This document shows, one piece after another, positions 1 to 64,000 of a stretch of DNA of 64,000 nt. How positions within the stretch are numbered: position 1 is the first letter of the stretch; each line of letters starts with the position of its first letter. The position numbers and the translations under genes are program-made. This DNA is from an uncultured SAR116 cluster alpha proteobacterium. Its GTDB lineage: Bacteria; Pseudomonadota; Alphaproteobacteria; Puniceispirillales; GCA-002684695. Location: contig CACMFN010000009.1 in NCBI GenBank assembly GCA_902612965.1, forward strand, positions 1 through 64,000, in the 5' to 3' direction. The notes beneath the pieces are model-generated. The model worked only from the letters and a program-made list of their open reading frames with translations. It was not told the origin of the DNA and did not search any database.

Positions 1-1
1 A

Positions 2-1477
2 CCTCTAGTTAGGCTTATAGATCCATGGAAAGGTTCTTTAAAAAGAGGCGAAAAATCGTTTTTATCACACCCAAAATTTATATCTAAAAGTTATTGGAAT
101 TCTTTTGAATGGCTGAGGGATCTTAAGGAATTACAAAGTGAAAAATCTGGTGTCAAATCAAGAGAGTTAATTAGAGAGTGGCATGAGAATAATAATGATT
201 GGGATGAAATAGTCTGGTCACCAGTAATGATCTCGAAAAGGCTTAGTAATATTCTTTTTTGTTATGGAAACTTTGCGGACTCAGCTGATCCAAACTTTCA
301 AGAAGAATTAATGAAAAATTTTGCAACTCAAGCAAGATGTTTAGAACTTGATTTTCAGGGAAAAATAAATCCTCGTGATATTCTGTATACACTTGTAGGC
401 AAGATGGCTAGTAGAGTTTGTCTTTCAAAGGAAAGTAGAGATGTAGATGAGGTAATATCTGAGGTTATAATTGAAATTAAAAAGGTAATTAATGAAGACG
501 GAATGCATTTCTCAAGAAAACCTCAACTTCAATTGGAAGTTTTAAGGATAATTATTGAAATTCAGTATCTTGGCAGATCTAAATCAGAGAAAACTAGAAA
601 AGAATATAATGAAATTGTCCAAAAAGTAGCATCATGTTCAAAAATGCTTCAACATCCTAATGGGTCAATAGTGAATATTAATGGGGGATGTAATTTAGAA
701 AAAGAATTTATTTCACAGATAATAGAAAAATCTGGATCTTCAATAAAATCGTTTTCTGGAATAACAAAAGATGGTTTTGCAAAACTTAGCCAAAAGTCTA
801 CATCAATGATAATAGATTTAGGAAGTCCAATTAAAACCGCAAAAAACTGGCATGCTGGAACATTTTCTTTTGAGTTGTGTCATGGTAAGAACCTGATAAT
901 AGTTAACTCTGGATTTCTTGATATTGATACTACTTGGAGTAATGCATTAAGAGGGACGTCAGCCCATTCAACTTTATCAATTGATGGAAAAAACTCATCC
1001 AGTCTTGATGAAGGGAAAAATCCTAAAAGAATTGCTAAGGTAATTCAAAAATCTTATGAAAAGACAAATGAGGGTTTGAAAGTGTCTGCCACACATAACG
1101 GTTATTATTTAGGATATGGCATATACCACACAAGAGAATTACTTATTTCAAAAGATGGAGACAAAATATCTGGCAATGATGAGCTTAAATATCAAGGAGC
1201 ACCCGGAAATATTCCTCTCTTAGCAGATATAAGATTCCATCTATGCCCTGACTTAAAAGCCGCCCAAGTTTTATCAGGTGATATATTATTAAGGTTGAAG
1301 AATAAAACAGGGTGGATTTTTAAAGTGAAAAATTTGATACCAGAATTAAAAGAGTCAATTTTTATAAAAGATGGAGACATAATGAAAACAGAGCAAATTG
1401 TTTTTAGTCTACCTCTCAGTGATCTAAGGAGCAGAGGTTCTAAAACGCTTCAATGGGAACTATATAAGAGTTTATAA
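2..1477 (+). CDS. Heparinase II/III-like protein, 5' end outside the window
   Basis: The ORF track starts this gene at 227, but the same frame is open back to base 2, giving protein-like sequence (it begins PLVRLIDPWKGS). The true start therefore lies to the left of the window and 227 is an internal methionine. The C-terminal half resembles the heparinase II/III-like beta domain found in polysaccharide lyases (HAGTFSFELCHGKNLI, then GTSAHSTLSIDG). In alphaproteobacteria a protein of this type commonly sits just before purH, as here, where the gap is only 4 bases, so co-transcription with purH is likely. The substrate is unknown. A role in glycan or envelope sugar metabolism is inference only. 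The family call is fairly firm; the function is not. Confidence 0.75.
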   Translation, partial: PLVRLIDPWKGSLKRGEKSFLSHPKFISKSYWNSFEWLRDLKELQSEKSGVKSRELIREWHENNNDWDEIVWSPVMISKRLSNILFCYGNFADSADPNFQEELMKNFATQARCLELDFQGKINPRDILYTLVGKMASRVCLSKESRDVDEVISEVIIEIKKVINEDGMHFSRKPQLQLEVLRIIIEIQYLGRSKSEKTRKEYNEIVQKVASCSKMLQHPNGSIVNINGGCNLEKEFISQIIEKSGSSIKSFSGITKDGFAKLSQKSTSMIIDLGSPIKTAKNWHAGTFSFELCHGKNLIIVNSGFLDIDTTWSNALRGTSAHSTLSIDGKNSSSLDEGKNPKRIAKVIQKSYEKTNEGLKVSATHNGYYLGYGIYHTRELLISKDGDKISGNDELKYQGAPGNIPLLADIRFHLCPDLKAAQVLSGDILLRLKNKTGWIFKVKNLIPELKESIFIKDGDIMKTEQIVFSLPLSDLRSRGSKTLQWELYKSL

Positions 1478-1481
1478 AATA

Positions 1482-3053
1482 ATGATTAAAAAAAAGATTT
1501 TTCCAAAGACAGCAATAATTTCCCAGTCAAACAAAAATGGACTTAAGGAATTTGCAAATCAAATTCACAATTTAGGAATTGATATATTTTCTACAGGTGG
1601 AACCGCAAGTTTTTTAAAAAAAAATAATATTAAAGTTAAATCTATTTCGGAAATTACTAATTTTCCTGAAATTCTTGATGGCAGAGTAAAGACACTTCAT
1701 CCAAAAATACACGCGGGAATTTTAGCTAATCATGATAATAGCTCTCACAATGACACCTTAAATAAATTCAGCATAAATCAAATTGATCTAATAGTTGTCA
1801 ATTTGTATCCTTTTCTTGAAGTAAAAAATGATACAAAAAATGAAGACAAAATTATTGAGAATATTGATATTGGTGGCCCTACATTAATAAGAGCTGCAGC
1901 AAAAAATTTTAAACATAAAATAGTGATTGTTGACGATAATGATTATACAGATGTTTTAGAAGAAATATCAAAATCTGGAGGCGTATCTTTTGAAACAAGA
2001 AAAAATCTCGCTTACAAAGCTTTTTCATATGTAGCCAATTATGACAGTCAAATATCTTCGTGGCTTTTAGAAAAAAATAGCGCTAAACAATTTCCTAAAT
2101 ATTTTCCTATACCATTAAAGATTAAAAACGATTTAAAGTATGGTGAAAACCCGCATCAAAAAGGAGCTGTCTATACTTTAGAAGGTTATAAAAAAGGGCC
2201 CTTAAATGCAAGGATCATTCAAGGAGGAGCTCTTTCTTATAATAATTTCTTGGATGCAGATAGTGCTTTCAATCTTGTAAACGAGTTCACTAACCCTGCT
2301 GTTTCAATTATTAAACACTCAAACCCCTGTGGTGTTTCAGAAGGAGATAATCTAGTTAACGCTTTAATTAATGCTTTTAATTGTGATCCTATTTCAGCCT
2401 TTGGTGGCATAGTATCGTTTAATAGAAAAATAACATCAAAAGTAGCAAAAGAGTTAATAAAGAATTTTTTAGAAGTTGTAATTGCTCCTGAAATTACTAC
2501 CAAAGCAATTGAAATTTTCAAGAATAAACCAAACCTTAAAATTTTAGAAACTGGTTATCAAAAAAGAAAAGAAGATAATGAAAAAAACTTATCAATTAAA
2601 TCAATAAACGGTGGATTTTTAATTCAAGAAAGAGATGAAATTAATATCTCAAAACATGAACTTCCCATTGTCACTAAGAAAACTCTTACAAAAAATTTAA
2701 TTGATGATATGATATTTGCTTCAAAAGTTGCAAAGTACGTAAAATCCAACGCAATTGTGTTTGCAAAAAACAAAACATCAATAGGAATTGGAGCTGGTCA
2801 GATGAGTAGAATTGACGCTGCAAAGCTTGCCTCAAAAAAAGCAATTGAAATAGGAAACTATGATCTAAAAAATTCTGTTGTTGCAAGTGATGCTTTCTTG
2901 CCATTTCCAGATACTTTAGAACATATTCACAAATCAGGAGCAATTGCTATTATTCAACCAGGTGGATCTAAAAAAGATTCTGAAATTATAGAATTAGCAA
3001 ATAAACTAAATATCTCAATGATATTTTCCTCAGTTAGAAATTTTAACCATTAA
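1482..3053 (+). CDS. purH: Bifunctional AICAR formyltransferase / IMP cyclohydrolase
   Basis: This enzyme catalyses the last two steps of purine synthesis, formylating AICAR and then cyclising FAICAR to IMP in the cytoplasm. The 523 residues match the usual family length. The N-terminal cyclohydrolase (MGS-like) domain shows STGGTA near residue 37 and DGRVKTLHPKIHAG at 66-79. The transformylase domain has LKYGENPHQ and the KHSNPCGV motif near residue 278. The C-terminus carries the expected DAFLPFPDTLE and GGSKKDSE motifs. It follows the heparinase-like gene by 4 bases. Its 3' end overlaps the convergent mutY gene by 11 bases. The final VRNFNH replaces the more usual VRHFRH, which is a minor difference. 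Confidence 0.97.
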   Translation: MIKKKIFPKTAIISQSNKNGLKEFANQIHNLGIDIFSTGGTASFLKKNNIKVKSISEITNFPEILDGRVKTLHPKIHAGILANHDNSSHNDTLNKFSINQIDLIVVNLYPFLEVKNDTKNEDKIIENIDIGGPTLIRAAAKNFKHKIVIVDDNDYTDVLEEISKSGGVSFETRKNLAYKAFSYVANYDSQISSWLLEKNSAKQFPKYFPIPLKIKNDLKYGENPHQKGAVYTLEGYKKGPLNARIIQGGALSYNNFLDADSAFNLVNEFTNPAVSIIKHSNPCGVSEGDNLVNALINAFNCDPISAFGGIVSFNRKITSKVAKELIKNFLEVVIAPEITTKAIEIFKNKPNLKILETGYQKRKEDNEKNLSIKSINGGFLIQERDEINISKHELPIVTKKTLTKNLIDDMIFASKVAKYVKSNAIVFAKNKTSIGIGAGQMSRIDAAKLASKKAIEIGNYDLKNSVVASDAFLPFPDTLEHIHKSGAIAIIQPGGSKKDSEIIELANKLNISMIFSSVRNFNH

Positions 3054-4098
3054 GATATGATTTATAAATTTTCATCATTAATGATGAAAAAGATAAATTT
3101 TCAATGCTTTCAATAGGTATCCATCTAAAATCATCAGGGATATTTATATTTAAATTTTTGGCAATACTTTCATCAATTATATAAATCTCCATATTCAAAG
3201 TAAAATGGGTAAATTCGTGCTTTATATTTGATATTTTCTTATTTGTATTTAATGATTTTAAAAAATTTAATCTTTCATCATTTTGATTGTCCCATCCAAA
3301 AGTTGGGAAAGAATCTAATCCTGCTAATAGTCCTTTGGTTTTCCTCTTATAAATAAGAACACAATCATTATTTTTAATAACAAATGCAGAACCATTTCTG
3401 ATAGGTTTTGTATTCTTTTTTATTCTTTTAGGTATCAAAAGTTCAACATTATTTTTTCGTGCATCACATTCTAGTATTAGTGGACAACTTTCACATAAGG
3501 GTTTCGAAGGTTTGCATATTTGAGAGCCAAGGTCCATTAGAGCTTGGACAAAATCACCAACCCTAATATCTGGAGTAACAAGATTTGTAAATCTCCAAAT
3601 TTCATTATAATTACTCTTTATTGGCTTCTTTAATAAAAATAACCTACTAATTACTCTTTTAATATTACCGTCAATTACAACTGATCTATTGTTAAATGCT
3701 ATCGCTGAAATAGCAGCAGCTGTATAAGCACCAATTCCTGGGAGTTTCAAAAGTTCTTTTTCAGATTCTGGAAAATTATTATTGAACCTAGAATTAATTA
3801 TAATAGAACACTCAAATAAATTACGAGCTCTGGAATAGTAACCTAGCCCAGACCAAGCTCTTTGAATTTCTGAAAGGCTTGCTTGACTAAGCTCTTTATT
3901 TGTTGGCCATTTTTTTATAAATGCATTGAAATAAGGGATAACAGCTGAAACGGTTGTTTGTTGGAGCATAATCTCAGAAATCCAAACTTTGTAAGGATCT
4001 TGTTTATCTTTGCCAAACTTTCTCCATGGAAGATCTCTGGCCTCTCGATCATACCAACTCAAAAGACTCCTAGATATCTTATTAACTTTTTTTGGCAT
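3043..4098 (-). CDS. mutY: A/G-specific adenine DNA glycosylase MutY
   Basis: MutY removes adenine mispaired with 8-oxoguanine, protecting against oxidative G-to-T mutation. The 351-residue protein has the catalytic region SEIMLQQTTV near residue 41. The helix-hairpin-helix is LPGIGAYTAAAI, followed by the VIDGNIKRV aspartate. A [4Fe-4S] ligand set C-X6-C-X2-C-X5-C lies at about C195 to C211 (CKPSKPLCESC...C). A C-terminal NUDIX-like domain, used to read 8-oxoG, follows from about residue 230. The gene is divergent from dciA, with a 65-base shared upstream region, and its 3' end overlaps purH by 11 bases. The arrangement mutY / DUF721 / dsbA-like / smc is familiar in alphaproteobacteria. Confidence 0.95.
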   Translation of the reverse strand: MPKKVNKISRSLLSWYDREARDLPWRKFGKDKQDPYKVWISEIMLQQTTVSAVIPYFNAFIKKWPTNKELSQASLSEIQRAWSGLGYYSRARNLFECSIIINSRFNNNFPESEKELLKLPGIGAYTAAAISAIAFNNRSVVIDGNIKRVISRLFLLKKPIKSNYNEIWRFTNLVTPDIRVGDFVQALMDLGSQICKPSKPLCESCPLILECDARKNNVELLIPKRIKKNTKPIRNGSAFVIKNNDCVLIYKRKTKGLLAGLDSFPTFGWDNQNDERLNFLKSLNTNKKISNIKHEFTHFTLNMEIYIIDESIAKNLNINIPDDFRWIPIESIENLSFSSLMMKIYKSYLNG

Positions 4099-4163
4099 TA
4101 TATATTTTTTTTTAGTTTCTAATAATTTATACTATTTATGATAGTATTAATAAATTTCAAAAT

Positions 4164-4610
4164 ATGAAGCACCAATCAAAACTTGGGGATATTAAAATCC
4201 CATATTTGAATGATTTTTTAAAAAAAAGAGGTTTTGTTCAAAATAAAATTATTTCCTCATGGAATAGTTTAATTGGAGAGTTTAAAAGTTATGCAACACC
4301 AATAAGGATAAAATTCCCCAAAAATAAGTTTGATGAAGGAACATTAATTGTAAATGTAAAATCAGGTATTGGGCCTGAAATAGAAATGAAATCTAAAGAT
4401 ATAATTGATAAAATAAATTCAATGTTCGGTTATAAAGCAATCAATAAAATAAAAATTCAAAATGGTAACTTTGCAGATGACCATAAATTAAACAACAAAC
4501 CAATTAAAGAAACAAAAACTGATATAAGATACATTAAAAAGATTAAAGAAATAAAAAATGATAATTTGGCTAATGCTTTAATAAGTATTGGAAATTATAT
4601 AAATAAATGA
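4164..4610 (+). CDS. dciA: DUF721 protein, DciA-type helicase loader
   Basis: This 148-residue protein belongs to the DUF721 family. DciA is a member shown to load the replicative DnaB helicase in bacteria lacking a DnaC/DnaI-type loader. The N-terminal block W-x-S-L-I-G at about residues 33-38 (SSWNSLIGEFKSYATP) and the following strands (GTLIVNVKSGIGPEIEMKS) fit the conserved KH-like domain. The lysine-rich C-terminal tail is typically disordered in the family. It is divergent from mutY and is followed after 36 bases by a DsbA-like gene, a common alphaproteobacterial order. Assignment rests on the domain pattern and context. Family membership is likely; the helicase-loader function is inferred. 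Confidence 0.75.
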   Translation: MKHQSKLGDIKIPYLNDFLKKRGFVQNKIISSWNSLIGEFKSYATPIRIKFPKNKFDEGTLIVNVKSGIGPEIEMKSKDIIDKINSMFGYKAINKIKIQNGNFADDHKLNNKPIKETKTDIRYIKKIKEIKNDNLANALISIGNYINK

Positions 4611-4646
4611 CATATAGAAGTTCAAACATTAGGAGCTATTAATTAG

Positions 4647-5276
4647 ATGGTAAATTATAAACTACAAAGAAGAAAATTTCTAAGTTTTGCATCACTGTTA
4701 CCTTTATTTATCTTTAACTCTGGCTTAAGAGCAAATGATATTTATAGTATGGAAAAAGTTTTAGAGCCCAGATACATGGGTGATGTGGATGCGCCAATAA
4801 AATTTACAGAATTTGTATCATTCACATGTAGTCATTGCGCAGATTTTCATATAAATAAACTACCTTCCATTAAAGAAAAATATATCGATAAGGGACTACT
4901 AAGATTAGAATTAAGAGACTTTCCTTTAGATGGTTTGGCATTAAGAGCTGCAGCTATGTCTAGACTTGTAGATCAAAATAAATATTACAAATTTGTTGAA
5001 ATGCTTTTCAATAAGCAAAAAAATTGGAGCCAAAGTAATGACCCTATCAAAGAGTTAAAAAAATTAGGTAGACTTACTGGATTAAAAAAAGAATTGCTCG
5101 ATGCCTCTATCGATGATTTAAAACTATTAGAAGGTATTTTTAAAAGTCGACAAGAAGCAGAAAAGAAATATAATATTCAATCAACTCCAAGCTTTGTAAT
5201 TAATGATAAATATTTTCTTTCAGGTAACTTGTCCTTAGAAAAATTTGAAAAAACGTTTAATAAAATTGATATATAA
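4647..5276 (+). CDS. DsbA-like periplasmic thiol:disulfide oxidoreductase with twin-arginine-like signal
   Basis: This 209-residue thioredoxin-fold protein has a CXXC active site C-S-H-C in SFTCSHCADFH. The cis-proline loop is STPSFVIN near residue 180. An N-terminal signal contains QRRKFLSFA, which resembles a twin-arginine motif, before a hydrophobic stretch ending near SGLRAND. It probably oxidises cysteines of exported proteins. DsbB, encoded at 48971 in this window, is a plausible reoxidation partner. The start at 4647 is supported by AGGAG 11 bases upstream. It lies between dciA and smc on the same strand, a frequent alphaproteobacterial arrangement. The exact substrate is unknown. Confidence 0.85.
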   Translation: MVNYKLQRRKFLSFASLLPLFIFNSGLRANDIYSMEKVLEPRYMGDVDAPIKFTEFVSFTCSHCADFHINKLPSIKEKYIDKGLLRLELRDFPLDGLALRAAAMSRLVDQNKYYKFVEMLFNKQKNWSQSNDPIKELKKLGRLTGLKKELLDASIDDLKLLEGIFKSRQEAEKKYNIQSTPSFVINDKYFLSGNLSLEKFEKTFNKIDI

Positions 5277-5299
5277 ATTCTTCATAAGAAAGATTAATT

Positions 5300-8200
5300 T
5301 TGAAATTTAAAAAATTAAAATTGAACGGTTTCAAATCATTCGTAGAGCCCATTGATTTAGAAATTCAGGATGGCCTTACAGGCATTGTGGGCCCAAATGG
5401 TTGCGGAAAATCTAATGTGGTGGAAGCAATAAAATGGGTTATGGGAGAATCAAGTGCCAAACAAATGCGCGGTGATGACATGGATGATGTCATATTTGGT
5501 GGTTCTTCAAATCGTCCAGCAAGAGATGCCTCAGAAGTATCTATCGTACTAGATAATACTGAAGTAAAAAGTCTAACACAATTTAATGAATATGACGAAT
5601 TAGAAATTAACAGAAGGATAGAGAGAGGCAAAGGATCTTCATGGACAATTAATTCTAATTCTGTTCGAGCAAAAGATGTTAATTTATTATTTGCTGACAA
5701 TTCTTCTGGTGCGAGAAGCTCAGGCATAGTCTCACAGGGTCAAGTTGCAAATCTTATAAATGCAAAGCCTGACGCCAGAAGAATACTTTTGGAGGAAGCA
5801 GCAAATATAACAGGTCTTCATCAAAGGAGACATGAAGCTGAGTTAAGATTAAATGCAGCAGAAACTAATTTAGAGAGACTAGGTGATATTGTAATTACCA
5901 TGGAAGAACAGAAAAAATCACTCAGTAAGCAGGCAAGGCAAGCATCTCGATATAAGTCTATTGGTGACAGGCTAAGAAAAGCAGAATCAATTTTATTATT
6001 AAAAAAATATTTAGAAAAAGAAGAAAGCTTGAAAAGTTTTGATGAACTTTTTAATGACACTAGCAGTAATTACAATGAACTAACAAAAAAGTTGCATTCA
6101 GCAGAAGAAAATAGAATTAAATCTAACTCAAATTTACCTGCATTAAGAAAAAAAGAGACTGAGAGTTTTGCTAAATTACAGAATTTAAAAATTAACTTAT
6201 CGTCTATTGATAATGAATTAATTCAAATATCAGATAATCAAAATAAAGCTAAAACAAGTCTAAATAATATAGGTGAAAACATTAAAAGAGAAAATTCTTT
6301 AAGCAAGGAAGCAGAACAAGTTTTGAATAAACTCGATGAAGAAAGCAAAACTCTATCTCTCGAGCTTAACTCTCAGGAAACAAATTATAAGAAAAATTCT
6401 GAAAACTTAAATTCAATTAGAGATGAGTTAGAAAAAATAGAAAATCAACAAGCTGAAATCAATTCAGTTATTAATACTAACAAGTATAAATTTGAGAGTT
6501 TAAGTAATGAAAAAATAACGCTCAGTAAAAATGCAGAAGAACTTAGTAAAGAGATCACTAAATATAATATTGAGACAAATGATCAAAAAATAAATCAATT
6601 AAAAAAAGAAATATCTTTAAATAAAAAAAATATTATTTCATGTCAAAAAAATATTGATATAAACAAAATATCTATTTCAAAAGCTTCTGCAGATCAAAAT
6701 AAATATAAAGAAATATTTGAAATTTCATTAAATTATTTTCGAGATATCGAAGCTGAATATAACGCATTAACAAAACTCTTAAATATTAACAAGACTGAAA
6801 AAAACTCAAAGCTTTCTGAAAAAATTAAAGTTAAAGACGGTTTTGAAAACTCAGTAAGTCATGTACTAGGCGAAAGCCTAGAAGGTGGTTTAGTAGAGGG
6901 CAATAAACCATACTGGGTCAAACTTCAAAAAAAGAGTAATTTATTACCACCAGAAAAAACAGAACCCTTAGAGAACTTTATAAAAAAATCATCCTTTGCT
7001 AAGCTTTCTCTTTCAAGTGTTGGAATTGCAAAAACAGAAGAAGATGCAAAAGAAATGCAATCTCAGCTATTACCAGGCCAGGCAATAACTACCAGCAAAG
7101 GCGGTTTATGGCGTTGGGATGGTTTCATTATACCTGTTGGATCCAATTCTTCAGTCTCAGAGTTTTTAAGGCAAAATAATAGGCTAAGAACACTTAAAAA
7201 AGAGATAAATAATTATAGTGAAAAATTAAATTCAGACGAGGATAACTATAAATCCTATTCCAAAAAATATGAAGATCTCAAAATTTTGGCTGATGAAGAA
7301 AGTTCTAAACTTTTTGATTTAAAGCAAAATAAAGCTAGTCTGGAATTTAAGTTAAACGAAACAGTTCTTGAGCATAAGAATAATATTGAAAAACGAGAGT
7401 TAAAAACTTTTGAAATTAAGAAGATAGAAAAAAGAATTTTTGAAATTGACAGTGAAATAAAAAAATTTTCAAAAGATAAAAATTTAGAGCAAAAGCTAAA
7501 AAGTATTAGCAAAGTTTATAATAAACTTAGAGAAGAACTCTCAGATAAAATTAGTAATCAAGCAAAACTTGAACAAAATAAAGTTTTTAAGATATCTAGA
7601 ATCAAAGACATAAAACAAGAAATAATTGGATGGGAAAAAAGAATTAAAGACAGTAATAATCAATTTGTTGAACTTAAAGCAAAAGAAAATGAAATTAAAA
7701 ATTATTTAAACGAACTTTCAAACAAGCCAAGCAAATTGGAAAAAGAGAAAAACAACCTATTATCAGAGATTGACCTACAGGAAGTTGAATGTAAAAAAAT
7801 TAGTGACGAACTAATAGTTTCTGAAAGAAAATTTAATGAAATAGACTCAGAATGTAAAAATATCGAGATAGAATTAAGAACTGCTAATGAAAAAAGGATT
7901 AAAGCCGAGAGTGAAAAAAATATTATTGAAAGTGAATTAGATTTAATTAATCAGCAAATATTATCTAAATTCAATTGCGCACCTTACGATTTGAAAGAAT
8001 ATAAAGACATTAAAGTTGAGGATACTAAACTAACCCATGAAGAGTTAGAAAATAGACAGAATAGGCTAATCCGAGAACGTGATGAAATGGGTCCAGTTAA
8101 TCTGAGGGCTGAAATTGAAATGAAAGAATTAGAGCAACAAATTTCAAATATATTGCTAGAATCTGAAGATCTTCAGAGTGCTATTGATAAACTTAGATTA

Positions 8201-8713
8201 AGTATAAAGACATTAAATAGAGAAGGTAAAGAAAGGATTTTAGTTTCATTTGAGAAAGTTCAGTTGCAATTTCAAAAAATATTTAAGCAATTATTTTCTG
8301 GTGGGGAAGCAAAGCTGGAATTTACCGATCCTAGTGACCCTCTTAACTCAGGTCTTGAAATAATGGCAAAGCCACCTGGAAAGAAATTACAAACACTCTC
8401 TTTGCTATCGGGTGGTGAGAAAGCTCTAACTGCAATTTCACTTCTATTTGCAGTATTTCTAACAAATCCATCTCCATTATGTGTTCTTGATGAAGTAGAC
8501 GCGCCTTTAGATGATACCAATGTTGCTCGTTTCTGTGATTTATTAGATGAAATTAAAGATGCAACGAATACAAGATTTATGATCATTACGCACCACAGAT
8601 TAACGATGGCAAGAATGGACAGACTATATGGTGTAACAATGTCAGAAAATGGAGTTAGTCAACTGGTTTCAGTTAATTTAGAAAAAGCAATAAAACTCAA
8701 AGAGACAGCTTAA
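5300..8713 (+). CDS. smc: Chromosome segregation protein SMC
   Basis: SMC is the ATPase core of bacterial condensin, which organises and helps segregate the chromosome. The 1137 residues show the full architecture. A Walker A GPNGCGKSN lies at residues 31-39 and is followed by a first long coiled coil. The hinge lies at about residues 510-640 (SHVLGESLEGG, LLPGQAITT). A second coiled coil follows, then the signature LLSGGEKALTA near residue 1036 and the Walker B CVLDEVDAPLDD near 1060. The start is TTG; the N-terminal MKFKKLKLNGFKSF aligns with the family, so this start looks right. The gene follows the DsbA-like gene by 23 bases. ScpA and ScpB are not in the window. Confidence 0.97.
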   Translation: MKFKKLKLNGFKSFVEPIDLEIQDGLTGIVGPNGCGKSNVVEAIKWVMGESSAKQMRGDDMDDVIFGGSSNRPARDASEVSIVLDNTEVKSLTQFNEYDELEINRRIERGKGSSWTINSNSVRAKDVNLLFADNSSGARSSGIVSQGQVANLINAKPDARRILLEEAANITGLHQRRHEAELRLNAAETNLERLGDIVITMEEQKKSLSKQARQASRYKSIGDRLRKAESILLLKKYLEKEESLKSFDELFNDTSSNYNELTKKLHSAEENRIKSNSNLPALRKKETESFAKLQNLKINLSSIDNELIQISDNQNKAKTSLNNIGENIKRENSLSKEAEQVLNKLDEESKTLSLELNSQETNYKKNSENLNSIRDELEKIENQQAEINSVINTNKYKFESLSNEKITLSKNAEELSKEITKYNIETNDQKINQLKKEISLNKKNIISCQKNIDINKISISKASADQNKYKEIFEISLNYFRDIEAEYNALTKLLNINKTEKNSKLSEKIKVKDGFENSVSHVLGESLEGGLVEGNKPYWVKLQKKSNLLPPEKTEPLENFIKKSSFAKLSLSSVGIAKTEEDAKEMQSQLLPGQAITTSKGGLWRWDGFIIPVGSNSSVSEFLRQNNRLRTLKKEINNYSEKLNSDEDNYKSYSKKYEDLKILADEESSKLFDLKQNKASLEFKLNETVLEHKNNIEKRELKTFEIKKIEKRIFEIDSEIKKFSKDKNLEQKLKSISKVYNKLREELSDKISNQAKLEQNKVFKISRIKDIKQEIIGWEKRIKDSNNQFVELKAKENEIKNYLNELSNKPSKLEKEKNNLLSEIDLQEVECKKISDELIVSERKFNEIDSECKNIEIELRTANEKRIKAESEKNIIESELDLINQQILSKFNCAPYDLKEYKDIKVEDTKLTHEELENRQNRLIRERDEMGPVNLRAEIEMKELEQQISNILLESEDLQSAIDKLRLSIKTLNREGKERILVSFEKVQLQFQKIFKQLFSGGEAKLEFTDPSDPLNSGLEIMAKPPGKKLQTLSLLSGGEKALTAISLLFAVFLTNPSPLCVLDEVDAPLDDTNVARFCDLLDEIKDATNTRFMIITHHRLTMARMDRLYGVTMSENGVSQLVSVNLEKAIKLKETA

Positions 8714-8731
8714 AAAAATAACTTAATCATC

Positions 8732-8760
8732 TTGACATTATTAGTGACGAGATTTAGTTT
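8732..8760 (+). promoter_or_regulatory. Candidate sigma70-type promoter for the F0 ATP synthase operon
   Basis: A perfect -35 hexamer TTGACA at 8732-8737 is followed after 17 bases by TAGTTT, a weak -10. It lies in the 83-base gap between smc and atpI, where an operon promoter is expected. The -10 match is poor, so this is tentative. Confidence 0.4.
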
Positions 8761-8796
8761 GCGAACATTATTTATAAATAATTTTAAACTTATATA

Positions 8797-9093
8797 TTGC
8801 AGGAAAAAAATAAAAACTTATTAGATAATTTAGATACTAAAATTAAAAGTGTAGAAAAGAATTTAACTAATAATTTAAATGAAAACACTAACACAAAATA
8901 TAAAGAATATAGTAATGGAATAAAAATTTTATTTGAATTATTACTAGGGTTTTTAATTGGTGGATTTTTAGGTTATTATATAGATATAATGTTTGCTACA
9001 ATGCCGGTATTTCTAATAATTGGTATATTTTTAGGTGGGATTAGCGGTATATATACAATTTGGAAAAAAAATATTCATGATAAAATTAAATAA
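8797..9093 (+). CDS. atpI: ATP synthase protein I (AtpI)
   Basis: This is a small membrane protein of 98 residues with a charged N-terminal half and two hydrophobic segments, at about 46-66 and 70-88. The glycine-rich first segment (LLLGFLIGGFLGYYIDIMF) is typical of the AtpI/AtpZ family, which assists c-ring assembly or acts as an ion channel near the F0 complex. It starts with TTG and has no convincing ribosome binding site, so the start is uncertain. Its 3' end overlaps the chosen atpB start by 17 bases. Position as first gene of atpI-atpB-atpE-atpF'-atpF, separate from F1 genes, is the alphaproteobacterial layout. Confidence 0.85.
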   Translation: MQEKNKNLLDNLDTKIKSVEKNLTNNLNENTNTKYKEYSNGIKILFELLLGFLIGGFLGYYIDIMFATMPVFLIIGIFLGGISGIYTIWKKNIHDKIK

Positions 9094-9946
9094 AAACAAA
9101 TTTGGTTTTTTAAATAGTAGTCTTGTTCTTCCTTCAATGATTATTACGTTAATTAGTTTTCCATTTTTATCATATGCAGGTGGTGCATCAATGCATTCAC
9201 CTATAGAACAATTTGTTGTAAAAAAAATATTTGAAATCCAAGATCCTTTTTTTGGTTACGATATATCTTTTACAAATGCATCATTATTTATGGTTCTTGC
9301 CTCAATAGTTCCGCTTTTGATATTAACCATGGGCGTAAGATATGCTGAAATGATACCTGGTAAATTACAATCAATATCAGAAATGTTATTTGAATTTGTT
9401 GAAAATTTATTAATCGAAAATACAGGAAACGCTGGACGTCCATATTTTTCATTTATATTTACATTATTTTTACTTATTTTATTTGGCAACTTATTAGGAA
9501 TGTTGCCTTATAGCTACACCTTCACAAGCCAAATTATTATAACTTTTTTTATGGCGATAATAATTTTCATTTCTGTAACAGTAATTGGTATATTTAGACA
9601 TGGGTTTGGTTTTTTGTCACTGTTTTTACCATCAGGGACACCTCTCGTACTTCAACCACTACTTTTTGTAATCGAGCTGATTTCATATTGTATAAGGCCA
9701 ATTAGTTTATCTGTTAGATTATTTGCAAATATGTTAGCAGGTCATACGCTATTAAAAGTTTTTGGAGGATTAGCAGTCATGCTAATTGGATCAGGAAGTG
9801 TGTTTCTTATGCCTATAGCAATCTTACCAATCGGAGCTATTATAGGAATGACAGCTCTAGAAGTTTTAGTAGCTGTGCTCCAAGCATATGTATTTACAGT
9901 TTTAACATGCATATATTTAAATGATGCATTAAATCTTCACCATTAA
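9077..9946 (+). CDS. atpB: ATP synthase F0 subunit a
   Basis: Subunit a forms the proton half-channels against the c-ring. The ORF track opens at GTG 9035. I prefer ATG 9077 because the extra 14 residues overlap atpI and look non-native, and from 9077 the protein (289 aa) begins with a lysine-rich segment and a hydrophobic signal-like stretch ending LSYAGG. The motif HSPIEQFVV opens the mature region. The essential arginine lies in ISLSVRLFANMLAGH, and five or so membrane helices follow. The N-terminal leader is longer than in many homologues. It is co-directional with atpI and atpE; a strong ribosome site precedes atpE, the next gene. Confidence 0.93.
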   Translation: MIKLNKNKFGFLNSSLVLPSMIITLISFPFLSYAGGASMHSPIEQFVVKKIFEIQDPFFGYDISFTNASLFMVLASIVPLLILTMGVRYAEMIPGKLQSISEMLFEFVENLLIENTGNAGRPYFSFIFTLFLLILFGNLLGMLPYSYTFTSQIIITFFMAIIIFISVTVIGIFRHGFGFLSLFLPSGTPLVLQPLLFVIELISYCIRPISLSVRLFANMLAGHTLLKVFGGLAVMLIGSGSVFLMPIAILPIGAIIGMTALEVLVAVLQAYVFTVLTCIYLNDALNLHH

Positions 9947-9969
9947 CAAATTTAACTTAGGAGAATATT

Positions 9970-10197
9970 ATGGAAACAGAAGCAGCGAAGTTAATAGCAG
10001 CAGGATTAGCAGTAGCACCTCTTTTAGGTGCAGCAGTTGGACTTGGAGTGTTGTTTTCAGGAATTGTTAACAGCATGGCTAGAAATCCTTCAATGTCAGG
10101 TGAACTAAGAGCGATAGCATTTTTATATTTTGCTCTAGTTGAAGCAACAGGACTTTTTGGACTTGTTGTAGCATTTCTAATACTTTTTGCATTTTAA
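9970..10197 (+). CDS. atpE: ATP synthase F0 subunit c
   Basis: Subunit c is the rotor-ring proteolipid. The 75 residues form two hydrophobic helices around the polar loop ARNP at residues 37-40. The ion-binding carboxylate is Glu58 in ALVEATGLF. The sodium-type signature (a serine directly after the glutamate) is absent, which favours proton coupling. The first helix is glycine-rich (LGAAVGLGVLFSG), as required for tight ring packing. AGGAG lies 7 bases before the ATG, the clearest ribosome site in the operon and consistent with the high c-subunit stoichiometry. Confidence 0.96.
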   Translation: METEAAKLIAAGLAVAPLLGAAVGLGVLFSGIVNSMARNPSMSGELRAIAFLYFALVEATGLFGLVVAFLILFAF

Positions 10198-10222
10198 TTA
10201 AATATTAATTTTGGATTATTAA

Positions 10223-10828
10223 GTGTCTTTTAGGTTAAAATTAATTTTATTTTGCGCATTTTTTATCAATTCAAAAAGTATTTTTGCTGCTAGTAAAAGC
10301 AATGAAGGAATGCCACAATTAGATGTAAGTACCTACCCTAGCCTCATATTTTGGTTAGTTCTTACATTTAGTTTTACTTTTTTAGTATTGAAGTTTTACA
10401 TTACACCAAAAATGTCTGAAATTCTTAATCAGAGGAAAGAAAAGATTGATACTGATTTATTTGAAGCAAAAAAATCTCGAGAAGATGCTGAAAATAGTAA
10501 GTTAAATCAAGAAAGCTCGATTGTAGAAGCTAAGGAAAAAGCATTTGAAATCATAAGTGAAGCAACAGAAAAAAGTAAGCGCGACATCCAAAGTTTTGAA
10601 AATAGTTCAAAGGAAAAGTTGTCAAAAAAGTTAGCTGATGCAGAAAAAGGTATAACCAATGCTAAAAATGAAAGTTTAAAGGCAGTTAATGAAATAGCAA
10701 CAGATATCGCAATATCATTATCCCAAAAAGTCTCTGGTATAAAAGCTAATAAGAGTATTTTAATGAAAAAAATCAATGAACAAGTATCTAGATCTGGTTC
10801 TTTCAAAAGCTTGAAGGAAGGTAATTAA
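10223..10828 (+). CDS. atpF': ATP synthase F0 subunit b' (AtpF')
   Basis: This is one of two peripheral-stalk b-type subunits, typical of alphaproteobacteria and cyanobacteria. The protein has 201 residues. An N-terminal leader-like hydrophobic stretch (LILFCAFFINSKSIFAA) is followed by YPSLIFWLVLTFSFTFLVLKFYI as membrane anchor, and then a long charged coiled coil. The start is GTG at 10223, preceded only by a weak GGA. The b' call rather than b rests on gene order (directly after atpE), the extra leader and the longer N-terminus. The next gene, the second b subunit, begins 3 bases after the stop. Confidence 0.9.
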   Translation: MSFRLKLILFCAFFINSKSIFAASKSNEGMPQLDVSTYPSLIFWLVLTFSFTFLVLKFYITPKMSEILNQRKEKIDTDLFEAKKSREDAENSKLNQESSIVEAKEKAFEIISEATEKSKRDIQSFENSSKEKLSKKLADAEKGITNAKNESLKAVNEIATDIAISLSQKVSGIKANKSILMKKINEQVSRSGSFKSLKEGN

Positions 10829-10831
10829 TAT

Positions 10832-11311
10832 ATGCTTATTAATGAAGCAGGATGGGTTGCATTTGGGTTTATAATATTTTGTATAATTGCCTGGAGGTAT
10901 GGTGCAAAGCCGTTTGTAGATGTTTTAGAAGCACGAGCAAATGAAGTAAAAGAAAAACTATCTGAAGCAGAAAACTTGAGAAATGAAGCTAAAGAAGTAT
11001 TAGATAACTTTAAAGTTTTGCAAAAAGAAGCAGAAAATGAGGCTGAAAATATTATTTTAAGGGCCAAGGAAAATGCCAAACAGCTTCAGATTACAGCTGA
11101 GGAAAACTCTAAAAAATTTATTTCCCGTCAGGAAGAACAAATTAAACAAAAAATTAAAGCTGCAGAAAAACAAGCACTCCTAGATGTTAAAAATTTAGTA
11201 GTTGATCTTTCTGTCGAAGCCACAAAAGAATATTTAATTAAAGAAATTGATGAAAAACATTCTAATAAATTAGTTTTAGATTCTTCAAAAACACTCAATA
11301 AAAGTATATAG
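10832..11311 (+). CDS. atpF: ATP synthase F0 subunit b
   Basis: This is the second stalk subunit, 159 residues, with one N-terminal membrane helix (GWVAFGFIIFCIIAWRYG) followed by an uninterrupted charged coiled coil rich in Glu, Lys and Ala. It starts 3 bases after atpF'. It closes the F0 operon; F1 genes (atpH-A-G-D-C) are not in the window, as expected for the split alphaproteobacterial arrangement. A 54-base gap separates it from ispH, in which I see no clear terminator. Confidence 0.93.
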   Translation: MLINEAGWVAFGFIIFCIIAWRYGAKPFVDVLEARANEVKEKLSEAENLRNEAKEVLDNFKVLQKEAENEAENIILRAKENAKQLQITAEENSKKFISRQEEQIKQKIKAAEKQALLDVKNLVVDLSVEATKEYLIKEIDEKHSNKLVLDSSKTLNKSI

Positions 11312-11365
11312 ATCTTACTAAATATTTTTTTGCCTAATATAAAATATTAATTTAGGTAATACTTA

Positions 11366-12325
11366 ATGATAGAAGATAATAAAAATTTAAATTTAAATAA
11401 AAATCTTTATCTAGCTTCGCCAAGAGGTTTTTGTGCAGGAGTAGAGAGAGCTATTAAAATTGTTGAACAAGCAATTAAAATTCATGGAAAACCTGTTTAT
11501 GTGAAACATGAAATTGTTCATAATAAACACGTAGTAAAAAGATTATCTGAAGATGGCGCAATTTTTGTTGAGTCATTTCAAAATGTACCAAAAAACTCTA
11601 TTGTAATATTTTCTGCACATGGTGTTGCAAAAAAAGTTGTTAATGAAGCTAAGGACCATGATTTAAATATTTTTGATGCAACATGCCCTTTAGTAACTAA
11701 GGTTCATCTTGAGGCGATTAAATTGCATAGCAATGGTTACCATATACTTTTAGTAGGACATGATGGACATCCAGAAATTGAAGGTACTAGAGGGCAAGTT
11801 CCTAGAGAAAGTATAACTTTAATTCAAAATCTCAAAGAAGCAAAAACCTTCAGATCAAAAGAAAAAAAACTAGCATGGCTAAGTCAAACCACATTATCAG
11901 TTGATGATACTTCTGAAATTGTAAAAACTTTAACCAAACGTTTTCCAAATATTATAGGACCAAAGAAAGGTGATATTTGCTATGCAACTACAAACAGACA
12001 AATGGCTGTTAAGAAAATTGCTTCAAATGTTGAAGTAATGCTAATTGTAGGATCAGAAAATTCCTCCAATTCACAAAGGCTTGTTGAAGTTGCAAAAAAT
12101 GAAGGTTGTGTAAATTCATATTTGGTATCTGATGTAAACTTTATAAACTGGAATGAAATAAACAACATAAAAAATATTGGACTATCTTCAGGCGCCTCAG
12201 CACCTGAGAGTCTTATAGAAGAAATTCGTGCTGAGTTCTCGAAAAGATATAATATAAAAGAGATACAGAACTTGGAAACAACAGAAGATATCTACTTTAA
12301 GCTACCTAAAGCATTAGAAAATTAA
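11366..12325 (+). CDS. ispH: 4-hydroxy-3-methylbut-2-enyl diphosphate reductase IspH
   Basis: IspH performs the final step of the MEP isoprenoid pathway, reducing HMBPP to IPP and DMAPP through a [4Fe-4S] cluster. The three cluster cysteines are visible at C23 (PRGFCAGV), C107 (DATCPLVTK) and C205 (GDICYATTNRQ). The motifs HEIVHN and FSAHGV are also present. Length is 319 residues, normal for the family. The stop codon is immediately followed by the thrB start. The ispH-thrB-rnhA run is a recurrent alphaproteobacterial cluster and probably one transcript here. Confidence 0.97.
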   Translation: MIEDNKNLNLNKNLYLASPRGFCAGVERAIKIVEQAIKIHGKPVYVKHEIVHNKHVVKRLSEDGAIFVESFQNVPKNSIVIFSAHGVAKKVVNEAKDHDLNIFDATCPLVTKVHLEAIKLHSNGYHILLVGHDGHPEIEGTRGQVPRESITLIQNLKEAKTFRSKEKKLAWLSQTTLSVDDTSEIVKTLTKRFPNIIGPKKGDICYATTNRQMAVKKIASNVEVMLIVGSENSSNSQRLVEVAKNEGCVNSYLVSDVNFINWNEINNIKNIGLSSGASAPESLIEEIRAEFSKRYNIKEIQNLETTEDIYFKLPKALEN

Positions 12326-13291
12326 ATGGCTGTCTACACAAAAGTTTCAAAAGTTGGAATCCAGTCAATTTTAAGTAAATATAATGTCGGTAAATTAATA
12401 AAATACGAAGAAATTCAAGAAGGAATTGAAAATTCAAACTTCAAAGTTACTACTACTGATGGAATATTTATTCTTACAATTTATGAGAAAAGAGTAAAAG
12501 AGGAAGATCTCCCATATTTTATAAATCTGATGGACCATTTAAGTAGTAATGGTATTAACTGTCCAAAACCAATTAAAGATAAATCAGGTGAAATTTTCCA
12601 GAACATTTCAAACAAAAAGTCTATATTGGTGACATTTTTATCAGGAAATTCATTAAAGTTTATAGACAAAATCCATTGTTATGAATTGGGTAAAAATTTA
12701 GCTAATTTTCATATAAAAGGATTGAAGTTTAAAGGCAAGAGAGAAAATGATCTCAATTACAGATCATGGATTCCACTGTTTAGAAAAGGAATAGCAAGAA
12801 ATGATCTATATAATAAAAGTTTGTTAAATGAAATAGAACAAATCATTAAAGAAACAGTTGATGATTGGCCAAGTGATCTTGAAAATGGTCATATTCACGC
12901 AGACTTATTTCCTAATAATGTCTTTTTTACAAATAATAAACTAAGTGGAATTATAGATTTCTATTTCGCTTGTTACGATATATTAGCTTATGATATTGCT
13001 ATTTGTATTAATTCTTGGTGCTTTAACGAAAATGGTAAATTTTCTCAATCCAATTTAGAAGCACTTTTGTTAGGATATTCAGAAATAAAAAAATTAAGAG
13101 ATAATGAAAAGGAAAATCTTTTATTATTAACAAAAGGTGCCGCGATAAGATTTTTTCTAACACGTCTTTTTGACTGGTATAACACCCCTTCAGATGCCAA
13201 TGTCAAAAAGTTAAATCCCAATGAATACTTAGATAAAGTTTTATTTTTCAATAAAATTAATAATTTGGACTTTGTAAAATGGATACAATAA
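12326..13291 (+). CDS. thrB: Homoserine kinase type II (ThrB, APH-fold)
   Basis: This enzyme phosphorylates homoserine for threonine synthesis. The 321-residue protein is of the aminoglycoside-phosphotransferase-like fold rather than the GHMP fold. The catalytic loop is GHIHADLFPNNVFF and the metal-binding segment is GIIDFYFACYDILAYD. The C-terminal block (GAAIRFFLTRLFDW) is typical of the alphaproteobacterial ThrB. The ATG directly abuts the ispH stop. The 3' end overlaps rnhA by 13 bases. Threonine synthase, the next enzyme of the pathway, is at 16753 in this window on the other strand. Confidence 0.93.
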   Translation: MAVYTKVSKVGIQSILSKYNVGKLIKYEEIQEGIENSNFKVTTTDGIFILTIYEKRVKEEDLPYFINLMDHLSSNGINCPKPIKDKSGEIFQNISNKKSILVTFLSGNSLKFIDKIHCYELGKNLANFHIKGLKFKGKRENDLNYRSWIPLFRKGIARNDLYNKSLLNEIEQIIKETVDDWPSDLENGHIHADLFPNNVFFTNNKLSGIIDFYFACYDILAYDIAICINSWCFNENGKFSQSNLEALLLGYSEIKKLRDNEKENLLLLTKGAAIRFFLTRLFDWYNTPSDANVKKLNPNEYLDKVLFFNKINNLDFVKWIQ

Positions 13292-13713
13292 CTTTAGTAA
13301 CTGATGGAGCATGTAGTGGAAACCCCGGACCTGGAGGCTGGTGCGTTATTGTAAAAAAAGAGAATGAAATAAAAGAATTTTTTGGTGGAGAATTAAAAAC
13401 TACTAATAATAAGATGGAGCTAACGGCAGTAATCAAAGGATTTGAAAATATAGATTCATATTCAAATGTTACTGTTAAAACAGACAGCACCTACGTAATC
13501 AATGGAATAACAAAATGGCTTGCTAATTGGAAAAAAAAAGGTTGGATAAATGCTGCAAAAAAACCAGTTGCAAACAAGGAGCTTTGGGAAAAATTAGAGT
13601 CATTAGTTAGTAATCATAAAGTAAAATGGGAGTGGGTTAAGGGTCATTCTGGAGATGCAGAAAATGAAAGAGCTGATGAACTTGCTCGCAAAGGTATTCA
13701 GGATATAATATAA
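13279..13713 (+). CDS. rnhA: Ribonuclease HI
   Basis: RNase HI cleaves the RNA strand of RNA:DNA hybrids. The catalytic acidic residues are Asp9 (VTDGACSGNPGPGGW), Glu47 (NKMELTAV), Asp69 (VKTDSTYV) and Asp133 (RADELARKG), with His123 in VKGHSGD. Length is 144 residues, close to the E. coli enzyme. It overlaps the end of thrB by 13 bases, implying translational coupling. The convergent peroxiredoxin gene ends one base away. Confidence 0.97.
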   Translation: MDTITLVTDGACSGNPGPGGWCVIVKKENEIKEFFGGELKTTNNKMELTAVIKGFENIDSYSNVTVKTDSTYVINGITKWLANWKKKGWINAAKKPVANKELWEKLESLVSNHKVKWEWVKGHSGDAENERADELARKGIQDII

Positions 13714-13714
13714 T

Positions 13715-14200
13715 CTACAATATGTTTTTTAAGACTGTAATAATATTTTCAGCATCAGTTTTTCCATAGTCTCCTCTTTCATCAATTACATAATATTTTA
13801 TTTGGTTATCTAAAATTATCATTGCAAATCTTTTCATTCGCATTAGAAGATTTGGCCCAAAATCTTCTTCAATATCCATTCTTTTTGCTAACACTCCACC
13901 AATATCACTCATCATCTTTATTTTTTTATTTGCATTGTTAAATTCTCCCCATGCATTAATTACAAATGGATCATTAACTGAAATACAAATTATGTCTTCA
14001 ATACCTAAATCCAAAAATCTTTCATAATTATTTATAAAACTTGGTAAATGTTTGGCTGAACAGGTTTGAGTAAATGCTCCTGGAACACCAAATATAATTA
14101 CCTTTTTATCTAAAGTTAATTCATTGAATGTAATTTCAATTACGTTCTTATCTGTTTTAATTTTTAATTTACAGTCTAAAATATCTTTTATATCCAACAT
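13715..14200 (-). CDS. Peroxiredoxin of the Prx5 type
   Basis: This is a thiol peroxidase of 161 residues. The peroxidatic cysteine is Cys47 in the diagnostic Prx5 motif PGAFTQTCSAKHLP. An arginine in the FAMIIDDN-like region (KRFAMIILDNQIKYY) and the length fit single-domain Prx5 enzymes that reduce hydrogen or organic peroxides with glutathione/glutaredoxin or thioredoxin. It lies downstream of the DsbD-like gene by 10 bases on the same strand, an association with redox homeostasis seen in other alphaproteobacteria. The reductant cannot be told from the sequence. Confidence 0.9.
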   Translation of the reverse strand: MLDIKDILDCKLKIKTDKNVIEITFNELTLDKKVIIFGVPGAFTQTCSAKHLPSFINNYERFLDLGIEDIICISVNDPFVINAWGEFNNANKKIKMMSDIGGVLAKRMDIEEDFGPNLLMRMKRFAMIILDNQIKYYVIDERGDYGKTDAENIITVLKNIL

Positions 14201-14210
14201 AATATTTGTC

Positions 14211-16121
14211 TCATTCTTTCACTTGCTTAATTGTATTTAAAAGGGTTTTAACAGTTAAAATTTCTGGTAAAATTATACCCTCAATATTATTTGGGCCATG
14301 AACTGAATTATATGGAATTCCATATCTTTCATTTTCAGCTAAAAAATTTAAGATATCTTCATTAGGCAAAGTCCAGTCACCTTGAATAATTTTTAAATCT
14401 CCATTCTGGATTTTTTCATTAATTTTTTTATTATTATATATTATAAATTTGTTAAGTTTGCATGTAATACACCAATCGGCTGTAATATCAATTAACACTA
14501 TATTACCTTCTGATGCTAATTTTTGGGCCAACCCTTTTTCCCACAGCAGTGTTGGTCCATTTTCACTATAATAATTTTCAGAAGAATTATTGACCCTAAC
14601 TGATTTAGAAAACATTGAGAGTGTCCATAGCGAAGTTAGTAAAAGCAATACACCCAAAACATATTTTAATTTCAGCATCCATTTACCACTGGATGGCAAA
14701 TAATTTATAAATTTTGGATATACAGCAACTAAAATCCATGGTGATGATAACCCAATGCTCATTGTAAAAAATATAATTAGCATAATTGAATAGCTTTCAG
14801 AAAATGCAAAAGTGATAGCTGTTCCTACAAAAGGAGCTGAGCATGGGGTTGACATAATAGTAGTAAGAAATCCTCTTAAAAAATCGCCAATAAAGCCTTG
14901 ATGGTTCTTTGGCATTAAATCTAATAATATTCTTGGCAATCTAATCTCAAACAAACCAAGCATATTAAATCCAAATAACAAAATGACTAGAGTTATTAAA
15001 AGCAAAAAAGAAGAATTTTGAAATTGCATTCCCCAACTTATTGAGTGGCCAAAATGCTTTAAACTAATTAAAGCTATTGCAAGTATAAGAAAGCTTGATG
15101 TTATACCTAGTGATGTGAAAACAAAAGACTTTCGAATGTTGTTTTGCTGAGTTAAATTTTCCGTAATTATTGAACCTAATTTTAAAGAAATTATTGGCAG
15201 TACACATGGCATAAAGTTTAATAAAAAACCTCCTACAAATGAGATTAATATAAAAATTGTTATTTCTTCAAAAAAGGAAAAATATGAATTTATATTTTGT
15301 CTGGTTTGAATAATTTTTATTTTTTTCTCAAAACTGACACTCTCTAATACAAAAGTTAATTTTATTAATTCTTCATCAAGAATTTTTATATTTTCATTTA
15401 ATTTAGGAAGTAAAATATTATTTCCATTTTTAATTGGTTTACCAAAATTTATTCCTTTTTCATTTTCAACAAAAACATCATAATTATTAACTGGAAACTT
15501 TATACGTTCCAATAAAATCCCATCTTCATTAAGCGCAATTGAACCTATAGAGAACCCTTTTGGAATAATTGGTTTTGGAACAAGAGAAAGGTATTTAGCC
15601 CGCTCACGAGTATTTAAATTTGGTGCGTGAGGTTTGTTTGGAATATTAAGCTCAAAGTCTTGATTAAACGGTATACATATTTCATTACAAGCCAGTAAAC
15701 TTATTTGAGAAATTAATTTTATTTCCTCATTAACTCTTTCAGGTATTAAATTAATTGGAAGAATTATTTTTCCCTCATATCCAAAAGTATCTATCCCAAA
15801 AGTTGAAAATCTAAATGGCGCAGGCCATAGAATATTAAAATTTTTTAAATTTTGAGACCCATCAAAAGTTATTTCTGTCGGCAAGCCAGAGTCACCAGGG
15901 TTTCGCCAATATATTTTCCAACCAGGGGAAGTTACAATTTCTAAAGAAATTGGAATATTATACAAACCTACAACCCCTTCAGTTGCAGAACTTATTCTCA
16001 TTTTAATTATGTCATTTACACCATCACTGCTAATTTTCCAGTCTGTGGAAAAGGCATATGCAGAAAAATTGATACCTATTATAATTAAAATATTAAAAAT
16101 AATTTTAAACAGTATCTTCAA
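14211..16121 (-). CDS. DsbD/ScsB-like thiol:disulfide interchange protein
   Basis: This is a three-part membrane reductase that moves electrons from cytoplasmic thioredoxin to the periplasm. The ORF track opens at 16244, inside yqgE. I choose TTG 16121 because it gives a clean signal peptide (MKILFKIIFNILIIIGINFSAYA) and has AGG just upstream, leaving 636 residues. The N-terminal domain carries a Cys pair C145/C149 (LACNEICIPF). The central eight-helix domain has the paired motifs MPCVLPI and TPCSAPFVG. The C-terminal thioredoxin domain has C551-I-T-C554 (DWCITCK). Neighbours are a peroxiredoxin downstream and yqgE divergent. The alternative start does not alter the function. Confidence 0.9.
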   Translation of the reverse strand: MKILFKIIFNILIIIGINFSAYAFSTDWKISSDGVNDIIKMRISSATEGVVGLYNIPISLEIVTSPGWKIYWRNPGDSGLPTEITFDGSQNLKNFNILWPAPFRFSTFGIDTFGYEGKIILPINLIPERVNEEIKLISQISLLACNEICIPFNQDFELNIPNKPHAPNLNTRERAKYLSLVPKPIIPKGFSIGSIALNEDGILLERIKFPVNNYDVFVENEKGINFGKPIKNGNNILLPKLNENIKILDEELIKLTFVLESVSFEKKIKIIQTRQNINSYFSFFEEITIFILISFVGGFLLNFMPCVLPIISLKLGSIITENLTQQNNIRKSFVFTSLGITSSFLILAIALISLKHFGHSISWGMQFQNSSFLLLITLVILLFGFNMLGLFEIRLPRILLDLMPKNHQGFIGDFLRGFLTTIMSTPCSAPFVGTAITFAFSESYSIMLIIFFTMSIGLSSPWILVAVYPKFINYLPSSGKWMLKLKYVLGVLLLLTSLWTLSMFSKSVRVNNSSENYYSENGPTLLWEKGLAQKLASEGNIVLIDITADWCITCKLNKFIIYNNKKINEKIQNGDLKIIQGDWTLPNEDILNFLAENERYGIPYNSVHGPNNIEGIILPEILTVKTLLNTIKQVKE

Positions 16122-16198
16122 AATCAAACCTAACAAAGTGAAATTTAAATTCTTGAAATATAAATTTTGTAATCTACTATATATATAGGGATTTATAT

Positions 16199-16756
16199 AT
16201 GTCACAATTTTTAGAAGGACAACTTTTAATAGCAACACCAGCAATAACTGATGAAAGATTTCATAAGTCAGTAATTTTTATATGCTCTCATGATAAAAAT
16301 CATGCAATGGGGCTGGTTTTAAATAAAGTTAACAAAGATGTTAATTTTAAGATTTTTTGTGACCTTATGTCTATTAAAACCTCAGAAAAGGTATTTGATC
16401 ATAACATTAGAATAGGAGGGCCTATGGACACAAATAGAGGTTTTGTTCTTCATTCAGGTGATCATCTTTTGCCAGATACAAAAGTTATAAATAATTCATT
16501 TGGTATGACTTCAAGCATTGATATTATTAAGGAAATTGCTAGTGGTAATGGTCCAAAATCATCAATCATAACTGTTGGCTACTCTGGCTGGTACTCAGGC
16601 CAATTAGAAACAGAGTTGAAGGAAAATAGTTGGTTCACCCTTCCAGCAACACCAGGGCTAGTTTTTAGTTCTGATTTATCTAATGTATGGGAAAACTCTC
16701 TAAATTCTTTAGGAATAAAACCAAACTTAATATCTAATAATATAGGAAACGCCTAG
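16199..16756 (+). CDS. YqgE/AlgH family protein
   Basis: This 185-residue protein is a UPF0301 (YqgE/AlgH) member with the conserved start FLEGQLLIATPAITDERFHKS followed by GLVLNKV, then RIGGP and the GYSGWYSGQLE motif. Its biochemical function is not established; AlgH was linked to alginate regulation in Pseudomonas and may be redox related. It is divergent from the DsbD-like gene with 77 bases between them. Its stop codon shares the tetranucleotide CTAG with the stop of convergent thrC. Confidence 0.9.
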   Translation: MSQFLEGQLLIATPAITDERFHKSVIFICSHDKNHAMGLVLNKVNKDVNFKIFCDLMSIKTSEKVFDHNIRIGGPMDTNRGFVLHSGDHLLPDTKVINNSFGMTSSIDIIKEIASGNGPKSSIITVGYSGWYSGQLETELKENSWFTLPATPGLVFSSDLSNVWENSLNSLGIKPNLISNNIGNA

Positions 16757-18162
16757 TTAAATCTTCTATTACTTAAAATAAGATTTTTGATAGATTCAAT
16801 GCTAGCAACAGAATGAAGAGATCTTTTATCCTTTTCTAACAGATCTTGGGACCCCTCTGGCAGCATTGGTTTAATATTAATTGCTTTAAAAACAGCCTCA
16901 GGAAATTTGCAAGGGTGAGCACACGCTAGTGAGATGATTGGTATATCTTTTTCTATTTGATTTTTTTCCCTCACAGTATTAGCTGCAAATGTTCCACAAG
17001 CAGTATGGGGGTCAATAATTAATTCTTTCAATTTGTATACTCTTTCGATTTCATTTAAAATCTGATTATCATCTACAAAATATGCCAAAAAAGTTTCCTT
17101 AAGTTTTTGTAACTTTTGTAAAGGAACATCATATTTTCCTTTGGACTTAAAAAGCTCAAGATTATTTTTTACTTCTAAAACATTTCTATCAAGCAATTCG
17201 AAGAGAAGTCTCTCAAAATTACTTGAAACCTGTATATCCATTGATGGACTCAAAGATGGTATTACTTTTTTTCTTTCCATACTACCTGAGTCAAAGAAAC
17301 GAGTGAGAATATTATTTTTATTTGAAGCACAAATAAGTTTGTGTATGGGTAATCCCATTTTTAGCGCACACCATCCTGCGTAAATATTTCCAAAATTCCC
17401 AGTCGGGACAGAAAAAGAAACTGGTCTTTGTGGTGATCCACATTTAAATGCTGAATAAAAGTAGTAAACTATTTGTGGAACCACTCTCACCCAATTTATA
17501 GAATTCACTGCTGATAGATTCACTTTTTCCTTAAATGACATATCCTCAAACAAATCTTTTACAATCTGTTGGCAATCATCAAAATCTCCATCAATTTGAA
17601 CTGCATAAGCGCCTTCATTTATAATTGATGTCATTTGAGCTTCTTGAATAGGGGATACTCTTGACTTTGGAAATAATATGAAAATATCTAAATTATCTTT
17701 ACCGGCAAATGCTTTTAAAGCAGCAGAGCCTGTATCACCGCTGGTAGCCCCTAGTATTAAAGAGTTTTGTTTATTGTTACTTAAAATTCTCTCAAAATCA
17801 TTTGCCAAAAATTGCATTGCATAATCTTTAAAAGCCCATGTAGGTCCGTGAAAGAGTTCTAATATATAATTTTTTGAACCTATGTCTTTTAATGGTGCGA
17901 TATCCTTGCCATTAAAGTTCTTATATGTCTTTTTGCAAATCTCTAATAAATCATTGTAATTAATGCATTTACTTGAAAATTGATTAATAATAAATGCAGC
18001 TAACTCGGTATATTCTAAATTAGACATTTTTTTTAATTCATCATTAGTGAAAACAGGCAGCTCATTTGGAATAAATAAACCACCATCTCTAGCAAGTCCT
18101 TGTAATAAAACTTCGTTATAAGAAAGATTTTGCTGTAATCCTCTTGTAGATGAATATTTCAT
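16753..18162 (-). CDS. thrC: Threonine synthase
   Basis: A PLP enzyme converting O-phosphohomoserine to threonine. The protein has 469 residues, the long class found in proteobacteria. The PLP lysine lies in FHGPTWAFKDYAMQ, and the phosphate-binding loop is SVPTGNFGN, with ATSGDTGSAA upstream. The start MKYSSTRG is conserved in this class. It works with ThrB encoded at 12326 on the opposite strand. The 3' end overlaps yqgE by 4 bases. The SURF1 gene lies 74 bases upstream on the same strand. Confidence 0.97.
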   Translation of the reverse strand: MKYSSTRGLQQNLSYNEVLLQGLARDGGLFIPNELPVFTNDELKKMSNLEYTELAAFIINQFSSKCINYNDLLEICKKTYKNFNGKDIAPLKDIGSKNYILELFHGPTWAFKDYAMQFLANDFERILSNNKQNSLILGATSGDTGSAALKAFAGKDNLDIFILFPKSRVSPIQEAQMTSIINEGAYAVQIDGDFDDCQQIVKDLFEDMSFKEKVNLSAVNSINWVRVVPQIVYYFYSAFKCGSPQRPVSFSVPTGNFGNIYAGWCALKMGLPIHKLICASNKNNILTRFFDSGSMERKKVIPSLSPSMDIQVSSNFERLLFELLDRNVLEVKNNLELFKSKGKYDVPLQKLQKLKETFLAYFVDDNQILNEIERVYKLKELIIDPHTACGTFAANTVREKNQIEKDIPIISLACAHPCKFPEAVFKAINIKPMLPEGSQDLLEKDKRSLHSVASIESIKNLILSNRRFN

Positions 18163-18236
18163 AAAGATTGTTTATTTGATTAATTTTTTTTGTATATTAG
18201 AGAAAAAACCATGAGATTAAAATATAATTAATAATT

Positions 18237-18968
18237 CTAATTAATTTTTAAAAAACCATTCTGACGATGCCAGGCAAAATATACAAATATAAGACCTATC
18301 GCAAGACTGTACCAAGTTATTGCGTATTGCAAGTGATTGTTGGGAACACGAATTGCACCATTTGCTGGCATAGGAATTTTTAATTTTTCATCTAACGTAA
18401 GTTCATCAATATAAAATGAGTATTCAGCTAAAATATCTAAATGTTTATTAAATTCACTGGGCTTTATGGTAAACCAAAAACCATTATCTGGTTCATTTTC
18501 AGGAACAAAATAACCCTTTTTTTGTGGCATTCTTATTAGACCTATAATTTCAGTTTCACCACTTATAAGGCTGAAACCTCGACTTTCCTTTTTAATATAT
18601 TTTTTGGGAACCCAACCTCTATTTATATATATTATTTTATTTTTTTCCAAAAAAAATGGAGTTATTATATGATAACCAGCATTACCTTCATAAGTTTTAC
18701 CTATAAGCTGTATTTCTTTATCGTTATCAAATTCACCTTTTACTAAAACTTTTCTAAATTTATAATTTAAACTATCCTTTAAAACTTCATCAATTGTCAC
18801 AGGTTGTTTTTCAAAATTATTATTATATTCAGAAATTAAATCAGATTTCCAACCTAACCTTTGAACCTGCCATGTTCCAAGAACTAATAGAATTATGAAT
18901 GATGGAATCGTAAATATAGTAAGCCAAAGTGATGGCTTAAAATATATTTTAAAATTTAAATTTTGCAT
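18237..18968 (-). CDS. surf1: SURF1 family cytochrome oxidase biogenesis protein
   Basis: SURF1 assists heme a insertion and assembly of cytochrome c oxidase. The protein has 243 residues with the two-helix topology of the family. One N-terminal membrane segment (LWLTIFTIPSFIILLVLGTWQVQRLGWK) carries the conserved GxWQxxRxxWK signature. A periplasmic domain with INRGWVP follows. A C-terminal segment (NHLQYAITWYSLAIGLIFVY) carries the family's NHLxYAxTW motif. It is the last gene of the ctaC-ctaD-ctaB-coxF-ctaG-ctaE-surf1 run, 55 bases after ctaE. Confidence 0.94.
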   Translation of the reverse strand: MQNLNFKIYFKPSLWLTIFTIPSFIILLVLGTWQVQRLGWKSDLISEYNNNFEKQPVTIDEVLKDSLNYKFRKVLVKGEFDNDKEIQLIGKTYEGNAGYHIITPFFLEKNKIIYINRGWVPKKYIKKESRGFSLISGETEIIGLIRMPQKKGYFVPENEPDNGFWFTIKPSEFNKHLDILAEYSFYIDELTLDEKLKIPMPANGAIRVPNNHLQYAITWYSLAIGLIFVYFAWHRQNGFLKIN

Positions 18969-19023
18969 TGGTGCTTAGAATAATTAATACCTACGAAAAG
19001 AATTAACTGTATAAATAACCTGA

Positions 19024-19806
19024 TCAAGCTCCCCACATATAGATACAAATAAATAAAAACAACCAAACAACATCAACAAAATGCCAATACCAAGCAGCAG
19101 CCTCAAACCCAAAATGCTGAGTACTTGTGAAATGTCCAAGGTAACCACGAATTAAACAAACAAAAAGAAAGATTGTTCCAACGATTACATGAAAACCATG
19201 AAAACCAGTTGCCATGAAAAAAACTGATGGATAGATGCCTTCTGTAAAACCAAATGGTGCATGCATATACTCTAATGCCTGAAGGCCAGTAAATGAAATT
19301 CCAAGTATAACAGTCAAAAGAAGCCCAAGAAGAAAGTCTGATCTATCATTTTCAATTAAAGCATGATGAGCCCATGTAACAGTGCATCCGGATAATAATA
19401 AAATTAAAGTATTTATTAATGGTAGATCAAAAGGATCAAAGGTTTTAATACCTTCAGGCGGCCACACTCCACCAACTGGAAAAAGAGATGAAGCAAAAAA
19501 AGCCCAAAAAAATGCAACAAAAAACATAACTTCCGAGGCAATAAATAACATCATACCATATCTTAGACCAATTTGAACAATTGGACTGTGGTGGCCTTGA
19601 AATTCCCCTTCTCTTACAATATCTCTCCACCAGTAGAACATTGTCAAAAAAACTAGTCCAAATCCAACTAAAGAAGTAATACCACCATACTCATACTCAT
19701 GCATATACATAGCGCCACCGAGAGCGAGGACAAAACCAGCTGCAGCACCAACAGCAGGCCAAGGACTTGGTTCAACTAGATGATATGAATGGTTATTACT
19801 ACTCAT
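19024..19806 (-). CDS. ctaE: Cytochrome c oxidase subunit III
   Basis: Subunit III of the aa3 oxidase, 260 residues with seven predicted membrane helices. Diagnostic blocks are [12 protein letters not shown] at the start, FWWRDI-like [26 protein letters not shown], and the C-terminal [24 protein letters not shown] seven bases before the ATG is the clearest ribosome site of the operon. CtaG lies 21 bases upstream. Confidence 0.97.
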
Positions 19807-19827
19807 TTTTACTCCTTAGATAATTAA

Positions 19828-20409
19828 TTAGAGTTTACCCTGTTCTTCTACCTTTGATTGATCCATTGATTTCATAAATGTATATGAAAGAGTAATCTCA
19901 TTAACTTCTTGTACATTCTCGTCTTTATACAAATCTGGGTCAATAAAAAAAGTAACAGGCATGTTCATACTTTCTCCTGGATTAAGTAACTGCTCTACAA
20001 AACAAAAACAGTCAATCTTCATAAAATACTGGCCCGCCTTAGCTGGTGTGACATTAAAAGTTGCTGTTCCCACTATTGGCTCATCACTTAAATTCTTTGC
20101 AAAGTAATAAATTGTTTTTTCTTCACCCATAGGAATTTTTACGGTTTTAGTTTTAGAATAAAAATCCCAATTTAAAGAATCAGTGATATTTGACTCAAAT
20201 CTAATATTAATATTTGGATGACCTGAACTGCCCGGGGCTGATGATGCTATTTGAGTTGTTCCACCAAAACCTGTTACACGGCAAAATATATCATAAAGTG
20301 GAACGGCTGCATACGACAAAGAAAGCATTAACATTCCAATAAAAGTAATTATGAATATTACTTTTTTATTTTGTGCTTTTAAATTATTCTGGTTTTGGGC
20401 AGTGCTCAT
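19828..20409 (-). CDS. ctaG: Cytochrome c oxidase assembly protein CtaG/Cox11
   Basis: A copper chaperone that builds the CuB centre of subunit I. The 193-residue protein has one N-terminal membrane helix (VIFIITFIGMLMLSLSYAAVPLYDIFCRVTG) and a periplasmic domain with the copper-binding CFCFVEQLLNPGE motif and MPVTFFIDP. The start codon follows the coxF-like stop directly (TAAATG), so the two are probably translationally coupled. Confidence 0.96.
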   Translation of the reverse strand: MSTAQNQNNLKAQNKKVIFIITFIGMLMLSLSYAAVPLYDIFCRVTGFGGTTQIASSAPGSSGHPNINIRFESNITDSLNWDFYSKTKTVKIPMGEEKTIYYFAKNLSDEPIVGTATFNVTPAKAGQYFMKIDCFCFVEQLLNPGESMNMPVTFFIDPDLYKDENVQEVNEITLSYTFMKSMDQSKVEEQGKL

Positions 20410-20547
20410 TTAGGACATCATTCTAAATATTGTCATTAAGTAAAAAGTTAAACAGACTATTAATATTATGATTAAAAAGACCCAATTACTGTTTCTTTTT
20501 ATTTTTTTTAACTGTTCACCAGTTTTTGGAATAGCTCTATTTTTCAT
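20410..20547 (-). CDS. CoxF-like small membrane protein (45 aa), absent from the ORF track
   Basis: Between ctaB and ctaG the minus strand holds an ATG-started frame of 45 codons. It encodes a basic N-terminus (MKNRAIPKTGEQLKKIKRNS) and one membrane helix (NWVFLIIILIVCLTFYLMTIF). It begins 2 bases after the ctaB stop, and its stop abuts the ctaG start, so the tiling leaves no other explanation for this DNA. Alphaproteobacterial oxidase operons often carry a CoxF-like small protein at exactly this place; its role in oxidase assembly is not well defined. The size and topology fit, although a homology search was not possible. Confidence 0.75.
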   Translation of the reverse strand: MKNRAIPKTGEQLKKIKRNSNWVFLIIILIVCLTFYLMTIFRMMS

Positions 20548-20549
20548 TT

Positions 20550-21458
20550 TTAAACCACAAAGTATTTATCAATAACTAAAAAAACAAATATGCCAAACAA
20601 ATAAAAAATTGAATAAACAAACAATGGTATTTCCAATTTTCTATTAGGAAAAATTATCAAACCAATTGAAAGAAAACAAAATCCAAGGCTCATTGTGAAA
20701 GAACCAAAAAAATAAATGTATCCAGTAAGCCCTAATATAAATGGTGATAATGACGAAATAAGTAGTAAAAACGAGTAGAATAAAATTTGATTTTTAGTAG
20801 ATGATTCTCCAACGACATTTGGCATCATAGGAATATTAGCTTTTTTATAGTCTTCAGTTTTCACAAGAGCAAGTGACCAAAAATGAGGTGGCGTCCATAA
20901 AAAAATAATTATAAACAAAATAATAGGTAATAAATTTATACTTTCAGTCATAGCTACCCAACCAATAATTGGCGGGAATGCGCCAGCAGCACCTCCTATA
21001 ACAATATTTTGAGGCGTTCTTCTTTTAAGAAAGACTGAATATACAACAGTATAAAAAAAAATTGTAAATAATAATAGACTGGCAGCCATCCAGTTAGATG
21101 CTAAACCCAGCATTATAATTGATATTAATGCCACAACAAAAGAAAATGTAATTGCTTCTGCAGGATCTACTCTACCAGATGGTATGGGTCTTGTTTTAGT
21201 ACGTATCATAATACTATCAATGTCTTGATCAATCCACTGATTAATAGCACCAGCTGATCCAGCTCCTAAAGCTATCGCTAGTATTGAAAATATACATAAA
21301 ACAGGATGTATTTTAATAGGTGCAAGGTACATACCTACTATAGTAGTAAAAACTACTAATGACATAACCCTGGGCTTCATCAATTCAAAATAATCTAATA
21401 CAGTTGGTACATATAATAATTCTGTATTATTTAGAGATGTAATATTTATAGACCTCAT
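20550..21458 (-). CDS. ctaB: Protoheme IX farnesyltransferase (heme O synthase)
   Basis: A UbiA-fold membrane prenyltransferase that makes heme O, the precursor of heme A for cytochrome aa3. The 302-residue protein has the aspartate-rich motif NQWIDQDIDSIM followed by RTKTRPIPSG, and the second motif region TEDYKKANIPMMP. About eight to nine membrane helices are visible. It lies 15 bases downstream of ctaD. Heme A synthase (ctaA) is not in this window. Confidence 0.97.
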   Translation of the reverse strand: MRSINITSLNNTELLYVPTVLDYFELMKPRVMSLVVFTTIVGMYLAPIKIHPVLCIFSILAIALGAGSAGAINQWIDQDIDSIMIRTKTRPIPSGRVDPAEAITFSFVVALISIIMLGLASNWMAASLLLFTIFFYTVVYSVFLKRRTPQNIVIGGAAGAFPPIIGWVAMTESINLLPIILFIIIFLWTPPHFWSLALVKTEDYKKANIPMMPNVVGESSTKNQILFYSFLLLISSLSPFILGLTGYIYFFGSFTMSLGFCFLSIGLIIFPNRKLEIPLFVYSIFYLFGIFVFLVIDKYFVV

Positions 21459-21473
21459 TTACCTAGCAACAAA

Positions 21474-23066
<1,593 letters not shown>

Positions 23067-23084
23067 TTATCCATATTCTCCTAT

Positions 23085-23927
23085 TTATTTACTCATATCT
23101 GCTAAAATCATCTCTTTACCACTGAGACTATCATTGCTAGCAAATTCAATTTTAGCTTTCTCAAGCCATTGCTTATATTTATCTTTTGATAACACCTTGA
23201 CTACTACTGGCATGTAAGCGTGGTTAGTTCCACAAATCTGATTACATTGTCCGTAATATGTTTTCTCACCTAAAGGGATGTCCATCCAAACTTCATTTAG
23301 TTTTCCAGGAACCGAATACTCCTGCACAGCCAAAGAAGGAACAAAAAATGAATGCATAACATCATTTCCTGCTATCAAAACTTTAACTTTGGAACCTTCA
23401 GGAAGAACCAAAGGATTATCAACATCAAGTAAACGTTTCTGTCCCGGTTTTAAATCTTCGTCCGCAATCATATAACTATCAAAACTAATATCTTGGTCAG
23501 GGTATTCGTAATTCCAATACCATTGTATTCCAGTTACTTTAATTGTCATATCAGCGTCTATTTGTTTATCTAGGTAATATAAAAGACGAAATGAAGGAAC
23601 AGCAATAACAACTAGAATTAAAACTGGTATTACTGTCCATAAAACTTCTAAAACACTATTATGCGTCCTTTTAGAAGGATTAGGATTTTTATCAGCTCTA
23701 AACCTTACACAAACGTAAACTAACAAAAAAAGAACGAAAAGAGATATTGCTGTGATTACAATTAAAAGAAGATTATGCAAATCATTAGCCATAACAGCTA
23801 TACTGCCTGAGGGTGGTTGTAATCCAAGCTGCCAAGGCAAAGGCTCACTCGCATAAGCATTTGTGGCAAACAGAAAAAAACTACCCAAAAGAATAGTTGA
23901 AAAAAATTTTAAGCTTCTCATTTTCAT
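23085..23927 (-). CDS. ctaC: Cytochrome c oxidase subunit II
   Basis: Subunit II accepts electrons from cytochrome c through the binuclear CuA centre. The protein has 280 residues: a signal peptide (FFSTILLGSFFLFATNAYA), two membrane helices (to about residue 120) and a cupredoxin domain. The CuA motif reads CNQICGTNHAYM, with Gln where many homologues have Glu; that position coordinates through its backbone, so copper binding should hold. The aromatic patch is GIQWYWNYEYP. It is the first gene of the oxidase operon, with a 224-base upstream gap containing a candidate promoter. Confidence 0.97.
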   Translation of the reverse strand: MKMRSLKFFSTILLGSFFLFATNAYASEPLPWQLGLQPPSGSIAVMANDLHNLLLIVITAISLFVLFLLVYVCVRFRADKNPNPSKRTHNSVLEVLWTVIPVLILVVIAVPSFRLLYYLDKQIDADMTIKVTGIQWYWNYEYPDQDISFDSYMIADEDLKPGQKRLLDVDNPLVLPEGSKVKVLIAGNDVMHSFFVPSLAVQEYSVPGKLNEVWMDIPLGEKTYYGQCNQICGTNHAYMPVVVKVLSKDKYKQWLEKAKIEFASNDSLSGKEMILADMSK

Positions 23928-23965
23928 TTTTTATAAGTTCCAAAAATTAGTTTAACCATAAGTAA

Positions 23966-23994
23966 ATTATTTTGCAAAATAACTCTCTCATCAA
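23966..23994 (-). promoter_or_regulatory. Candidate promoter of the cytochrome oxidase operon
   Basis: On the minus strand TTGATG is followed after 17 bases by AATAAT, about 40 bases before the ctaC ATG. Both boxes are partial matches in AT-rich DNA. The rest of the gap from 23928 to 24151 shows no ORF, repeat or hairpin that I would defend. Confidence 0.35.
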
Positions 23995-24151
23995 CTTAAT
24001 ACAAGTATATATTCATTAAATTATAGAGATTTTTTGAAGTTTCTAGTGTTATTAAAAAAAAATTTTAGCATAAAGTTTAATTGAGGATAAATTTTAAACT
24101 AAATTGTAAGATTAGTTAGCTCAATAAAGTATTTATTTCTTAATTTTTATT

Positions 24152-25507
24152 TCAAATAATTTGGTTTTCTATCGCTTTCTTCGGGTCTTTATTCCAGTCC
24201 TTTAAGTATTTTTGAAGCATAGTATCTGCTAGGGTTTTACCCTCTTCAGCCATATTGAGAAGAGGAGAAAGATATCCAGTTTCATTGTCACCACTGCTAT
24301 TTAAAAAATTTCTATTTTTAAGTCCTGTTTTAGCAATTTTCAAAAGTTCTATTGCTAATTCTTGTGATTTAAATTTTCCAATTTTTGAATTAAGACCTGT
24401 TTTTGAACAATTAAAAGTAGCTTTTATTACTTCTTCATAAGATATTTGCTTTGCAATTTTTTCAGATTCATCCAAAGCATCTTCATCATATAATAGGCCG
24501 ACCCACACAGCCGGTAATGCACATATTCTGTCCCAAGGTCCCCCGTCAGCGCCTCGCATTTCAATGTACCCTTTTAATCTTACATCAGTAAAAGCTACAC
24601 TCATATGATCTTCCCAGTCTTTCATTGTAGGTTTAATTCCTTCATATCCTTTCAATGTACCTTCTAAAAAATTTTTAAATGAACTCCCTGCAACATCATT
24701 ATATTGGCTATTACGATATATAAAATACATTGGAACACTTAATAAGTAATCAACCCATTTTTCATAACCAAAATCATCATCAAAAACACATCTCGGGATA
24801 CCACATCTTGCCTTATCAGTATTTCTCCATACTTCAGTTCTGAGACTTAAAAAATCAGAGGCTTCACCCTCGTAAAATGGTGAATTAGAAAATAATGCTG
24901 TAATAACAGGTTGCAGTGTTATGGCAGTTCTAAACTTTTTTACCATATCATTTTCACTTGAATAATCCAAATTAACTTGAATTGTACAAGTCCTAAGCAT
25001 CATATCTAAGCCCATTGAACCAACTTTGGGCATCCAATTTCTCATTATTTTATACCTTCCCTTTGGCATAAAATGAAAATCTTCTCTTTTGCTCAAAGGG
25101 TGAAAACCAAAACCAGCCATTCCAAGATTTAGTTTTTCTAATGCTTTTCTTAATTGCGCTAAATGAGTGCCTGTCTCATCACATGTCATGTGCAAATTTT
25201 TGAGAGCGGCTCCGGAAAGTTCAAGTTGCCCTCCAGGCTCGAGAGAGATTGAGCTTTTATTGTCTGAAAGCAAACCTATGATATTATTCTTCTCAAAGAT
25301 TGGTGACCAACCAGAATTTTCATGGAGCATTTTCAAAAGCTTTTGGATTCCGTTCTCACCTTCATATGGAATTGGCTTAAAATCATCTAAAGAAAATAAA
25401 AACTTTTCATGCTCTGTGCCAATTAACCAATCGTTTTTTTTCTTTTCTTTTTGTCTAAAAAAGTCTACGAGCTGAGATTTTGATACGATAGTATCTTTGT
25501 CATTCAT
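24152..25507 (-). CDS. gshA: Glutamate-cysteine ligase, alphaproteobacterial/plant type
   Basis: This enzyme joins glutamate and cysteine, the first step of glutathione synthesis. The motif set IGTEHEKFLF, MRTCTIQVNLDY and YIEMRGADGGPWDRI is that of the plant/alphaproteobacterial class rather than E. coli GshA. Two starts are possible. The ORF track uses TTG 25519, which lies inside rsmE. I use ATG 25507, which gives 451 residues, two bases after the rsmE stop. GshB is not in the window. ChaC at 47548 would degrade the product. Confidence 0.93.
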   Translation of the reverse strand: MNDKDTIVSKSQLVDFFRQKEKKKNDWLIGTEHEKFLFSLDDFKPIPYEGENGIQKLLKMLHENSGWSPIFEKNNIIGLLSDNKSSISLEPGGQLELSGAALKNLHMTCDETGTHLAQLRKALEKLNLGMAGFGFHPLSKREDFHFMPKGRYKIMRNWMPKVGSMGLDMMLRTCTIQVNLDYSSENDMVKKFRTAITLQPVITALFSNSPFYEGEASDFLSLRTEVWRNTDKARCGIPRCVFDDDFGYEKWVDYLLSVPMYFIYRNSQYNDVAGSSFKNFLEGTLKGYEGIKPTMKDWEDHMSVAFTDVRLKGYIEMRGADGGPWDRICALPAVWVGLLYDEDALDESEKIAKQISYEEVIKATFNCSKTGLNSKIGKFKSQELAIELLKIAKTGLKNRNFLNSSGDNETGYLSPLLNMAEEGKTLADTMLQKYLKDWNKDPKKAIENQII

Positions 25508-25509
25508 TT

Positions 25510-26241
25510 TTAATTCCAATCACCAAATTTTGATTGATAACAGGTAACACTTGATATTGCAGCTGTATCTGATCGCAAAACTCTTGGGCCTAAAGAAATT
25601 GATTGGATAAAATTAAATGAGTATAAAAAATCTAATTCTTTTTTTGAAAAGCCACCCTCAGGACCAACTAAAATTGATACTGGCTTTCCTAAATTATTTC
25701 TTATCTTCATGAAAGGTGTTCCATCATTTTCGTTACAAAATAATATACTTTGATTGGCATCCCAGTCATTTATAAGCAAATTCAAGTTTTGTACATCATT
25801 TATTTTTGGAATAGTTAGCCTCCTTGTTTGTTCAGATGCTTCAATTGCATATAATCTTAATTTCTCTAAGTTATAATTATAGTTCTGTGTTCTTTCAGTA
25901 ATAACTGGTTGGAAGCTAGTTACACCTAACTCTGTGCATTTTTCGATTATATTAAAAATTCTATCTTTTTTTACTAATGCAAAAATCAATTGAAGCGGTT
26001 CTTCATCTTGTTGGTGACGCGTTTTCTCTAAAAGTTTACACTCAACTGTATGATTTTGTATTTGAACTATCTCTGCAATAAATTCTCCCTCAAAACCGTT
26101 AAAAACAAATATTCTACTGCCCACTCTAATTCGCATAACGTTTAATAAATAGTGAGCCTGTTTTTCTATAATTTTAAAATTTGAATTATTTTCAAAAGAA
26201 ATATCCAAATATAATCTAACTATTTGAGAATAAACTTTCAT
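25510..26241 (-). CDS. rsmE: 16S rRNA (uracil1498-N3)-methyltransferase
   Basis: A SPOUT-class methyltransferase acting on 16S rRNA. The 243-residue protein has an N-terminal PUA-like domain (HYLLNVMRIRVGSRIFVFNG). The knotted SAM-binding C-terminus shows ILVGPEGGFSKKELDF and SLGPRVLRSDTAAI, the family signatures, and KCTELGVTSFQPVITERTQ lies between them. It is transcribed toward gshA, whose start follows by 2 bases, suggesting one transcript. UbiA is divergent with a 94-base gap. Confidence 0.95.
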   Translation of the reverse strand: MKVYSQIVRLYLDISFENNSNFKIIEKQAHYLLNVMRIRVGSRIFVFNGFEGEFIAEIVQIQNHTVECKLLEKTRHQQDEEPLQLIFALVKKDRIFNIIEKCTELGVTSFQPVITERTQNYNYNLEKLRLYAIEASEQTRRLTIPKINDVQNLNLLINDWDANQSILFCNENDGTPFMKIRNNLGKPVSILVGPEGGFSKKELDFLYSFNFIQSISLGPRVLRSDTAAISSVTCYQSKFGDWN

Positions 26242-26335
26242 TTTTTTTTAATGAACCATTAATGATATTTCAAATTAATTATATTATTATTAATTAAAAT
26301 TTTTAGTTAAAGATAGTAAACTATTAGCAATTAAC

Positions 26336-27226
26336 ATGCATACTGATATTTCTACAAATAGACTAATTTCAAAGTTTCCAAAAAAAATACAACAATGGTC
26401 AGTTTTATTAAGGCTTGATAGGCCTATTGGTTGGTGGTTATTAGTTTTACCATCATGGTGGGTTATTCTGCTTCAGTCTATTTCAATAATGCATTCTTTA
26501 AAATTAATTCTCCTATTTACAATTGGTGCTATTTTAATGAGAGGTGCAGGTTGCGTTGTGAATGATTTATGGGACAAAGATATTGATGCCAAAGTTGAAA
26601 GAACAAAAAAAAGGCCAATCGCAAGTGGAGAAGTATCAATAAAAGAAGCATTTATGGGGCTAACTGTAGTATTAATATTTTCGTGTTTAATTCTGTTTTT
26701 ACTTCCTTTGAAAAGCTTTTTTTTAGCAATAATTTCTTTGCCATTGATTGTATTATATCCACTTTCAAAAAGGTTTACTAAATATCCCCAATTTTTCTTG
26801 GGTTTGGTATTTTCATGGGGGGTGCCACTTGGATGGTCAGCTACAAATACAGATTTAAATTTACAAGTTGTTTTATTATACCTTGGGACAATCGCATGGG
26901 TGTTTGCTTATGATACGATTTACTCATTACAAGACGTTAAAGATGATATTAAAATTAAAATTAATTCAACTGCATTAACATTTGGTGCGAATACAAAAAT
27001 AGCTGTAGGAGTAAGTTATTTTATTGCATTTATTTTCTTTATAAATGTTAGCTGGAATTTCCTTTGGGTATCAGGTGTAATACTTGCTGGTTTTCATATG
27101 ATATGGCAAGTACAAAAGTTAGATATTAATAGCCAAATTTTATCTTTAAAATTATTTAAATCTAACAGAGATCTTGGTTTAATTTTATCTTTATTTGCAT
27201 TTATAGACTTATACTTTAGATACTAA
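26336..27226 (+). CDS. ubiA: 4-hydroxybenzoate polyprenyltransferase
   Basis: A membrane prenyltransferase that attaches the isoprenoid tail to 4-hydroxybenzoate in ubiquinone synthesis. The 296-residue protein carries RLDRPIGWWLLVLPSWW at the N-terminus. The first Asp-rich motif is NDLWDKDIDAKVERTKKRPIASG and the second is DTIYSLQDVKDD. About eight membrane helices are visible. The rsmE/ubiA divergent arrangement is frequent in alphaproteobacteria. Its 3' end lies one base from the convergent hypothetical gene. The product feeds the same respiratory chain as the aa3 oxidase. Confidence 0.95.
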   Translation: MHTDISTNRLISKFPKKIQQWSVLLRLDRPIGWWLLVLPSWWVILLQSISIMHSLKLILLFTIGAILMRGAGCVVNDLWDKDIDAKVERTKKRPIASGEVSIKEAFMGLTVVLIFSCLILFLLPLKSFFLAIISLPLIVLYPLSKRFTKYPQFFLGLVFSWGVPLGWSATNTDLNLQVVLLYLGTIAWVFAYDTIYSLQDVKDDIKIKINSTALTFGANTKIAVGVSYFIAFIFFINVSWNFLWVSGVILAGFHMIWQVQKLDINSQILSLKLFKSNRDLGLILSLFAFIDLYFRY

Positions 27227-27227
27227 A

Positions 27228-28013
27228 TTAATAAAACTTTAAAGTATCAGATTTAATGTTTTGTATAACTTCCCATTTATTTTCATTTGGCAAAATACCA
27301 AGAGAATTTAATTTTTTATTTGTATTCAGTCGATAATTTTTTTCAGAGATAATTCTATTTAAAAAATCTTTTTTGGTATTGTAATTATTTTTATAATTAA
27401 TTTTTTCTTTCAAAAATAATAAAGCAGATTTTTGATTGATAGCTTTAATTTTTCTTTTTTTGGCATTTATTGCAGATAAAGCTCTCACATCACGAGTTTC
27501 AAAACCAAAATTTAATGCTCCAAATTTTGAAACATATCCAAAAACTTCTTTTGGTAGATAATCATTTGAATTACAAATAATTTTGTTTTTCTCAAACTTT
27601 ACAAAATCATATGCTTTTCCAACTGCTTCTGTTTCATGCATTATTTTTAATTGTCTATTATTCAGCCAAATTATGGATAATTTTAGAATAGATCCTTTAA
27701 CAGGCCACAAAGTCGCAGGAACAGCTCCATAGTAGGATATCATAGAGGCATAGACAACATCTATATCTTTAACATTTACAATTGTAACTGGGATTTGTTC
27801 ATTGCCTCCAAATTTTCTTAATAATTGAGACGGAGACCTGTTTGATCCTATAGCAAGAATTGCTACTTTATTTTTTAAATCATACGAACTTGGTAATTTC
27901 TGTAATTCTCCTTTATTTAATAAAAAATTAAATTGAGGAGCACTGTAAGGGTATAACTCTGCCCTTTTATTTCCCTCAGGTATTTCTGTCCAAGTTGGAT
28001 CAAGAAGGTCCAT
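27228..28013 (-). CDS. Hypothetical protein, weak gamma-glutamylcyclotransferase-like pattern
   Basis: I do not recognise a named family. The 261-residue protein has no signal peptide or membrane segment. A block AILAIGSNRSPSQLLRKF (about residues 50-67) resembles the phosphate-like loop YGSN of gamma-glutamylcyclotransferase-fold enzymes. It is followed by YYGAVPATLWPVKGS and MHETEAVGKAYDFV, which could correspond to the strand with PATL and the catalytic-glutamate region of that fold. The C-terminal 80 residues are lysine and asparagine rich. It begins 3 bases after the argC stop on the same strand, so it is probably co-transcribed with argC. The fold suggestion is inference. Confidence 0.6.
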   Translation of the reverse strand: MDLLDPTWTEIPEGNKRAELYPYSAPQFNFLLNKGELQKLPSSYDLKNKVAILAIGSNRSPSQLLRKFGGNEQIPVTIVNVKDIDVVYASMISYYGAVPATLWPVKGSILKLSIIWLNNRQLKIMHETEAVGKAYDFVKFEKNKIICNSNDYLPKEVFGYVSKFGALNFGFETRDVRALSAINAKKRKIKAINQKSALLFLKEKINYKNNYNTKKDFLNRIISEKNYRLNTNKKLNSLGILPNENKWEVIQNIKSDTLKFY

Positions 28014-28016
28014 ATA

Positions 28017-28973
28017 TTATAAATTTACAGCTGTGTCTTCTTTAAATCCAAATCTAACATTTAAATTTTGAACAGCTGCCCCTGATGCTCCTTTTCCTAA
28101 GTTATCAAGACAAGCAATTAGCCAAATTTGACCTAATTTTTCATTAGAAAAAATTGAAATGGATATTCTATTTGATCCAACTAAACCTTCAGGTGAAAAA
28201 AAACCCTCATCACTTAGAGTATCCCTCGAATTTAACGGATAAATTGTGATCAATGGATCTAAGTCATAATATTCTTTAAAGATTTTATATATTTTTTTTC
28301 CATCTAAATTATCGTTTAACCAATCTAAATGCAAAGGTATAGAAACAGCCATGCCTTGAGGAAAAGCTGCCACTGAAGGACAAAAAATTGGCGAATGCTC
28401 TAACAAACCATAGTGTTTAATTTCTTTTGTATGTTTGTGGTTTAAAAATGTAGAATAATGAAAAAACTTATCTTTTTTATTATTTGAGAAAAAATCAATA
28501 AGTTTTTTTCCTCCACCAGTATAACCACTAACAGCATTGATAATTAACTTGCTAGTATTATCAATGAAATTATTTTCTACAAGAGGTCTTATAATTGATA
28601 AAGCGCCGGTAGGATAGCAACCAGGATTTGTAATACGATTTGAATTTTTCAGAAACTGTCTTTGTGAACTATTTAACTCAGGAAAACCATATACCCATCC
28701 ATCTGAAACTCTGTGTGCAGATGAAGCATCAATTATTACCTTTTCATTTCCAAAATTTTCATTAATTTTATCTGTTATTAGTGAAGCTTCATTATCAGGT
28801 AAACATAAAAAGATTAAATCTGAATTAGAAAATTGATCAAGCTTATAACTTAGATCTTTTCTTTTATTTACATCTACAGAAATGATTTGGATTTCAGGAT
28901 GGGATAATAATCGTTGTTTTAATTGTAAACCCGTTGTACCCTCTGCGCCGTCAATATAAGTTTTAATAGCCAT
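28017..28973 (-). CDS. argC: N-acetyl-gamma-glutamyl-phosphate reductase, type 2
   Basis: This enzyme makes N-acetylglutamate semialdehyde in arginine synthesis. The short length (318 residues) and the N-terminal YIDGAEGTTGLQL mark the type 2 (shorter) ArgC. The catalytic Cys119 lies in NPGCYPTGA. The motif SGYTGGGKKLI and the C-terminal LDNLGKGASGAAVQNLN are conserved. It is the first gene of a two-gene minus-strand unit with the hypothetical gene. The 101-base region upstream is shared with the divergent phosphatase gene. Confidence 0.95.
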   Translation of the reverse strand: MAIKTYIDGAEGTTGLQLKQRLLSHPEIQIISVDVNKRKDLSYKLDQFSNSDLIFLCLPDNEASLITDKINENFGNEKVIIDASSAHRVSDGWVYGFPELNSSQRQFLKNSNRITNPGCYPTGALSIIRPLVENNFIDNTSKLIINAVSGYTGGGKKLIDFFSNNKKDKFFHYSTFLNHKHTKEIKHYGLLEHSPIFCPSVAAFPQGMAVSIPLHLDWLNDNLDGKKIYKIFKEYYDLDPLITIYPLNSRDTLSDEGFFSPEGLVGSNRISISIFSNEKLGQIWLIACLDNLGKGASGAAVQNLNVRFGFKEDTAVNL

Positions 28974-29074
28974 AAATTTTTATTTACTCAAAATGGAAAT
29001 AAGTCAAATTATAACATATTATCATTAATTAGGTTTTGAAGATTAAAATTAATTTAGAATAGGTTGATGAATTA

Positions 29075-29719
29075 GTGTCTATTATTGGTGAAAGTTTTGC
29101 AGAATGGAAACAAAGAATTTTCTTTGATCATGGTTTTTTAAGAGAAATTTATCCTAATATCTGGAAAATTGATAATGATTTATATAGGTCAGCTCAACCA
29201 TCACCAAAACTTTTTCAGAAATTTAAAAAACAAGGTATTAGAACTGTTATAAATTTAAGAGGTTCGAGGGATGACTTAGTTGATCAAATGGAAAGGCGTG
29301 TTTGCAAAAACTTAAATTTAAGTTTGATTGAATTTAAATTACACTCTAGAGGTGCCCCCACTATTGATCAAATATTTTTAGCCAAAAAACTATTTGGGGA
29401 AATAGAGTACCCTGCCTTAATTCACTGTAAATCTGGTGCTGACAGGACAGGGTTAATGGCTACATTATATTTGATAAATAAAGGAATTGATGTAGATGAG
29501 GCAAAAAAACAGCTATCTTTTAAATATTTGCATATTCGTTTGGCAAAATCAGGGATATTAGATCACTTTTTCGAGAGCTTTATAGAATACAGAAAGAAAA
29601 ATAAAAAAATCTCTTTTTGGGAGTGGTCAAAAAAATTTTATAACCCGAAAGAACTTAAAATTAGTTTTAAAATAAATTTTGTAAGGGTTTTTTTTGATGG
29701 CCTTATGCGCCGAGAATAA
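29075..29719 (+). CDS. Tyrosine/dual-specificity phosphatase-like protein
   Basis: This 214-residue protein has the complete cysteine phosphatase loop HCKSGADRTG, with Cys118 and Arg124. A preceding IRTVINLRGSRDD is typical of bacterial DSP/PTP-like proteins of this size. The start is GTG 29075 with AGG about 12 bases upstream. Proteins of this type often lie near lipid A and envelope genes in alphaproteobacteria, and here the next genes are msbA-like and the waaA-lpxK-lpxL run. The substrate (protein, phosphoinositide or lipid phosphate) is not known. A lipid-phosphate role is only suggested by context. Confidence 0.82.
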   Translation: MSIIGESFAEWKQRIFFDHGFLREIYPNIWKIDNDLYRSAQPSPKLFQKFKKQGIRTVINLRGSRDDLVDQMERRVCKNLNLSLIEFKLHSRGAPTIDQIFLAKKLFGEIEYPALIHCKSGADRTGLMATLYLINKGIDVDEAKKQLSFKYLHIRLAKSGILDHFFESFIEYRKKNKKISFWEWSKKFYNPKELKISFKINFVRVFFDGLMRRE

Positions 29720-29722
29720 AAA

Positions 29723-31477
29723 TTATTCTGAAAACAACTGTAGTCTGCAAAGATTTGTATAAAATCCATCTTTAGAAATTAAAAAACTATGTGAACCACT
29801 TTCAACAATTTTCCCATCATCTAAAACTATAATATTGTCTGCTTTTCTTACAGTAGATAGTCTATGTGCAACAACTATTGTTGTTCTTCCTTTTGTTAAT
29901 TTTTCCATTGCAAATTGTATTTTTGACTCAGAGTCACTGTCAAGTGAACTAGTCGCTTCATCTAGAAGTAAAATAGGGGCATCTTTAAGAAAAGCTCTTG
30001 CAATTGCAATTCTTTGTTTTTGTCCACCTGAGAGAAAATTTCCTGCAGTCCCAACTCTTGTTTCATAACCATCAGGCATTGACTGAATAAAATCATGTGC
30101 AGCAGCATTTTGAGCAGCTTTTTTAACTTCATCTTGGCTAGCTTTGTGATTTCCGTTCAAAATATTATTTTTTATTGTGTCATCGAACAATGAAGCATCT
30201 TGAGAAACAAAAGCTATTTTTGAACGCAAAGATGAAATTTTTATATCTTTTATTTCCTGGTTGCCAATGTAAATCGATCCTCTGGAAGTATCATAAAATC
30301 TCTCAATAAGACCTAATATAGTTGTTTTTCCAGCACCAGAAGGACCTACAATTGCGGTAACCTTTCCTTTTTCTGCAGTAAATGAAATCTTTTTTACAAT
30401 ATCAGTTTTTTCATATCTAAAGTAAACATTCTCAAACCTTATACTTTCATTGCCTAATTTAATATCTTTTGCTGTTTTAGTAGAAAATATTTTGGGACGG
30501 CTGTCATTTAATTGATAAATTCTATTTGCTGCTGCAATACCTTCCTGTACAACCGAATTAAAGCTGCCCAAGCCTCTTGCCGGCTGCACCATAAGAAGCA
30601 TTGCAGTTATAAAGCCTGCAAAATCACCAACACTAAAATCTACTTTTCCCAATCTCCAAGTTCCAGAAATAATAACAATAGAAATTGCTATGCCACCTAA
30701 GATTTCTAAAATTGGTTCAACTCTTGCCCTGCCAACGTTTAGTTTCATCACTCTCAAGAAAAGTTCTTTAAAGTTATTCTTGCTTCTTTGCTTTTCATTA
30801 ACTTCTAAACTAAATGCCTTTATTATTGGTATATTTGTAATTGTTTCTGATAATTGAGAAATTAAATTCTCCATATGATTTTGGAGATTATAGCTAGCCT
30901 TTCTCTGATCAAGACCAATTTTTACAATCGGATATATTGCAATTGGAAAAACGCATAAAACTAAAAATGCCAAAAACCAATCATACCAAGCCATTAAGCA
31001 AATCATCGCAATGAGTGTTAAACTATCTTTTACAAAAGAATTTGCAACTCTAACCAGTGCATCTCTGATAAGATTTAAATCATTAACAATTCGGGAAACA
31101 TAATGTCCAGGCGGCTGGGAAGAAATTAGAGAGAGATCAGAGTCTATAAGTGTTGATGTCATCTTAAATTGAATTTCTTCGATAATTGAAAAAACTAATT
31201 TATTCACTACTTGTATTTGTCTATACACAGCAAAAGCTTTTATTATTGAAACCACTATTATAAGAACTGCTAACTGATATAATAATCCTGTGTCTTTTGC
31301 ACCCAAAGCATCAAAAACCCATCCAATTATAGCTGGGTATATTGCAAAACTGAACGCAACTAATGCTAAAAGTACTAAACAGAGAATTACTAATGATTTT
31401 TTGGGTTTTATATAATCATACCAAAATCTTATTATTATACTTTTTTTTGAAGAACTTTCAAAATTTTGGTCTGACAT
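29723..31477 (-). CDS. ABC exporter, MsbA-like lipid A flippase
   Basis: A half-size ABC exporter of 584 residues. The N-terminal six-helix transmembrane domain runs to about residue 320. The ATPase domain has Walker A VGPSGAGKTT, Q-loop FVSQDASLFDD, signature LSGGQKQRIAIARA, Walker B ILLLDEATSSLD and switch AHRLSTVRKAD. The neighbouring lipid A and Kdo genes suggest an MsbA role in flipping lipid A-core, but sequence alone does not exclude another lipid or drug substrate. The stop lies 3 bases from the convergent phosphatase gene. It is divergent from the DUF374 gene. Confidence 0.85.
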   Translation of the reverse strand: MSDQNFESSSKKSIIIRFWYDYIKPKKSLVILCLVLLALVAFSFAIYPAIIGWVFDALGAKDTGLLYQLAVLIIVVSIIKAFAVYRQIQVVNKLVFSIIEEIQFKMTSTLIDSDLSLISSQPPGHYVSRIVNDLNLIRDALVRVANSFVKDSLTLIAMICLMAWYDWFLAFLVLCVFPIAIYPIVKIGLDQRKASYNLQNHMENLISQLSETITNIPIIKAFSLEVNEKQRSKNNFKELFLRVMKLNVGRARVEPILEILGGIAISIVIISGTWRLGKVDFSVGDFAGFITAMLLMVQPARGLGSFNSVVQEGIAAANRIYQLNDSRPKIFSTKTAKDIKLGNESIRFENVYFRYEKTDIVKKISFTAEKGKVTAIVGPSGAGKTTILGLIERFYDTSRGSIYIGNQEIKDIKISSLRSKIAFVSQDASLFDDTIKNNILNGNHKASQDEVKKAAQNAAAHDFIQSMPDGYETRVGTAGNFLSGGQKQRIAIARAFLKDAPILLLDEATSSLDSDSESKIQFAMEKLTKGRTTIVVAHRLSTVRKADNIIVLDDGKIVESGSHSFLISKDGFYTNLCRLQLFSE

Positions 31478-31598
31478 TTTTGAACCATCACAAACGATTT
31501 TTATAACATCTCATATCTAAGGAGGTATTACATTTACAATAAAAACTTTATATACTCAGTATTTATTATGATAAAACTTTTTTTTTAATGTTACAAAC

Positions 31599-32282
31599 AT
31601 GATCAAAAAATTTAGTAAATCCAAAGTTGGCCAGACTATAATCGCAGTGTTAATTGCATTTGTTATTAAAACACTTTCAAATACTATTAGATGGAAAACT
31701 TTTGACCATAAATATAAATTGGAGGCTTTAAATGAAACAGAGCCTATTATTGTTGTTTTTTGGCATGAAAGAATTGCAGTTATGAGTAAAATATGGCCAT
31801 TAGATAAGCCATTAGCTATGTTACAATCACCTCATTCAGATGGTCAACTTATAGCTAAAGCAATAAATATGTTAGGCTTTCAAACTGTATGGGGGTCTAC
31901 TAACCGTAATGCTGCAGGCGGCATAATCGGTCTCATAAAGAAGGCAAAAAAAGGAGTTAGTATCGGTATCACGCCAGATGGCCCAAGAGGGCCCGCTCTA
32001 GTATGCAGCCAAGGTCCAGTTGCTGTAGCTAAACTTGCGGGTATAAAGATATTTCCAATCGCATGGTCAACATCAAGTTTTTGGCGTCTAAAAAATTGGG
32101 ATAAATCTTTAGTTCCTAAACCTTTTTCTAAGGGTATCTGGGTCTGGGGTGAACCGTTAGAAGTCCCAAAAAATGCATCTAAAGAAGACATAATAAGATT
32201 AACACAAGAATTAGAGAACTCCTTAAATTTTTATACAACACAAGCTGATAAATATTTTGGCCATATTAATGAAATTGTTTAA
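31599..32282 (+). CDS. DUF374 acyltransferase family protein
   Basis: This 227-residue protein carries an N-terminal membrane segment (VGQTIIAVLIAFVIKTLS). The acyltransferase-like motifs are VVFWHERIAVM and SPHSDGQLIAKAI, followed by GITPDGPRGPALVCSQGPV, the DUF374 signature. It is placed immediately before waaA, overlapping it by 14 bases, in the order typical of alphaproteobacterial lipid A clusters. It probably acylates a lipid A or phospholipid precursor at the inner membrane, but the acyl acceptor is not established. The start is ATG 31599, with no clear ribosome site. Confidence 0.85.
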   Translation: MIKKFSKSKVGQTIIAVLIAFVIKTLSNTIRWKTFDHKYKLEALNETEPIIVVFWHERIAVMSKIWPLDKPLAMLQSPHSDGQLIAKAINMLGFQTVWGSTNRNAAGGIIGLIKKAKKGVSIGITPDGPRGPALVCSQGPVAVAKLAGIKIFPIAWSTSSFWRLKNWDKSLVPKPFSKGIWVWGEPLEVPKNASKEDIIRLTQELENSLNFYTTQADKYFGHINEIV

Positions 32283-33558
32283 ATTAATAAATTTTACAAA
32301 GTCATATGACCTAATTTGGCTCGTAATAACTCCATTTGTGCCTTTGCTAATTTTCTACAGGATAATTATAGGTAAAGAAGAAATTTTAAGAATTAAAGAA
32401 AGATTTGGATACCCCTCTACTACAAGAAACAAAAAGGATAAATTAATTTGGCTTCATGCAGCAAGCTTAGGAGAAGTGGCATCTGCTACTTCTTTAGCAA
32501 TTGGTTTCAAAGAGGCAAATTATAAAGGTTTAATTTTAATCACATCTGGAACAAAAACTTCAAGTGAATTTACAAAAAATTACAAAGATATTATTCACCA
32601 ATATCATCCATTAGATAAAAAAAAATGGGTTAATCGGTTTATTAGCTTTTGGGAGCCAGATATTTTAATTGTAATGGAATCAGATATCTGGCCGAATTTA
32701 ATTTTGTGTTCTAAAAGTTTTGGTTTACCAGTTGTTATGGCATCAGCCCAAATTTCAAATAAAAGTTTTACGAGAATGAAAAATTTAGGTTTTAGCAGTA
32801 CAGCGAATTTGTTTAATAAGGTAGATTTAATTTTAGCAACTGATAAAACCCAATCTGAAAAATTTTTGCAACTTGGGGCAAAAAAAGTGTTAACCGCAAA
32901 AAGCCTAAAAATTTCTTTACCCCCTCAGAAAACTGATCAACTTTACCTAGAAAATTTAAAAAAAGGTATTTCAAATAAAGTAATAATATTAGCTGCTTCA
33001 ACTCGAGAAGGCGAAGAGAGTATTCTAATAAATAGTATTCAAAAACTTAATAAAAAAAATCATAACGTTTTTCTTATTATTGCTCCTAGACATATTCAAA
33101 GGGCAAACAAAATAAGCAAAATAAATAATTTAAATATTAAAATTAAAAGTAAAGATGGTCTTCCAAGTTCTTATGATAATTTCTGGATTTCAAATACATA
33201 TGGTGAAATGTCAAATCTGTATAGCTTAGCAGACATTGTGTTTGTTGGGGGTTCACTTTACCCGTTTGGTGGGCATAATCCATCAGAACCTTGCCATTAT
33301 AAAACTAAAATAATTATGGGGCCTCATTCTGAAAAGTGCCAGGATATTGTTAGAGAAATGAAAGATAGTAATGCTTTAATTCAACTAAATTCAAATTCTG
33401 AAGATGAAATTATTAATTCGATAGAAAAAATAATAATTAATAAAGATTTTAGCAAAAGTTTATCAATAGCTGGATCAAAATTGGCAAAAAGCTGGCTAAA
33501 AATAAAAACTAATATTGCATATAAAATACTTAAAAAATTTCCATTATTAGTTTCTTAG
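32269..33558 (+). CDS. waaA: Kdo transferase WaaA (KdtA)
   Basis: WaaA transfers Kdo to lipid IVA at the inner membrane. The N-terminus has a membrane anchor and WLHAASLGEVASA, containing the glutamate used as base. The CMP-Kdo region shows DIVFVGGSLYPFGGHNPSEP and RHIQRANKI. The ORF track starts at TTG 32257. I use ATG 32269 (429 aa), which lies closer to the family start, though the difference is small. The frame overlaps the DUF374 gene end by 14 bases. The gene is followed after 1 base by lpxK. Confidence 0.95.
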   Translation: MKLFKLINFTKSYDLIWLVITPFVPLLIFYRIIIGKEEILRIKERFGYPSTTRNKKDKLIWLHAASLGEVASATSLAIGFKEANYKGLILITSGTKTSSEFTKNYKDIIHQYHPLDKKKWVNRFISFWEPDILIVMESDIWPNLILCSKSFGLPVVMASAQISNKSFTRMKNLGFSSTANLFNKVDLILATDKTQSEKFLQLGAKKVLTAKSLKISLPPQKTDQLYLENLKKGISNKVIILAASTREGEESILINSIQKLNKKNHNVFLIIAPRHIQRANKISKINNLNIKIKSKDGLPSSYDNFWISNTYGEMSNLYSLADIVFVGGSLYPFGGHNPSEPCHYKTKIIMGPHSEKCQDIVREMKDSNALIQLNSNSEDEIINSIEKIIINKDFSKSLSIAGSKLAKSWLKIKTNIAYKILKKFPLLVS

Positions 33559-33559
33559 C

Positions 33560-34565
33560 ATGATCAAGCAACCAAAATTTTGGACCAATAAAAACTTTAT
33601 TTCAAATATTTTATTGCCTGTAAGTATAATTTTTTTACTTTTGAGCAAAATTAGAAATTTACTTCAGAAAAAATTAAAATCTAAATTATTTGTAATATGT
33701 ATTGGTAATATAACAATAGGAGGCACAGGCAAAACACCAACTGTAATGTTTTTTGCAGAACAGATAAAAAAATTAGATTTTAAACCAATAATATTATCAA
33801 AAGGATATGGTGGGAAATTAACTGGTCCTAAGAAAGTTATCACAAAGCATAAAACCTTTGATGTTGGCGATGAAGCTGTGATGCATTCATTATACAATGA
33901 AACATGGATATCAAAAAAACGCAGTAAAGCAATTAGAATGATTGAAAAACAAAGTTCTAACAAAAGTCTAATTCTAATGGATGACGGTTTGCAAAATAAT
34001 TCTATATATCAAGATCTAAAAATTTGTATTTTTGATGGAAGTATGGGATTAGGAAATAGTAGAATTTTGCCCTCAGGGCCTTTAAGAGAGAGTTTGATTT
34101 CAGGATTAAAAAAAAACAAATATAGCCATTATTATCGGAGAGGATAAAAATAACATTCAGCAAACAATTTTAAAAAATAGAGAGCATGTGAATGTTTATA
34201 ATGGTGTTTTTGTTCCTGACAAAAATACAATACAAGAATTAAATAATAAAAAATTATATGCCTTTGCTGGAATTGGTATTCCGGATAAATTTTATGAGCT
34301 TTTAAAATCTTTTAATTTAAATTTAATTAAAACAAAAAGTTTTCCTGATCACTATAAATATAAGGAACATGACCTGCAAAAGCTTGTAAAAGAAAGTAAA
34401 GAACTAAAATTAAAATTAATCACAACTGAAAAAGATTTCATAAAAATAAAAGAAATTGTCCCAAATATAAGCAATCAAATTATACCATTAAAAATCAAAT
34501 TAAAGATTAATAATAAAGATCAACTAATAGAAAAAATTAAATCTGCAATTTATGAAAAAAATTAA
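33560..34565 (+). CDS. lpxK: Tetraacyldisaccharide 4'-kinase LpxK, reading frame split at an A9 run
   Basis: LpxK phosphorylates the lipid A precursor and is normally essential where lipid A is made. The first frame (33560-34147) encodes a Walker A IGNITIGGTGKTP near residue 55, then MDDGLQN and LPSGPLRESLISGLKK. It leaves the family pattern after nine consecutive A residues (34108-34116). The second frame resumes there as TNIAIIIGEDKNN and continues to 34565, with FAGIGIPDKFY and TTEKDF, giving the expected C-terminus and a combined length of about 335 residues. One extra A would restore the frame. Either a real frameshift, transcriptional slippage or a sequence error is possible. The second half overlaps lpxL by 14 bases. 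Confidence 0.88.
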
Positions 34566-35427
34566 TAGGATAATTGAGAAAATAATTTTTGAGCCTTTAC
34601 AAGGAATTTTTGCAATTTTCTTATACTATTTATTTGCATCCCTAAAACCAGAAACTGCCAGTTGGTTGGGAGGTCAGCTAGCACTAAAAATTTCTTTTCT
34701 CCTACCTCAAAATAAAAGGGCCAAAGATAACATAAAATTAATATTTCCACATTTACCAGAAATTAAAAGAAATAAAATACTCCGCGAGACTATTGAAAAC
34801 CTTGGTAGAAATGCAGGAGAGTATCCCCATTTAGGAAGAATTCAGGAATTCATAAAAGTTAGGGGTTTAAATAACCTACCCAAAAATGAAAAGCCCTTTA
34901 TATTGGTAGCCGCTCACCTTGCAAACTGGGAGTTAACGCCATATCCAGGCACTTTAGTCAATAGACCAGTTATGAGAGTTTATAGAAAATTAAATGCACC
35001 ACTAGCTGAATGGATATTGAGAAAAAAGAAGTCACCACTACCAGGTGAAGTTGTCCCCAAAGGAAATAAAGGAGCAATTAAAATGTTATCTGTGTTGAGG
35101 TCTAATGGAATTGTACTGCTACTTTCTGATCAGAGATTGAACACAGGTATCAAAATTAACTTTATGGGAAAACCAGCAAATACTCTAACTTCACCAGCTG
35201 TTATGTCATTAAAACTAGGTTGTCCAATTATACCTTTACAAATCAAAAGAAATAAAGGCCTTTCTTTTGATATAATAATTCATCCAGCGCTTGATTTAGC
35301 AAAATTTAGAGGTAACCATAAAACAAAAGTTGAAAATATAATGATTGATATAAATAATTTAATATCCTCTTGGATTAATCAAAATCCAGGACAATGGTTT
35401 TGGCACCACAGAAGATGGAAAGTTTAA
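34552..35427 (+). CDS. lpxL: Lipid A lauroyl-type acyltransferase (LpxL/HtrB family)
   Basis: A late acyltransferase of lipid A synthesis with 291 residues. It has an N-terminal membrane helix and the catalytic HX4E motif in VAAHLANWELTPYPG. The second block RNAGEYPHLGR and the LLLSDQRLNTGI/VPLQIKR-like region (CPIIPLQIKRNK) fit LpxL, and the C-terminal WFWHHRRWK is conserved. The start overlaps the end of lpxK by 14 bases. The stop shares TTAA with the convergent xseA stop. Whether it adds laurate or another chain cannot be told from sequence. Confidence 0.92.
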   Translation: MKKINRIIEKIIFEPLQGIFAIFLYYLFASLKPETASWLGGQLALKISFLLPQNKRAKDNIKLIFPHLPEIKRNKILRETIENLGRNAGEYPHLGRIQEFIKVRGLNNLPKNEKPFILVAAHLANWELTPYPGTLVNRPVMRVYRKLNAPLAEWILRKKKSPLPGEVVPKGNKGAIKMLSVLRSNGIVLLLSDQRLNTGIKINFMGKPANTLTSPAVMSLKLGCPIIPLQIKRNKGLSFDIIIHPALDLAKFRGNHKTKVENIMIDINNLISSWINQNPGQWFWHHRRWKV

Positions 35428-36905
35428 CCTTTATTATTTTTGTTTAAAATTAATGCTTCAGCAATACCATCAATAAACTTCAATTTTACTGATTTTTTTT
35501 GTATTAGTTTTTCTAATTTATTAACTTTTTTTCCATCATGATTTTCAACATACGCAAACCCCCTGTCAAAAATTTTTTTCAAGTTGGAGTTTTCTAATAG
35601 TCTTTCTAAATTTTTAAAACGCTGCTCTAAAATGGCTAAATTATTTTTTTTTGTTTTTCTTAGTGATAAGTAAAGTGACTTAGATTTATCAGATTTTGTT
35701 TCAATAAGTAAAAATAAGTTTTTTAAATTTATATTATTTATCGATTTAGTAAATTTAAGCTGATTAAAATTAATTTTATTATTTACAAAATTAGATGACT
35801 TATAGAAATAGTTTACAACTTTACTCTCAATCTTATTAAATAATTCTTCTGGGACACCTAATAGAGACTTTAAATTTAAAAAGTTTAAATTTTTCTCAGA
35901 AATATGTTTTTCAACTAAATTTCCTAGTTCAATAGTTTTTATATCCAACCTTTGACTGGGTGATAAAAGAAAATTTTCAATTTTATCAAAAAATTTTTTT
36001 TGAAATAATGTCTTCTTATTATTTTCATTAATAATATGAAGTATAGAATTTTTAATTCTACTTTTTATAATTTTTATTTTAGATAGTATATCTGCCTTAT
36101 TAGGGGTTACAATAACAGCAGCTTTTGTAGGTGTCGGTGCCCTAATATCGGAAACCATATCAATCAAAGTTGTATCTGTTTCATGTCCAATAGCTGAAAC
36201 AATTGGTAATTTACTTTTAAAAACTTTTTCAATTAAAATTTCTTCATTAAATGCCCATAAATCCTCAACACTGCCTCCTCCTCGAGCAATTATCAATAAA
36301 TCTGGTTTTTTTCTTGGGTCATGTATATTGTTAAAATAATCAATAGAAGCTGAAATTTTTTCTGCAGATTTCAAGCCTTGAACGGGAACTGAATAGATAA
36401 TAATCTTACACGGCCACCTCCCTCTAAAAGTTTCAAGTATGTCTTCAATAACTGATCCTTGTAAACTTGTGATAACACCCACGCAAGTAGGATAAAGTGG
36501 TAATTTTTTTTTTATTTCATCATTAAAGTACCCTTTCTCAAAAAAATATTTTTTTCTTTCTTCCAATTTTTTTAGGAGTGCTCCCTCTCCAGCGTGCTCT
36601 ATTTTTGAAATATTAATTTGATATGAAGATCTTCCTGGGTATGTTGTTAGTTTACCCGTACAAATAACTTCCAAACCTTCTTCAGGTTTTATACCAATGT
36701 TGGTGGTTGTCCATTTCCATACTGTTGCATTGATTATCGATGAATCATCCTTGAGAGAAAAATAAATATGCCCAGATGAAGGGAAGCTTGGCTTTGAAAT
36801 TTCTCCTCTAATACGGACGTATTCAAAAGAATTTTCAATTGTATTTTTAATTGCCTGTGAAAGTTCTTTAATATTCCAAATTTTCGAATTAATATTTTCA
36901 ATCAT
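35424..36905 (-). CDS. xseA: Exodeoxyribonuclease VII large subunit
   Basis: XseA is the catalytic subunit of exonuclease VII, which degrades single-stranded DNA. The 493-residue protein shows the N-terminal OB-fold (VRIRGEISKPSFPSSGHIYFSLKDD). The core has GVITSLQGSVIEDI, RGGGSVEDLWAFNEE and ALGHETD-like SAIGHETDTTLID. A long lysine-rich coiled coil precedes the C-terminal ILxRGYA-like IFDRGFAYV. XseB is not visible in this window. The gene is divergent from purD. Confidence 0.95.
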   Translation of the reverse strand: MIENINSKIWNIKELSQAIKNTIENSFEYVRIRGEISKPSFPSSGHIYFSLKDDSSIINATVWKWTTTNIGIKPEEGLEVICTGKLTTYPGRSSYQINISKIEHAGEGALLKKLEERKKYFFEKGYFNDEIKKKLPLYPTCVGVITSLQGSVIEDILETFRGRWPCKIIIYSVPVQGLKSAEKISASIDYFNNIHDPRKKPDLLIIARGGGSVEDLWAFNEEILIEKVFKSKLPIVSAIGHETDTTLIDMVSDIRAPTPTKAAVIVTPNKADILSKIKIIKSRIKNSILHIINENNKKTLFQKKFFDKIENFLLSPSQRLDIKTIELGNLVEKHISEKNLNFLNLKSLLGVPEELFNKIESKVVNYFYKSSNFVNNKINFNQLKFTKSINNINLKNLFLLIETKSDKSKSLYLSLRKTKKNNLAILEQRFKNLERLLENSNLKKIFDRGFAYVENHDGKKVNKLEKLIQKKSVKLKFIDGIAEALILNKNNKG

Positions 36906-36944
36906 ATTATGTCAAAATATAAGTTTTATTATTGGTATTTAGAG

Positions 36945-36950
36945 TATAAT
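36945..36950 (+). promoter_or_regulatory. Candidate -10 box for purD
   Basis: TATAAT on the plus strand lies 41 bases before the purD ATG in the 86-base gap shared with divergent xseA. No convincing -35 is placed at 16-18 bases, so it is low confidence. Confidence 0.3.
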
Positions 36951-36991
36951 AGAATATTTAAATTTTTAATGAACAAAATAAATTCAATATA

Positions 36992-38251
36992 ATGAGAGTA
37001 TTATTAATAGGAAGTGGGGGGCGTGAAAATGCCATTGCTTGGTCAGTTTACGCTTCACCACTTTTAGAAAAACTCTATTGCATGCCTGGGAATCCTGGCA
37101 TTAAAGAATTTGCAGTATGTATAGATGTTAATATTAAAAATTATGAAAAAATATATGATATTATTCAAAAATATGAAATTGATATTGTGGTAATAGGACC
37201 AGAAGCTCCATTAGTTGATGGTTTGACTGATTTTTTAGAAAAAAAACAGGTGAAAGTTTTTGGTCCAAGTTCTTATGCTGCTCAACTTGAGGGAAGCAAA
37301 GTTTTTGCAAGACTGTTTTGTGAAAGGTATTCTATTCCTCAACCAGACTTTAAATTTTATTCTAATCCAGAAATTGCAATTAATGACTTGAAGTCCAGTA
37401 ATTCAAAAAATGGATATGTTATAAAAGCAGATGGTTTGGCTTCTGGAAAAGGAGTGCTCGTTACAGAAAAAATTGAAGAGGCAATTTCATTTGTTGATGA
37501 TTTATATAATAAAGAAATATTTGGACACTCTGGGAAGCAATTTTTAATTGAAGAAAAATTATTTGGCACTGAAGCCTCAATATTTACATTAATAGATGGT
37601 AAAAATTATGTATTTTTGTCTACAGCACAGGATTATAAGAGAGTTTTTGAAAATAATTTAGGACCTAATACAGGTGGAATGGGCGCAATATCTCCCTCAC
37701 CATTGGTAGATGAAAAAGTTTTAGAAAAAATTGAAAATGAAATTATCATTCCTGTAATTAATGGAATGGATCAAGAAGGAAAACCTTTTAAAGGTGTCTT
37801 ATACACGGGCGTAATGCTAACAGATAATGGACCTAAAGTTATAGAATTTAATGTTCGTTTGGGAGATCCTGAGGCTCAGGTTATATTGCCTAGATTAAAA
37901 TCCGATTTTCTAACAGCTATTTTAGCAACAATTGATGGAGGTTTAAAACATCTTAACCTTAGATGGCATGAAGAAATAGCATTAAATGTTGTATTAACTT
38001 CAAGTGGATATCCGGGTAATTTCATAAAAGGTAATAGAATTACAGGATTAAATAAAATTAGTAACAATTCACTAATATTTCATTCGGGGACTAAAAGTGA
38101 TAAATTGGGAAATTTACTTACAAACTCTGGTAGAGTATTATCTTTAACATCTTTAGCCAAAAATATAGATGAGGCTAGAAAAAAAGTTTATGGGGATATA
38201 AAAAAAATAAAATTTGATAAGGCTTTTTATCGAAAAGATATTGGGCTTTAA
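36992..38251 (+). CDS. purD: Phosphoribosylamine-glycine ligase
   Basis: PurD is an ATP-grasp enzyme of purine synthesis. The 419 residues begin with MRVLLIGSGGRENAIAW and show the expected GPEAPLVDGL, GPSSYAAQLEGSKVFA, YVIKADGLASGKGV, and GPNTGGMGA/SPSPLVDE blocks. The substrate-binding FNVRLGDPEAQV motif lies near residue 287. It is divergent from xseA, as in many alphaproteobacteria. The convergent tadA ends 3 bases away. No purine regulatory motif was seen upstream. Confidence 0.97.
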   Translation: MRVLLIGSGGRENAIAWSVYASPLLEKLYCMPGNPGIKEFAVCIDVNIKNYEKIYDIIQKYEIDIVVIGPEAPLVDGLTDFLEKKQVKVFGPSSYAAQLEGSKVFARLFCERYSIPQPDFKFYSNPEIAINDLKSSNSKNGYVIKADGLASGKGVLVTEKIEEAISFVDDLYNKEIFGHSGKQFLIEEKLFGTEASIFTLIDGKNYVFLSTAQDYKRVFENNLGPNTGGMGAISPSPLVDEKVLEKIENEIIIPVINGMDQEGKPFKGVLYTGVMLTDNGPKVIEFNVRLGDPEAQVILPRLKSDFLTAILATIDGGLKHLNLRWHEEIALNVVLTSSGYPGNFIKGNRITGLNKISNNSLIFHSGTKSDKLGNLLTNSGRVLSLTSLAKNIDEARKKVYGDIKKIKFDKAFYRKDIGL

Positions 38252-38254
38252 TCT

Positions 38255-38725
38255 TTATTTTCTTTTTAATCTAAAAAAGTTTTTTAACAAATCACTGCAT
38301 TCAGTAGCCCTAATACCATCATAAATTTCAGGTTTATGGTTGCAAAATTTTTGGTTAAAAATTTTTACTCCATTATTTATGGCCCCATTTTTGTCGTCCT
38401 CACATCCAAAAAAAAGTTTACTTATTTTTGAATATTGAATTGCTGCGGCACACATTGGACAGGGTTCTAAGGTTACATATAAACTACAACCAATTAGATA
38501 TTTATTTTTCAAAATAATAGTCGCTTTTTTAATCGCTAAAATTTCTGCATGAGCTGTTGGATCTTGTTTTGATTCAACAAGATTATATGCCTTAGCTAAA
38601 ATATCACCATTAATATCTGTGACCACTGCCCCTACTGGTACTTCATTTTTATTAAAAGCCTTTTTAGCTTCCATGAAAGCAATATTCATGGGGTCAGATA
38701 GATTGTTTATCGTTGTCTTCTTCAT
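38255..38725 (-). CDS. tadA: tRNA-specific adenosine deaminase TadA
   Basis: TadA deaminates A34 of tRNA-Arg(ACG) to inosine. The 156-residue protein has the zinc deaminase motifs: HAEILAI (His and proton-shuttling Glu near residues 58-60) and EPCPMCAAAI (two zinc cysteines near 87-90). The FGCEDDKNGAINNG region is typical. It is transcribed away from the pseudouridine synthase gene, with 51 bases between their start codons. Confidence 0.95.
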   Translation of the reverse strand: MKKTTINNLSDPMNIAFMEAKKAFNKNEVPVGAVVTDINGDILAKAYNLVESKQDPTAHAEILAIKKATIILKNKYLIGCSLYVTLEPCPMCAAAIQYSKISKLFFGCEDDKNGAINNGVKIFNQKFCNHKPEIYDGIRATECSDLLKNFFRLKRK

Positions 38726-38776
38726 TTTTAGAGTTTAATTTACTTATTAAACAAATGACATAAATTTCCATAAATT

Positions 38777-39532
38777 ATGAATAATAGTAAGTTAAAACAA
38801 CCTCCAGAATGTGAAAGAATAGCAAAAAAATTATCTAGGGCAGGTGTTTGTTCACGCAGGCAAGCAGAAAAGTTTATTTTTGAAGGAAGAATAAAAGTTA
38901 ATGGATTGACTATAACAACACCCGCAACCAAAGTTTCTATAGATGATATAATTTTATTTGATAATAAAAAAATACCTGAGCCTTCTATTACGAGAATTTG
39001 GCGATTTCATAAACCGAAAGGCTGTCTTGTAACTCACAAAGATCCTGAAGGTAGAACAACAATATTTGATATTTTACCCAAATCTCTTCCAAGAGTGATG
39101 AGTGTTGGAAGATTAGATTATGATTCCGAAGGACTAATACTTTTGACAAATAATGGTGAAACTTCAAGAAAACTTGAATTACCATCAACTGGCTGGCTAA
39201 GAAAATATAAAGTAAGAGTTCATGGTTTTGTTGATAACAAAAAATTAGATAAATTGAAAAATGGTTTAAAATTAGACAGTTTTAGCACTGGACCAATAGA
39301 TGCGAATTTAGAAATTCAAAAAGGGACTAATGCTTGGGTATCGATTGGTCTAAGGGAAGGGAAAAATAGAGAAGTTAGAAGAATAATGGATTATTTAGGT
39401 TATCCAGTAAATAGGTTGATTAGAATTTCCTATGGGCCTTTTCAGTTAGGAAACCTTCAAAAAGGGGAAACAGCTGAAATTAATAAAGATGTTATTAGTA
39501 ATCAACTAGGTTTGATGAATAAATTAAAATGA
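38777..39532 (+). CDS. Pseudouridine synthase, RluB/RsuA-type
   Basis: A 251-residue pseudouridine synthase with an N-terminal S4 domain (SRAGVCSRRQAEKFIFEGRIKVNG) and the catalytic aspartate Asp114 in VGRLDYDSEGLILLTNNG. The basic-residue stretch WLRKYKVRV and the EGKNREVRRIMDYLG motif identify the RluB/RluE/RsuA branch. Which rRNA uridine it modifies is not determined; RluB (23S U2605) is the most common alphaproteobacterial match. Its stop overlaps the rsmD start by 4 bases (ATGA), and the pair is a common operon. Confidence 0.92.
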   Translation: MNNSKLKQPPECERIAKKLSRAGVCSRRQAEKFIFEGRIKVNGLTITTPATKVSIDDIILFDNKKIPEPSITRIWRFHKPKGCLVTHKDPEGRTTIFDILPKSLPRVMSVGRLDYDSEGLILLTNNGETSRKLELPSTGWLRKYKVRVHGFVDNKKLDKLKNGLKLDSFSTGPIDANLEIQKGTNAWVSIGLREGKNREVRRIMDYLGYPVNRLIRISYGPFQLGNLQKGETAEINKDVISNQLGLMNKLK

Positions 39533-40098
39533 GAATTATTGCTGGTAAATATAAAAGAAGAAAATTATTTACCCCAAAAGGAATACAAACAAGGCCTTCA
39601 ACAGACCGGCTTAGAGAAACATTAATGGCAATATTAGAAGGTGGAAGATTTGGGTTTCCATTAAATTCTAATTTAATCATCGATGTCTTCGCTGGCACAG
39701 GAGCTCTTGGAATAGAAGCTGCTTCGAGAGGGCATCCAAATAAAGTTATTTTCATTGAAAAAAACTCAAGTGCAGTCAAGATTATCGAAGAGAATATAAA
39801 AATAACAAAATCTAATGAATTATTTGAAATTTTGAATATTGATTTATCCCAAATAACAACATGGAAATTTGAAAAGGCTGGTTTAGTATTTTTAGATCCA
39901 CCTTATTTTTCAGATTTTGTAGAAAAGGCCTTAATAAAACTAAAAGAAATTGATGCTATACTGCCAGATGCTATTATTGTTGCAGAGGTCTCAATACGTG
40001 AAAAAAGTAAATTTATTAAAAATTTCAGAATTTTATTTTCAAAGAAGTTAGGAAAATCAATGATAAATTTCTATAAGTATTCACCTTCTTTTGAATAA
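39529..40098 (+). CDS. rsmD: 16S rRNA (guanine966-N2)-methyltransferase
   Basis: RsmD methylates G966 of 16S rRNA. The 189-residue protein has RIIAGKYKRRKLFTP and the TRPSTDRLRETL motif at the N-terminus. The SAM loop is DVFAGTGALGIEAASRGH and the catalytic motif is FLDPPYF. It is coupled by a 4-base overlap with the pseudouridine synthase gene. The 3' end overlaps convergent mutL by 18 bases, the longest convergent overlap in the window. Confidence 0.95.
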   Translation: MRIIAGKYKRRKLFTPKGIQTRPSTDRLRETLMAILEGGRFGFPLNSNLIIDVFAGTGALGIEAASRGHPNKVIFIEKNSSAVKIIEENIKITKSNELFEILNIDLSQITTWKFEKAGLVFLDPPYFSDFVEKALIKLKEIDAILPDAIIVAEVSIREKSKFIKNFRILFSKKLGKSMINFYKYSPSFE

Positions 40099-41847
40099 CT
40101 TCTCAATGTCATTTAATGATAATTTTATAGATGTTGGGCGTCCATGATTACATTGGTTGGAATTTGGTGTAATCTCCATCTTTCTTAAGAGGGCATTCAT
40201 TTCTTCAATTGATAAAATTCTTCCAGACCTTACCGAACCATAACAAGCAGTTGTTGAAATTATTGAATCAATTTTCTCATCAATACTTATCTGAGATCCA
40301 AGTTCAAATAATTCTTGAGCTACATCTCCAATTAGTTCTTGAATATTAGAATTTGTTAATATCTCAGGAATAGCTCTTACTAAGACCGCATCATCACCAA
40401 AAACTTCTATTTCAAAACCAATAGTTTTTAATGTGTCTATTTCATTTAAAATAAGATCTAATTGCAAAGCAGGTAATTTTACTATTTCTGGAATTAATAA
40501 TAATTGTGAACATATTTTATTTTTATTTTTTTGATATAAAATTTCTTCCTTAACTATTCTTTCATGTGCTGCATGTTGATCTACGACTATTATTCCATCA
40601 GTAGTTTCAGATATTATATAATTTTTTAAATACTGAGCTCTAGCGGCACCAAGGGGATAATCCAACTTTTGATCAGAAAATGTTTGTTCATTTGATTTTG
40701 CAGAAGGTTCTATACTAAATGTATTAAAAGAATTTTCTTTGGCAAATGATGAGATTTTATTGGGAAGCTCATTTTGATTGATCTCATTAGAATTATCATC
40801 TTTTAATAATTCACTAGTGCTTTTATTTTCAATTTTGGAATAAATTGGCTCATTCAATTTAGAAATCTCTGATTTAATAGAGGAAACATATATACTTGTC
40901 ACCTCTCTTTCATTATCAAACCTTACTTCAGCTTTAGATGGATGAACATTTACATCTACTTTGAGCGGTGATAATTCAAGAAATAAAATTAAATAAGGAA
41001 ACCTGCCTTTCGGAATTGTCTCTGAATATGCTGCTTTTATAGAGCCCAAAATTCTTTTATCTTTAATTGAACGATTATTTACATATAAAAATTGGTAATA
41101 TGATGTTGAACTATTTAACGTAGGGAACCCAATTTTTCCTTTCAGATTATAACCATATTTCTTATAATTTATATCTAAAGAATTCGATATAAATTGCTCG
41201 CCGAAAGAGGCAGACAATCTATCCAAATTTATTTCATTTCCATTTTTTTCTATTTTAAAATCAAAAACCTTTCTCCCATCAATATTTAATTGAAATTCAA
41301 TATTTGGATGAGACAAAGCCATTTTTAAAAAAACATCTTTACAATGTGAAGTTTCTATTCTGTTGGATTTTAAAAATTTAAGTCTCGCAGGTGTTCTCTC
41401 AAAAAGAGAGGAGACTTCAACTAAAGTCCCTCTTTGAATGTTTGAAGGTTTCTGGGCTTTTAAGTCCCCCCCTTCAATTTCAAGGCACGAAGCATATTTT
41501 TGATCATTTTTTTTACTAGTGATTCTCATATTAGATATTGAAGCTATAGTGGGCAAAGCCTCACCCCTAAAGCCAAAGTCCTTAATATCTCTCAAATTAT
41601 TATTATTAAGCTTTGATGTTGCATGCCTTGTTACAGCTATTGGAAGCTCGTCTTCATAAATTCCATGGCCATTATCTTTAACTGTGATTAAATGAACACC
41701 ACCATCACGAATAAAAACCTCTATTTTTGTTGCTTTAGCATCAATAGAGTTTTCAATAAGTTCTTTTACAATATTTGCAGGACGTTCAATTACTTCCCCG
41801 GCAGCAATCTGATTTATAAGATCATCAGGTAGAATTCTTATCGGCAT
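40081..41847 (-). CDS. mutL: DNA mismatch repair protein MutL
   Basis: MutL couples mismatch recognition to strand removal. The ORF track starts at TTG 41865. I choose ATG 41847 because GGGGA lies 6 bases upstream and MPIRILPDDLINQIAAGEVIERP is the family start; this gives 588 residues. ATPase motifs are ENSIDA, DNGHGI and RGEALPTIASIS. The C-terminus has DQHAAHERIVKEE, the DQHA(X)2E(X)4E endonuclease motif, so this MutL probably nicks DNA itself, as in bacteria without MutH. It is the last gene of the ribF-ileS-lspA-DUF3035-mutL run. Confidence 0.97.
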   Translation of the reverse strand: MPIRILPDDLINQIAAGEVIERPANIVKELIENSIDAKATKIEVFIRDGGVHLITVKDNGHGIYEDELPIAVTRHATSKLNNNNLRDIKDFGFRGEALPTIASISNMRITSKKNDQKYASCLEIEGGDLKAQKPSNIQRGTLVEVSSLFERTPARLKFLKSNRIETSHCKDVFLKMALSHPNIEFQLNIDGRKVFDFKIEKNGNEINLDRLSASFGEQFISNSLDINYKKYGYNLKGKIGFPTLNSSTSYYQFLYVNNRSIKDKRILGSIKAAYSETIPKGRFPYLILFLELSPLKVDVNVHPSKAEVRFDNEREVTSIYVSSIKSEISKLNEPIYSKIENKSTSELLKDDNSNEINQNELPNKISSFAKENSFNTFSIEPSAKSNEQTFSDQKLDYPLGAARAQYLKNYIISETTDGIIVVDQHAAHERIVKEEILYQKNKNKICSQLLLIPEIVKLPALQLDLILNEIDTLKTIGFEIEVFGDDAVLVRAIPEILTNSNIQELIGDVAQELFELGSQISIDEKIDSIISTTACYGSVRSGRILSIEEMNALLRKMEITPNSNQCNHGRPTSIKLSLNDIEKLFKRR

Positions 41848-41870
41848 TTTATTCCCCAATACCAAATAAA

Positions 41871-42335
41871 TTATTGAAGTTTTTCTATTCTTTCTTTTTC
41901 TTTTTCTGGATCAAGAAGAGGGCCTATTTTAGGCTGCTTATCTGAACCAAAAAGAATATCAATCCCTGCCCTGCTTTTTATTTGCAGTTCGTATGTTTCT
42001 TGATCAATTATTTCTCTTATATTTGGTACTATGCTATTAAACTGAAAAAATTGAGCTAAGTCACTATCTATCTCATCAAGTTCAAGCCTTCGCTCAACAC
42101 CAAAAAGTAAAGAAATCTCGTCTTTTGCTTTTGAACCAGTTTTTAAGGTTACGTCCATTTCAGATTTAAGATCAAATTTAGGCGGCATTTCCAGTTTATT
42201 TTTCTCAACGATAGAAAATTCATCAAGTTTAATCTTTTCTGATCCAATAGCTTGACGAAAATTTGTACAACCAAAATTTGTTAATGCAATTAGCATGAAA
42301 AATATAATTATTTTATTTTTAACATTATAAAACAT
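41871..42335 (-). CDS. DUF3035 lipoprotein
   Basis: A small lipoprotein of 154 residues with a lipobox-like cysteine (ALTNFGCTN) after a hydrophobic signal. The DUF3035 hallmark KLDEFSIVEKNKLEMPPKFDL corresponds to a conserved DEF-x-V...PPxF pattern. DUF3035 proteins occur between lspA and mutL (or a peptidase) in many alphaproteobacteria. A relation to outer-membrane assembly (BamF-like) has been suggested for related lipoproteins, which I recall but cannot verify here. It lies 11 bases downstream of lspA and 23 bases before mutL. Confidence 0.8.
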   Translation of the reverse strand: MFYNVKNKIIIFFMLIALTNFGCTNFRQAIGSEKIKLDEFSIVEKNKLEMPPKFDLKSEMDVTLKTGSKAKDEISLLFGVERRLELDEIDSDLAQFFQFNSIVPNIREIIDQETYELQIKSRAGIDILFGSDKQPKIGPLLDPEKEKERIEKLQ

Positions 42336-42346
42336 GGATGTTAAAA

Positions 42347-42832
42347 TTAATCTTTCTTTTTAAAACTTGCAAATAATAACGTGACTACACCTAATGAGAT
42401 AAATGTATCAGCAAAGTTAAATGTTGGAAAATGAATTCCATACGAATGAAAATCAATAAAGTCTATTACTCTTCCATGGATGATCCTATCAAGTGCATTT
42501 CCTAAAGCACCACCAGAAATTAAACCTGCACCTACTCTTTCTAAGCTGTTCCAATTTGATGCAAATATAGGAATAGACATACCAAACCCTAATCCAATTA
42601 AAGTAAAAATTAATCGCCCAAACTCACCACTTTGATCAAACATACCAAAAGAAATTCCACTATTCCAAACAGGAACCAAATTTAAAAATGGAAAAATTTT
42701 TATTATTCTAAACTCAATAAAAAGATTCACATAAATCAGGTACTTAAAAATTTGGTCTATTAATAAAACAGAGAATGGGATGAAGAAAATTGAGAGTTTT
42801 AAATTACTTTTAATCAGTTTATAAAAGTTCAT
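42347..42832 (-). CDS. lspA: Lipoprotein signal peptidase
   Basis: Signal peptidase II cleaves prolipoprotein signals in the inner membrane. The 161-residue protein has four membrane helices. The catalytic aspartates are visible in GALGNALDRIIHGRVIDFI and FNFADTFISLG. The NLVPVWNSGISFG motif precedes them. Its substrates probably include the DUF3035 lipoprotein encoded next. It starts 6 bases after the ileS stop. Confidence 0.95.
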   Translation of the reverse strand: MNFYKLIKSNLKLSIFFIPFSVLLIDQIFKYLIYVNLFIEFRIIKIFPFLNLVPVWNSGISFGMFDQSGEFGRLIFTLIGLGFGMSIPIFASNWNSLERVGAGLISGGALGNALDRIIHGRVIDFIDFHSYGIHFPTFNFADTFISLGVVTLLFASFKKKD

Positions 42833-42838
42833 CTGTAA

Positions 42839-45601
42839 TTAGCTACAATATATTTTAACAACATCTTCACATCTGTTGCACAAACCATCTGGTTTTACTT
42901 CTGGAAGAATTTTCCAACATCTGGAACATTTGTTTCCATCTGCATTTTCTATTGTGATTTTAGGAGTTTCAATTTTTTCAATACTAAAACTTACCTCAGA
43001 TGTAATAAAAATATCTGCTGCAATTAAATTTTCAAATAAATCTTTATCTTCTTTAGATAATTTGATTTCTACTTTTGCCTGTAAACTAGATTTAATCACA
43101 TTATTGTTTCTTGCTTCTTCAATTTCAGCCAAAACTAAACTTCTTATAAATCTTATTCTTTTCCATTTGATATTAAGAGCTTCATCATTCCAATTATTCA
43201 CTGCGATTGGTATAGTTTTTAAGTGTATAGAGTTTTCTTTGTCGTTTATATAACATTGCCATGCTTCTTCAGCTGTAAAACACAATATTGGTGCCAGCCA
43301 TGCTGTTAAGTGATTAAATAAAATATCTAAAGCAGTTCTGCATCCACGTCTTTCGAGACTATTTGGGTCTCCACAATATAAAAGATCTTTCCTAATCTCA
43401 AAATAAAACGAAGATAATTCAATAGTGCAAAAATTATGGATTTCTGTGTATATAGAATGAAAATTATAACCTTCAATTTTTTCTCTCACTGAATTATTTA
43501 CTTCGTTCACTCTATGTAAAAGCCATTTTTCCAGTTGAGGCATGTCTGAATAATCAATTTTCTCATTTTCTTGAAAACCATTCAAACTGCCAAGTAAATA
43601 TCTTAGAGTGTTTCTCAATCTTCTGTAGTGATCAGTATGATGTTTAATAATTTCAGGACCAATCCTCAGGTCTTCATAATAGTCAGACCCAGCAACCCAT
43701 AATCTTAAAATATCAGCTCCATAGTCTCTCAAAATATCTTGAGGGTTTACAGTATTGCCAAGTGACTTAGACATCTTACGTCCTTTATCATCCAAAACGA
43801 AACCGTGTGTTAGAATTCCCTCAAACGGTGCCACTCCTCTTGAACCAACTGACTCTAATAATGATGAATGAAACCATCCACGGTGCTGATCAGAACCCTC
43901 AAGATAGAGGTTTGCTGGACTTTTTAAATCATCTCTATCCTCCAAGACAAAAGCATGGGTTGAGCCAGAGTCAAACCAAACGTCTGCAATATCTTGAATT
44001 TGTTCAAAATCATTAGCATCATATTCAGGTTCCAAATAATTTGATGCTGGGATCTCAAACCAGGCATCTGATCCCCCTTTTTTAAAAGAAGAAACAATCC
44101 TGTCTATAACAATTTTATCTCTTAAAGGTTCACCTGTTTTTTTGTTGACAAAAACTGGGATTGGAATCCCCCATGCTCTTTGTCTACTAAGACACCAGTC
44201 AGGTCTATTTTCAATCATAGAGTATAGTCTTTGCTTCCCTGCTTCAGGGTAAAATTGTGTTTTTTCAATCTCGTTAAGTGCCGTTTCTTTTAAATTGTTT
44301 GTTGTCATAGAAATAAACCATTGTGGTGTATTTCTAAAAACTAAAGGAGCTTTGGAACGCCATGAATGGGGATACGAATGAATCAATTCCCCTCTTCCAA
44401 TTAATGAGTTTTTTTCCGACATTATATCAGCTATTTTTGGATTATCTCTTAATACATGCATCCCACCAAATAATGGAAGGTGATCTAATAGTTTTCCATT
44501 CCCAGCTAAGGTTTCTGGAACTTCAATATTAAATTTTTTTCCTAAAAAATAGTCGTCTTCTCCATGACCTGGTGCAATATGAACAAAACCTGTTCCTTGC
44601 TCAACGGTTACAAAATCAGCTGGAAGCATTTTAACGTCATGACTATATCCATAATTATTTAATGGATGCGAAAGTATAGTTTCATCAAACTTATGACCCA
44701 AAATGCTCGAAACTTCCTCCCATTCTAAAATTTTACAATTCTTAGCAACATCTTCCACCAAATCTTTGGCAATTATTATTAAATCATTATTTTTTGCTAG
44801 GCTGTCATCAGCAATTTTCTTGATCCGAACTAATGAATAATTAATCTCTTTAGAAAAGGCTACGGCTCTATTACCTGGCATTGTCCATGGTGTGGTAGTC
44901 CAAATAATTATATATGCTCCATCAACATTTTGAAGATTAGTTTTTTTAACTTCAAACTTTGCATAAATAGTAGTTGATTTATGATCCTCATATTCAATTT
45001 CAGCTTCAGCTAAAGCTGTTTTCTCTACCACGGACCACATTACAGGTTTTGACCCACGGTATAAGCCACCATTTAATAAAAATTTACCCATTTCATTCGC
45101 AATTGATGCTTCGGCATCAAATGTCATAGTTGTATAAGGGTTTTTAAAGTTGCCGCAAACACCTAATCTTTGAAATTCTTGGGATTGTATGTCCATCCAT
45201 TTTTTTGCAAAATCTCTGCATTCTTTTCTGAATTCAACAATTGGAATAGTGTCTTTATCCTTTCCTTTCTTCCTATACTGCTCTTCAATTTTCCATTCAA
45301 TAGGTAATCCGTGACAATCCCAACCTGGAACATAATTAGCATCTTTACCAAGCATCGATTGAAATCTGTTTATAATATCTTTTAAAATTTTATTTAAAGC
45401 TGTTCCAATATGTAAATTACCATTAGCATATGGAGGGCCATCGTGGAGTATATACTTTTCAGAACCTTTTCTTTGTTCTCTTAGTTTTTGGTAAATATTA
45501 ATTTCTTCCCAAATTTTTAGAATTTCAGGTTCTTTTCTTGGCAATCCTGCCTTCATAGGAAATTCAGTTTTGGGCAAAAAAACAGTTTCTTTGTAATCCA
45601 T
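42839..45601 (-). CDS. ileS: Isoleucyl-tRNA synthetase
   Basis: A class I synthetase of 920 residues. The HIGH signature is PPYANGNLHIGTALNKI near residue 58. The editing domain (TTTPWTMPGNRAVAF) lies in the middle, and the KMSKS loop is DDKGRKMSKSLGNTV near residue 606. A C-terminal zinc finger, CSRCWK...CNRCEDVVK, is of the bacterial (eubacterial) type. It lies between ribF (27 bases upstream) and lspA (6 bases downstream) in a single-strand run. Confidence 0.98.
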   Translation of the reverse strand: MDYKETVFLPKTEFPMKAGLPRKEPEILKIWEEINIYQKLREQRKGSEKYILHDGPPYANGNLHIGTALNKILKDIINRFQSMLGKDANYVPGWDCHGLPIEWKIEEQYRKKGKDKDTIPIVEFRKECRDFAKKWMDIQSQEFQRLGVCGNFKNPYTTMTFDAEASIANEMGKFLLNGGLYRGSKPVMWSVVEKTALAEAEIEYEDHKSTTIYAKFEVKKTNLQNVDGAYIIIWTTTPWTMPGNRAVAFSKEINYSLVRIKKIADDSLAKNNDLIIIAKDLVEDVAKNCKILEWEEVSSILGHKFDETILSHPLNNYGYSHDVKMLPADFVTVEQGTGFVHIAPGHGEDDYFLGKKFNIEVPETLAGNGKLLDHLPLFGGMHVLRDNPKIADIMSEKNSLIGRGELIHSYPHSWRSKAPLVFRNTPQWFISMTTNNLKETALNEIEKTQFYPEAGKQRLYSMIENRPDWCLSRQRAWGIPIPVFVNKKTGEPLRDKIVIDRIVSSFKKGGSDAWFEIPASNYLEPEYDANDFEQIQDIADVWFDSGSTHAFVLEDRDDLKSPANLYLEGSDQHRGWFHSSLLESVGSRGVAPFEGILTHGFVLDDKGRKMSKSLGNTVNPQDILRDYGADILRLWVAGSDYYEDLRIGPEIIKHHTDHYRRLRNTLRYLLGSLNGFQENEKIDYSDMPQLEKWLLHRVNEVNNSVREKIEGYNFHSIYTEIHNFCTIELSSFYFEIRKDLLYCGDPNSLERRGCRTALDILFNHLTAWLAPILCFTAEEAWQCYINDKENSIHLKTIPIAVNNWNDEALNIKWKRIRFIRSLVLAEIEEARNNNVIKSSLQAKVEIKLSKEDKDLFENLIAADIFITSEVSFSIEKIETPKITIENADGNKCSRCWKILPEVKPDGLCNRCEDVVKIYCS

Positions 45602-45627
45602 ATTAATATTTACCTTTGTATTTTCAT

Positions 45628-46560
45628 TTATTGTAAATTAAAAAATTCTTTTGATACTCTTACATCATTTTTGATTTGTGTTTTTAAACTTTCAATTCCA
45701 TCAAATTTTTTTTCTTTTCTTATAAAATTTAATAGATTAACGGATATTTCTTTACCATAAATATTATTATTAAAGTCAAATATATTTACCTCAAGCAATA
45801 CTCCCCTATCATTTACAGTTGGCCTTCTTCCAATATTTGCAATGCCATTATATATTTTATTTTCAATGCCTTTAACTGAAACTGAATAAACACCAAAAGC
45901 AGGCATTATTAGATTTTCTAATTTAATATTTGCTGTTGGAAAATTGATACTCCTACCTCGCTTGTCACCCTCAATTACTAAACCACTTATTTTATAGGGT
46001 CTACCTAATAATTTATTCGCTTCTATGATGTTTCCTGACTTTAAATGTTCACGGATTTTTGATGATGATATCGACACAGTATTTAGAGTTTTTAAGCTTA
46101 TTGAAGATATACCTATATTATATTTAGTTCCTATATTTTTTAATGTATCAATATCACCTTTTCGATTTTTCCCAAATTTAAAGTCTTTTCCTACGAATAC
46201 ATGCTTTAGAGATAAATTTTTAAAGAGTATTTTTTCAATAAATTCTTCTGGATGCAATTCACTTAAATTTTTATCAAATTTTAGATTTATTAAATTATCA
46301 ATGCCATGCTCACGAAGTGTTTCAATTTTTTGCGAATTAGTTTGAAGTAAAAAATTATTTTTTTCACTTGAAAAAAATTCCCTTGGATGGGGCTCAAATG
46401 TTAAAACTGAAATAGGTAATTTTTTTTCCGTTGAAAGTTTTTTTGCTTCTTCAAGCACTTTTTTATGTCCAAGATGCACCCCATCAAAGTTACCTATTGC
46501 AGCTGCACTTGGCTCAATATTTAATTTTTTATCTTTAATTTTCCAATTATAAACTTTCAC
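45628..46560 (-). CDS. ribF: Riboflavin kinase / FAD synthetase
   Basis: A bifunctional enzyme making FMN and FAD. The 310-residue protein has the nucleotidyltransferase motif IGNFDGVHLGHKKV near residue 22 and the ISSSKIREHLKSG block. The kinase domain has the GDKRGRSINFPTANI motif and FGVYSVSV. The start MKVYNWKIKDKK is normal for alphaproteobacteria. It is the first gene of the ribF-ileS-lspA-DUF3035-mutL unit. No FMN riboswitch is apparent in the 128-base upstream gap. Confidence 0.95.
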   Translation of the reverse strand: MKVYNWKIKDKKLNIEPSAAAIGNFDGVHLGHKKVLEEAKKLSTEKKLPISVLTFEPHPREFFSSEKNNFLLQTNSQKIETLREHGIDNLINLKFDKNLSELHPEEFIEKILFKNLSLKHVFVGKDFKFGKNRKGDIDTLKNIGTKYNIGISSISLKTLNTVSISSSKIREHLKSGNIIEANKLLGRPYKISGLVIEGDKRGRSINFPTANIKLENLIMPAFGVYSVSVKGIENKIYNGIANIGRRPTVNDRGVLLEVNIFDFNNNIYGKEISVNLLNFIRKEKKFDGIESLKTQIKNDVRVSKEFFNLQ

Positions 46561-46688
46561 TAGAAACTCATAAATTTAAATTAAATACATTTATTGATGT
46601 ATTAATAATATAAACAAATTATTAGGGGTAGAATTAATTTACTAAAAGATTAAAATCATAATAAAGTTTCAATAAACAAAATTTAAAT

Positions 46689-47516
46689 ATGGAATATATT
46701 AATTTTTCAAATCAATTACCAGTTATTATTCAATTAGGAATAGATTGGTCAATTAATTTTTTAGCAGCAGTAATCACTCTTATTGTTGGTATTTGGATTT
46801 CATCAAGAATAGGCAAATGGGTTAGAGAAGCCCTTATACGAATTGATAAATTAGATCCAACTTTGCCACCAGTTGCTGGATCTGTCATTCGCTATGCTCT
46901 CCTAGTTGTAACCATTATAGCTGTTTTGGCTCAGTTTGGTGTAAACACTACTTCTATAATTGCAGTTTTAGGTGCGGCTGGGTTGGCAATTGGTTTAGCA
47001 TTGCAAGGCACTTTATCTAATGTAGCTGCTGGAGTGATGCTTCTATTCCTTAGACCATTTAAAGTTGGCAATTGGATTGAAGCCTCTGATATCTCTGGCA
47101 CCGTAAGAGAAATAGGTTTGTTTACAACTACAATAGACACATTTGATAATGTATTTATTTCTGTTCCCAATAGTAAAATTTGGTCTTCTACAATAGTAAA
47201 TCACTCCAGATATAACACAAGGAGAATGGATATTGATATTGGTGTCTCATATAATTCAGACTTAGAATATGTAATTAAAACATTATTAACTCTTGCGAAA
47301 GATGAGAGAGTTTTAAAAGAACCAAGCCCTCAAGGATTGGTAGTTAGTTATGGTGATAGTGCAATTACAGTAAGATTAAGACTCTATGCTAAAAATAATG
47401 TTTATTGGGGTTTATATTGGGATTTAATGAAAAAAACAAAATCAGTTTTAGATAAAGCAAAAATTGAAATACCTTTTCCCCAAACAGTTGTTACTTTAAA
47501 AAAAAATAATAACTAA
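46689..47516 (+). CDS. mscS: Small-conductance mechanosensitive channel MscS family
   Basis: A 275-residue MscS-like channel that relieves turgor during osmotic downshock. Three membrane segments fill the first ~110 residues. The pore helix shows the Gly/Ala pattern (LGAAGLAIGLALQGTLSNVAAGVMLL) and leads into FLRPFKVGNWIEA. The beta domain continues with DTFDNVFISVPNSKIW. Length is near that of E. coli MscS (286). It is divergent from ribF and followed after 31 bases by chaC. Confidence 0.93.
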   Translation: MEYINFSNQLPVIIQLGIDWSINFLAAVITLIVGIWISSRIGKWVREALIRIDKLDPTLPPVAGSVIRYALLVVTIIAVLAQFGVNTTSIIAVLGAAGLAIGLALQGTLSNVAAGVMLLFLRPFKVGNWIEASDISGTVREIGLFTTTIDTFDNVFISVPNSKIWSSTIVNHSRYNTRRMDIDIGVSYNSDLEYVIKTLLTLAKDERVLKEPSPQGLVVSYGDSAITVRLRLYAKNNVYWGLYWDLMKKTKSVLDKAKIEIPFPQTVVTLKKNNN

Positions 47517-47547
47517 TTCTATAATAGTTTGATTTAATATTTGTATT

Positions 47548-48225
47548 ATGAAATCAGAAGAAAGAATTATACTAAATAGAAAAAATATTAAGGCTGATAA
47601 GCTAAGGTCCCTTGTTAGAAAACAAGGATTAGGTAGTAAGCTTTTAGATGATGATACACTTTTAAAATCTAGAAGAAGTTTAGTACCTGATAATACCAAA
47701 AAAGATATATGGATTTTTGGATATGGTTCACTGATATGGAATCCTGTTATAGAACCAATAAAAAAACTAAAGGTAAAAAGTTACGGCTATAGAAGAAGAT
47801 ACTGCCTAAAAACTCATATCGGAAGAGGTAGTAAAGAATGCCCAGGTTTAGTATTAGGACTTGAAAATGGTGGATCAGTAACTGGGCAAGCTCTAAAGGT
47901 TAATAATAAAAATATCTTCGAAGAATTAGATCTTGTTTGGAGAAGAGAAATGATTATGGGAGCATATATACCTAAAATAATCTCTGGCTACTCAGAAGAA
48001 GGTAAAATTGATATGATAGCATTTACAATAAATAAAAAGCATGAAAATTATATAGGCTCACTATCAGAAGGTGAAACAGCTCTAATGATTTCAAAGGCAG
48101 AAGGCTTCTTAGGAACGGCAACTGATTATCTTGATAAAACTTGTGAAAGTCTGAAAACATTAAATCTAAACGATCAATATCTCAAAAGATTACAAGCTAG
48201 AATTATAAATAAAAATTTTGTATAA
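47548..48225 (+). CDS. chaC: Gamma-glutamylcyclotransferase ChaC-like
   Basis: ChaC releases 5-oxoproline from glutathione. The 225-residue protein has the family loop WIFGYGSLIWNP near residue 50. The YRRRYCLKTHIGRGSKECPGLVLGL region follows. LSEGETALMISKAEGFLGTATDYLDKT is the conserved C-terminal part. It could control glutathione turnover together with GshA encoded at 24152. The N-terminal 45 residues before the fold are lysine-rich and variable. Confidence 0.9.
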   Translation: MKSEERIILNRKNIKADKLRSLVRKQGLGSKLLDDDTLLKSRRSLVPDNTKKDIWIFGYGSLIWNPVIEPIKKLKVKSYGYRRRYCLKTHIGRGSKECPGLVLGLENGGSVTGQALKVNNKNIFEELDLVWRREMIMGAYIPKIISGYSEEGKIDMIAFTINKKHENYIGSLSEGETALMISKAEGFLGTATDYLDKTCESLKTLNLNDQYLKRLQARIINKNFV

Positions 48226-48227
48226 AT

Positions 48228-48256
48228 TTATTGCTTAAAAAAAAATAAAATATAAT
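48228..48256 (+). promoter_or_regulatory. Candidate promoter of tRNA-Leu(CAA)
   Basis: TATAAT at 48251-48256 is preceded 17 bases earlier by TTATTG (48228-48233). It lies about 20 bases before the tRNA 5' end, which is reasonable for a short processed leader. The -35 is a weak match. Confidence 0.4.
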
Positions 48257-48276
48257 AATTCAAGTGAATTAATTCT

Positions 48277-48363
48277 GCGGATGTGGCGGAATTGGTAGAC
48301 GCAGGGGATTCAAAATCCCCCGGTGGCAACACCTTGTCGGTTCAAGTCCGACCATCCGTACCA
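48277..48363 (+). tRNA. tRNA-Leu, anticodon CAA
   Basis: The 87-base sequence folds as a class II tRNA. The acceptor stem is GCGGATG with CATCCGT (a G-U pair at the end), followed by discriminator A and an encoded CCA. The anticodon stem GGGGA/TCCCC encloses the loop TTCAAAA, giving anticodon CAA, which reads UUG. The long variable arm (CGGTGGCAACACCTTG) is the leucine type. The T arm is GTCGGTTCAAGTCCGAC. The yqaA-type ORF begins 11 bases after the CCA end. Confidence 0.97.
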
Positions 48364-48374
48364 TATTAATTCAT

Positions 48375-48989
48375 TTGCCCGTAAAGGATAAACCCATAAA
48401 ATTTAATTTTTTAAATAAAGTTCAATTTGTTGAAAAATTTTTTGAAATATCTTCAAAAAAATCAACTAACAATGCCCTTTACGGCCTATCCTTTGCTGAA
48501 TCAATATTTTTTCCAATACCAATTGATCCATTGCTAGCTGCATGTGTGATTGCAAAACCAAAAAAAATTTTTTTAATAACTTTTCTAACTACATTTGCAT
48601 CAGTTTTTGGAGGAATAATTGGTTGGTGTATAGGACTATATATTGGAGTTGGGTTACAAAATCTTGTTGAGTTTATACCAGGTTTATCAGTTCATAAGCT
48701 AAAAAGTGTAAACGAAGCATTTAGAGAATGGGGGCTAATTCTTACATTCATAGGGGCCTTTACACCACTGCCTTACAAATTAATTGCTCTAAGTTCAGGA
48801 GCAACAGGAGTACCATTATTGATTTTTGTAATTGGCTCTATTATGGGAAGAGGAATAAGATTTACTATAGTTGCTTTACTTTCGTATTATTTAGGTGAGA
48901 AAGCTATAAATTTTATAAAAAACAACCTTGCATTGACCTCTGTGATCTTAGCTATAATTATAATAATTATATGGTTTTTGATAATTTAA
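48375..48989 (+). CDS. YqaA family membrane protein (DedA/SNARE-associated)
   Basis: This 204-residue protein with about five membrane segments belongs to the YqaA family. The motif SFAESIFFPIPIDPLLAACVIAKP is the conserved first hairpin, and GAFTPLPYKLIALSSGATG is the second. It precedes dsbB, a pairing I know from other alphaproteobacteria. Function is unknown beyond membrane transport-like (DedA) relationship. The start is uncertain: TTG 48375 has no ribosome site and lies 12 bases after the tRNA 3' end. No ATG or GTG lies in frame before the conserved region. Confidence 0.85.
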   Translation: MPVKDKPIKFNFLNKVQFVEKFFEISSKKSTNNALYGLSFAESIFFPIPIDPLLAACVIAKPKKIFLITFLTTFASVFGGIIGWCIGLYIGVGLQNLVEFIPGLSVHKLKSVNEAFREWGLILTFIGAFTPLPYKLIALSSGATGVPLLIFVIGSIMGRGIRFTIVALLSYYLGEKAINFIKNNLALTSVILAIIIIIIWFLII

Positions 48990-49474
48990 TTTTAAGGTAC
49001 TTTCCTTTTTTTGGAATTTTTTATTCTGGTGGCCTTCTATTGTCAGCATATTATTTCCAATATTTTGAAGGGTTAAAACCATGCCAAATGTGTATCTGGC
49101 AAAGATGGCCACATTTCGCTGTAATATTTTTTTGTTTATTAATTATCTTGAAAAAAAAATATTCAGTATCATTTTTACTTTTTGCAGCTTTATCAGCATT
49201 TATAACTTCATTAATAGGAATATGGCATTCAGGAGTTGAATTAGAAATTTTTTATTTACCAGAGGGATGCTCAAGTTCAGACTTAGGATCTATCAATACA
49301 GTGCAGGATTTGATTAACAAACCTATGATTAGTTGCAATGTTATTGCTTGGAGTTTTTTAGGACTTTCAATGACTAATTGGAATACTATATTGTCGCTGG
49401 CTGAAACATCAATTTTTTTATACATAGCATACTTTATTAAAGATTTGCATCATGAGAAAATAAAACAATTATAA
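48971..49474 (+). CDS. dsbB: Disulfide bond formation protein DsbB
   Basis: DsbB passes electrons from the periplasmic oxidase DsbA to quinone. The 167-residue protein has four membrane helices. The first cysteine pair is C38-Q-M-C41 in CQMCIWQRWPHF and the second is C100 (EGCSSSDL) and C122 (ISCNVIAW). The DsbA-like protein at 4647 is a likely partner and ubiquinone (UbiA at 26336) the electron sink. The ATG overlaps the yqaA end by 19 bases, indicating coupled translation. Confidence 0.94.
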   Translation: MVFDNLILRYFPFFGIFYSGGLLLSAYYFQYFEGLKPCQMCIWQRWPHFAVIFFCLLIILKKKYSVSFLLFAALSAFITSLIGIWHSGVELEIFYLPEGCSSSDLGSINTVQDLINKPMISCNVIAWSFLGLSMTNWNTILSLAETSIFLYIAYFIKDLHHEKIKQL

Positions 49475-49613
49475 TATGCTAATAGGAATGTTTAATTTAG
49501 ATTATGCTAGAGAGGATTGACTACTTAAGAAAGGGTGGTAGAAAGACAATAGTCATTTATTATTATGAAAAATTTCAAACTGCTTGTAATTTTCTATCAA
49601 AATCCATTAAAAT
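49475..49613. other. 139-base convergent gap without a recognised gene
   Basis: Between the dsbB stop and the HNH stop I see no credible ORF. There is one 6-bp inverted repeat (TGACTA at 49518 and TAGTCA at 49550) with a 26-base loop and no U-run after it. Most other convergent gene pairs in the window are separated by 4 bases or fewer, so this gap stands out. Confidence 0.4.
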
Positions 49614-50165
49614 TTAGTCTTTTTCCAACTCAGTGTCCCAATAAAGATAATCCCTCCAACTCTGGTGTAAAAAGTTAGGAGGAAAACCTCTACCATTTTC
49701 TTGCAACTGCCATGTAGAAGGTTGAGATGGCATTTTTTTTAATGATAAATCTGAGCTTCTAAGTATTTTATTCCCTTTTCTAAAATTACATTTTTGACAT
49801 GCCGTTACAACATTTGTCCAAGAAGTCCTTCCCCCTAAGGACCTTGGTAAAACGTGATCGAATGTAAGTTGTTGGGTTGGCAATTTTGAGTTGCAATATT
49901 GACAAGTAAAGCTATCACGTAAGAAAACGTTAAATCTAGTAAATGCGGGATCTCTAGTTTGATGTACATAATCCTTTAAAGAAATCACTGATGGCAGCTT
50001 TATTTCAAATGATGGAGAATGGATAACATCTTCATATTCAGATAATATGTTTACCCTATCAAGGAATACAGCTTTGATTGTTTCTTGCCATGACCACAAG
50101 GATAAAGGGAAATAACTTAATGGCCTAAAATCAGAATTCAAAACTAATGTAGGAGAGTAATTCAA
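49614..50165 (-). CDS. HNH endonuclease family protein
   Basis: A 183-residue protein with an HNH motif (LTFDHVLPRSLGGRTSWTNVV) flanked by zinc cysteine pairs CQYC and CQKC. The N-terminus NYSPTLVLNSDFRPLSYFPLSLWSW is highly conserved in alphaproteobacterial homologues, usually annotated only as HNH endonuclease. It is a widespread chromosomal gene and not part of a visible restriction or mobile system. The biological target is unknown. It lies downstream of the esterase gene on the same strand. Confidence 0.88.
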   Translation of the reverse strand: MNYSPTLVLNSDFRPLSYFPLSLWSWQETIKAVFLDRVNILSEYEDVIHSPSFEIKLPSVISLKDYVHQTRDPAFTRFNVFLRDSFTCQYCNSKLPTQQLTFDHVLPRSLGGRTSWTNVVTACQKCNFRKGNKILRSSDLSLKKMPSQPSTWQLQENGRGFPPNFLHQSWRDYLYWDTELEKD

Positions 50166-50224
50166 ATCAAAACCTGTAATTTCATAATTAATGGTTACAA
50201 TAAATTTATCATTTTACAATTAAA

Positions 50225-50857
50225 TTAATTTATTTTTTTTTTAATAAATTCTATAGCTTTTGATATTCCAAAATTATCTATTCCATGGCCCAAGTTTGTA
50301 ATGGAATGTTGTTCAACATTTATATTTATATTCGACAATTCTAATGATGCTTTTTGCATTTCTTGAAAAGGAACAACTTCATCAAGTTCACCATGTACTA
50401 GAAGAACATCTGTTTTATTTTTTACTTCAGAGGATCTTTGAGGGGATATTAAAGACCCTGAAAAAGCTAAAATACCTCCAAAGTTTTCAGTCTCTCTTAG
50501 TCCATAATGCAATGCTATCATCGCACCTTGACTAAAACCAAAAAGAAAGATTTTATTATTTTTAATGGAATATGCTTTTTTTAAATTTGAAATGTAGTTT
50601 CTAATTGAACCAATTGGTTTATCTATACCTTCTTCTCTTTCCATAATATCAAACCATTGCCTACCAGAAGGGTTCGCAGTACATGGCTCAGGAGCATTTG
50701 GAGATACAAATAGCGTACTGGATAATACATTTGCCATTATGGGAGCTAAAGAAATTAAGTCATCTCCATTACTTCCCCATCCATGAAAGAAAACACACAT
50801 ACTTTCGATAATTTTATCTTGGGGCTTAAAAGTTGGTCCAATTAATTCTATAGTCAT
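50225..50857 (-). CDS. Carboxylesterase/phospholipase-type alpha/beta hydrolase
   Basis: A 210-residue alpha/beta hydrolase. The catalytic Ser109 lies in FGFSQGA (GxSxG), the Asp in HGELDEVVP and the His in NLGHGID. The region near the N-terminus, MCVFFHGWGSNGDDLI, is the oxyanion-hole HGxGSNGxDL block of the LysoPLA/acyl-protein thioesterase family. The ORF track starts at GTG 50878. I use ATG 50857 because AAGGAA lies 6 bases upstream. The substrate is not known. Confidence 0.88.
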   Translation of the reverse strand: MTIELIGPTFKPQDKIIESMCVFFHGWGSNGDDLISLAPIMANVLSSTLFVSPNAPEPCTANPSGRQWFDIMEREEGIDKPIGSIRNYISNLKKAYSIKNNKIFLFGFSQGAMIALHYGLRETENFGGILAFSGSLISPQRSSEVKNKTDVLLVHGELDEVVPFQEMQKASLELSNININVEQHSITNLGHGIDNFGISKAIEFIKKKIN

Positions 50858-50892
50858 TTTAATTCCTTTTTGAAACACTTTATAGGGATAAT

Positions 50893-51723
50893 ATGATTGT
50901 TACAAGGTTTGCACCTTCTCCTACAGGATTACTGCATATTGGACATGTTTACTCTTTGGTATGTTCTTACGAATTTGCAAAAAAGAATAATGGTATATTC
51001 ATTTTAAGAATTGAAGATATAGATTTTACAAGATGTAAAGATTTATTTATTGAGCAGATAATTGACGATATAAATTGGTTAAAAATTCCATTTAAGAGAA
51101 CTAATAATCAGTCATTAAGAACAAAGCAATACTCAAAGGCTTTAGACTATTTAAAAAATAAAGATCTTGTTTATGCTTGCTGGTTGACTAGAAAAGAGGC
51201 GTCTTCAACTTTGAACGCACCTCATAACCATATTTCTCAAAATTCAAGTTTAAGGGTAAATGATCATGAACTTAAAAATAGAAAAAGCTTAGGTCTTACA
51301 CCAGCATGGAGACTAAATATCAAAAATTGCTTAAAATACATTAATTCACAAAAAGAAAAAATCTATTGGGAAGATATTAAACAAGGAAAAAATCTTTTAA
51401 ATTTAGATCAGTTTGGTGATGTTGTAATCGCTAGGAAGGATATTTTAACAAGCTATCATCTATCTGTAACAGTTGACGACAATAGTGATGGTGTAACCCA
51501 CATAATAAGAGGTAATGACTTAGAAAGTTATACTAACATACATCGATTGCTTCAAGTCTTGTTAAATTTAAGAGAGACCAAATGGTTTCATCATAAGTTG
51601 ATAAAAGACAAGAATGGTAAAAGAATTGCAAAAAGATCAAATTCTAAACTTACTATTAAAGAATTAAGAGAAAATGGCTATTCTGCAAAAGAGGTGATAA
51701 AACGTGCAAAATCAAATACATAA
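50893..51723 (+). CDS. gluQ: Glutamyl-queuosine tRNA(Asp) synthetase (GluQRS)
   Basis: A truncated GluRS-like enzyme that attaches glutamate to queuosine in tRNA-Asp. The 276-residue protein has FAPSPTGLLHIGHVYSL with the HIGH signature, RIEDIDFTRC, and the KMSKS-like KRIAKRSNSK. The tRNA-binding C-terminal domain of full GluRS is absent, as in the family. The zinc motif is weak: the usual CxC appears as YACWLTRKE with a single cysteine. It is divergent from the esterase gene with a 35-base gap. The sRNA gene lies just downstream. Confidence 0.92.
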   Translation: MIVTRFAPSPTGLLHIGHVYSLVCSYEFAKKNNGIFILRIEDIDFTRCKDLFIEQIIDDINWLKIPFKRTNNQSLRTKQYSKALDYLKNKDLVYACWLTRKEASSTLNAPHNHISQNSSLRVNDHELKNRKSLGLTPAWRLNIKNCLKYINSQKEKIYWEDIKQGKNLLNLDQFGDVVIARKDILTSYHLSVTVDDNSDGVTHIIRGNDLESYTNIHRLLQVLLNLRETKWFHHKLIKDKNGKRIAKRSNSKLTIKELRENGYSAKEVIKRAKSNT

Positions 51724-51759
51724 AATAATTAAAAAAGTTATTGACAAAAAAAATTAGTA

Positions 51760-51788
51760 TTGACAGAATCGGGCAATATGCTATTAAT
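51760..51788 (+). promoter_or_regulatory. Promoter of the small RNA at 51795
   Basis: A consensus TTGACA at 51760-51765 is followed after 17 bases by ATTAAT (51783-51788), with the overlapping TATTAA at a 16-base spacing as an alternative. A second TTGACA at 51741-51746 pairs with CAGAAT at 51764 and could give an earlier start. Two perfect -35 hexamers within 25 bases in this intergenic region are unlikely to be accidental. Confidence 0.6.
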
Positions 51789-51794
51789 GCATTG

Positions 51795-51856
51795 CAAAAT
51801 AATTTTTTTATATTTCCTCCCTGAACTCAGCTGCAATTAATTTGCAGCTTTTTTTT
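51795..51856 (+). ncRNA. alpha-r8 (MmgR)-like small RNA
   Basis: The 215-base gap between gluQ and the MFS gene holds a compact RNA gene. The decamer TTTCCTCCCT is at 51813-51822, just ahead of the terminator hairpin; I recall this decamer as the conserved single-stranded motif of the alpha-r8/MmgR RNA family in alphaproteobacteria. It is complementary to Shine-Dalgarno sequences, suggesting pairing with mRNA translation starts. In Sinorhizobium the MmgR RNA limits polyhydroxybutyrate accumulation; nothing here shows that role in this organism. The 5' end is not fixed: about 62 bases from the second promoter, about 81 from the first. No plus-strand ORF crosses it. Confidence 0.72.
51829..51856 (+). 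terminator. Rho-independent terminator of the small RNA
   Basis: AGCTGCAA at 51829-51836 pairs perfectly with TTGCAGCT at 51842-51849 around the loop TTAAT, and eight Ts end at 51856. It is the only textbook intrinsic terminator I find in the window. It could also stop readthrough from gluQ. Confidence 0.9.
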
Positions 51857-51938
51857 AAACTTATATAGTTATAGCATTTCTTTTTTTGTCAAAATATTGT
51901 TATATTGAGAAATTCTGCAATTTTTGTGCACTGCAAAA

Positions 51939-53126
51939 TTAGCTTGTTTTAAGCATATTTGCCATTAAAATAACAGCCATTATAGGCAATGAATAAAGAA
52001 CCATTTTATCCCATCCTAATGTATAGTGAGCCAAACCCGCGCTTAAAGAAGAAAAAGCTACTGTTCCAAATATTATTAAATCAGAAATTCCCTGAACTTT
52101 GCCCTGCTCTTCAGGTTTTGTTGCATTAACAATTAAAGTTGACCCACCAATGTATAAAAAATTCCAACCAATCCCAAGTAAGAACAGAGATAAAAGATAT
52201 TGATTAGGAGTCTCAGCTAAAAATGCAATAATGGCAACAAATATATACGATAAGAGACCAATAATTAATATTCTCTCTGCAGAAAATTTTTGTATTAATG
52301 TACCAGTGAAAAATGATGGTGCAAACATAGCAATTACATGCCATTGAATAATATTAGCATTGTCTGCAATACTAAATTTACAAACATTAATAATCTGCAA
52401 AGGTGTTGCTGTCATTAAATAACTCATTATGCCGTAACCACCAGCGGCAGAAATAACCCCTTTAATCATTGATTTTTCATAAAAAATTTCAAAAACTTTC
52501 CTGCCACCTATTTTACTTATTGGAGGCAATGGGATTTTTATCCTCATTATGAAAGGCAACGCAATTAATTGTGTTATAGCAATCATTAAGTAACTCCCTG
52601 CATAAAGATGTGGAAGAATAGCATCAGCTGAGATTTGGTATATTCTCGGGCCTAAAAGAGCTGCTATTAATCCAGCAGATAATACAAGAGACATTGCTTT
52701 TGGTTTGACGGTTTTTGGTACTGTCTCGGTGGCTGCGTATCTATAAAATAAATTTGTTGCATGCCCTAATCCAAGCAAGACAGAACCAAAACAAAATAAA
52801 TAAAAATTCTTTTGAAATAAAGCTATAGTCATTATAAGCCCACCAGTTGAAACTGATAAGACACCCCAAACAAAAACAATTTTTCTGCCATATTTCGACA
52901 TTAAAATTGAACAAGGAAACGTAAAGAGCATGGTTATAATAAATTGTAAACTCAGTGGAAATGTTGATAACCATCCATATGGCGCTATGATAAATCCTGC
53001 TAAACCTGTTGTTATGATATTAATGTTCATAGAAGTCATTGAAAATATTTGTGCCAGAGAAAGAAAAAAAACATTTCTATTCAAGTGTTCAAAAAAATTT
53101 TTTGTTTGGCTAAGAAAATTCATCAT
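51939..53126 (-). CDS. Major facilitator superfamily transporter
   Basis: A 395-residue protein with about 12 membrane segments and MFS organisation. The loop between helices 2 and 3 reads SKYGRKIVFVWG (a form of the G-x-x-D/S-x-x-GRR motif A), and the middle of the protein has a basic loop RKVFEIFYEKS. The C-terminal GIGWNFLYIGGSTLIVNATKPEEQGKVQG resembles a subgroup of uncharacterised MFS permeases. The substrate cannot be predicted. It is divergent from zwf, with a 146-base AT-rich region between them. The minus-strand stop lies 82 bases from the sRNA terminator. Confidence 0.88.
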   Translation of the reverse strand: MMNFLSQTKNFFEHLNRNVFFLSLAQIFSMTSMNINIITTGLAGFIIAPYGWLSTFPLSLQFIITMLFTFPCSILMSKYGRKIVFVWGVLSVSTGGLIMTIALFQKNFYLFCFGSVLLGLGHATNLFYRYAATETVPKTVKPKAMSLVLSAGLIAALLGPRIYQISADAILPHLYAGSYLMIAITQLIALPFIMRIKIPLPPISKIGGRKVFEIFYEKSMIKGVISAAGGYGIMSYLMTATPLQIINVCKFSIADNANIIQWHVIAMFAPSFFTGTLIQKFSAERILIIGLLSYIFVAIIAFLAETPNQYLLSLFLLGIGWNFLYIGGSTLIVNATKPEEQGKVQGISDLIIFGTVAFSSLSAGLAHYTLGWDKMVLYSLPIMAVILMANMLKTS

Positions 53127-53169
53127 TTCAGACTAGTACATTATAGAATTATAAGCTAGAAAATATATT

Positions 53170-53192
53170 TATATTAAATTTTTTTTAATATA
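53170..53192. repeat. Perfect 9-bp inverted repeat between MFS and zwf
   Basis: TATATTAAA and TTTAATATA are separated by TTTTT in the divergent MFS/zwf region. It contains no G or C, so it may be either an operator-like site or chance in AT-rich DNA. Confidence 0.4.
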
Positions 53193-53241
53193 TAATTAAA
53201 ATAATTTTATTTTATTTTATGTTATGGTTTAAATTTTGCTG

Positions 53242-53247
53242 TATAAT
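53242..53247 (+). promoter_or_regulatory. Candidate -10 box for zwf
   Basis: A perfect TATAAT within CTGTATAATG lies about 26 bases before the chosen zwf ATG, which predicts a very short 5' leader of roughly 20 bases. No good -35 is found at 16-18 bases. Confidence 0.45.
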
Positions 53248-53272
53248 GCAGAATTAATTAATCGATTTGCTT

Positions 53273-54733
53273 ATGATACATCCAAATTCAGAAATATCCG
53301 AATTCGACATTATTATAATTGGAGCAACAGGTGACCTTTCAATAAGAAAAATCATACCTGCCTTATTTAAAAGATATACTGATGGGCAAATTCCAGAGAA
53401 ATCTAAAATTTATTGTCTTGCAAGACAAAAATTAGATAACTCAAGTTTTACTCAAAAAATCAGTCAACAAAATAAGATTGATTTTAAAAATTCAAAAATA
53501 CTAAAAGAATTTTTTGATAAAATAAACTACTTATGCATTGATATAAAAAGCCCAGATTCAAAAAATTTATTTTCACTTCAAAATAAGTTGAAAAAAGATC
53601 GTGTAAGACTTTTTTATCTGGCTACTGCTCCTGAATTATTTGGAGTTTCAGCACAGTTTATTAGAGAGAATAGTTTAGCAAATAATAAAACTAGAATTAT
53701 TGTAGAAAAACCAATTGGTAAGGACTTAATTTCAGCTATAGATATTAATAAGGCTTTAAATTCTTATTTTGACGAGGATCAAATTTACAGAATTGATCAT
53801 TATTTAGGGAAAGAAACTGTTCAAAACCTCATGGTTATGCGGTTTGCTAATCAATTATTTGAAGCACATTGGAATAATCACTCTATTAGCAATGTCCAAA
53901 TAACTGTGTCTGAAGAAATTGGTATAAAAGGAAGAGAAAACTATTATGATTCCTACGGCGCAATTAAAGATATGATGCAAAATCATATTCTTCAATTAGT
54001 ATGCCTTGTAGCAATGGAACCGCCATCAAAATTTGACGCAAACCTTGTAAGAGACGAAAAACTGAAGGTCCTTCAGTCATTGAAAAAGATAGAAGATTTA
54101 AATGAAATCTGTATAGGGCAATATGGATCAAAGAATGACGAGTCAGACCAAATTGCTTCTTACACTCAAGATTCAAAAAAACATGATAGCAAAACTGAGA
54201 CATTTGTAGCATTGATAGCAAAAATTGATAATTGGAGATGGGCTGGCGTTCCTTTCTTTTTAAGAACTGGAAAAAGATTGAAAACAAGAGCATCAGAAAT
54301 TGTAATAACTTTCAAACCAATCCAACACTTTATTTTTGATAAAACCGAAAAGAATAATACTCTACCTAACCAACTGATAATTAGACTTCAACCAGATGAA
54401 GGCCTAAAAATTCTACTAATGAGCAAAGAGCCGGGCCCAGGAGGAATAAGAATATCTCCGTCATATCTAAATTTATCATTTTCTGACACTTTTAAAAATA
54501 AAATACCTGATGCTTACGAAAGGCTTTTGATGGATGTAGTAAGAGGCAATCAAACTTTGTTTATGAGAAAGGATGAAGTTGAAGCTGCATGGAGTTGGAT
54601 TGATCCTATCATTAGCCTTATTAAAGAAAATAATAGACTACCCGAAACATATATCCCTAAGTCTTGGGGACCAACATCATCAATTGATCTTTTAAAAAGA
54701 CATGGTTTTGAATGGTGTGAGCCACACTATTAA
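53273..54733 (+). CDS. zwf: Glucose-6-phosphate 1-dehydrogenase
   Basis: Zwf oxidises glucose 6-phosphate to 6-phosphogluconolactone and yields NADPH, feeding the Entner-Doudoroff pathway. The NADP motif GATGDLSIRKIIPALF is near the N-terminus, the substrate site RIDHYLGKETVQNL near residue 175, and EKPIGKDL in between. The ORF track starts at TTG 53267. I choose ATG 53273, which gives 486 residues. It is followed after 13 bases by edd. The usual third partner pgl is not between or beside them. Confidence 0.97.
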   Translation: MIHPNSEISEFDIIIIGATGDLSIRKIIPALFKRYTDGQIPEKSKIYCLARQKLDNSSFTQKISQQNKIDFKNSKILKEFFDKINYLCIDIKSPDSKNLFSLQNKLKKDRVRLFYLATAPELFGVSAQFIRENSLANNKTRIIVEKPIGKDLISAIDINKALNSYFDEDQIYRIDHYLGKETVQNLMVMRFANQLFEAHWNNHSISNVQITVSEEIGIKGRENYYDSYGAIKDMMQNHILQLVCLVAMEPPSKFDANLVRDEKLKVLQSLKKIEDLNEICIGQYGSKNDESDQIASYTQDSKKHDSKTETFVALIAKIDNWRWAGVPFFLRTGKRLKTRASEIVITFKPIQHFIFDKTEKNNTLPNQLIIRLQPDEGLKILLMSKEPGPGGIRISPSYLNLSFSDTFKNKIPDAYERLLMDVVRGNQTLFMRKDEVEAAWSWIDPIISLIKENNRLPETYIPKSWGPTSSIDLLKRHGFEWCEPHY

Positions 54734-54746
54734 AAAGGTATAAAAA

Positions 54747-56558
54747 ATGAAATCTAGAAAAGTTAACAAAATTGTCGAAGAAGTAACTAAAAATATTATC
54801 AATAGATCTAAACTAAATAGATTAAAATATTTACAAAAACTTAATGCAGCAAAAGATTTAAACATCAGAAGAGATTTATTAAGTTGTGGAAATATTGCTC
54901 ACTCTGTTGCAGGTTGTAGTTCTTCAGAAAAAAAAGAAATTATTTCTGGAGAAAAACCTAATATTGCTATTGTGTCTGCCTATAACGATATGTTGTCAGC
55001 ACATAAACCATATGAAAATTATCCTTCGTTAATAAAAAATGTTATCCAAAAAAACAACGGTACATGTCAGTTTGCTGGCGGTGTCCCTGCAATGTGTGAT
55101 GGCATTACGCAGGGGCAAGCTGGAATGGAATTATCATTATTCTCAAGAGATGTAATTGCACAAGCCACTGCAATTGCACTAAGTCACAATGTTTTTGATG
55201 GAGCAATAATGTTGGGTATTTGTGATAAGATAGTTCCCGGTTTGTTAATGGGATGTCTCTCTTTCGGACATTTACCTGTAATTTTCATTCCAGCTGGTCC
55301 AATGACAACAGGCATTAATAATTCTGAAAAGAAATCAGCCAGGGAAAATTATGTAAATAAAAAAATTTCAAAATCAGAACTTTTGGAAGTTGAAAGCAAG
55401 GCCTATCATAGTCCTGGTACATGTACATTTTATGGAACTGCTAATACAAACCAACTCCTATTAGAGTTTATGGGATTGATGTTGCCAGGTGCCGCGTTTA
55501 TCAATCCAAACAATAAACTGAGAACATTATTTTCTGAATGGGCCTCAAAAAGAATTGTTGAAATAAGTAGTTCAAAAGAAAAAAATACATGTATAGGGGA
55601 AATAATAGACGAAAAGTCTATAGTAAATGCAATGATTGGTTTATTAGCATCTGGAGGTTCAACCAACTTAACAATTCATTTAGTTGCTATTGCAAAATTT
55701 GCTGGAATAACTATCAACTGGGAAGATTTCAACAAATTATCTAAAGTAATTCCGATTTTAGCAAGTGTCTATCCTAATGGCAAAGCTGATATAAATGAAT
55801 TTCATAATGCTGGGGGAACTAGTTTTCTAATAAAAGAATTATCTGAGAACGGACTTTTGCATAATATCAATACAATAAACAAAAATGGCTTTAAAGAATA
55901 TTTAGAAAAACCAACAGAAAATAAAGATAAAATTAAATTTAATAAACTTTCTTTTTCTTCAAAAAATAATCAAATTCTGAGGACCTTAAAAGATCCTTTC
56001 AGTTCTGAAGGAGGCATAGTTCTCATGCAAGGTAATATTGGGAAAGGAATAGTTAAGGTTTCATCTGTAGAAAAAAAATATTGGAAAATAAAAGCTCCAG
56101 CTTTAGTTTTCAACAATCAAACAGAATTTTATAATGCTTACAAAGATGGCGCTCTGCATAAAGACTGTGTTGTGGTAGTGCGAGGACAGGGTCCAAAATC
56201 AAATGGTATGCCAGAATTACATTCCTTAAGTCCAACTTTATCTGTTTTGCAAAACTTGGGATATAAAATAGCATTGATAACAGACGGCAGAATGTCAGGT
56301 GCGTCTGGTTCTGTTTTATCAATCGTGCATATATATCCTGAAGCAGCTGAGAATGGTCTAATATCTCAAATAAAAGATTCAGATATAATCGAGATTGACG
56401 TAAACACAAAGACAATAAATGTTAAAAAAAATAAAAATCGATTAGTTAAAAATTATATTAGCCCTGAAGAATATAAGAATGGGTATGGACGAGAACTATT
56501 CAGAAATAATAGAGCTCAAGTTACTAATAGTGAAAATGGAGCCATTAGCATAGGCTGA
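54747..56558 (+). CDS. edd: Phosphogluconate dehydratase (Edd)
   Basis: The enzyme dehydrates 6-phosphogluconate to KDPG in the Entner-Doudoroff pathway. The 603-residue ILVD/EDD family protein has the iron-sulfur region PAMCDGITQGQAGMELSLFSRD, then LGICDKIVPG, and GMPELHSLSPTLS and ITDGRMSGASGSV near the C-terminus. The first ~50 residues, with HSVAGCSSSEK, match Edd rather than IlvD. KDPG aldolase (eda) is not in the window. The stop lies 4 bases from the convergent upp stop. Confidence 0.97.
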   Translation: MKSRKVNKIVEEVTKNIINRSKLNRLKYLQKLNAAKDLNIRRDLLSCGNIAHSVAGCSSSEKKEIISGEKPNIAIVSAYNDMLSAHKPYENYPSLIKNVIQKNNGTCQFAGGVPAMCDGITQGQAGMELSLFSRDVIAQATAIALSHNVFDGAIMLGICDKIVPGLLMGCLSFGHLPVIFIPAGPMTTGINNSEKKSARENYVNKKISKSELLEVESKAYHSPGTCTFYGTANTNQLLLEFMGLMLPGAAFINPNNKLRTLFSEWASKRIVEISSSKEKNTCIGEIIDEKSIVNAMIGLLASGGSTNLTIHLVAIAKFAGITINWEDFNKLSKVIPILASVYPNGKADINEFHNAGGTSFLIKELSENGLLHNINTINKNGFKEYLEKPTENKDKIKFNKLSFSSKNNQILRTLKDPFSSEGGIVLMQGNIGKGIVKVSSVEKKYWKIKAPALVFNNQTEFYNAYKDGALHKDCVVVVRGQGPKSNGMPELHSLSPTLSVLQNLGYKIALITDGRMSGASGSVLSIVHIYPEAAENGLISQIKDSDIIEIDVNTKTINVKKNKNRLVKNYISPEEYKNGYGRELFRNNRAQVTNSENGAISIG

Positions 56559-56562
56559 GAAC

Positions 56563-57201
56563 TTAAGTTCCGTAAATACGATCACCTGCATCACCTAATC
56601 CAGGTAATATATACCCTTTTTCATTTAGCTGCCTATCTATTGAACCAGTAACCAACCTAACATCAGGGTGAGATTCGTTAAATTTTTTTATACCTTCAGG
56701 TGCGGCCAAAAGACAAACAAAAGTTATTATTGTGGCACCTGCATCTTTAACAAGTCTAGTAGCTTCTATCCCGCTTCCAGCTGTAGCAAGCATGGGATCT
56801 ACTATAATAACTGACCTATCTGCCATATTTGCAGGAAGATTTTGGTAATAGTCTATTGGCTTAAGTGTATCATGGTCTCTGGACATGCCTAGAAATCCTA
56901 CAGCAGCACTTGGCAAAATTTGGAGTAGCCCCTCAAGTAAACCATTGCCAGCACGAAGAATAGAAACAACTGCTGGCTCTGGCTCTTTTAAAAAAGTGGC
57001 ACTCATATCTTCTAATGGTGTAGAGATATTTTTTTCATATGATTTTAACTCTTTAGTAGCTTCAACACCTAAAATCATACCTGCTTCTTTCATCAAAGCC
57101 CTAAAAATAACTGAACGAGTTTTTTTATCTCTCATCAAGGATAACTTATGTTGCAACAGCGGGTGTTTAACTTCTACTACATTATTTGGGGCATTTAACA
57201 T
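56563..57201 (-). CDS. upp: Uracil phosphoribosyltransferase
   Basis: Upp salvages uracil to UMP with PRPP. The 212-residue protein has HPLLQHKLSLMRDKKT at the N-terminus and the uracil-specific LRAGNGLLEGLL. The PRPP loop is VDPMLATAGSGIEA, and GDAGDRIYGT at the C-terminus is conserved. It is convergent with edd. The 118-base upstream gap to the RND operon is shared between divergent genes; I see no defined regulatory motif in it. Confidence 0.96.
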   Translation of the reverse strand: MLNAPNNVVEVKHPLLQHKLSLMRDKKTRSVIFRALMKEAGMILGVEATKELKSYEKNISTPLEDMSATFLKEPEPAVVSILRAGNGLLEGLLQILPSAAVGFLGMSRDHDTLKPIDYYQNLPANMADRSVIIVDPMLATAGSGIEATRLVKDAGATIITFVCLLAAPEGIKKFNESHPDVRLVTGSIDRQLNEKGYILPGLGDAGDRIYGT

Positions 57202-57319
57202 ATTGAAAACTCATTTTTGTTAAAGAATAGAATAATTAAAGAAAATATTAAAGTTTTATTTATTTTGTAAAATAAATCGCTATATATAAGTCAAATCAAT
57301 CTTAAATTTGGGAATTAAA

Positions 57320-58576
57320 ATGAAGTCACGTTCACCAATTATATTAGCAATAATAATAATTTTATTAGTTTTAGGGTGGATGTTTTCAGATGATTTATTA
57401 AACAGAGAAACAAAAAATAGCTTTAATGACAATTCATCAATTTCAAATACGACTTCAGAAAATGAGGCAAACAACTTAATAGTTTCTGCTAAAAGAGTAA
57501 AAAATAATTTAATTAGCAAAACCATAAGATCAAATGCTGTGAGTTATCCTGAATTTGAAATATCTTTACCCTCTGAAGTAGAAGGTATAATATCCAGACT
57601 TTTTACTAAAGAAGGAGATTTCGTATCTGAGGGCGATAAAATTTTAGAGGTTGATAAAGGAACTCTTGATCAAAAAATTACTGCAGCAAAGGCTGCATTT
57701 ACTGCTTCAAAAAAAGCACTTGATGTCGCCCAAAAGACACTGAATGGAACTCTATCTGAAGAGTTGCAAGCCGCAAGAGCAAGCCTTAAATTAGCACAAC
57801 AAGATTTAGATATTGTAAAAAAACTTTTTGAACAAAATTTTGCTTCTTCATTAGAAGTTACCAAAAAAGCATCAGTAGTTGAAAATGCTCAAGTAAAAAT
57901 AGCTTCATTAGAAAATCAACAAAATTATAATCTAGAATTAAATTTAATTAAGAGTGAGGCTGATTTTCAGAATGCCAAAACATATCTAATGGATCTTAAC
58001 AGAGAATTAAATAATATGATTATTCTTTCACCTGCAAATGGCATAATTGAAAAGCTTTATCTTGATAAGGGAGAAAGAATTACAAAAAATTCTGTTGTGG
58101 GAAATATATTAGGGATGGAAAACATTAAATTGATCAGCAAAATTTCTCAAAATGAAATTAATAATATCAATATAGGTGACGCAGCAATAGTGAAATACAA
58201 AGACAGGTCTCTTTTTGGAAAAGTTTCAAAAATAGCGTCAACTGCAAACACTTCGACCAGAACCTTTGATGTTGAAATTATTGTTAAGAATGAAGATCTC
58301 TTTTTAAAGGGTGGCATGACACTTGAGATTGAAATAACAACTGATAATATTTTAGCTTATGAGATGTCGCCAGTTCATTTAAGTGTAAATAGTGACGGTG
58401 TACTGTACGCAAAAATTGTTGAAAATGACGAAGTAACTTACAAAAACGTAACAATTGTAAATAGTGGTGAGAACTTAGTTAACGTAACTGGTCTTAATGA
58501 TGGCGATATTGTTCTTACTAATGGCCAAGCATTTGTCAGTCTAAATGATAAAATCCAATATAATATAGAGAATTAA
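57320..58576 (+). CDS. RND efflux periplasmic adaptor (HlyD/MFP family)
   Basis: The adaptor links an inner-membrane RND pump to an outer-membrane channel. The 418-residue protein has an N-terminal membrane anchor (IILAIIIILLVLGWMF). The barrel-sandwich half-motifs GIISRLFTKEGDFVSEGDKILEVD and LSPANGIIEKLYLDKGERI flank an alpha-helical hairpin. A C-terminal beta-barrel follows. The ORF track starts at TTG 57308; I use ATG 57320, with GGGA a few bases upstream. The pump gene follows after 2 bases. No outer-membrane TolC gene is in the window. Confidence 0.9.
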   Translation: MKSRSPIILAIIIILLVLGWMFSDDLLNRETKNSFNDNSSISNTTSENEANNLIVSAKRVKNNLISKTIRSNAVSYPEFEISLPSEVEGIISRLFTKEGDFVSEGDKILEVDKGTLDQKITAAKAAFTASKKALDVAQKTLNGTLSEELQAARASLKLAQQDLDIVKKLFEQNFASSLEVTKKASVVENAQVKIASLENQQNYNLELNLIKSEADFQNAKTYLMDLNRELNNMIILSPANGIIEKLYLDKGERITKNSVVGNILGMENIKLISKISQNEINNINIGDAAIVKYKDRSLFGKVSKIASTANTSTRTFDVEIIVKNEDLFLKGGMTLEIEITTDNILAYEMSPVHLSVNSDGVLYAKIVENDEVTYKNVTIVNSGENLVNVTGLNDGDIVLTNGQAFVSLNDKIQYNIEN

Positions 58577-58578
58577 AA

Positions 58579-61500
58579 TTGAATAGTTTTATAAATGCTT
58601 TTTTTTCTCGTCCCTATGCAGTTTTACTAGCATTAATTATAATAGTGATTTTTGGATCATCGTCATTTCTACAGATGCCAAAAGAGGCTACACCAGATAT
58701 AGATATACCAATGGCCTACATTTCCGTTGGTTATGAGGGAATAACTCCAACAGATGCTGAAAAATTATTAGCTAAACCTTTAGAGAAACATCTTAGAACT
58801 GTCGCTGGATTAGATAAAATGACATCTGCGTCTGCAGAAGGTTATTCTTCTGTAACACTAGAGTTTGATGCTGGAGAAAATATTGATCTTATTTTAGATG
58901 ATGTTAGGGAAGCAGTTGACGCTGCTAAACCAGACCTTCCTAATGAAGCTGATGAGCCCAAAATTTTTGAAATTAATATTTCTATGTTTCCAATACTTAC
59001 CGTGGCTTTATCCGGACCAATATCTTACTCAAGTCTAGTCAAGTCCGCTAGAGAGTTAAAAGATGAGCTTGAAAGTCTGACAGGTGTTCTTGAAGTTGAT
59101 ATAGGCGGGGATCGTGAAGAAATTATAGAAATTATTATTGATGCAAAAATTATGGAAGCATATGGTTTGTCTCCTAGTAATATAATCAGGGTTATATCTT
59201 CAAATAGCCAACTTGTCACTGCTGGCTCCATGGAACAAAGTGGAGGAAATTTTTTATTAAAAGTCCCAGCAGTAATTGAAACAATAGATGAATTATCAAA
59301 TATGCCCATCAAAGCAGATAAAGATACATCTCTTAAATTCAGTGATATAGCAACAATTCGTAGAACTTTTAAGGACCCTGAAGGTTACTCGAGAGTTAAT
59401 GGTGATTCAACAGTAGTACTTGAGCTTAAAAAGAGGGTTGGTTCAAATCTAATTGAAATCTCTGATTCCGCGAAAACTAAAATAAATAATTATATTCAAT
59501 CTAATAACCAAGCAATAAAAGTATCTATTCTTCATGATGAATCAAAAAATGTAAGAAATATTCTTAGTGAACTTGGTAACAACGTTATAGCAGCTGTTCT
59601 AATTGTAATGGTTATGATTTTAGCAACATTAGGTTTTAGAAATGCTTTGCTTGTTGGTGTTGCTATCCCAGGAAGTTTTTTATTAGGCTTTATAATTCTA
59701 AATATGCTTGGGATTACCCTGAACATAATTGTATTGTTTTCTTTAATACTTGTGGCAGGTTTACTAGTCGACGCAGTTATTGTTACAACAGAATTTGCGG
59801 ATACACGTCTTTCAAAAGGTATTAATCGATTTCAAGCATACAAAGATGGTGCTTCCAGAATGTTTTGGCCAATAACTTCATCAACAGCTACAACTTTAAT
59901 GGTTTTTCTACCATTATTATTTTGGCCTGGAATTGTTGGGCAATTTATGAAGTATTTGCCCATAACTATGATATTTGTCTTAACTTCTTCACTTTTGATG
60001 GCTTTAATTTTTGTACCAGTCATAGGAAGCTTGTTCGGTAAAAATCCAAAAAAGAATTTTTACACAAAACCATCAGCACCAAAGCTTTACAGATCAATAT
60101 TAAAATTTTCTATCAAACGTCCTATTACAATAATGCTACTTATTTTTTCAATAATTGGGATTTCTTTTTATACATATTCAAGGGCGGGTTTGGGTGTTTC
60201 CTTTTTTCCAGATATCGAGCCAGAGAAAGCAAAAGTTCAAATCCTTTCTAGGGGAGATTTTTCTTCTACTGAAAAAGATAACATTGTGAAATCAGCTGAA
60301 AAAGCTCTTAAATTCCCTGAAGGCGTTGACATAATTTATGCTCGATCAAAAAATCCAGAAAATAATGATCCTCGAGATAGTATTGGAAATATTACGACAT
60401 TCTTTACAGATTGGCAGAAAAGAGAACCAGCTAATCAGATAATCGAAAACATGAGAAATCTTGTTAAAAACATACCGGGTGCAAAGGTAAATGTAATTGT
60501 TGATCAAGAAGGCCCTGGTGGCGGCAAACCTATATATATTGAAGTAGTTGGTTCAGATTTAAATAAGATATCAGTTACAGTTGAAAAAATACTAGAAAAA
60601 ATGACCAACATTGATGGCTTCATTGATGTTGCTGATAGCCGGCCATTGCCAGGCACAGAATGGATGGTTGTAACTGATAGAGAGGCGGCTAATCAATATG
60701 GAGTTTCTGTTTCAGCAATTGGAACAATGATTAAATTACTTACAAAAGGAGTTAAACTATCAGATTATAGGCCTGATGACATAGATGATGAACTTGAAGT
60801 TTTATTAAGGTTTAAAAAGTCTCAAAGAAGCCTTGCTAGATTAGAAGAATTAAAAATACCGTCTGATCAAGGTGAATTCATACCAATGAATATTTTTGCA
60901 AAGCTTGAACCAAAACCAAAGAATGGAGAGATACAGAGACTCGATGGAAAAAGATATATGTCTATTAACGCTGATGTAAAGGATGGTTTACTACCTGCAA
61001 AATTGATTGAAAATTTAAAATTAGAAATCGAAAAAATGCAAATTGATAATGATATAACTATTGAATTTGGTGGAGAGGATGAAGATATAGCTGAAACCCA
61101 AGCATTTCTTGGTCAGGCATTTGGATTATCATTATTATTAATGATCATGATACTTATGATCCAGTTTAATTCATTTTGGCAAACTTTTGTTACAATGTCT
61201 GCTATAATACTATCTATTGGTGGTGTCTTACTTGGACTATGGATAACTGGACGACCATTTGGTATTGTTATGTCTGGGTTAGGTATCATTGCTTTAGCAG
61301 GCATTGTTGTTAATAATAATATCGTTCTAATTGATACTTATAATGAAATTAGAAAAAGAGGGTATGAAGCACCTTATGCAGCATTTAGAGCTGGGTTGTT
61401 AAGATTTAGACCAGTAATACTCACCGCAATTACAACCATTCTTGGATTGCTACCAATGGTTTTTGAACTCACAATTAAGTTTGCAGATCGAGAAGTATTA

Positions 61501-61686
61501 GTTGGCGCTCCCTCCTCTCAATGGTGGGCACAACTCTCTAGTACTATTGCAGGAGGGCTTACATTTGCTACAATTTTGACACTACTCGCAACTCCTGCTC
61601 TTCTCGTTTTTGGGCATGGAATGCATTTGTTTATCCAAAAAAGCATTAAGAAAATAACTGGCAGATCAAAAAGCGCGTTTACTTAG
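58579..61686 (+). CDS. RND efflux permease
   Basis: A 1035-residue RND transporter with 12 membrane helices and two large periplasmic loops. The N-terminus FINAFFSRPYAVLLALIIIVIFGSSSFLQMPKEATPDID is standard. TM4 carries GLLVDAVIVTTEFAD, where the canonical VVDDA pair reads VDA, so only one aspartate of the proton relay pair is kept. The C-terminal repeat has GIVVNNNIVLIDTYNEIRKRG and the GAPSSQWWAQL motif of a marine/alphaproteobacterial subgroup. The start is TTG, 2 bases after the adaptor stop. Substrates unknown. Confidence 0.93.
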   Translation: MNSFINAFFSRPYAVLLALIIIVIFGSSSFLQMPKEATPDIDIPMAYISVGYEGITPTDAEKLLAKPLEKHLRTVAGLDKMTSASAEGYSSVTLEFDAGENIDLILDDVREAVDAAKPDLPNEADEPKIFEINISMFPILTVALSGPISYSSLVKSARELKDELESLTGVLEVDIGGDREEIIEIIIDAKIMEAYGLSPSNIIRVISSNSQLVTAGSMEQSGGNFLLKVPAVIETIDELSNMPIKADKDTSLKFSDIATIRRTFKDPEGYSRVNGDSTVVLELKKRVGSNLIEISDSAKTKINNYIQSNNQAIKVSILHDESKNVRNILSELGNNVIAAVLIVMVMILATLGFRNALLVGVAIPGSFLLGFIILNMLGITLNIIVLFSLILVAGLLVDAVIVTTEFADTRLSKGINRFQAYKDGASRMFWPITSSTATTLMVFLPLLFWPGIVGQFMKYLPITMIFVLTSSLLMALIFVPVIGSLFGKNPKKNFYTKPSAPKLYRSILKFSIKRPITIMLLIFSIIGISFYTYSRAGLGVSFFPDIEPEKAKVQILSRGDFSSTEKDNIVKSAEKALKFPEGVDIIYARSKNPENNDPRDSIGNITTFFTDWQKREPANQIIENMRNLVKNIPGAKVNVIVDQEGPGGGKPIYIEVVGSDLNKISVTVEKILEKMTNIDGFIDVADSRPLPGTEWMVVTDREAANQYGVSVSAIGTMIKLLTKGVKLSDYRPDDIDDELEVLLRFKKSQRSLARLEELKIPSDQGEFIPMNIFAKLEPKPKNGEIQRLDGKRYMSINADVKDGLLPAKLIENLKLEIEKMQIDNDITIEFGGEDEDIAETQAFLGQAFGLSLLLMIMILMIQFNSFWQTFVTMSAIILSIGGVLLGLWITGRPFGIVMSGLGIIALAGIVVNNNIVLIDTYNEIRKRGYEAPYAAFRAGLLRFRPVILTAITTILGLLPMVFELTIKFADREVLVGAPSSQWWAQLSSTIAGGLTFATILTLLATPALLVFGHGMHLFIQKSIKKITGRSKSAFT

Positions 61687-61690
61687 TTTT

Positions 61691-62602
61691 ATGACAAAAT
61701 CAACTACCTATAGTAGTGTTGTTTTTAGCTGGTTTTTATTAATTACACTCGGTATTATTTGGGGCCTGTCATTTATGGGTGTAGAATTAGCTTTACGTTC
61801 TTACACGCCACTAACTATTGCAACTTTTAGAATAGTTTTTGCAGCTTTGTTACTATTTGCATTATGTATTTTTACTGGAAACCAGTTACCCAGAGTTTCA
61901 GATAAAAATGGAAAGAGAATTCTTTTACATTGCTTAGGGATGGGTTTGTTTTCAAATGCAATACCATTTACCTTGTTAAGTTGGGGTCAAATAAATGTAT
62001 CATCAAGTTTTGCTGGCATTTCAATGGCTGTTGTTCCTTTAGTAGTGCTTCCATTATCTCATTATTTAATTCCAAATCAAAGGATGACAAAGGTTAAATT
62101 AATTGGATTTGTTATAGGTTTTATTGGAGTTGTAATTTTGATAGGGCCAAGCACAATAAATTTTACTACCAATAGTATAATTATATTTGCACAAATAGCC
62201 TGTGTTTTAGCAAGTGTATGTTACGCATGTGGTTCAATAATAACAAAACTTGCTCCCACATCAAATCTATTATCGTTCACATCTTGCTCTTTACTGTTTG
62301 CTGCAACAGCAATGCTACCTATAACAGTTTACATTGATGGATTACCTGCTGTTAATTATGATTTAGCGTTTTTTGGATTAATTTACCTAGGTTTATTTCC
62401 AACAGCATTAGCTACAATAATGTTAGTTTTATTAATAAGATTAAAGGGGCCACCATTTTTGAGTTTAGTAAATTATCAAGTACCTATTTGGGCTGTAATA
62501 TTTGGGATGTTTATTTTACAAGAACATTTACCTTCACAATTCATATTTGCTTTAATTTTCATTCTTATTGGTTTAGGTATATCTGAATTTAAAAAAAACT
62601 AA
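61691..62602 (+). CDS. EamA/DMT family transporter
   Basis: A 303-residue drug/metabolite transporter with ten membrane helices in two EamA repeats. The first repeat starts WFLLITLGIIWGLSFMGVELALRSYTPLTIATFR and the second follows after the middle IIFAQIACVLASVCYACGSIITK. Homologues export amino acids or metabolites, but this one cannot be assigned. The start is ATG 61691, 4 bases after the RND stop, so it is probably co-transcribed with the pump genes. It overlaps the convergent glpD stop by 4 bases (CTAA). Confidence 0.9.
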   Translation: MTKSTTYSSVVFSWFLLITLGIIWGLSFMGVELALRSYTPLTIATFRIVFAALLLFALCIFTGNQLPRVSDKNGKRILLHCLGMGLFSNAIPFTLLSWGQINVSSSFAGISMAVVPLVVLPLSHYLIPNQRMTKVKLIGFVIGFIGVVILIGPSTINFTTNSIIIFAQIACVLASVCYACGSIITKLAPTSNLLSFTSCSLLFAATAMLPITVYIDGLPAVNYDLAFFGLIYLGLFPTALATIMLVLLIRLKGPPFLSLVNYQVPIWAVIFGMFILQEHLPSQFIFALIFILIGLGISEFKKN

Positions 62603-64000
62603 TTTCGTGAAATTATGTAATTATTTAATCTTTGCAACTCATCTTTATTTAAAACTATGCCTAATTTACTTCTTCTCCAGATAATATCAGATACATTTAA
62701 AGCCCACTCATTTTTTATAAGGTAGTCAACCTCACATTCATATAAACCCTTACCAAAATCTATTCCTAATTGTTTAATATTACTCTTATTACCCAAAATT
62801 TTTTCCAAATTTGTACCATAAGAACCAAATAGTCTTTCGATTGTACCAGTGTCAATAAATGAAAATCTTTTTTTGTAATTTTCTAAAAGTGAATTAAATT
62901 CTAGTGGTGAAAAATCACCTCCAGGCAAAGATTTTTCCGCAGTCCAACTTTTTGTATTTTTTTTCAATTGTTTATCAACAATTTTTAATACTTCTTCAGA
63001 TAACTTTCTATAAGTTGTAATTTTTCCACCAAAAACAGAAATATATAGCAGTTCGTTTACAATTTTTTCCTCGATTGTATAGTCTCTTGTGATGTCTTTG
63101 GCATCTAATTTTCCATCGTCAAAAAGTGATCTCACTCCGCTATACGTCCATATAATTTTCTTGGGAGATATATTTTTCTTAAAATAAGCAGACGCTGCTT
63201 CACATAAGTAATGAGTTTCTTTTTCTGAAATTTTAGGATTACTTAAATTTCCCTCAAAAGGTTCGTCAGTTGTACCAATAAGTGTAAAGTTTTTCTCAAA
63301 TGGTATGGAAAAAATCACTCTACCATCATGATGTTGAAAAATATAAGCTTTATTATGGTTATATATTTTTGGAACGACAATATGGCTTCCCTTAATTAAC
63401 CTTATGTTTTTTTGATTATGCCTTTTCTTGTCAATTACTGAGATTATTTTATCGGTCCAGGGTCCAGATGCATTAATTAATACTTTAGATTTCAGTTTTA
63501 TTTGTTTTGAGGATTTTTTATTAGTTGATTTTGTAACTATTTCCCATATTCCATTTTCATTTTTTGCTTTTATTACTTTTGTATTTGTAAGAATTACTGC
63601 ACTCCTATTTTTTGCATCTAATGCATTAAGTATAACAAGTCTTGCATCTTCGACTTTACAATCAGAATATTCAAAACCTACCTTAAATTTTTCTTTTAAT
63701 GGGTTTTGTATTTTGGTTTTATTGAGTTTAATTTTTTTTGAAGGGGCTAAGTATTTTCTTTTAGCTATATAGTCATAAATTACTAATCCAATTTGAATAA
63801 TCCAAGCTGGTCTAAGAGATGGACTATGAGGCAAAATGAATTTTAGAGGTCTAATAATATAAGGTGCAATTTCTAAAAGCTTTTCTCTCTCTACAAGCGC
63901 TTCTCTAACTAATCGAAATTGAAATTGTTCCATATATCTTAATCCACCATGTATTAATTTTGTAGACCAAGATGATGTTCCACTTGCAAGATCATTCATC
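62599..64000 (-). CDS. glpD: Glycerol-3-phosphate dehydrogenase GlpD, 5' end outside the window
   Basis: Aerobic glycerol-3-phosphate dehydrogenase oxidises G3P and passes electrons to ubiquinone at the membrane. The visible part is about 467 residues. It opens at NDLASGTSSWSTKLIHGGLRYME, a conserved block that normally lies after the FAD-binding N-terminus, so roughly 40 residues are beyond the right edge and the M in the track is internal. Further motifs are NASGPWTDKI, GSHIVVP and GTTDEPFEG, with the GVRSLFDD region. It is convergent with the EamA gene. No glpK or glpF is visible. Confidence 0.93.
   Translation of the reverse strand, partial: MNDLASGTSSWSTKLIHGGLRYMEQFQFRLVREALVEREKLLEIAPYIIRPLKFILPHSPSLRPAWIIQIGLVIYDYIAKRKYLAPSKKIKLNKTKIQNPLKEKFKVGFEYSDCKVEDARLVILNALDAKNRSAVILTNTKVIKAKNENGIWEIVTKSTNKKSSKQIKLKSKVLINASGPWTDKIISVIDKKRHNQKNIRLIKGSHIVVPKIYNHNKAYIFQHHDGRVIFSIPFEKNFTLIGTTDEPFEGNLSNPKISEKETHYLCEAASAYFKKNISPKKIIWTYSGVRSLFDDGKLDAKDITRDYTIEEKIVNELLYISVFGGKITTYRKLSEEVLKIVDKQLKKNTKSWTAEKSLPGGDFSPLEFNSLLENYKKRFSFIDTGTIERLFGSYGTNLEKILGNKSNIKQLGIDFGKGLYECEVDYLIKNEWALNVSDIIWRRSKLGIVLNKDELQRLNNYIISRN

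Follow-up and report, generated by a model that had tools for sequence, protein, structure and literature searches.

The alphaR8 small RNAs share a Rho-independent terminator and an internal single-stranded stretch, 5'-UUUCCUCCCU-3', that follows a weak hairpin (PMC12559287). In Caulobacter, SisA was shown experimentally to repress mRNAs directly via this same 10-mer, upstream of the start codon (PMC12559287), and MmgR is described as an Hfq-dependent RNA that has an anti-Shine-Dalgarno (anti-SD) motif but for which no direct target is known (PMC7143759). Our literature search for small RNAs or Hfq in SAR116 found nothing relevant. A first-pass annotation of the 64,000-nucleotide stretch of SAR116 DNA analyzed here (hereafter, the window) had called an alpha-r8/MmgR-like gene between gluQ and an MFS gene, partly on the ground that its decamer is the conserved unpaired motif of the family; the published description confirms this motif.

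We read the locus directly and recovered all the elements that had been listed, i.e., tandem TTGACA boxes, a −10 candidate, the decamer at 51813-51822, an 8-bp stem, and a T8 tail. The neighbors were likewise as named, gluQ by NCBIfam NF004315 (GluQRS; 251.4 bits against a cut-off of 250) and the MFS gene by PF07690. From 5' to 3', the gluQ-to-MFS interval carries two TTGACA boxes, TATTAA, TTTCCTCCCTGAACTC, a perfect 8-bp stem, and T8. The features are as follows, where f1 denotes the genus, and f2 and f3 are related families of the order:

50893-51723, + strand: gluQ (GluQRS), upstream neighbor of the small RNA, kept across f1-f3.
51741-51746, + strand: upstream TTGACA box, read directly, kept in the genus (G001, G002, G003, and G004) 12-13 nt before the second box; perhaps paired with CAGAAT at 51764-51769 as the −35 of an upstream promoter.
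51760-51765, + strand: −35 box TTGACA of the predicted small RNA promoter, read directly; TTGAC lies at a matching distance before the f2/f3 orthologues.
51782-51787, + strand: −10 candidate TATTAA (spacer 16), aligning with CATATA in f3 orthologues (e.g., L060).
51783-51788, + strand: alternative −10 candidate ATTAAT (spacer 17).
51794-51856, + strand: predicted small RNA of about 63 nt, matched by RF00519 at 51794-51863 (26 bits) and by our model R1 at 51789-51857 (71 bits, the window sequence itself being among those that built R1); its predicted 5' end rests on the promoter together with the alignments to Rfam and R1.
51796-51812, + strand: A/U-rich leader lacking a stable hairpin, in the place where relatives have a 5' hairpin.
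51813-51822, + strand: UUUCCUCCCU core (DNA TTTCCTCCCT), predicted to be unpaired, a putative anti-SD seed identical to the alphaR8 core (PMC12559287).
51823-51828, + strand: GAACUC spacer, RRACUY across the order.
51829-51856, + strand: Rho-independent terminator with an 8-bp stem, 5-nt loop, and U8, found by direct reading, folding, terminator scan, and covariation in 6/8 pairs.
51939-53126, − strand: MFS transporter gene, convergent downstream neighbor; the same family lies downstream in 17 of the loci read.

The arms of the terminator, AGCTGCAA at 51829-51836 and TTGCAGCT at 51842-51849, form eight perfect pairs around the 5-nt loop, with the T run at 51849-51856. A motif GCAnTGCAAAA was also seen twice in the window, at 51789-51800, by the predicted 5' end of the small RNA, and at 51928-51940, close to where the MFS gene ends; this second copy is kept within the genus.

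This anatomy was then set against chance. The decamer is unique in the 64-kb window even when one mismatch is allowed; since about five such one-mismatch matches would be expected by chance, the decamer alone is no proof. A terminator scan of 401 bases returned exactly this stem, compared with 0.2 expected, and a promoter scan of the same region was not by itself above chance (2 found, 2.3 expected). When 300 windows were simulated with a Markov model that preserved the dinucleotide content, 51 decamers occurred, none followed by such a terminator. The sequence features observed at 51794-51856 are confirmed.

To which family the element belongs was assessed with Rfam. At gathering cut-offs, a scan of the window reported a tRNA alone. 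At relaxed thresholds, RF00519 (mmgR/suhB) was the top Rfam match, at the very place where the first-pass annotation had put its alpha-r8/MmgR gene (E = 0.0034 over the 601 bases searched), but its score fell short of the 41-bit gathering cut-off. Two features of the family are present, a core in a single-stranded stretch of the predicted fold and a Rho-independent terminator just 3' of it; a hairpin 5' of the core is lacking. Linkage to the N-formylglutamate amidohydrolase gene, which is reported for most species and is not required, was not found here, the neighbors being gluQ and the MFS gene.

Comparison with other genomes added to this picture. The block is at this place in 5/5 genomes of the genus, invariant from the last bases of the leader through the first stem arm amid diverged flanks; G001 has a longer terminator stem that is still paired. 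The alignment with the four sister genomes upheld the decamer block as first annotated. Across the order, RF00519 exceeded its cut-off in 30/136 genomes. With a covariance model of 26 sequences, and E values of about 1e-6 or lower, the gene was detected in 5/5 genomes of f1, 10/12 of f2, and 53/61 of f3, and many of these genomes have several copies. Sequences used in building the model, the five of f1 among them, match it by construction, and the independent evidence for presence in f1 comes from DNA and pattern searches. None of the 26 aligned sequences from the three families departs from the core, and they also have the RRACUY spacer and the core-to-terminator spacing in common. In 6/8 terminator pairs both sides have changed with pairing kept, a count that leans toward structure because the sequences were picked by a structure-aware search. 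As for synteny, gluQ lay upstream in 25 of the 28 f2/f3 loci read (two others were at contig ends), and the same MFS family lay downstream in 12 of the 28.

The 5' segment is where the genus departs from its relatives. The 28 f2/f3 orthologues carry a hairpin of 5-9 bp there (−3.2 to −15.4 kcal/mol). In the five genus members, 0-3 pairs form (0 to −0.4 kcal/mol), and these predicted folds indicate that the hairpin is lost in the genus. The low Rfam score is likely due to the missing hairpin together with the A/T-rich stem. Descent shared with accepted alpha-r8 members is evident in the gluQ-linked f2/f3 locus, where many RNAs exceed the cut-off. Because the hairpin and cut-off tests fail while synteny shows descent, we file the gene as a divergent variant: the comparisons support, with that qualification, an alpha-r8 gene by descent that is not a typical member. 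In this form the original family call stands.

The element follows gluQ in the same orientation at a distance of about 105 bases, the small RNA is a prediction from sequence, and the result of the promoter scan was at chance level, all of which would fit a stem and T-run that serve as the gluQ terminator alone, with an incidental pyrimidine stretch and no separate small RNA. We consider this unlikely: a plain terminator has no need of an invariant UUUCCUCCCUGAACUC, kept across three families, nor of the TTGAC box found before the RNA in relatives, and further copies of the RNA occur elsewhere in many relatives' genomes. It is possible that the terminator of a stand-alone small RNA gene doubles as that of gluQ.

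Additional copies were seen in several places. A second alpha-r8-like RNA lies elsewhere in the window's genome, G000 (C12:20762-20841, − strand; L217), and at the orthologous place in G004 (C5:22456-22517, − strand; L215), the DNA of the two being about 73% identical over 6 kb; its seed is altered, UUUUCUCCUUUAAACU, and its terminator is CCCCAU..AUGGGG; the idea that the secondary RF00519 match on G000:C12 was a bare terminator was rejected, as the match is this seed-altered sibling. G001 has two more core-plus-terminator copies, at C10:35393-35455 (− strand; L214) and C21:23630-23708 (+ strand; L216), one of them between sugar-kinase-like and oxidoreductase-like genes. Identical GC-rich alpha-r8 genes were found on several IMG/VR contigs (L429:10395-10477 and L445:5833-5915, also L425, L427, and L444); two of these, scanned with Rfam, scored 52.8 bits, over the RF00519 cut-off. 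Either phages carry these genes or the contigs are proviral and include host DNA. A search of a phage record collection gave no match.

We then considered what such a seed might pair with. In the window, none of the 59 mechanically called genes has GGAGG within 30 bases of its start, and AGGA, GGAG, or GAGG precedes the start in 4/59; SD sequences being this rare, an anti-SD RNA should have few partners. The one perfect 10-base site found so far precedes an O-acetylhomoserine sulfhydrylase gene (metY; TIGR01326), as TATAGGGAGGAAAAT-ATG, with a pairing energy of −19.6 kcal/mol; the 59 window genes average −7.2 and go no lower than −15.3. On purine-rich sites of this type, good scores were also obtained with a reversed control RNA (−12.6 and −16.6). 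The site is present in G000 and, nearly the same, in G002, and absent from G001; metY as a conserved target thus fails outside G000 and G002, G004 having GGGAGGG at a paralogue. A genome-wide GGGAGG..ATG target signature was weak, with 35 occurrences against 28 for reversed-pattern controls in G000. Sites of the form GGGAGGAA were also found at two gene starts in congeners, in G004 at a taurine/sulfonate-binding-protein-like gene and in G002 at a gene for a TAXI-type binding protein, both assignments being below curated cut-offs. Together with the sulfhydrylase gene, these two are target candidates only.

The scarcity of perfect mRNA sites, with a clear gene start at just 1 of 21 GGGAGG..ATG stretches read in G000, would also be expected if the RNA acted mainly on another RNA, as a sponge partner or decoy in the manner of CrfA and SisA-D in Caulobacter, where CrfA sponges the alphaR8 family via the same core (PMC12559287). 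This too seems improbable, given that no CrfA-like RNA was found in the window, where Rfam at gathering cut-offs yields only a tRNA, and that SisA itself represses mRNAs directly (PMC12559287). That decamer and terminator arose independently and converged on an anti-SD motif, as the sub-cut-off score and missing hairpin might suggest, is hardly credible for a gene in the same place after gluQ, often with the same MFS gene next, as in f3 genomes whose RNA exceeds the Rfam cut-off, and with RRACUY and the spacing to the terminator shared.

The distribution of Hfq was compared with that of the RNA. Hfq is encoded in the window's genome and was found in 4/5 genomes of f1, 12/12 of f2, and 50/61 of f3, as against 0/58 in a fourth family, f4, in an order where many genomes are incomplete. 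The same 58 genomes gave neither a gluQ-linked alpha-r8 gene nor an RF00519 match at E 0.01, and TTTCCTCCCTRRACTY was absent from them; a gluQ query in 16 of them returned gltX-sized frames alone, none gluQ-sized. This co-absence would suit Hfq dependence but could reflect one joint loss. As an absolute rule it is weakened by f4 look-alikes: G007 (L335, about 1501-1570) and G022 (L324), with no detected Hfq, have a conserved intergenic TTTCCTCCCC and then a terminator, the look-alike common to both being GTTTCCTCCCC before the terminator, and this is possibly a diverged alpha-r8. Another look-alike was seen in G053 (L336). The remaining f4 matches that were read, a set that leaves aside the two shorter minus-strand loci L340 and L350, proved to be terminators or coding-like stretches in which the core is lacking.

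Taken together, these results suggest that the window RNA is probably an Hfq-assisted anti-SD repressor of alpha-r8 descent, with its own promoter and few targets. A stand-alone gene would be transcribed from a sigma-70 type promoter into a trans-acting RNA of about 63 nt, which, with the 5' hairpin lost in the genus, would be linear: leader, seed, spacer, terminator. Its unpaired core would pair with purine-rich ribosome-binding sites (AGGGAGGAAA) and block translation there, with Hfq likely bound to the terminator U-tail. The target set would be small, as the genome rarely uses SD sequences, and metabolic, e.g., the O-acetylhomoserine sulfhydrylase mRNA. More speculative, and in our view rather doubtful, is a wider proposal in which the hairpin-less RNA and its altered-seed sibling (UUUUCUCCUUU) selectively control a few mRNAs with strong ribosome-binding sites in a lineage nearly without SD initiation, the whole system having gone with Hfq and gluQ in the related family.

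These findings add SAR116, a marine clade that is abundant and for the most part uncultivated, to the range of a characterized, Hfq-linked regulator, and suggest that the 5' hairpin is its dispensable part and the 10-mer plus terminator the indispensable one. Within SAR116, families that have both Hfq and the RNA can be set against those that have neither, a natural comparison for the dependence of alpha-r8 on Hfq, and an anti-SD RNA in a genome with few SD sequences is an informative setting for target choice.

Compared with known systems, the window RNA resembles suhB/MmgR of Sinorhizobium meliloti (RF00519) in its core, short spacer, Rho-independent terminator, U-tail, and length (77 nt for MmgR, PMC7143759; about 63 nt predicted here), but scores 26 bits against a cut-off of 41, has no 5' hairpin, and adjoins gluQ, whereas in most species the reported neighbor is the N-formylglutamate amidohydrolase gene (PMC12559287). 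With SisA-D of Caulobacter crescentus (alphaR8) it shares the 10-mer, there shown to pair upstream of a start codon, and the occurrence of several siblings per genome, here a main copy and a seed-altered one; unlike in Caulobacter, where SisA has a weak 5' hairpin, no CrfA sponge was identified and the targets are candidates alone. The gluQ-linked alpha-r8 genes of f2 and f3 differ in keeping the 5-9-bp 5' hairpin and, in many cases, exceeding the Rfam cut-off, but otherwise match it: they follow gluQ, often precede the same MFS gene, and have the same seed, spacer, and terminator design.
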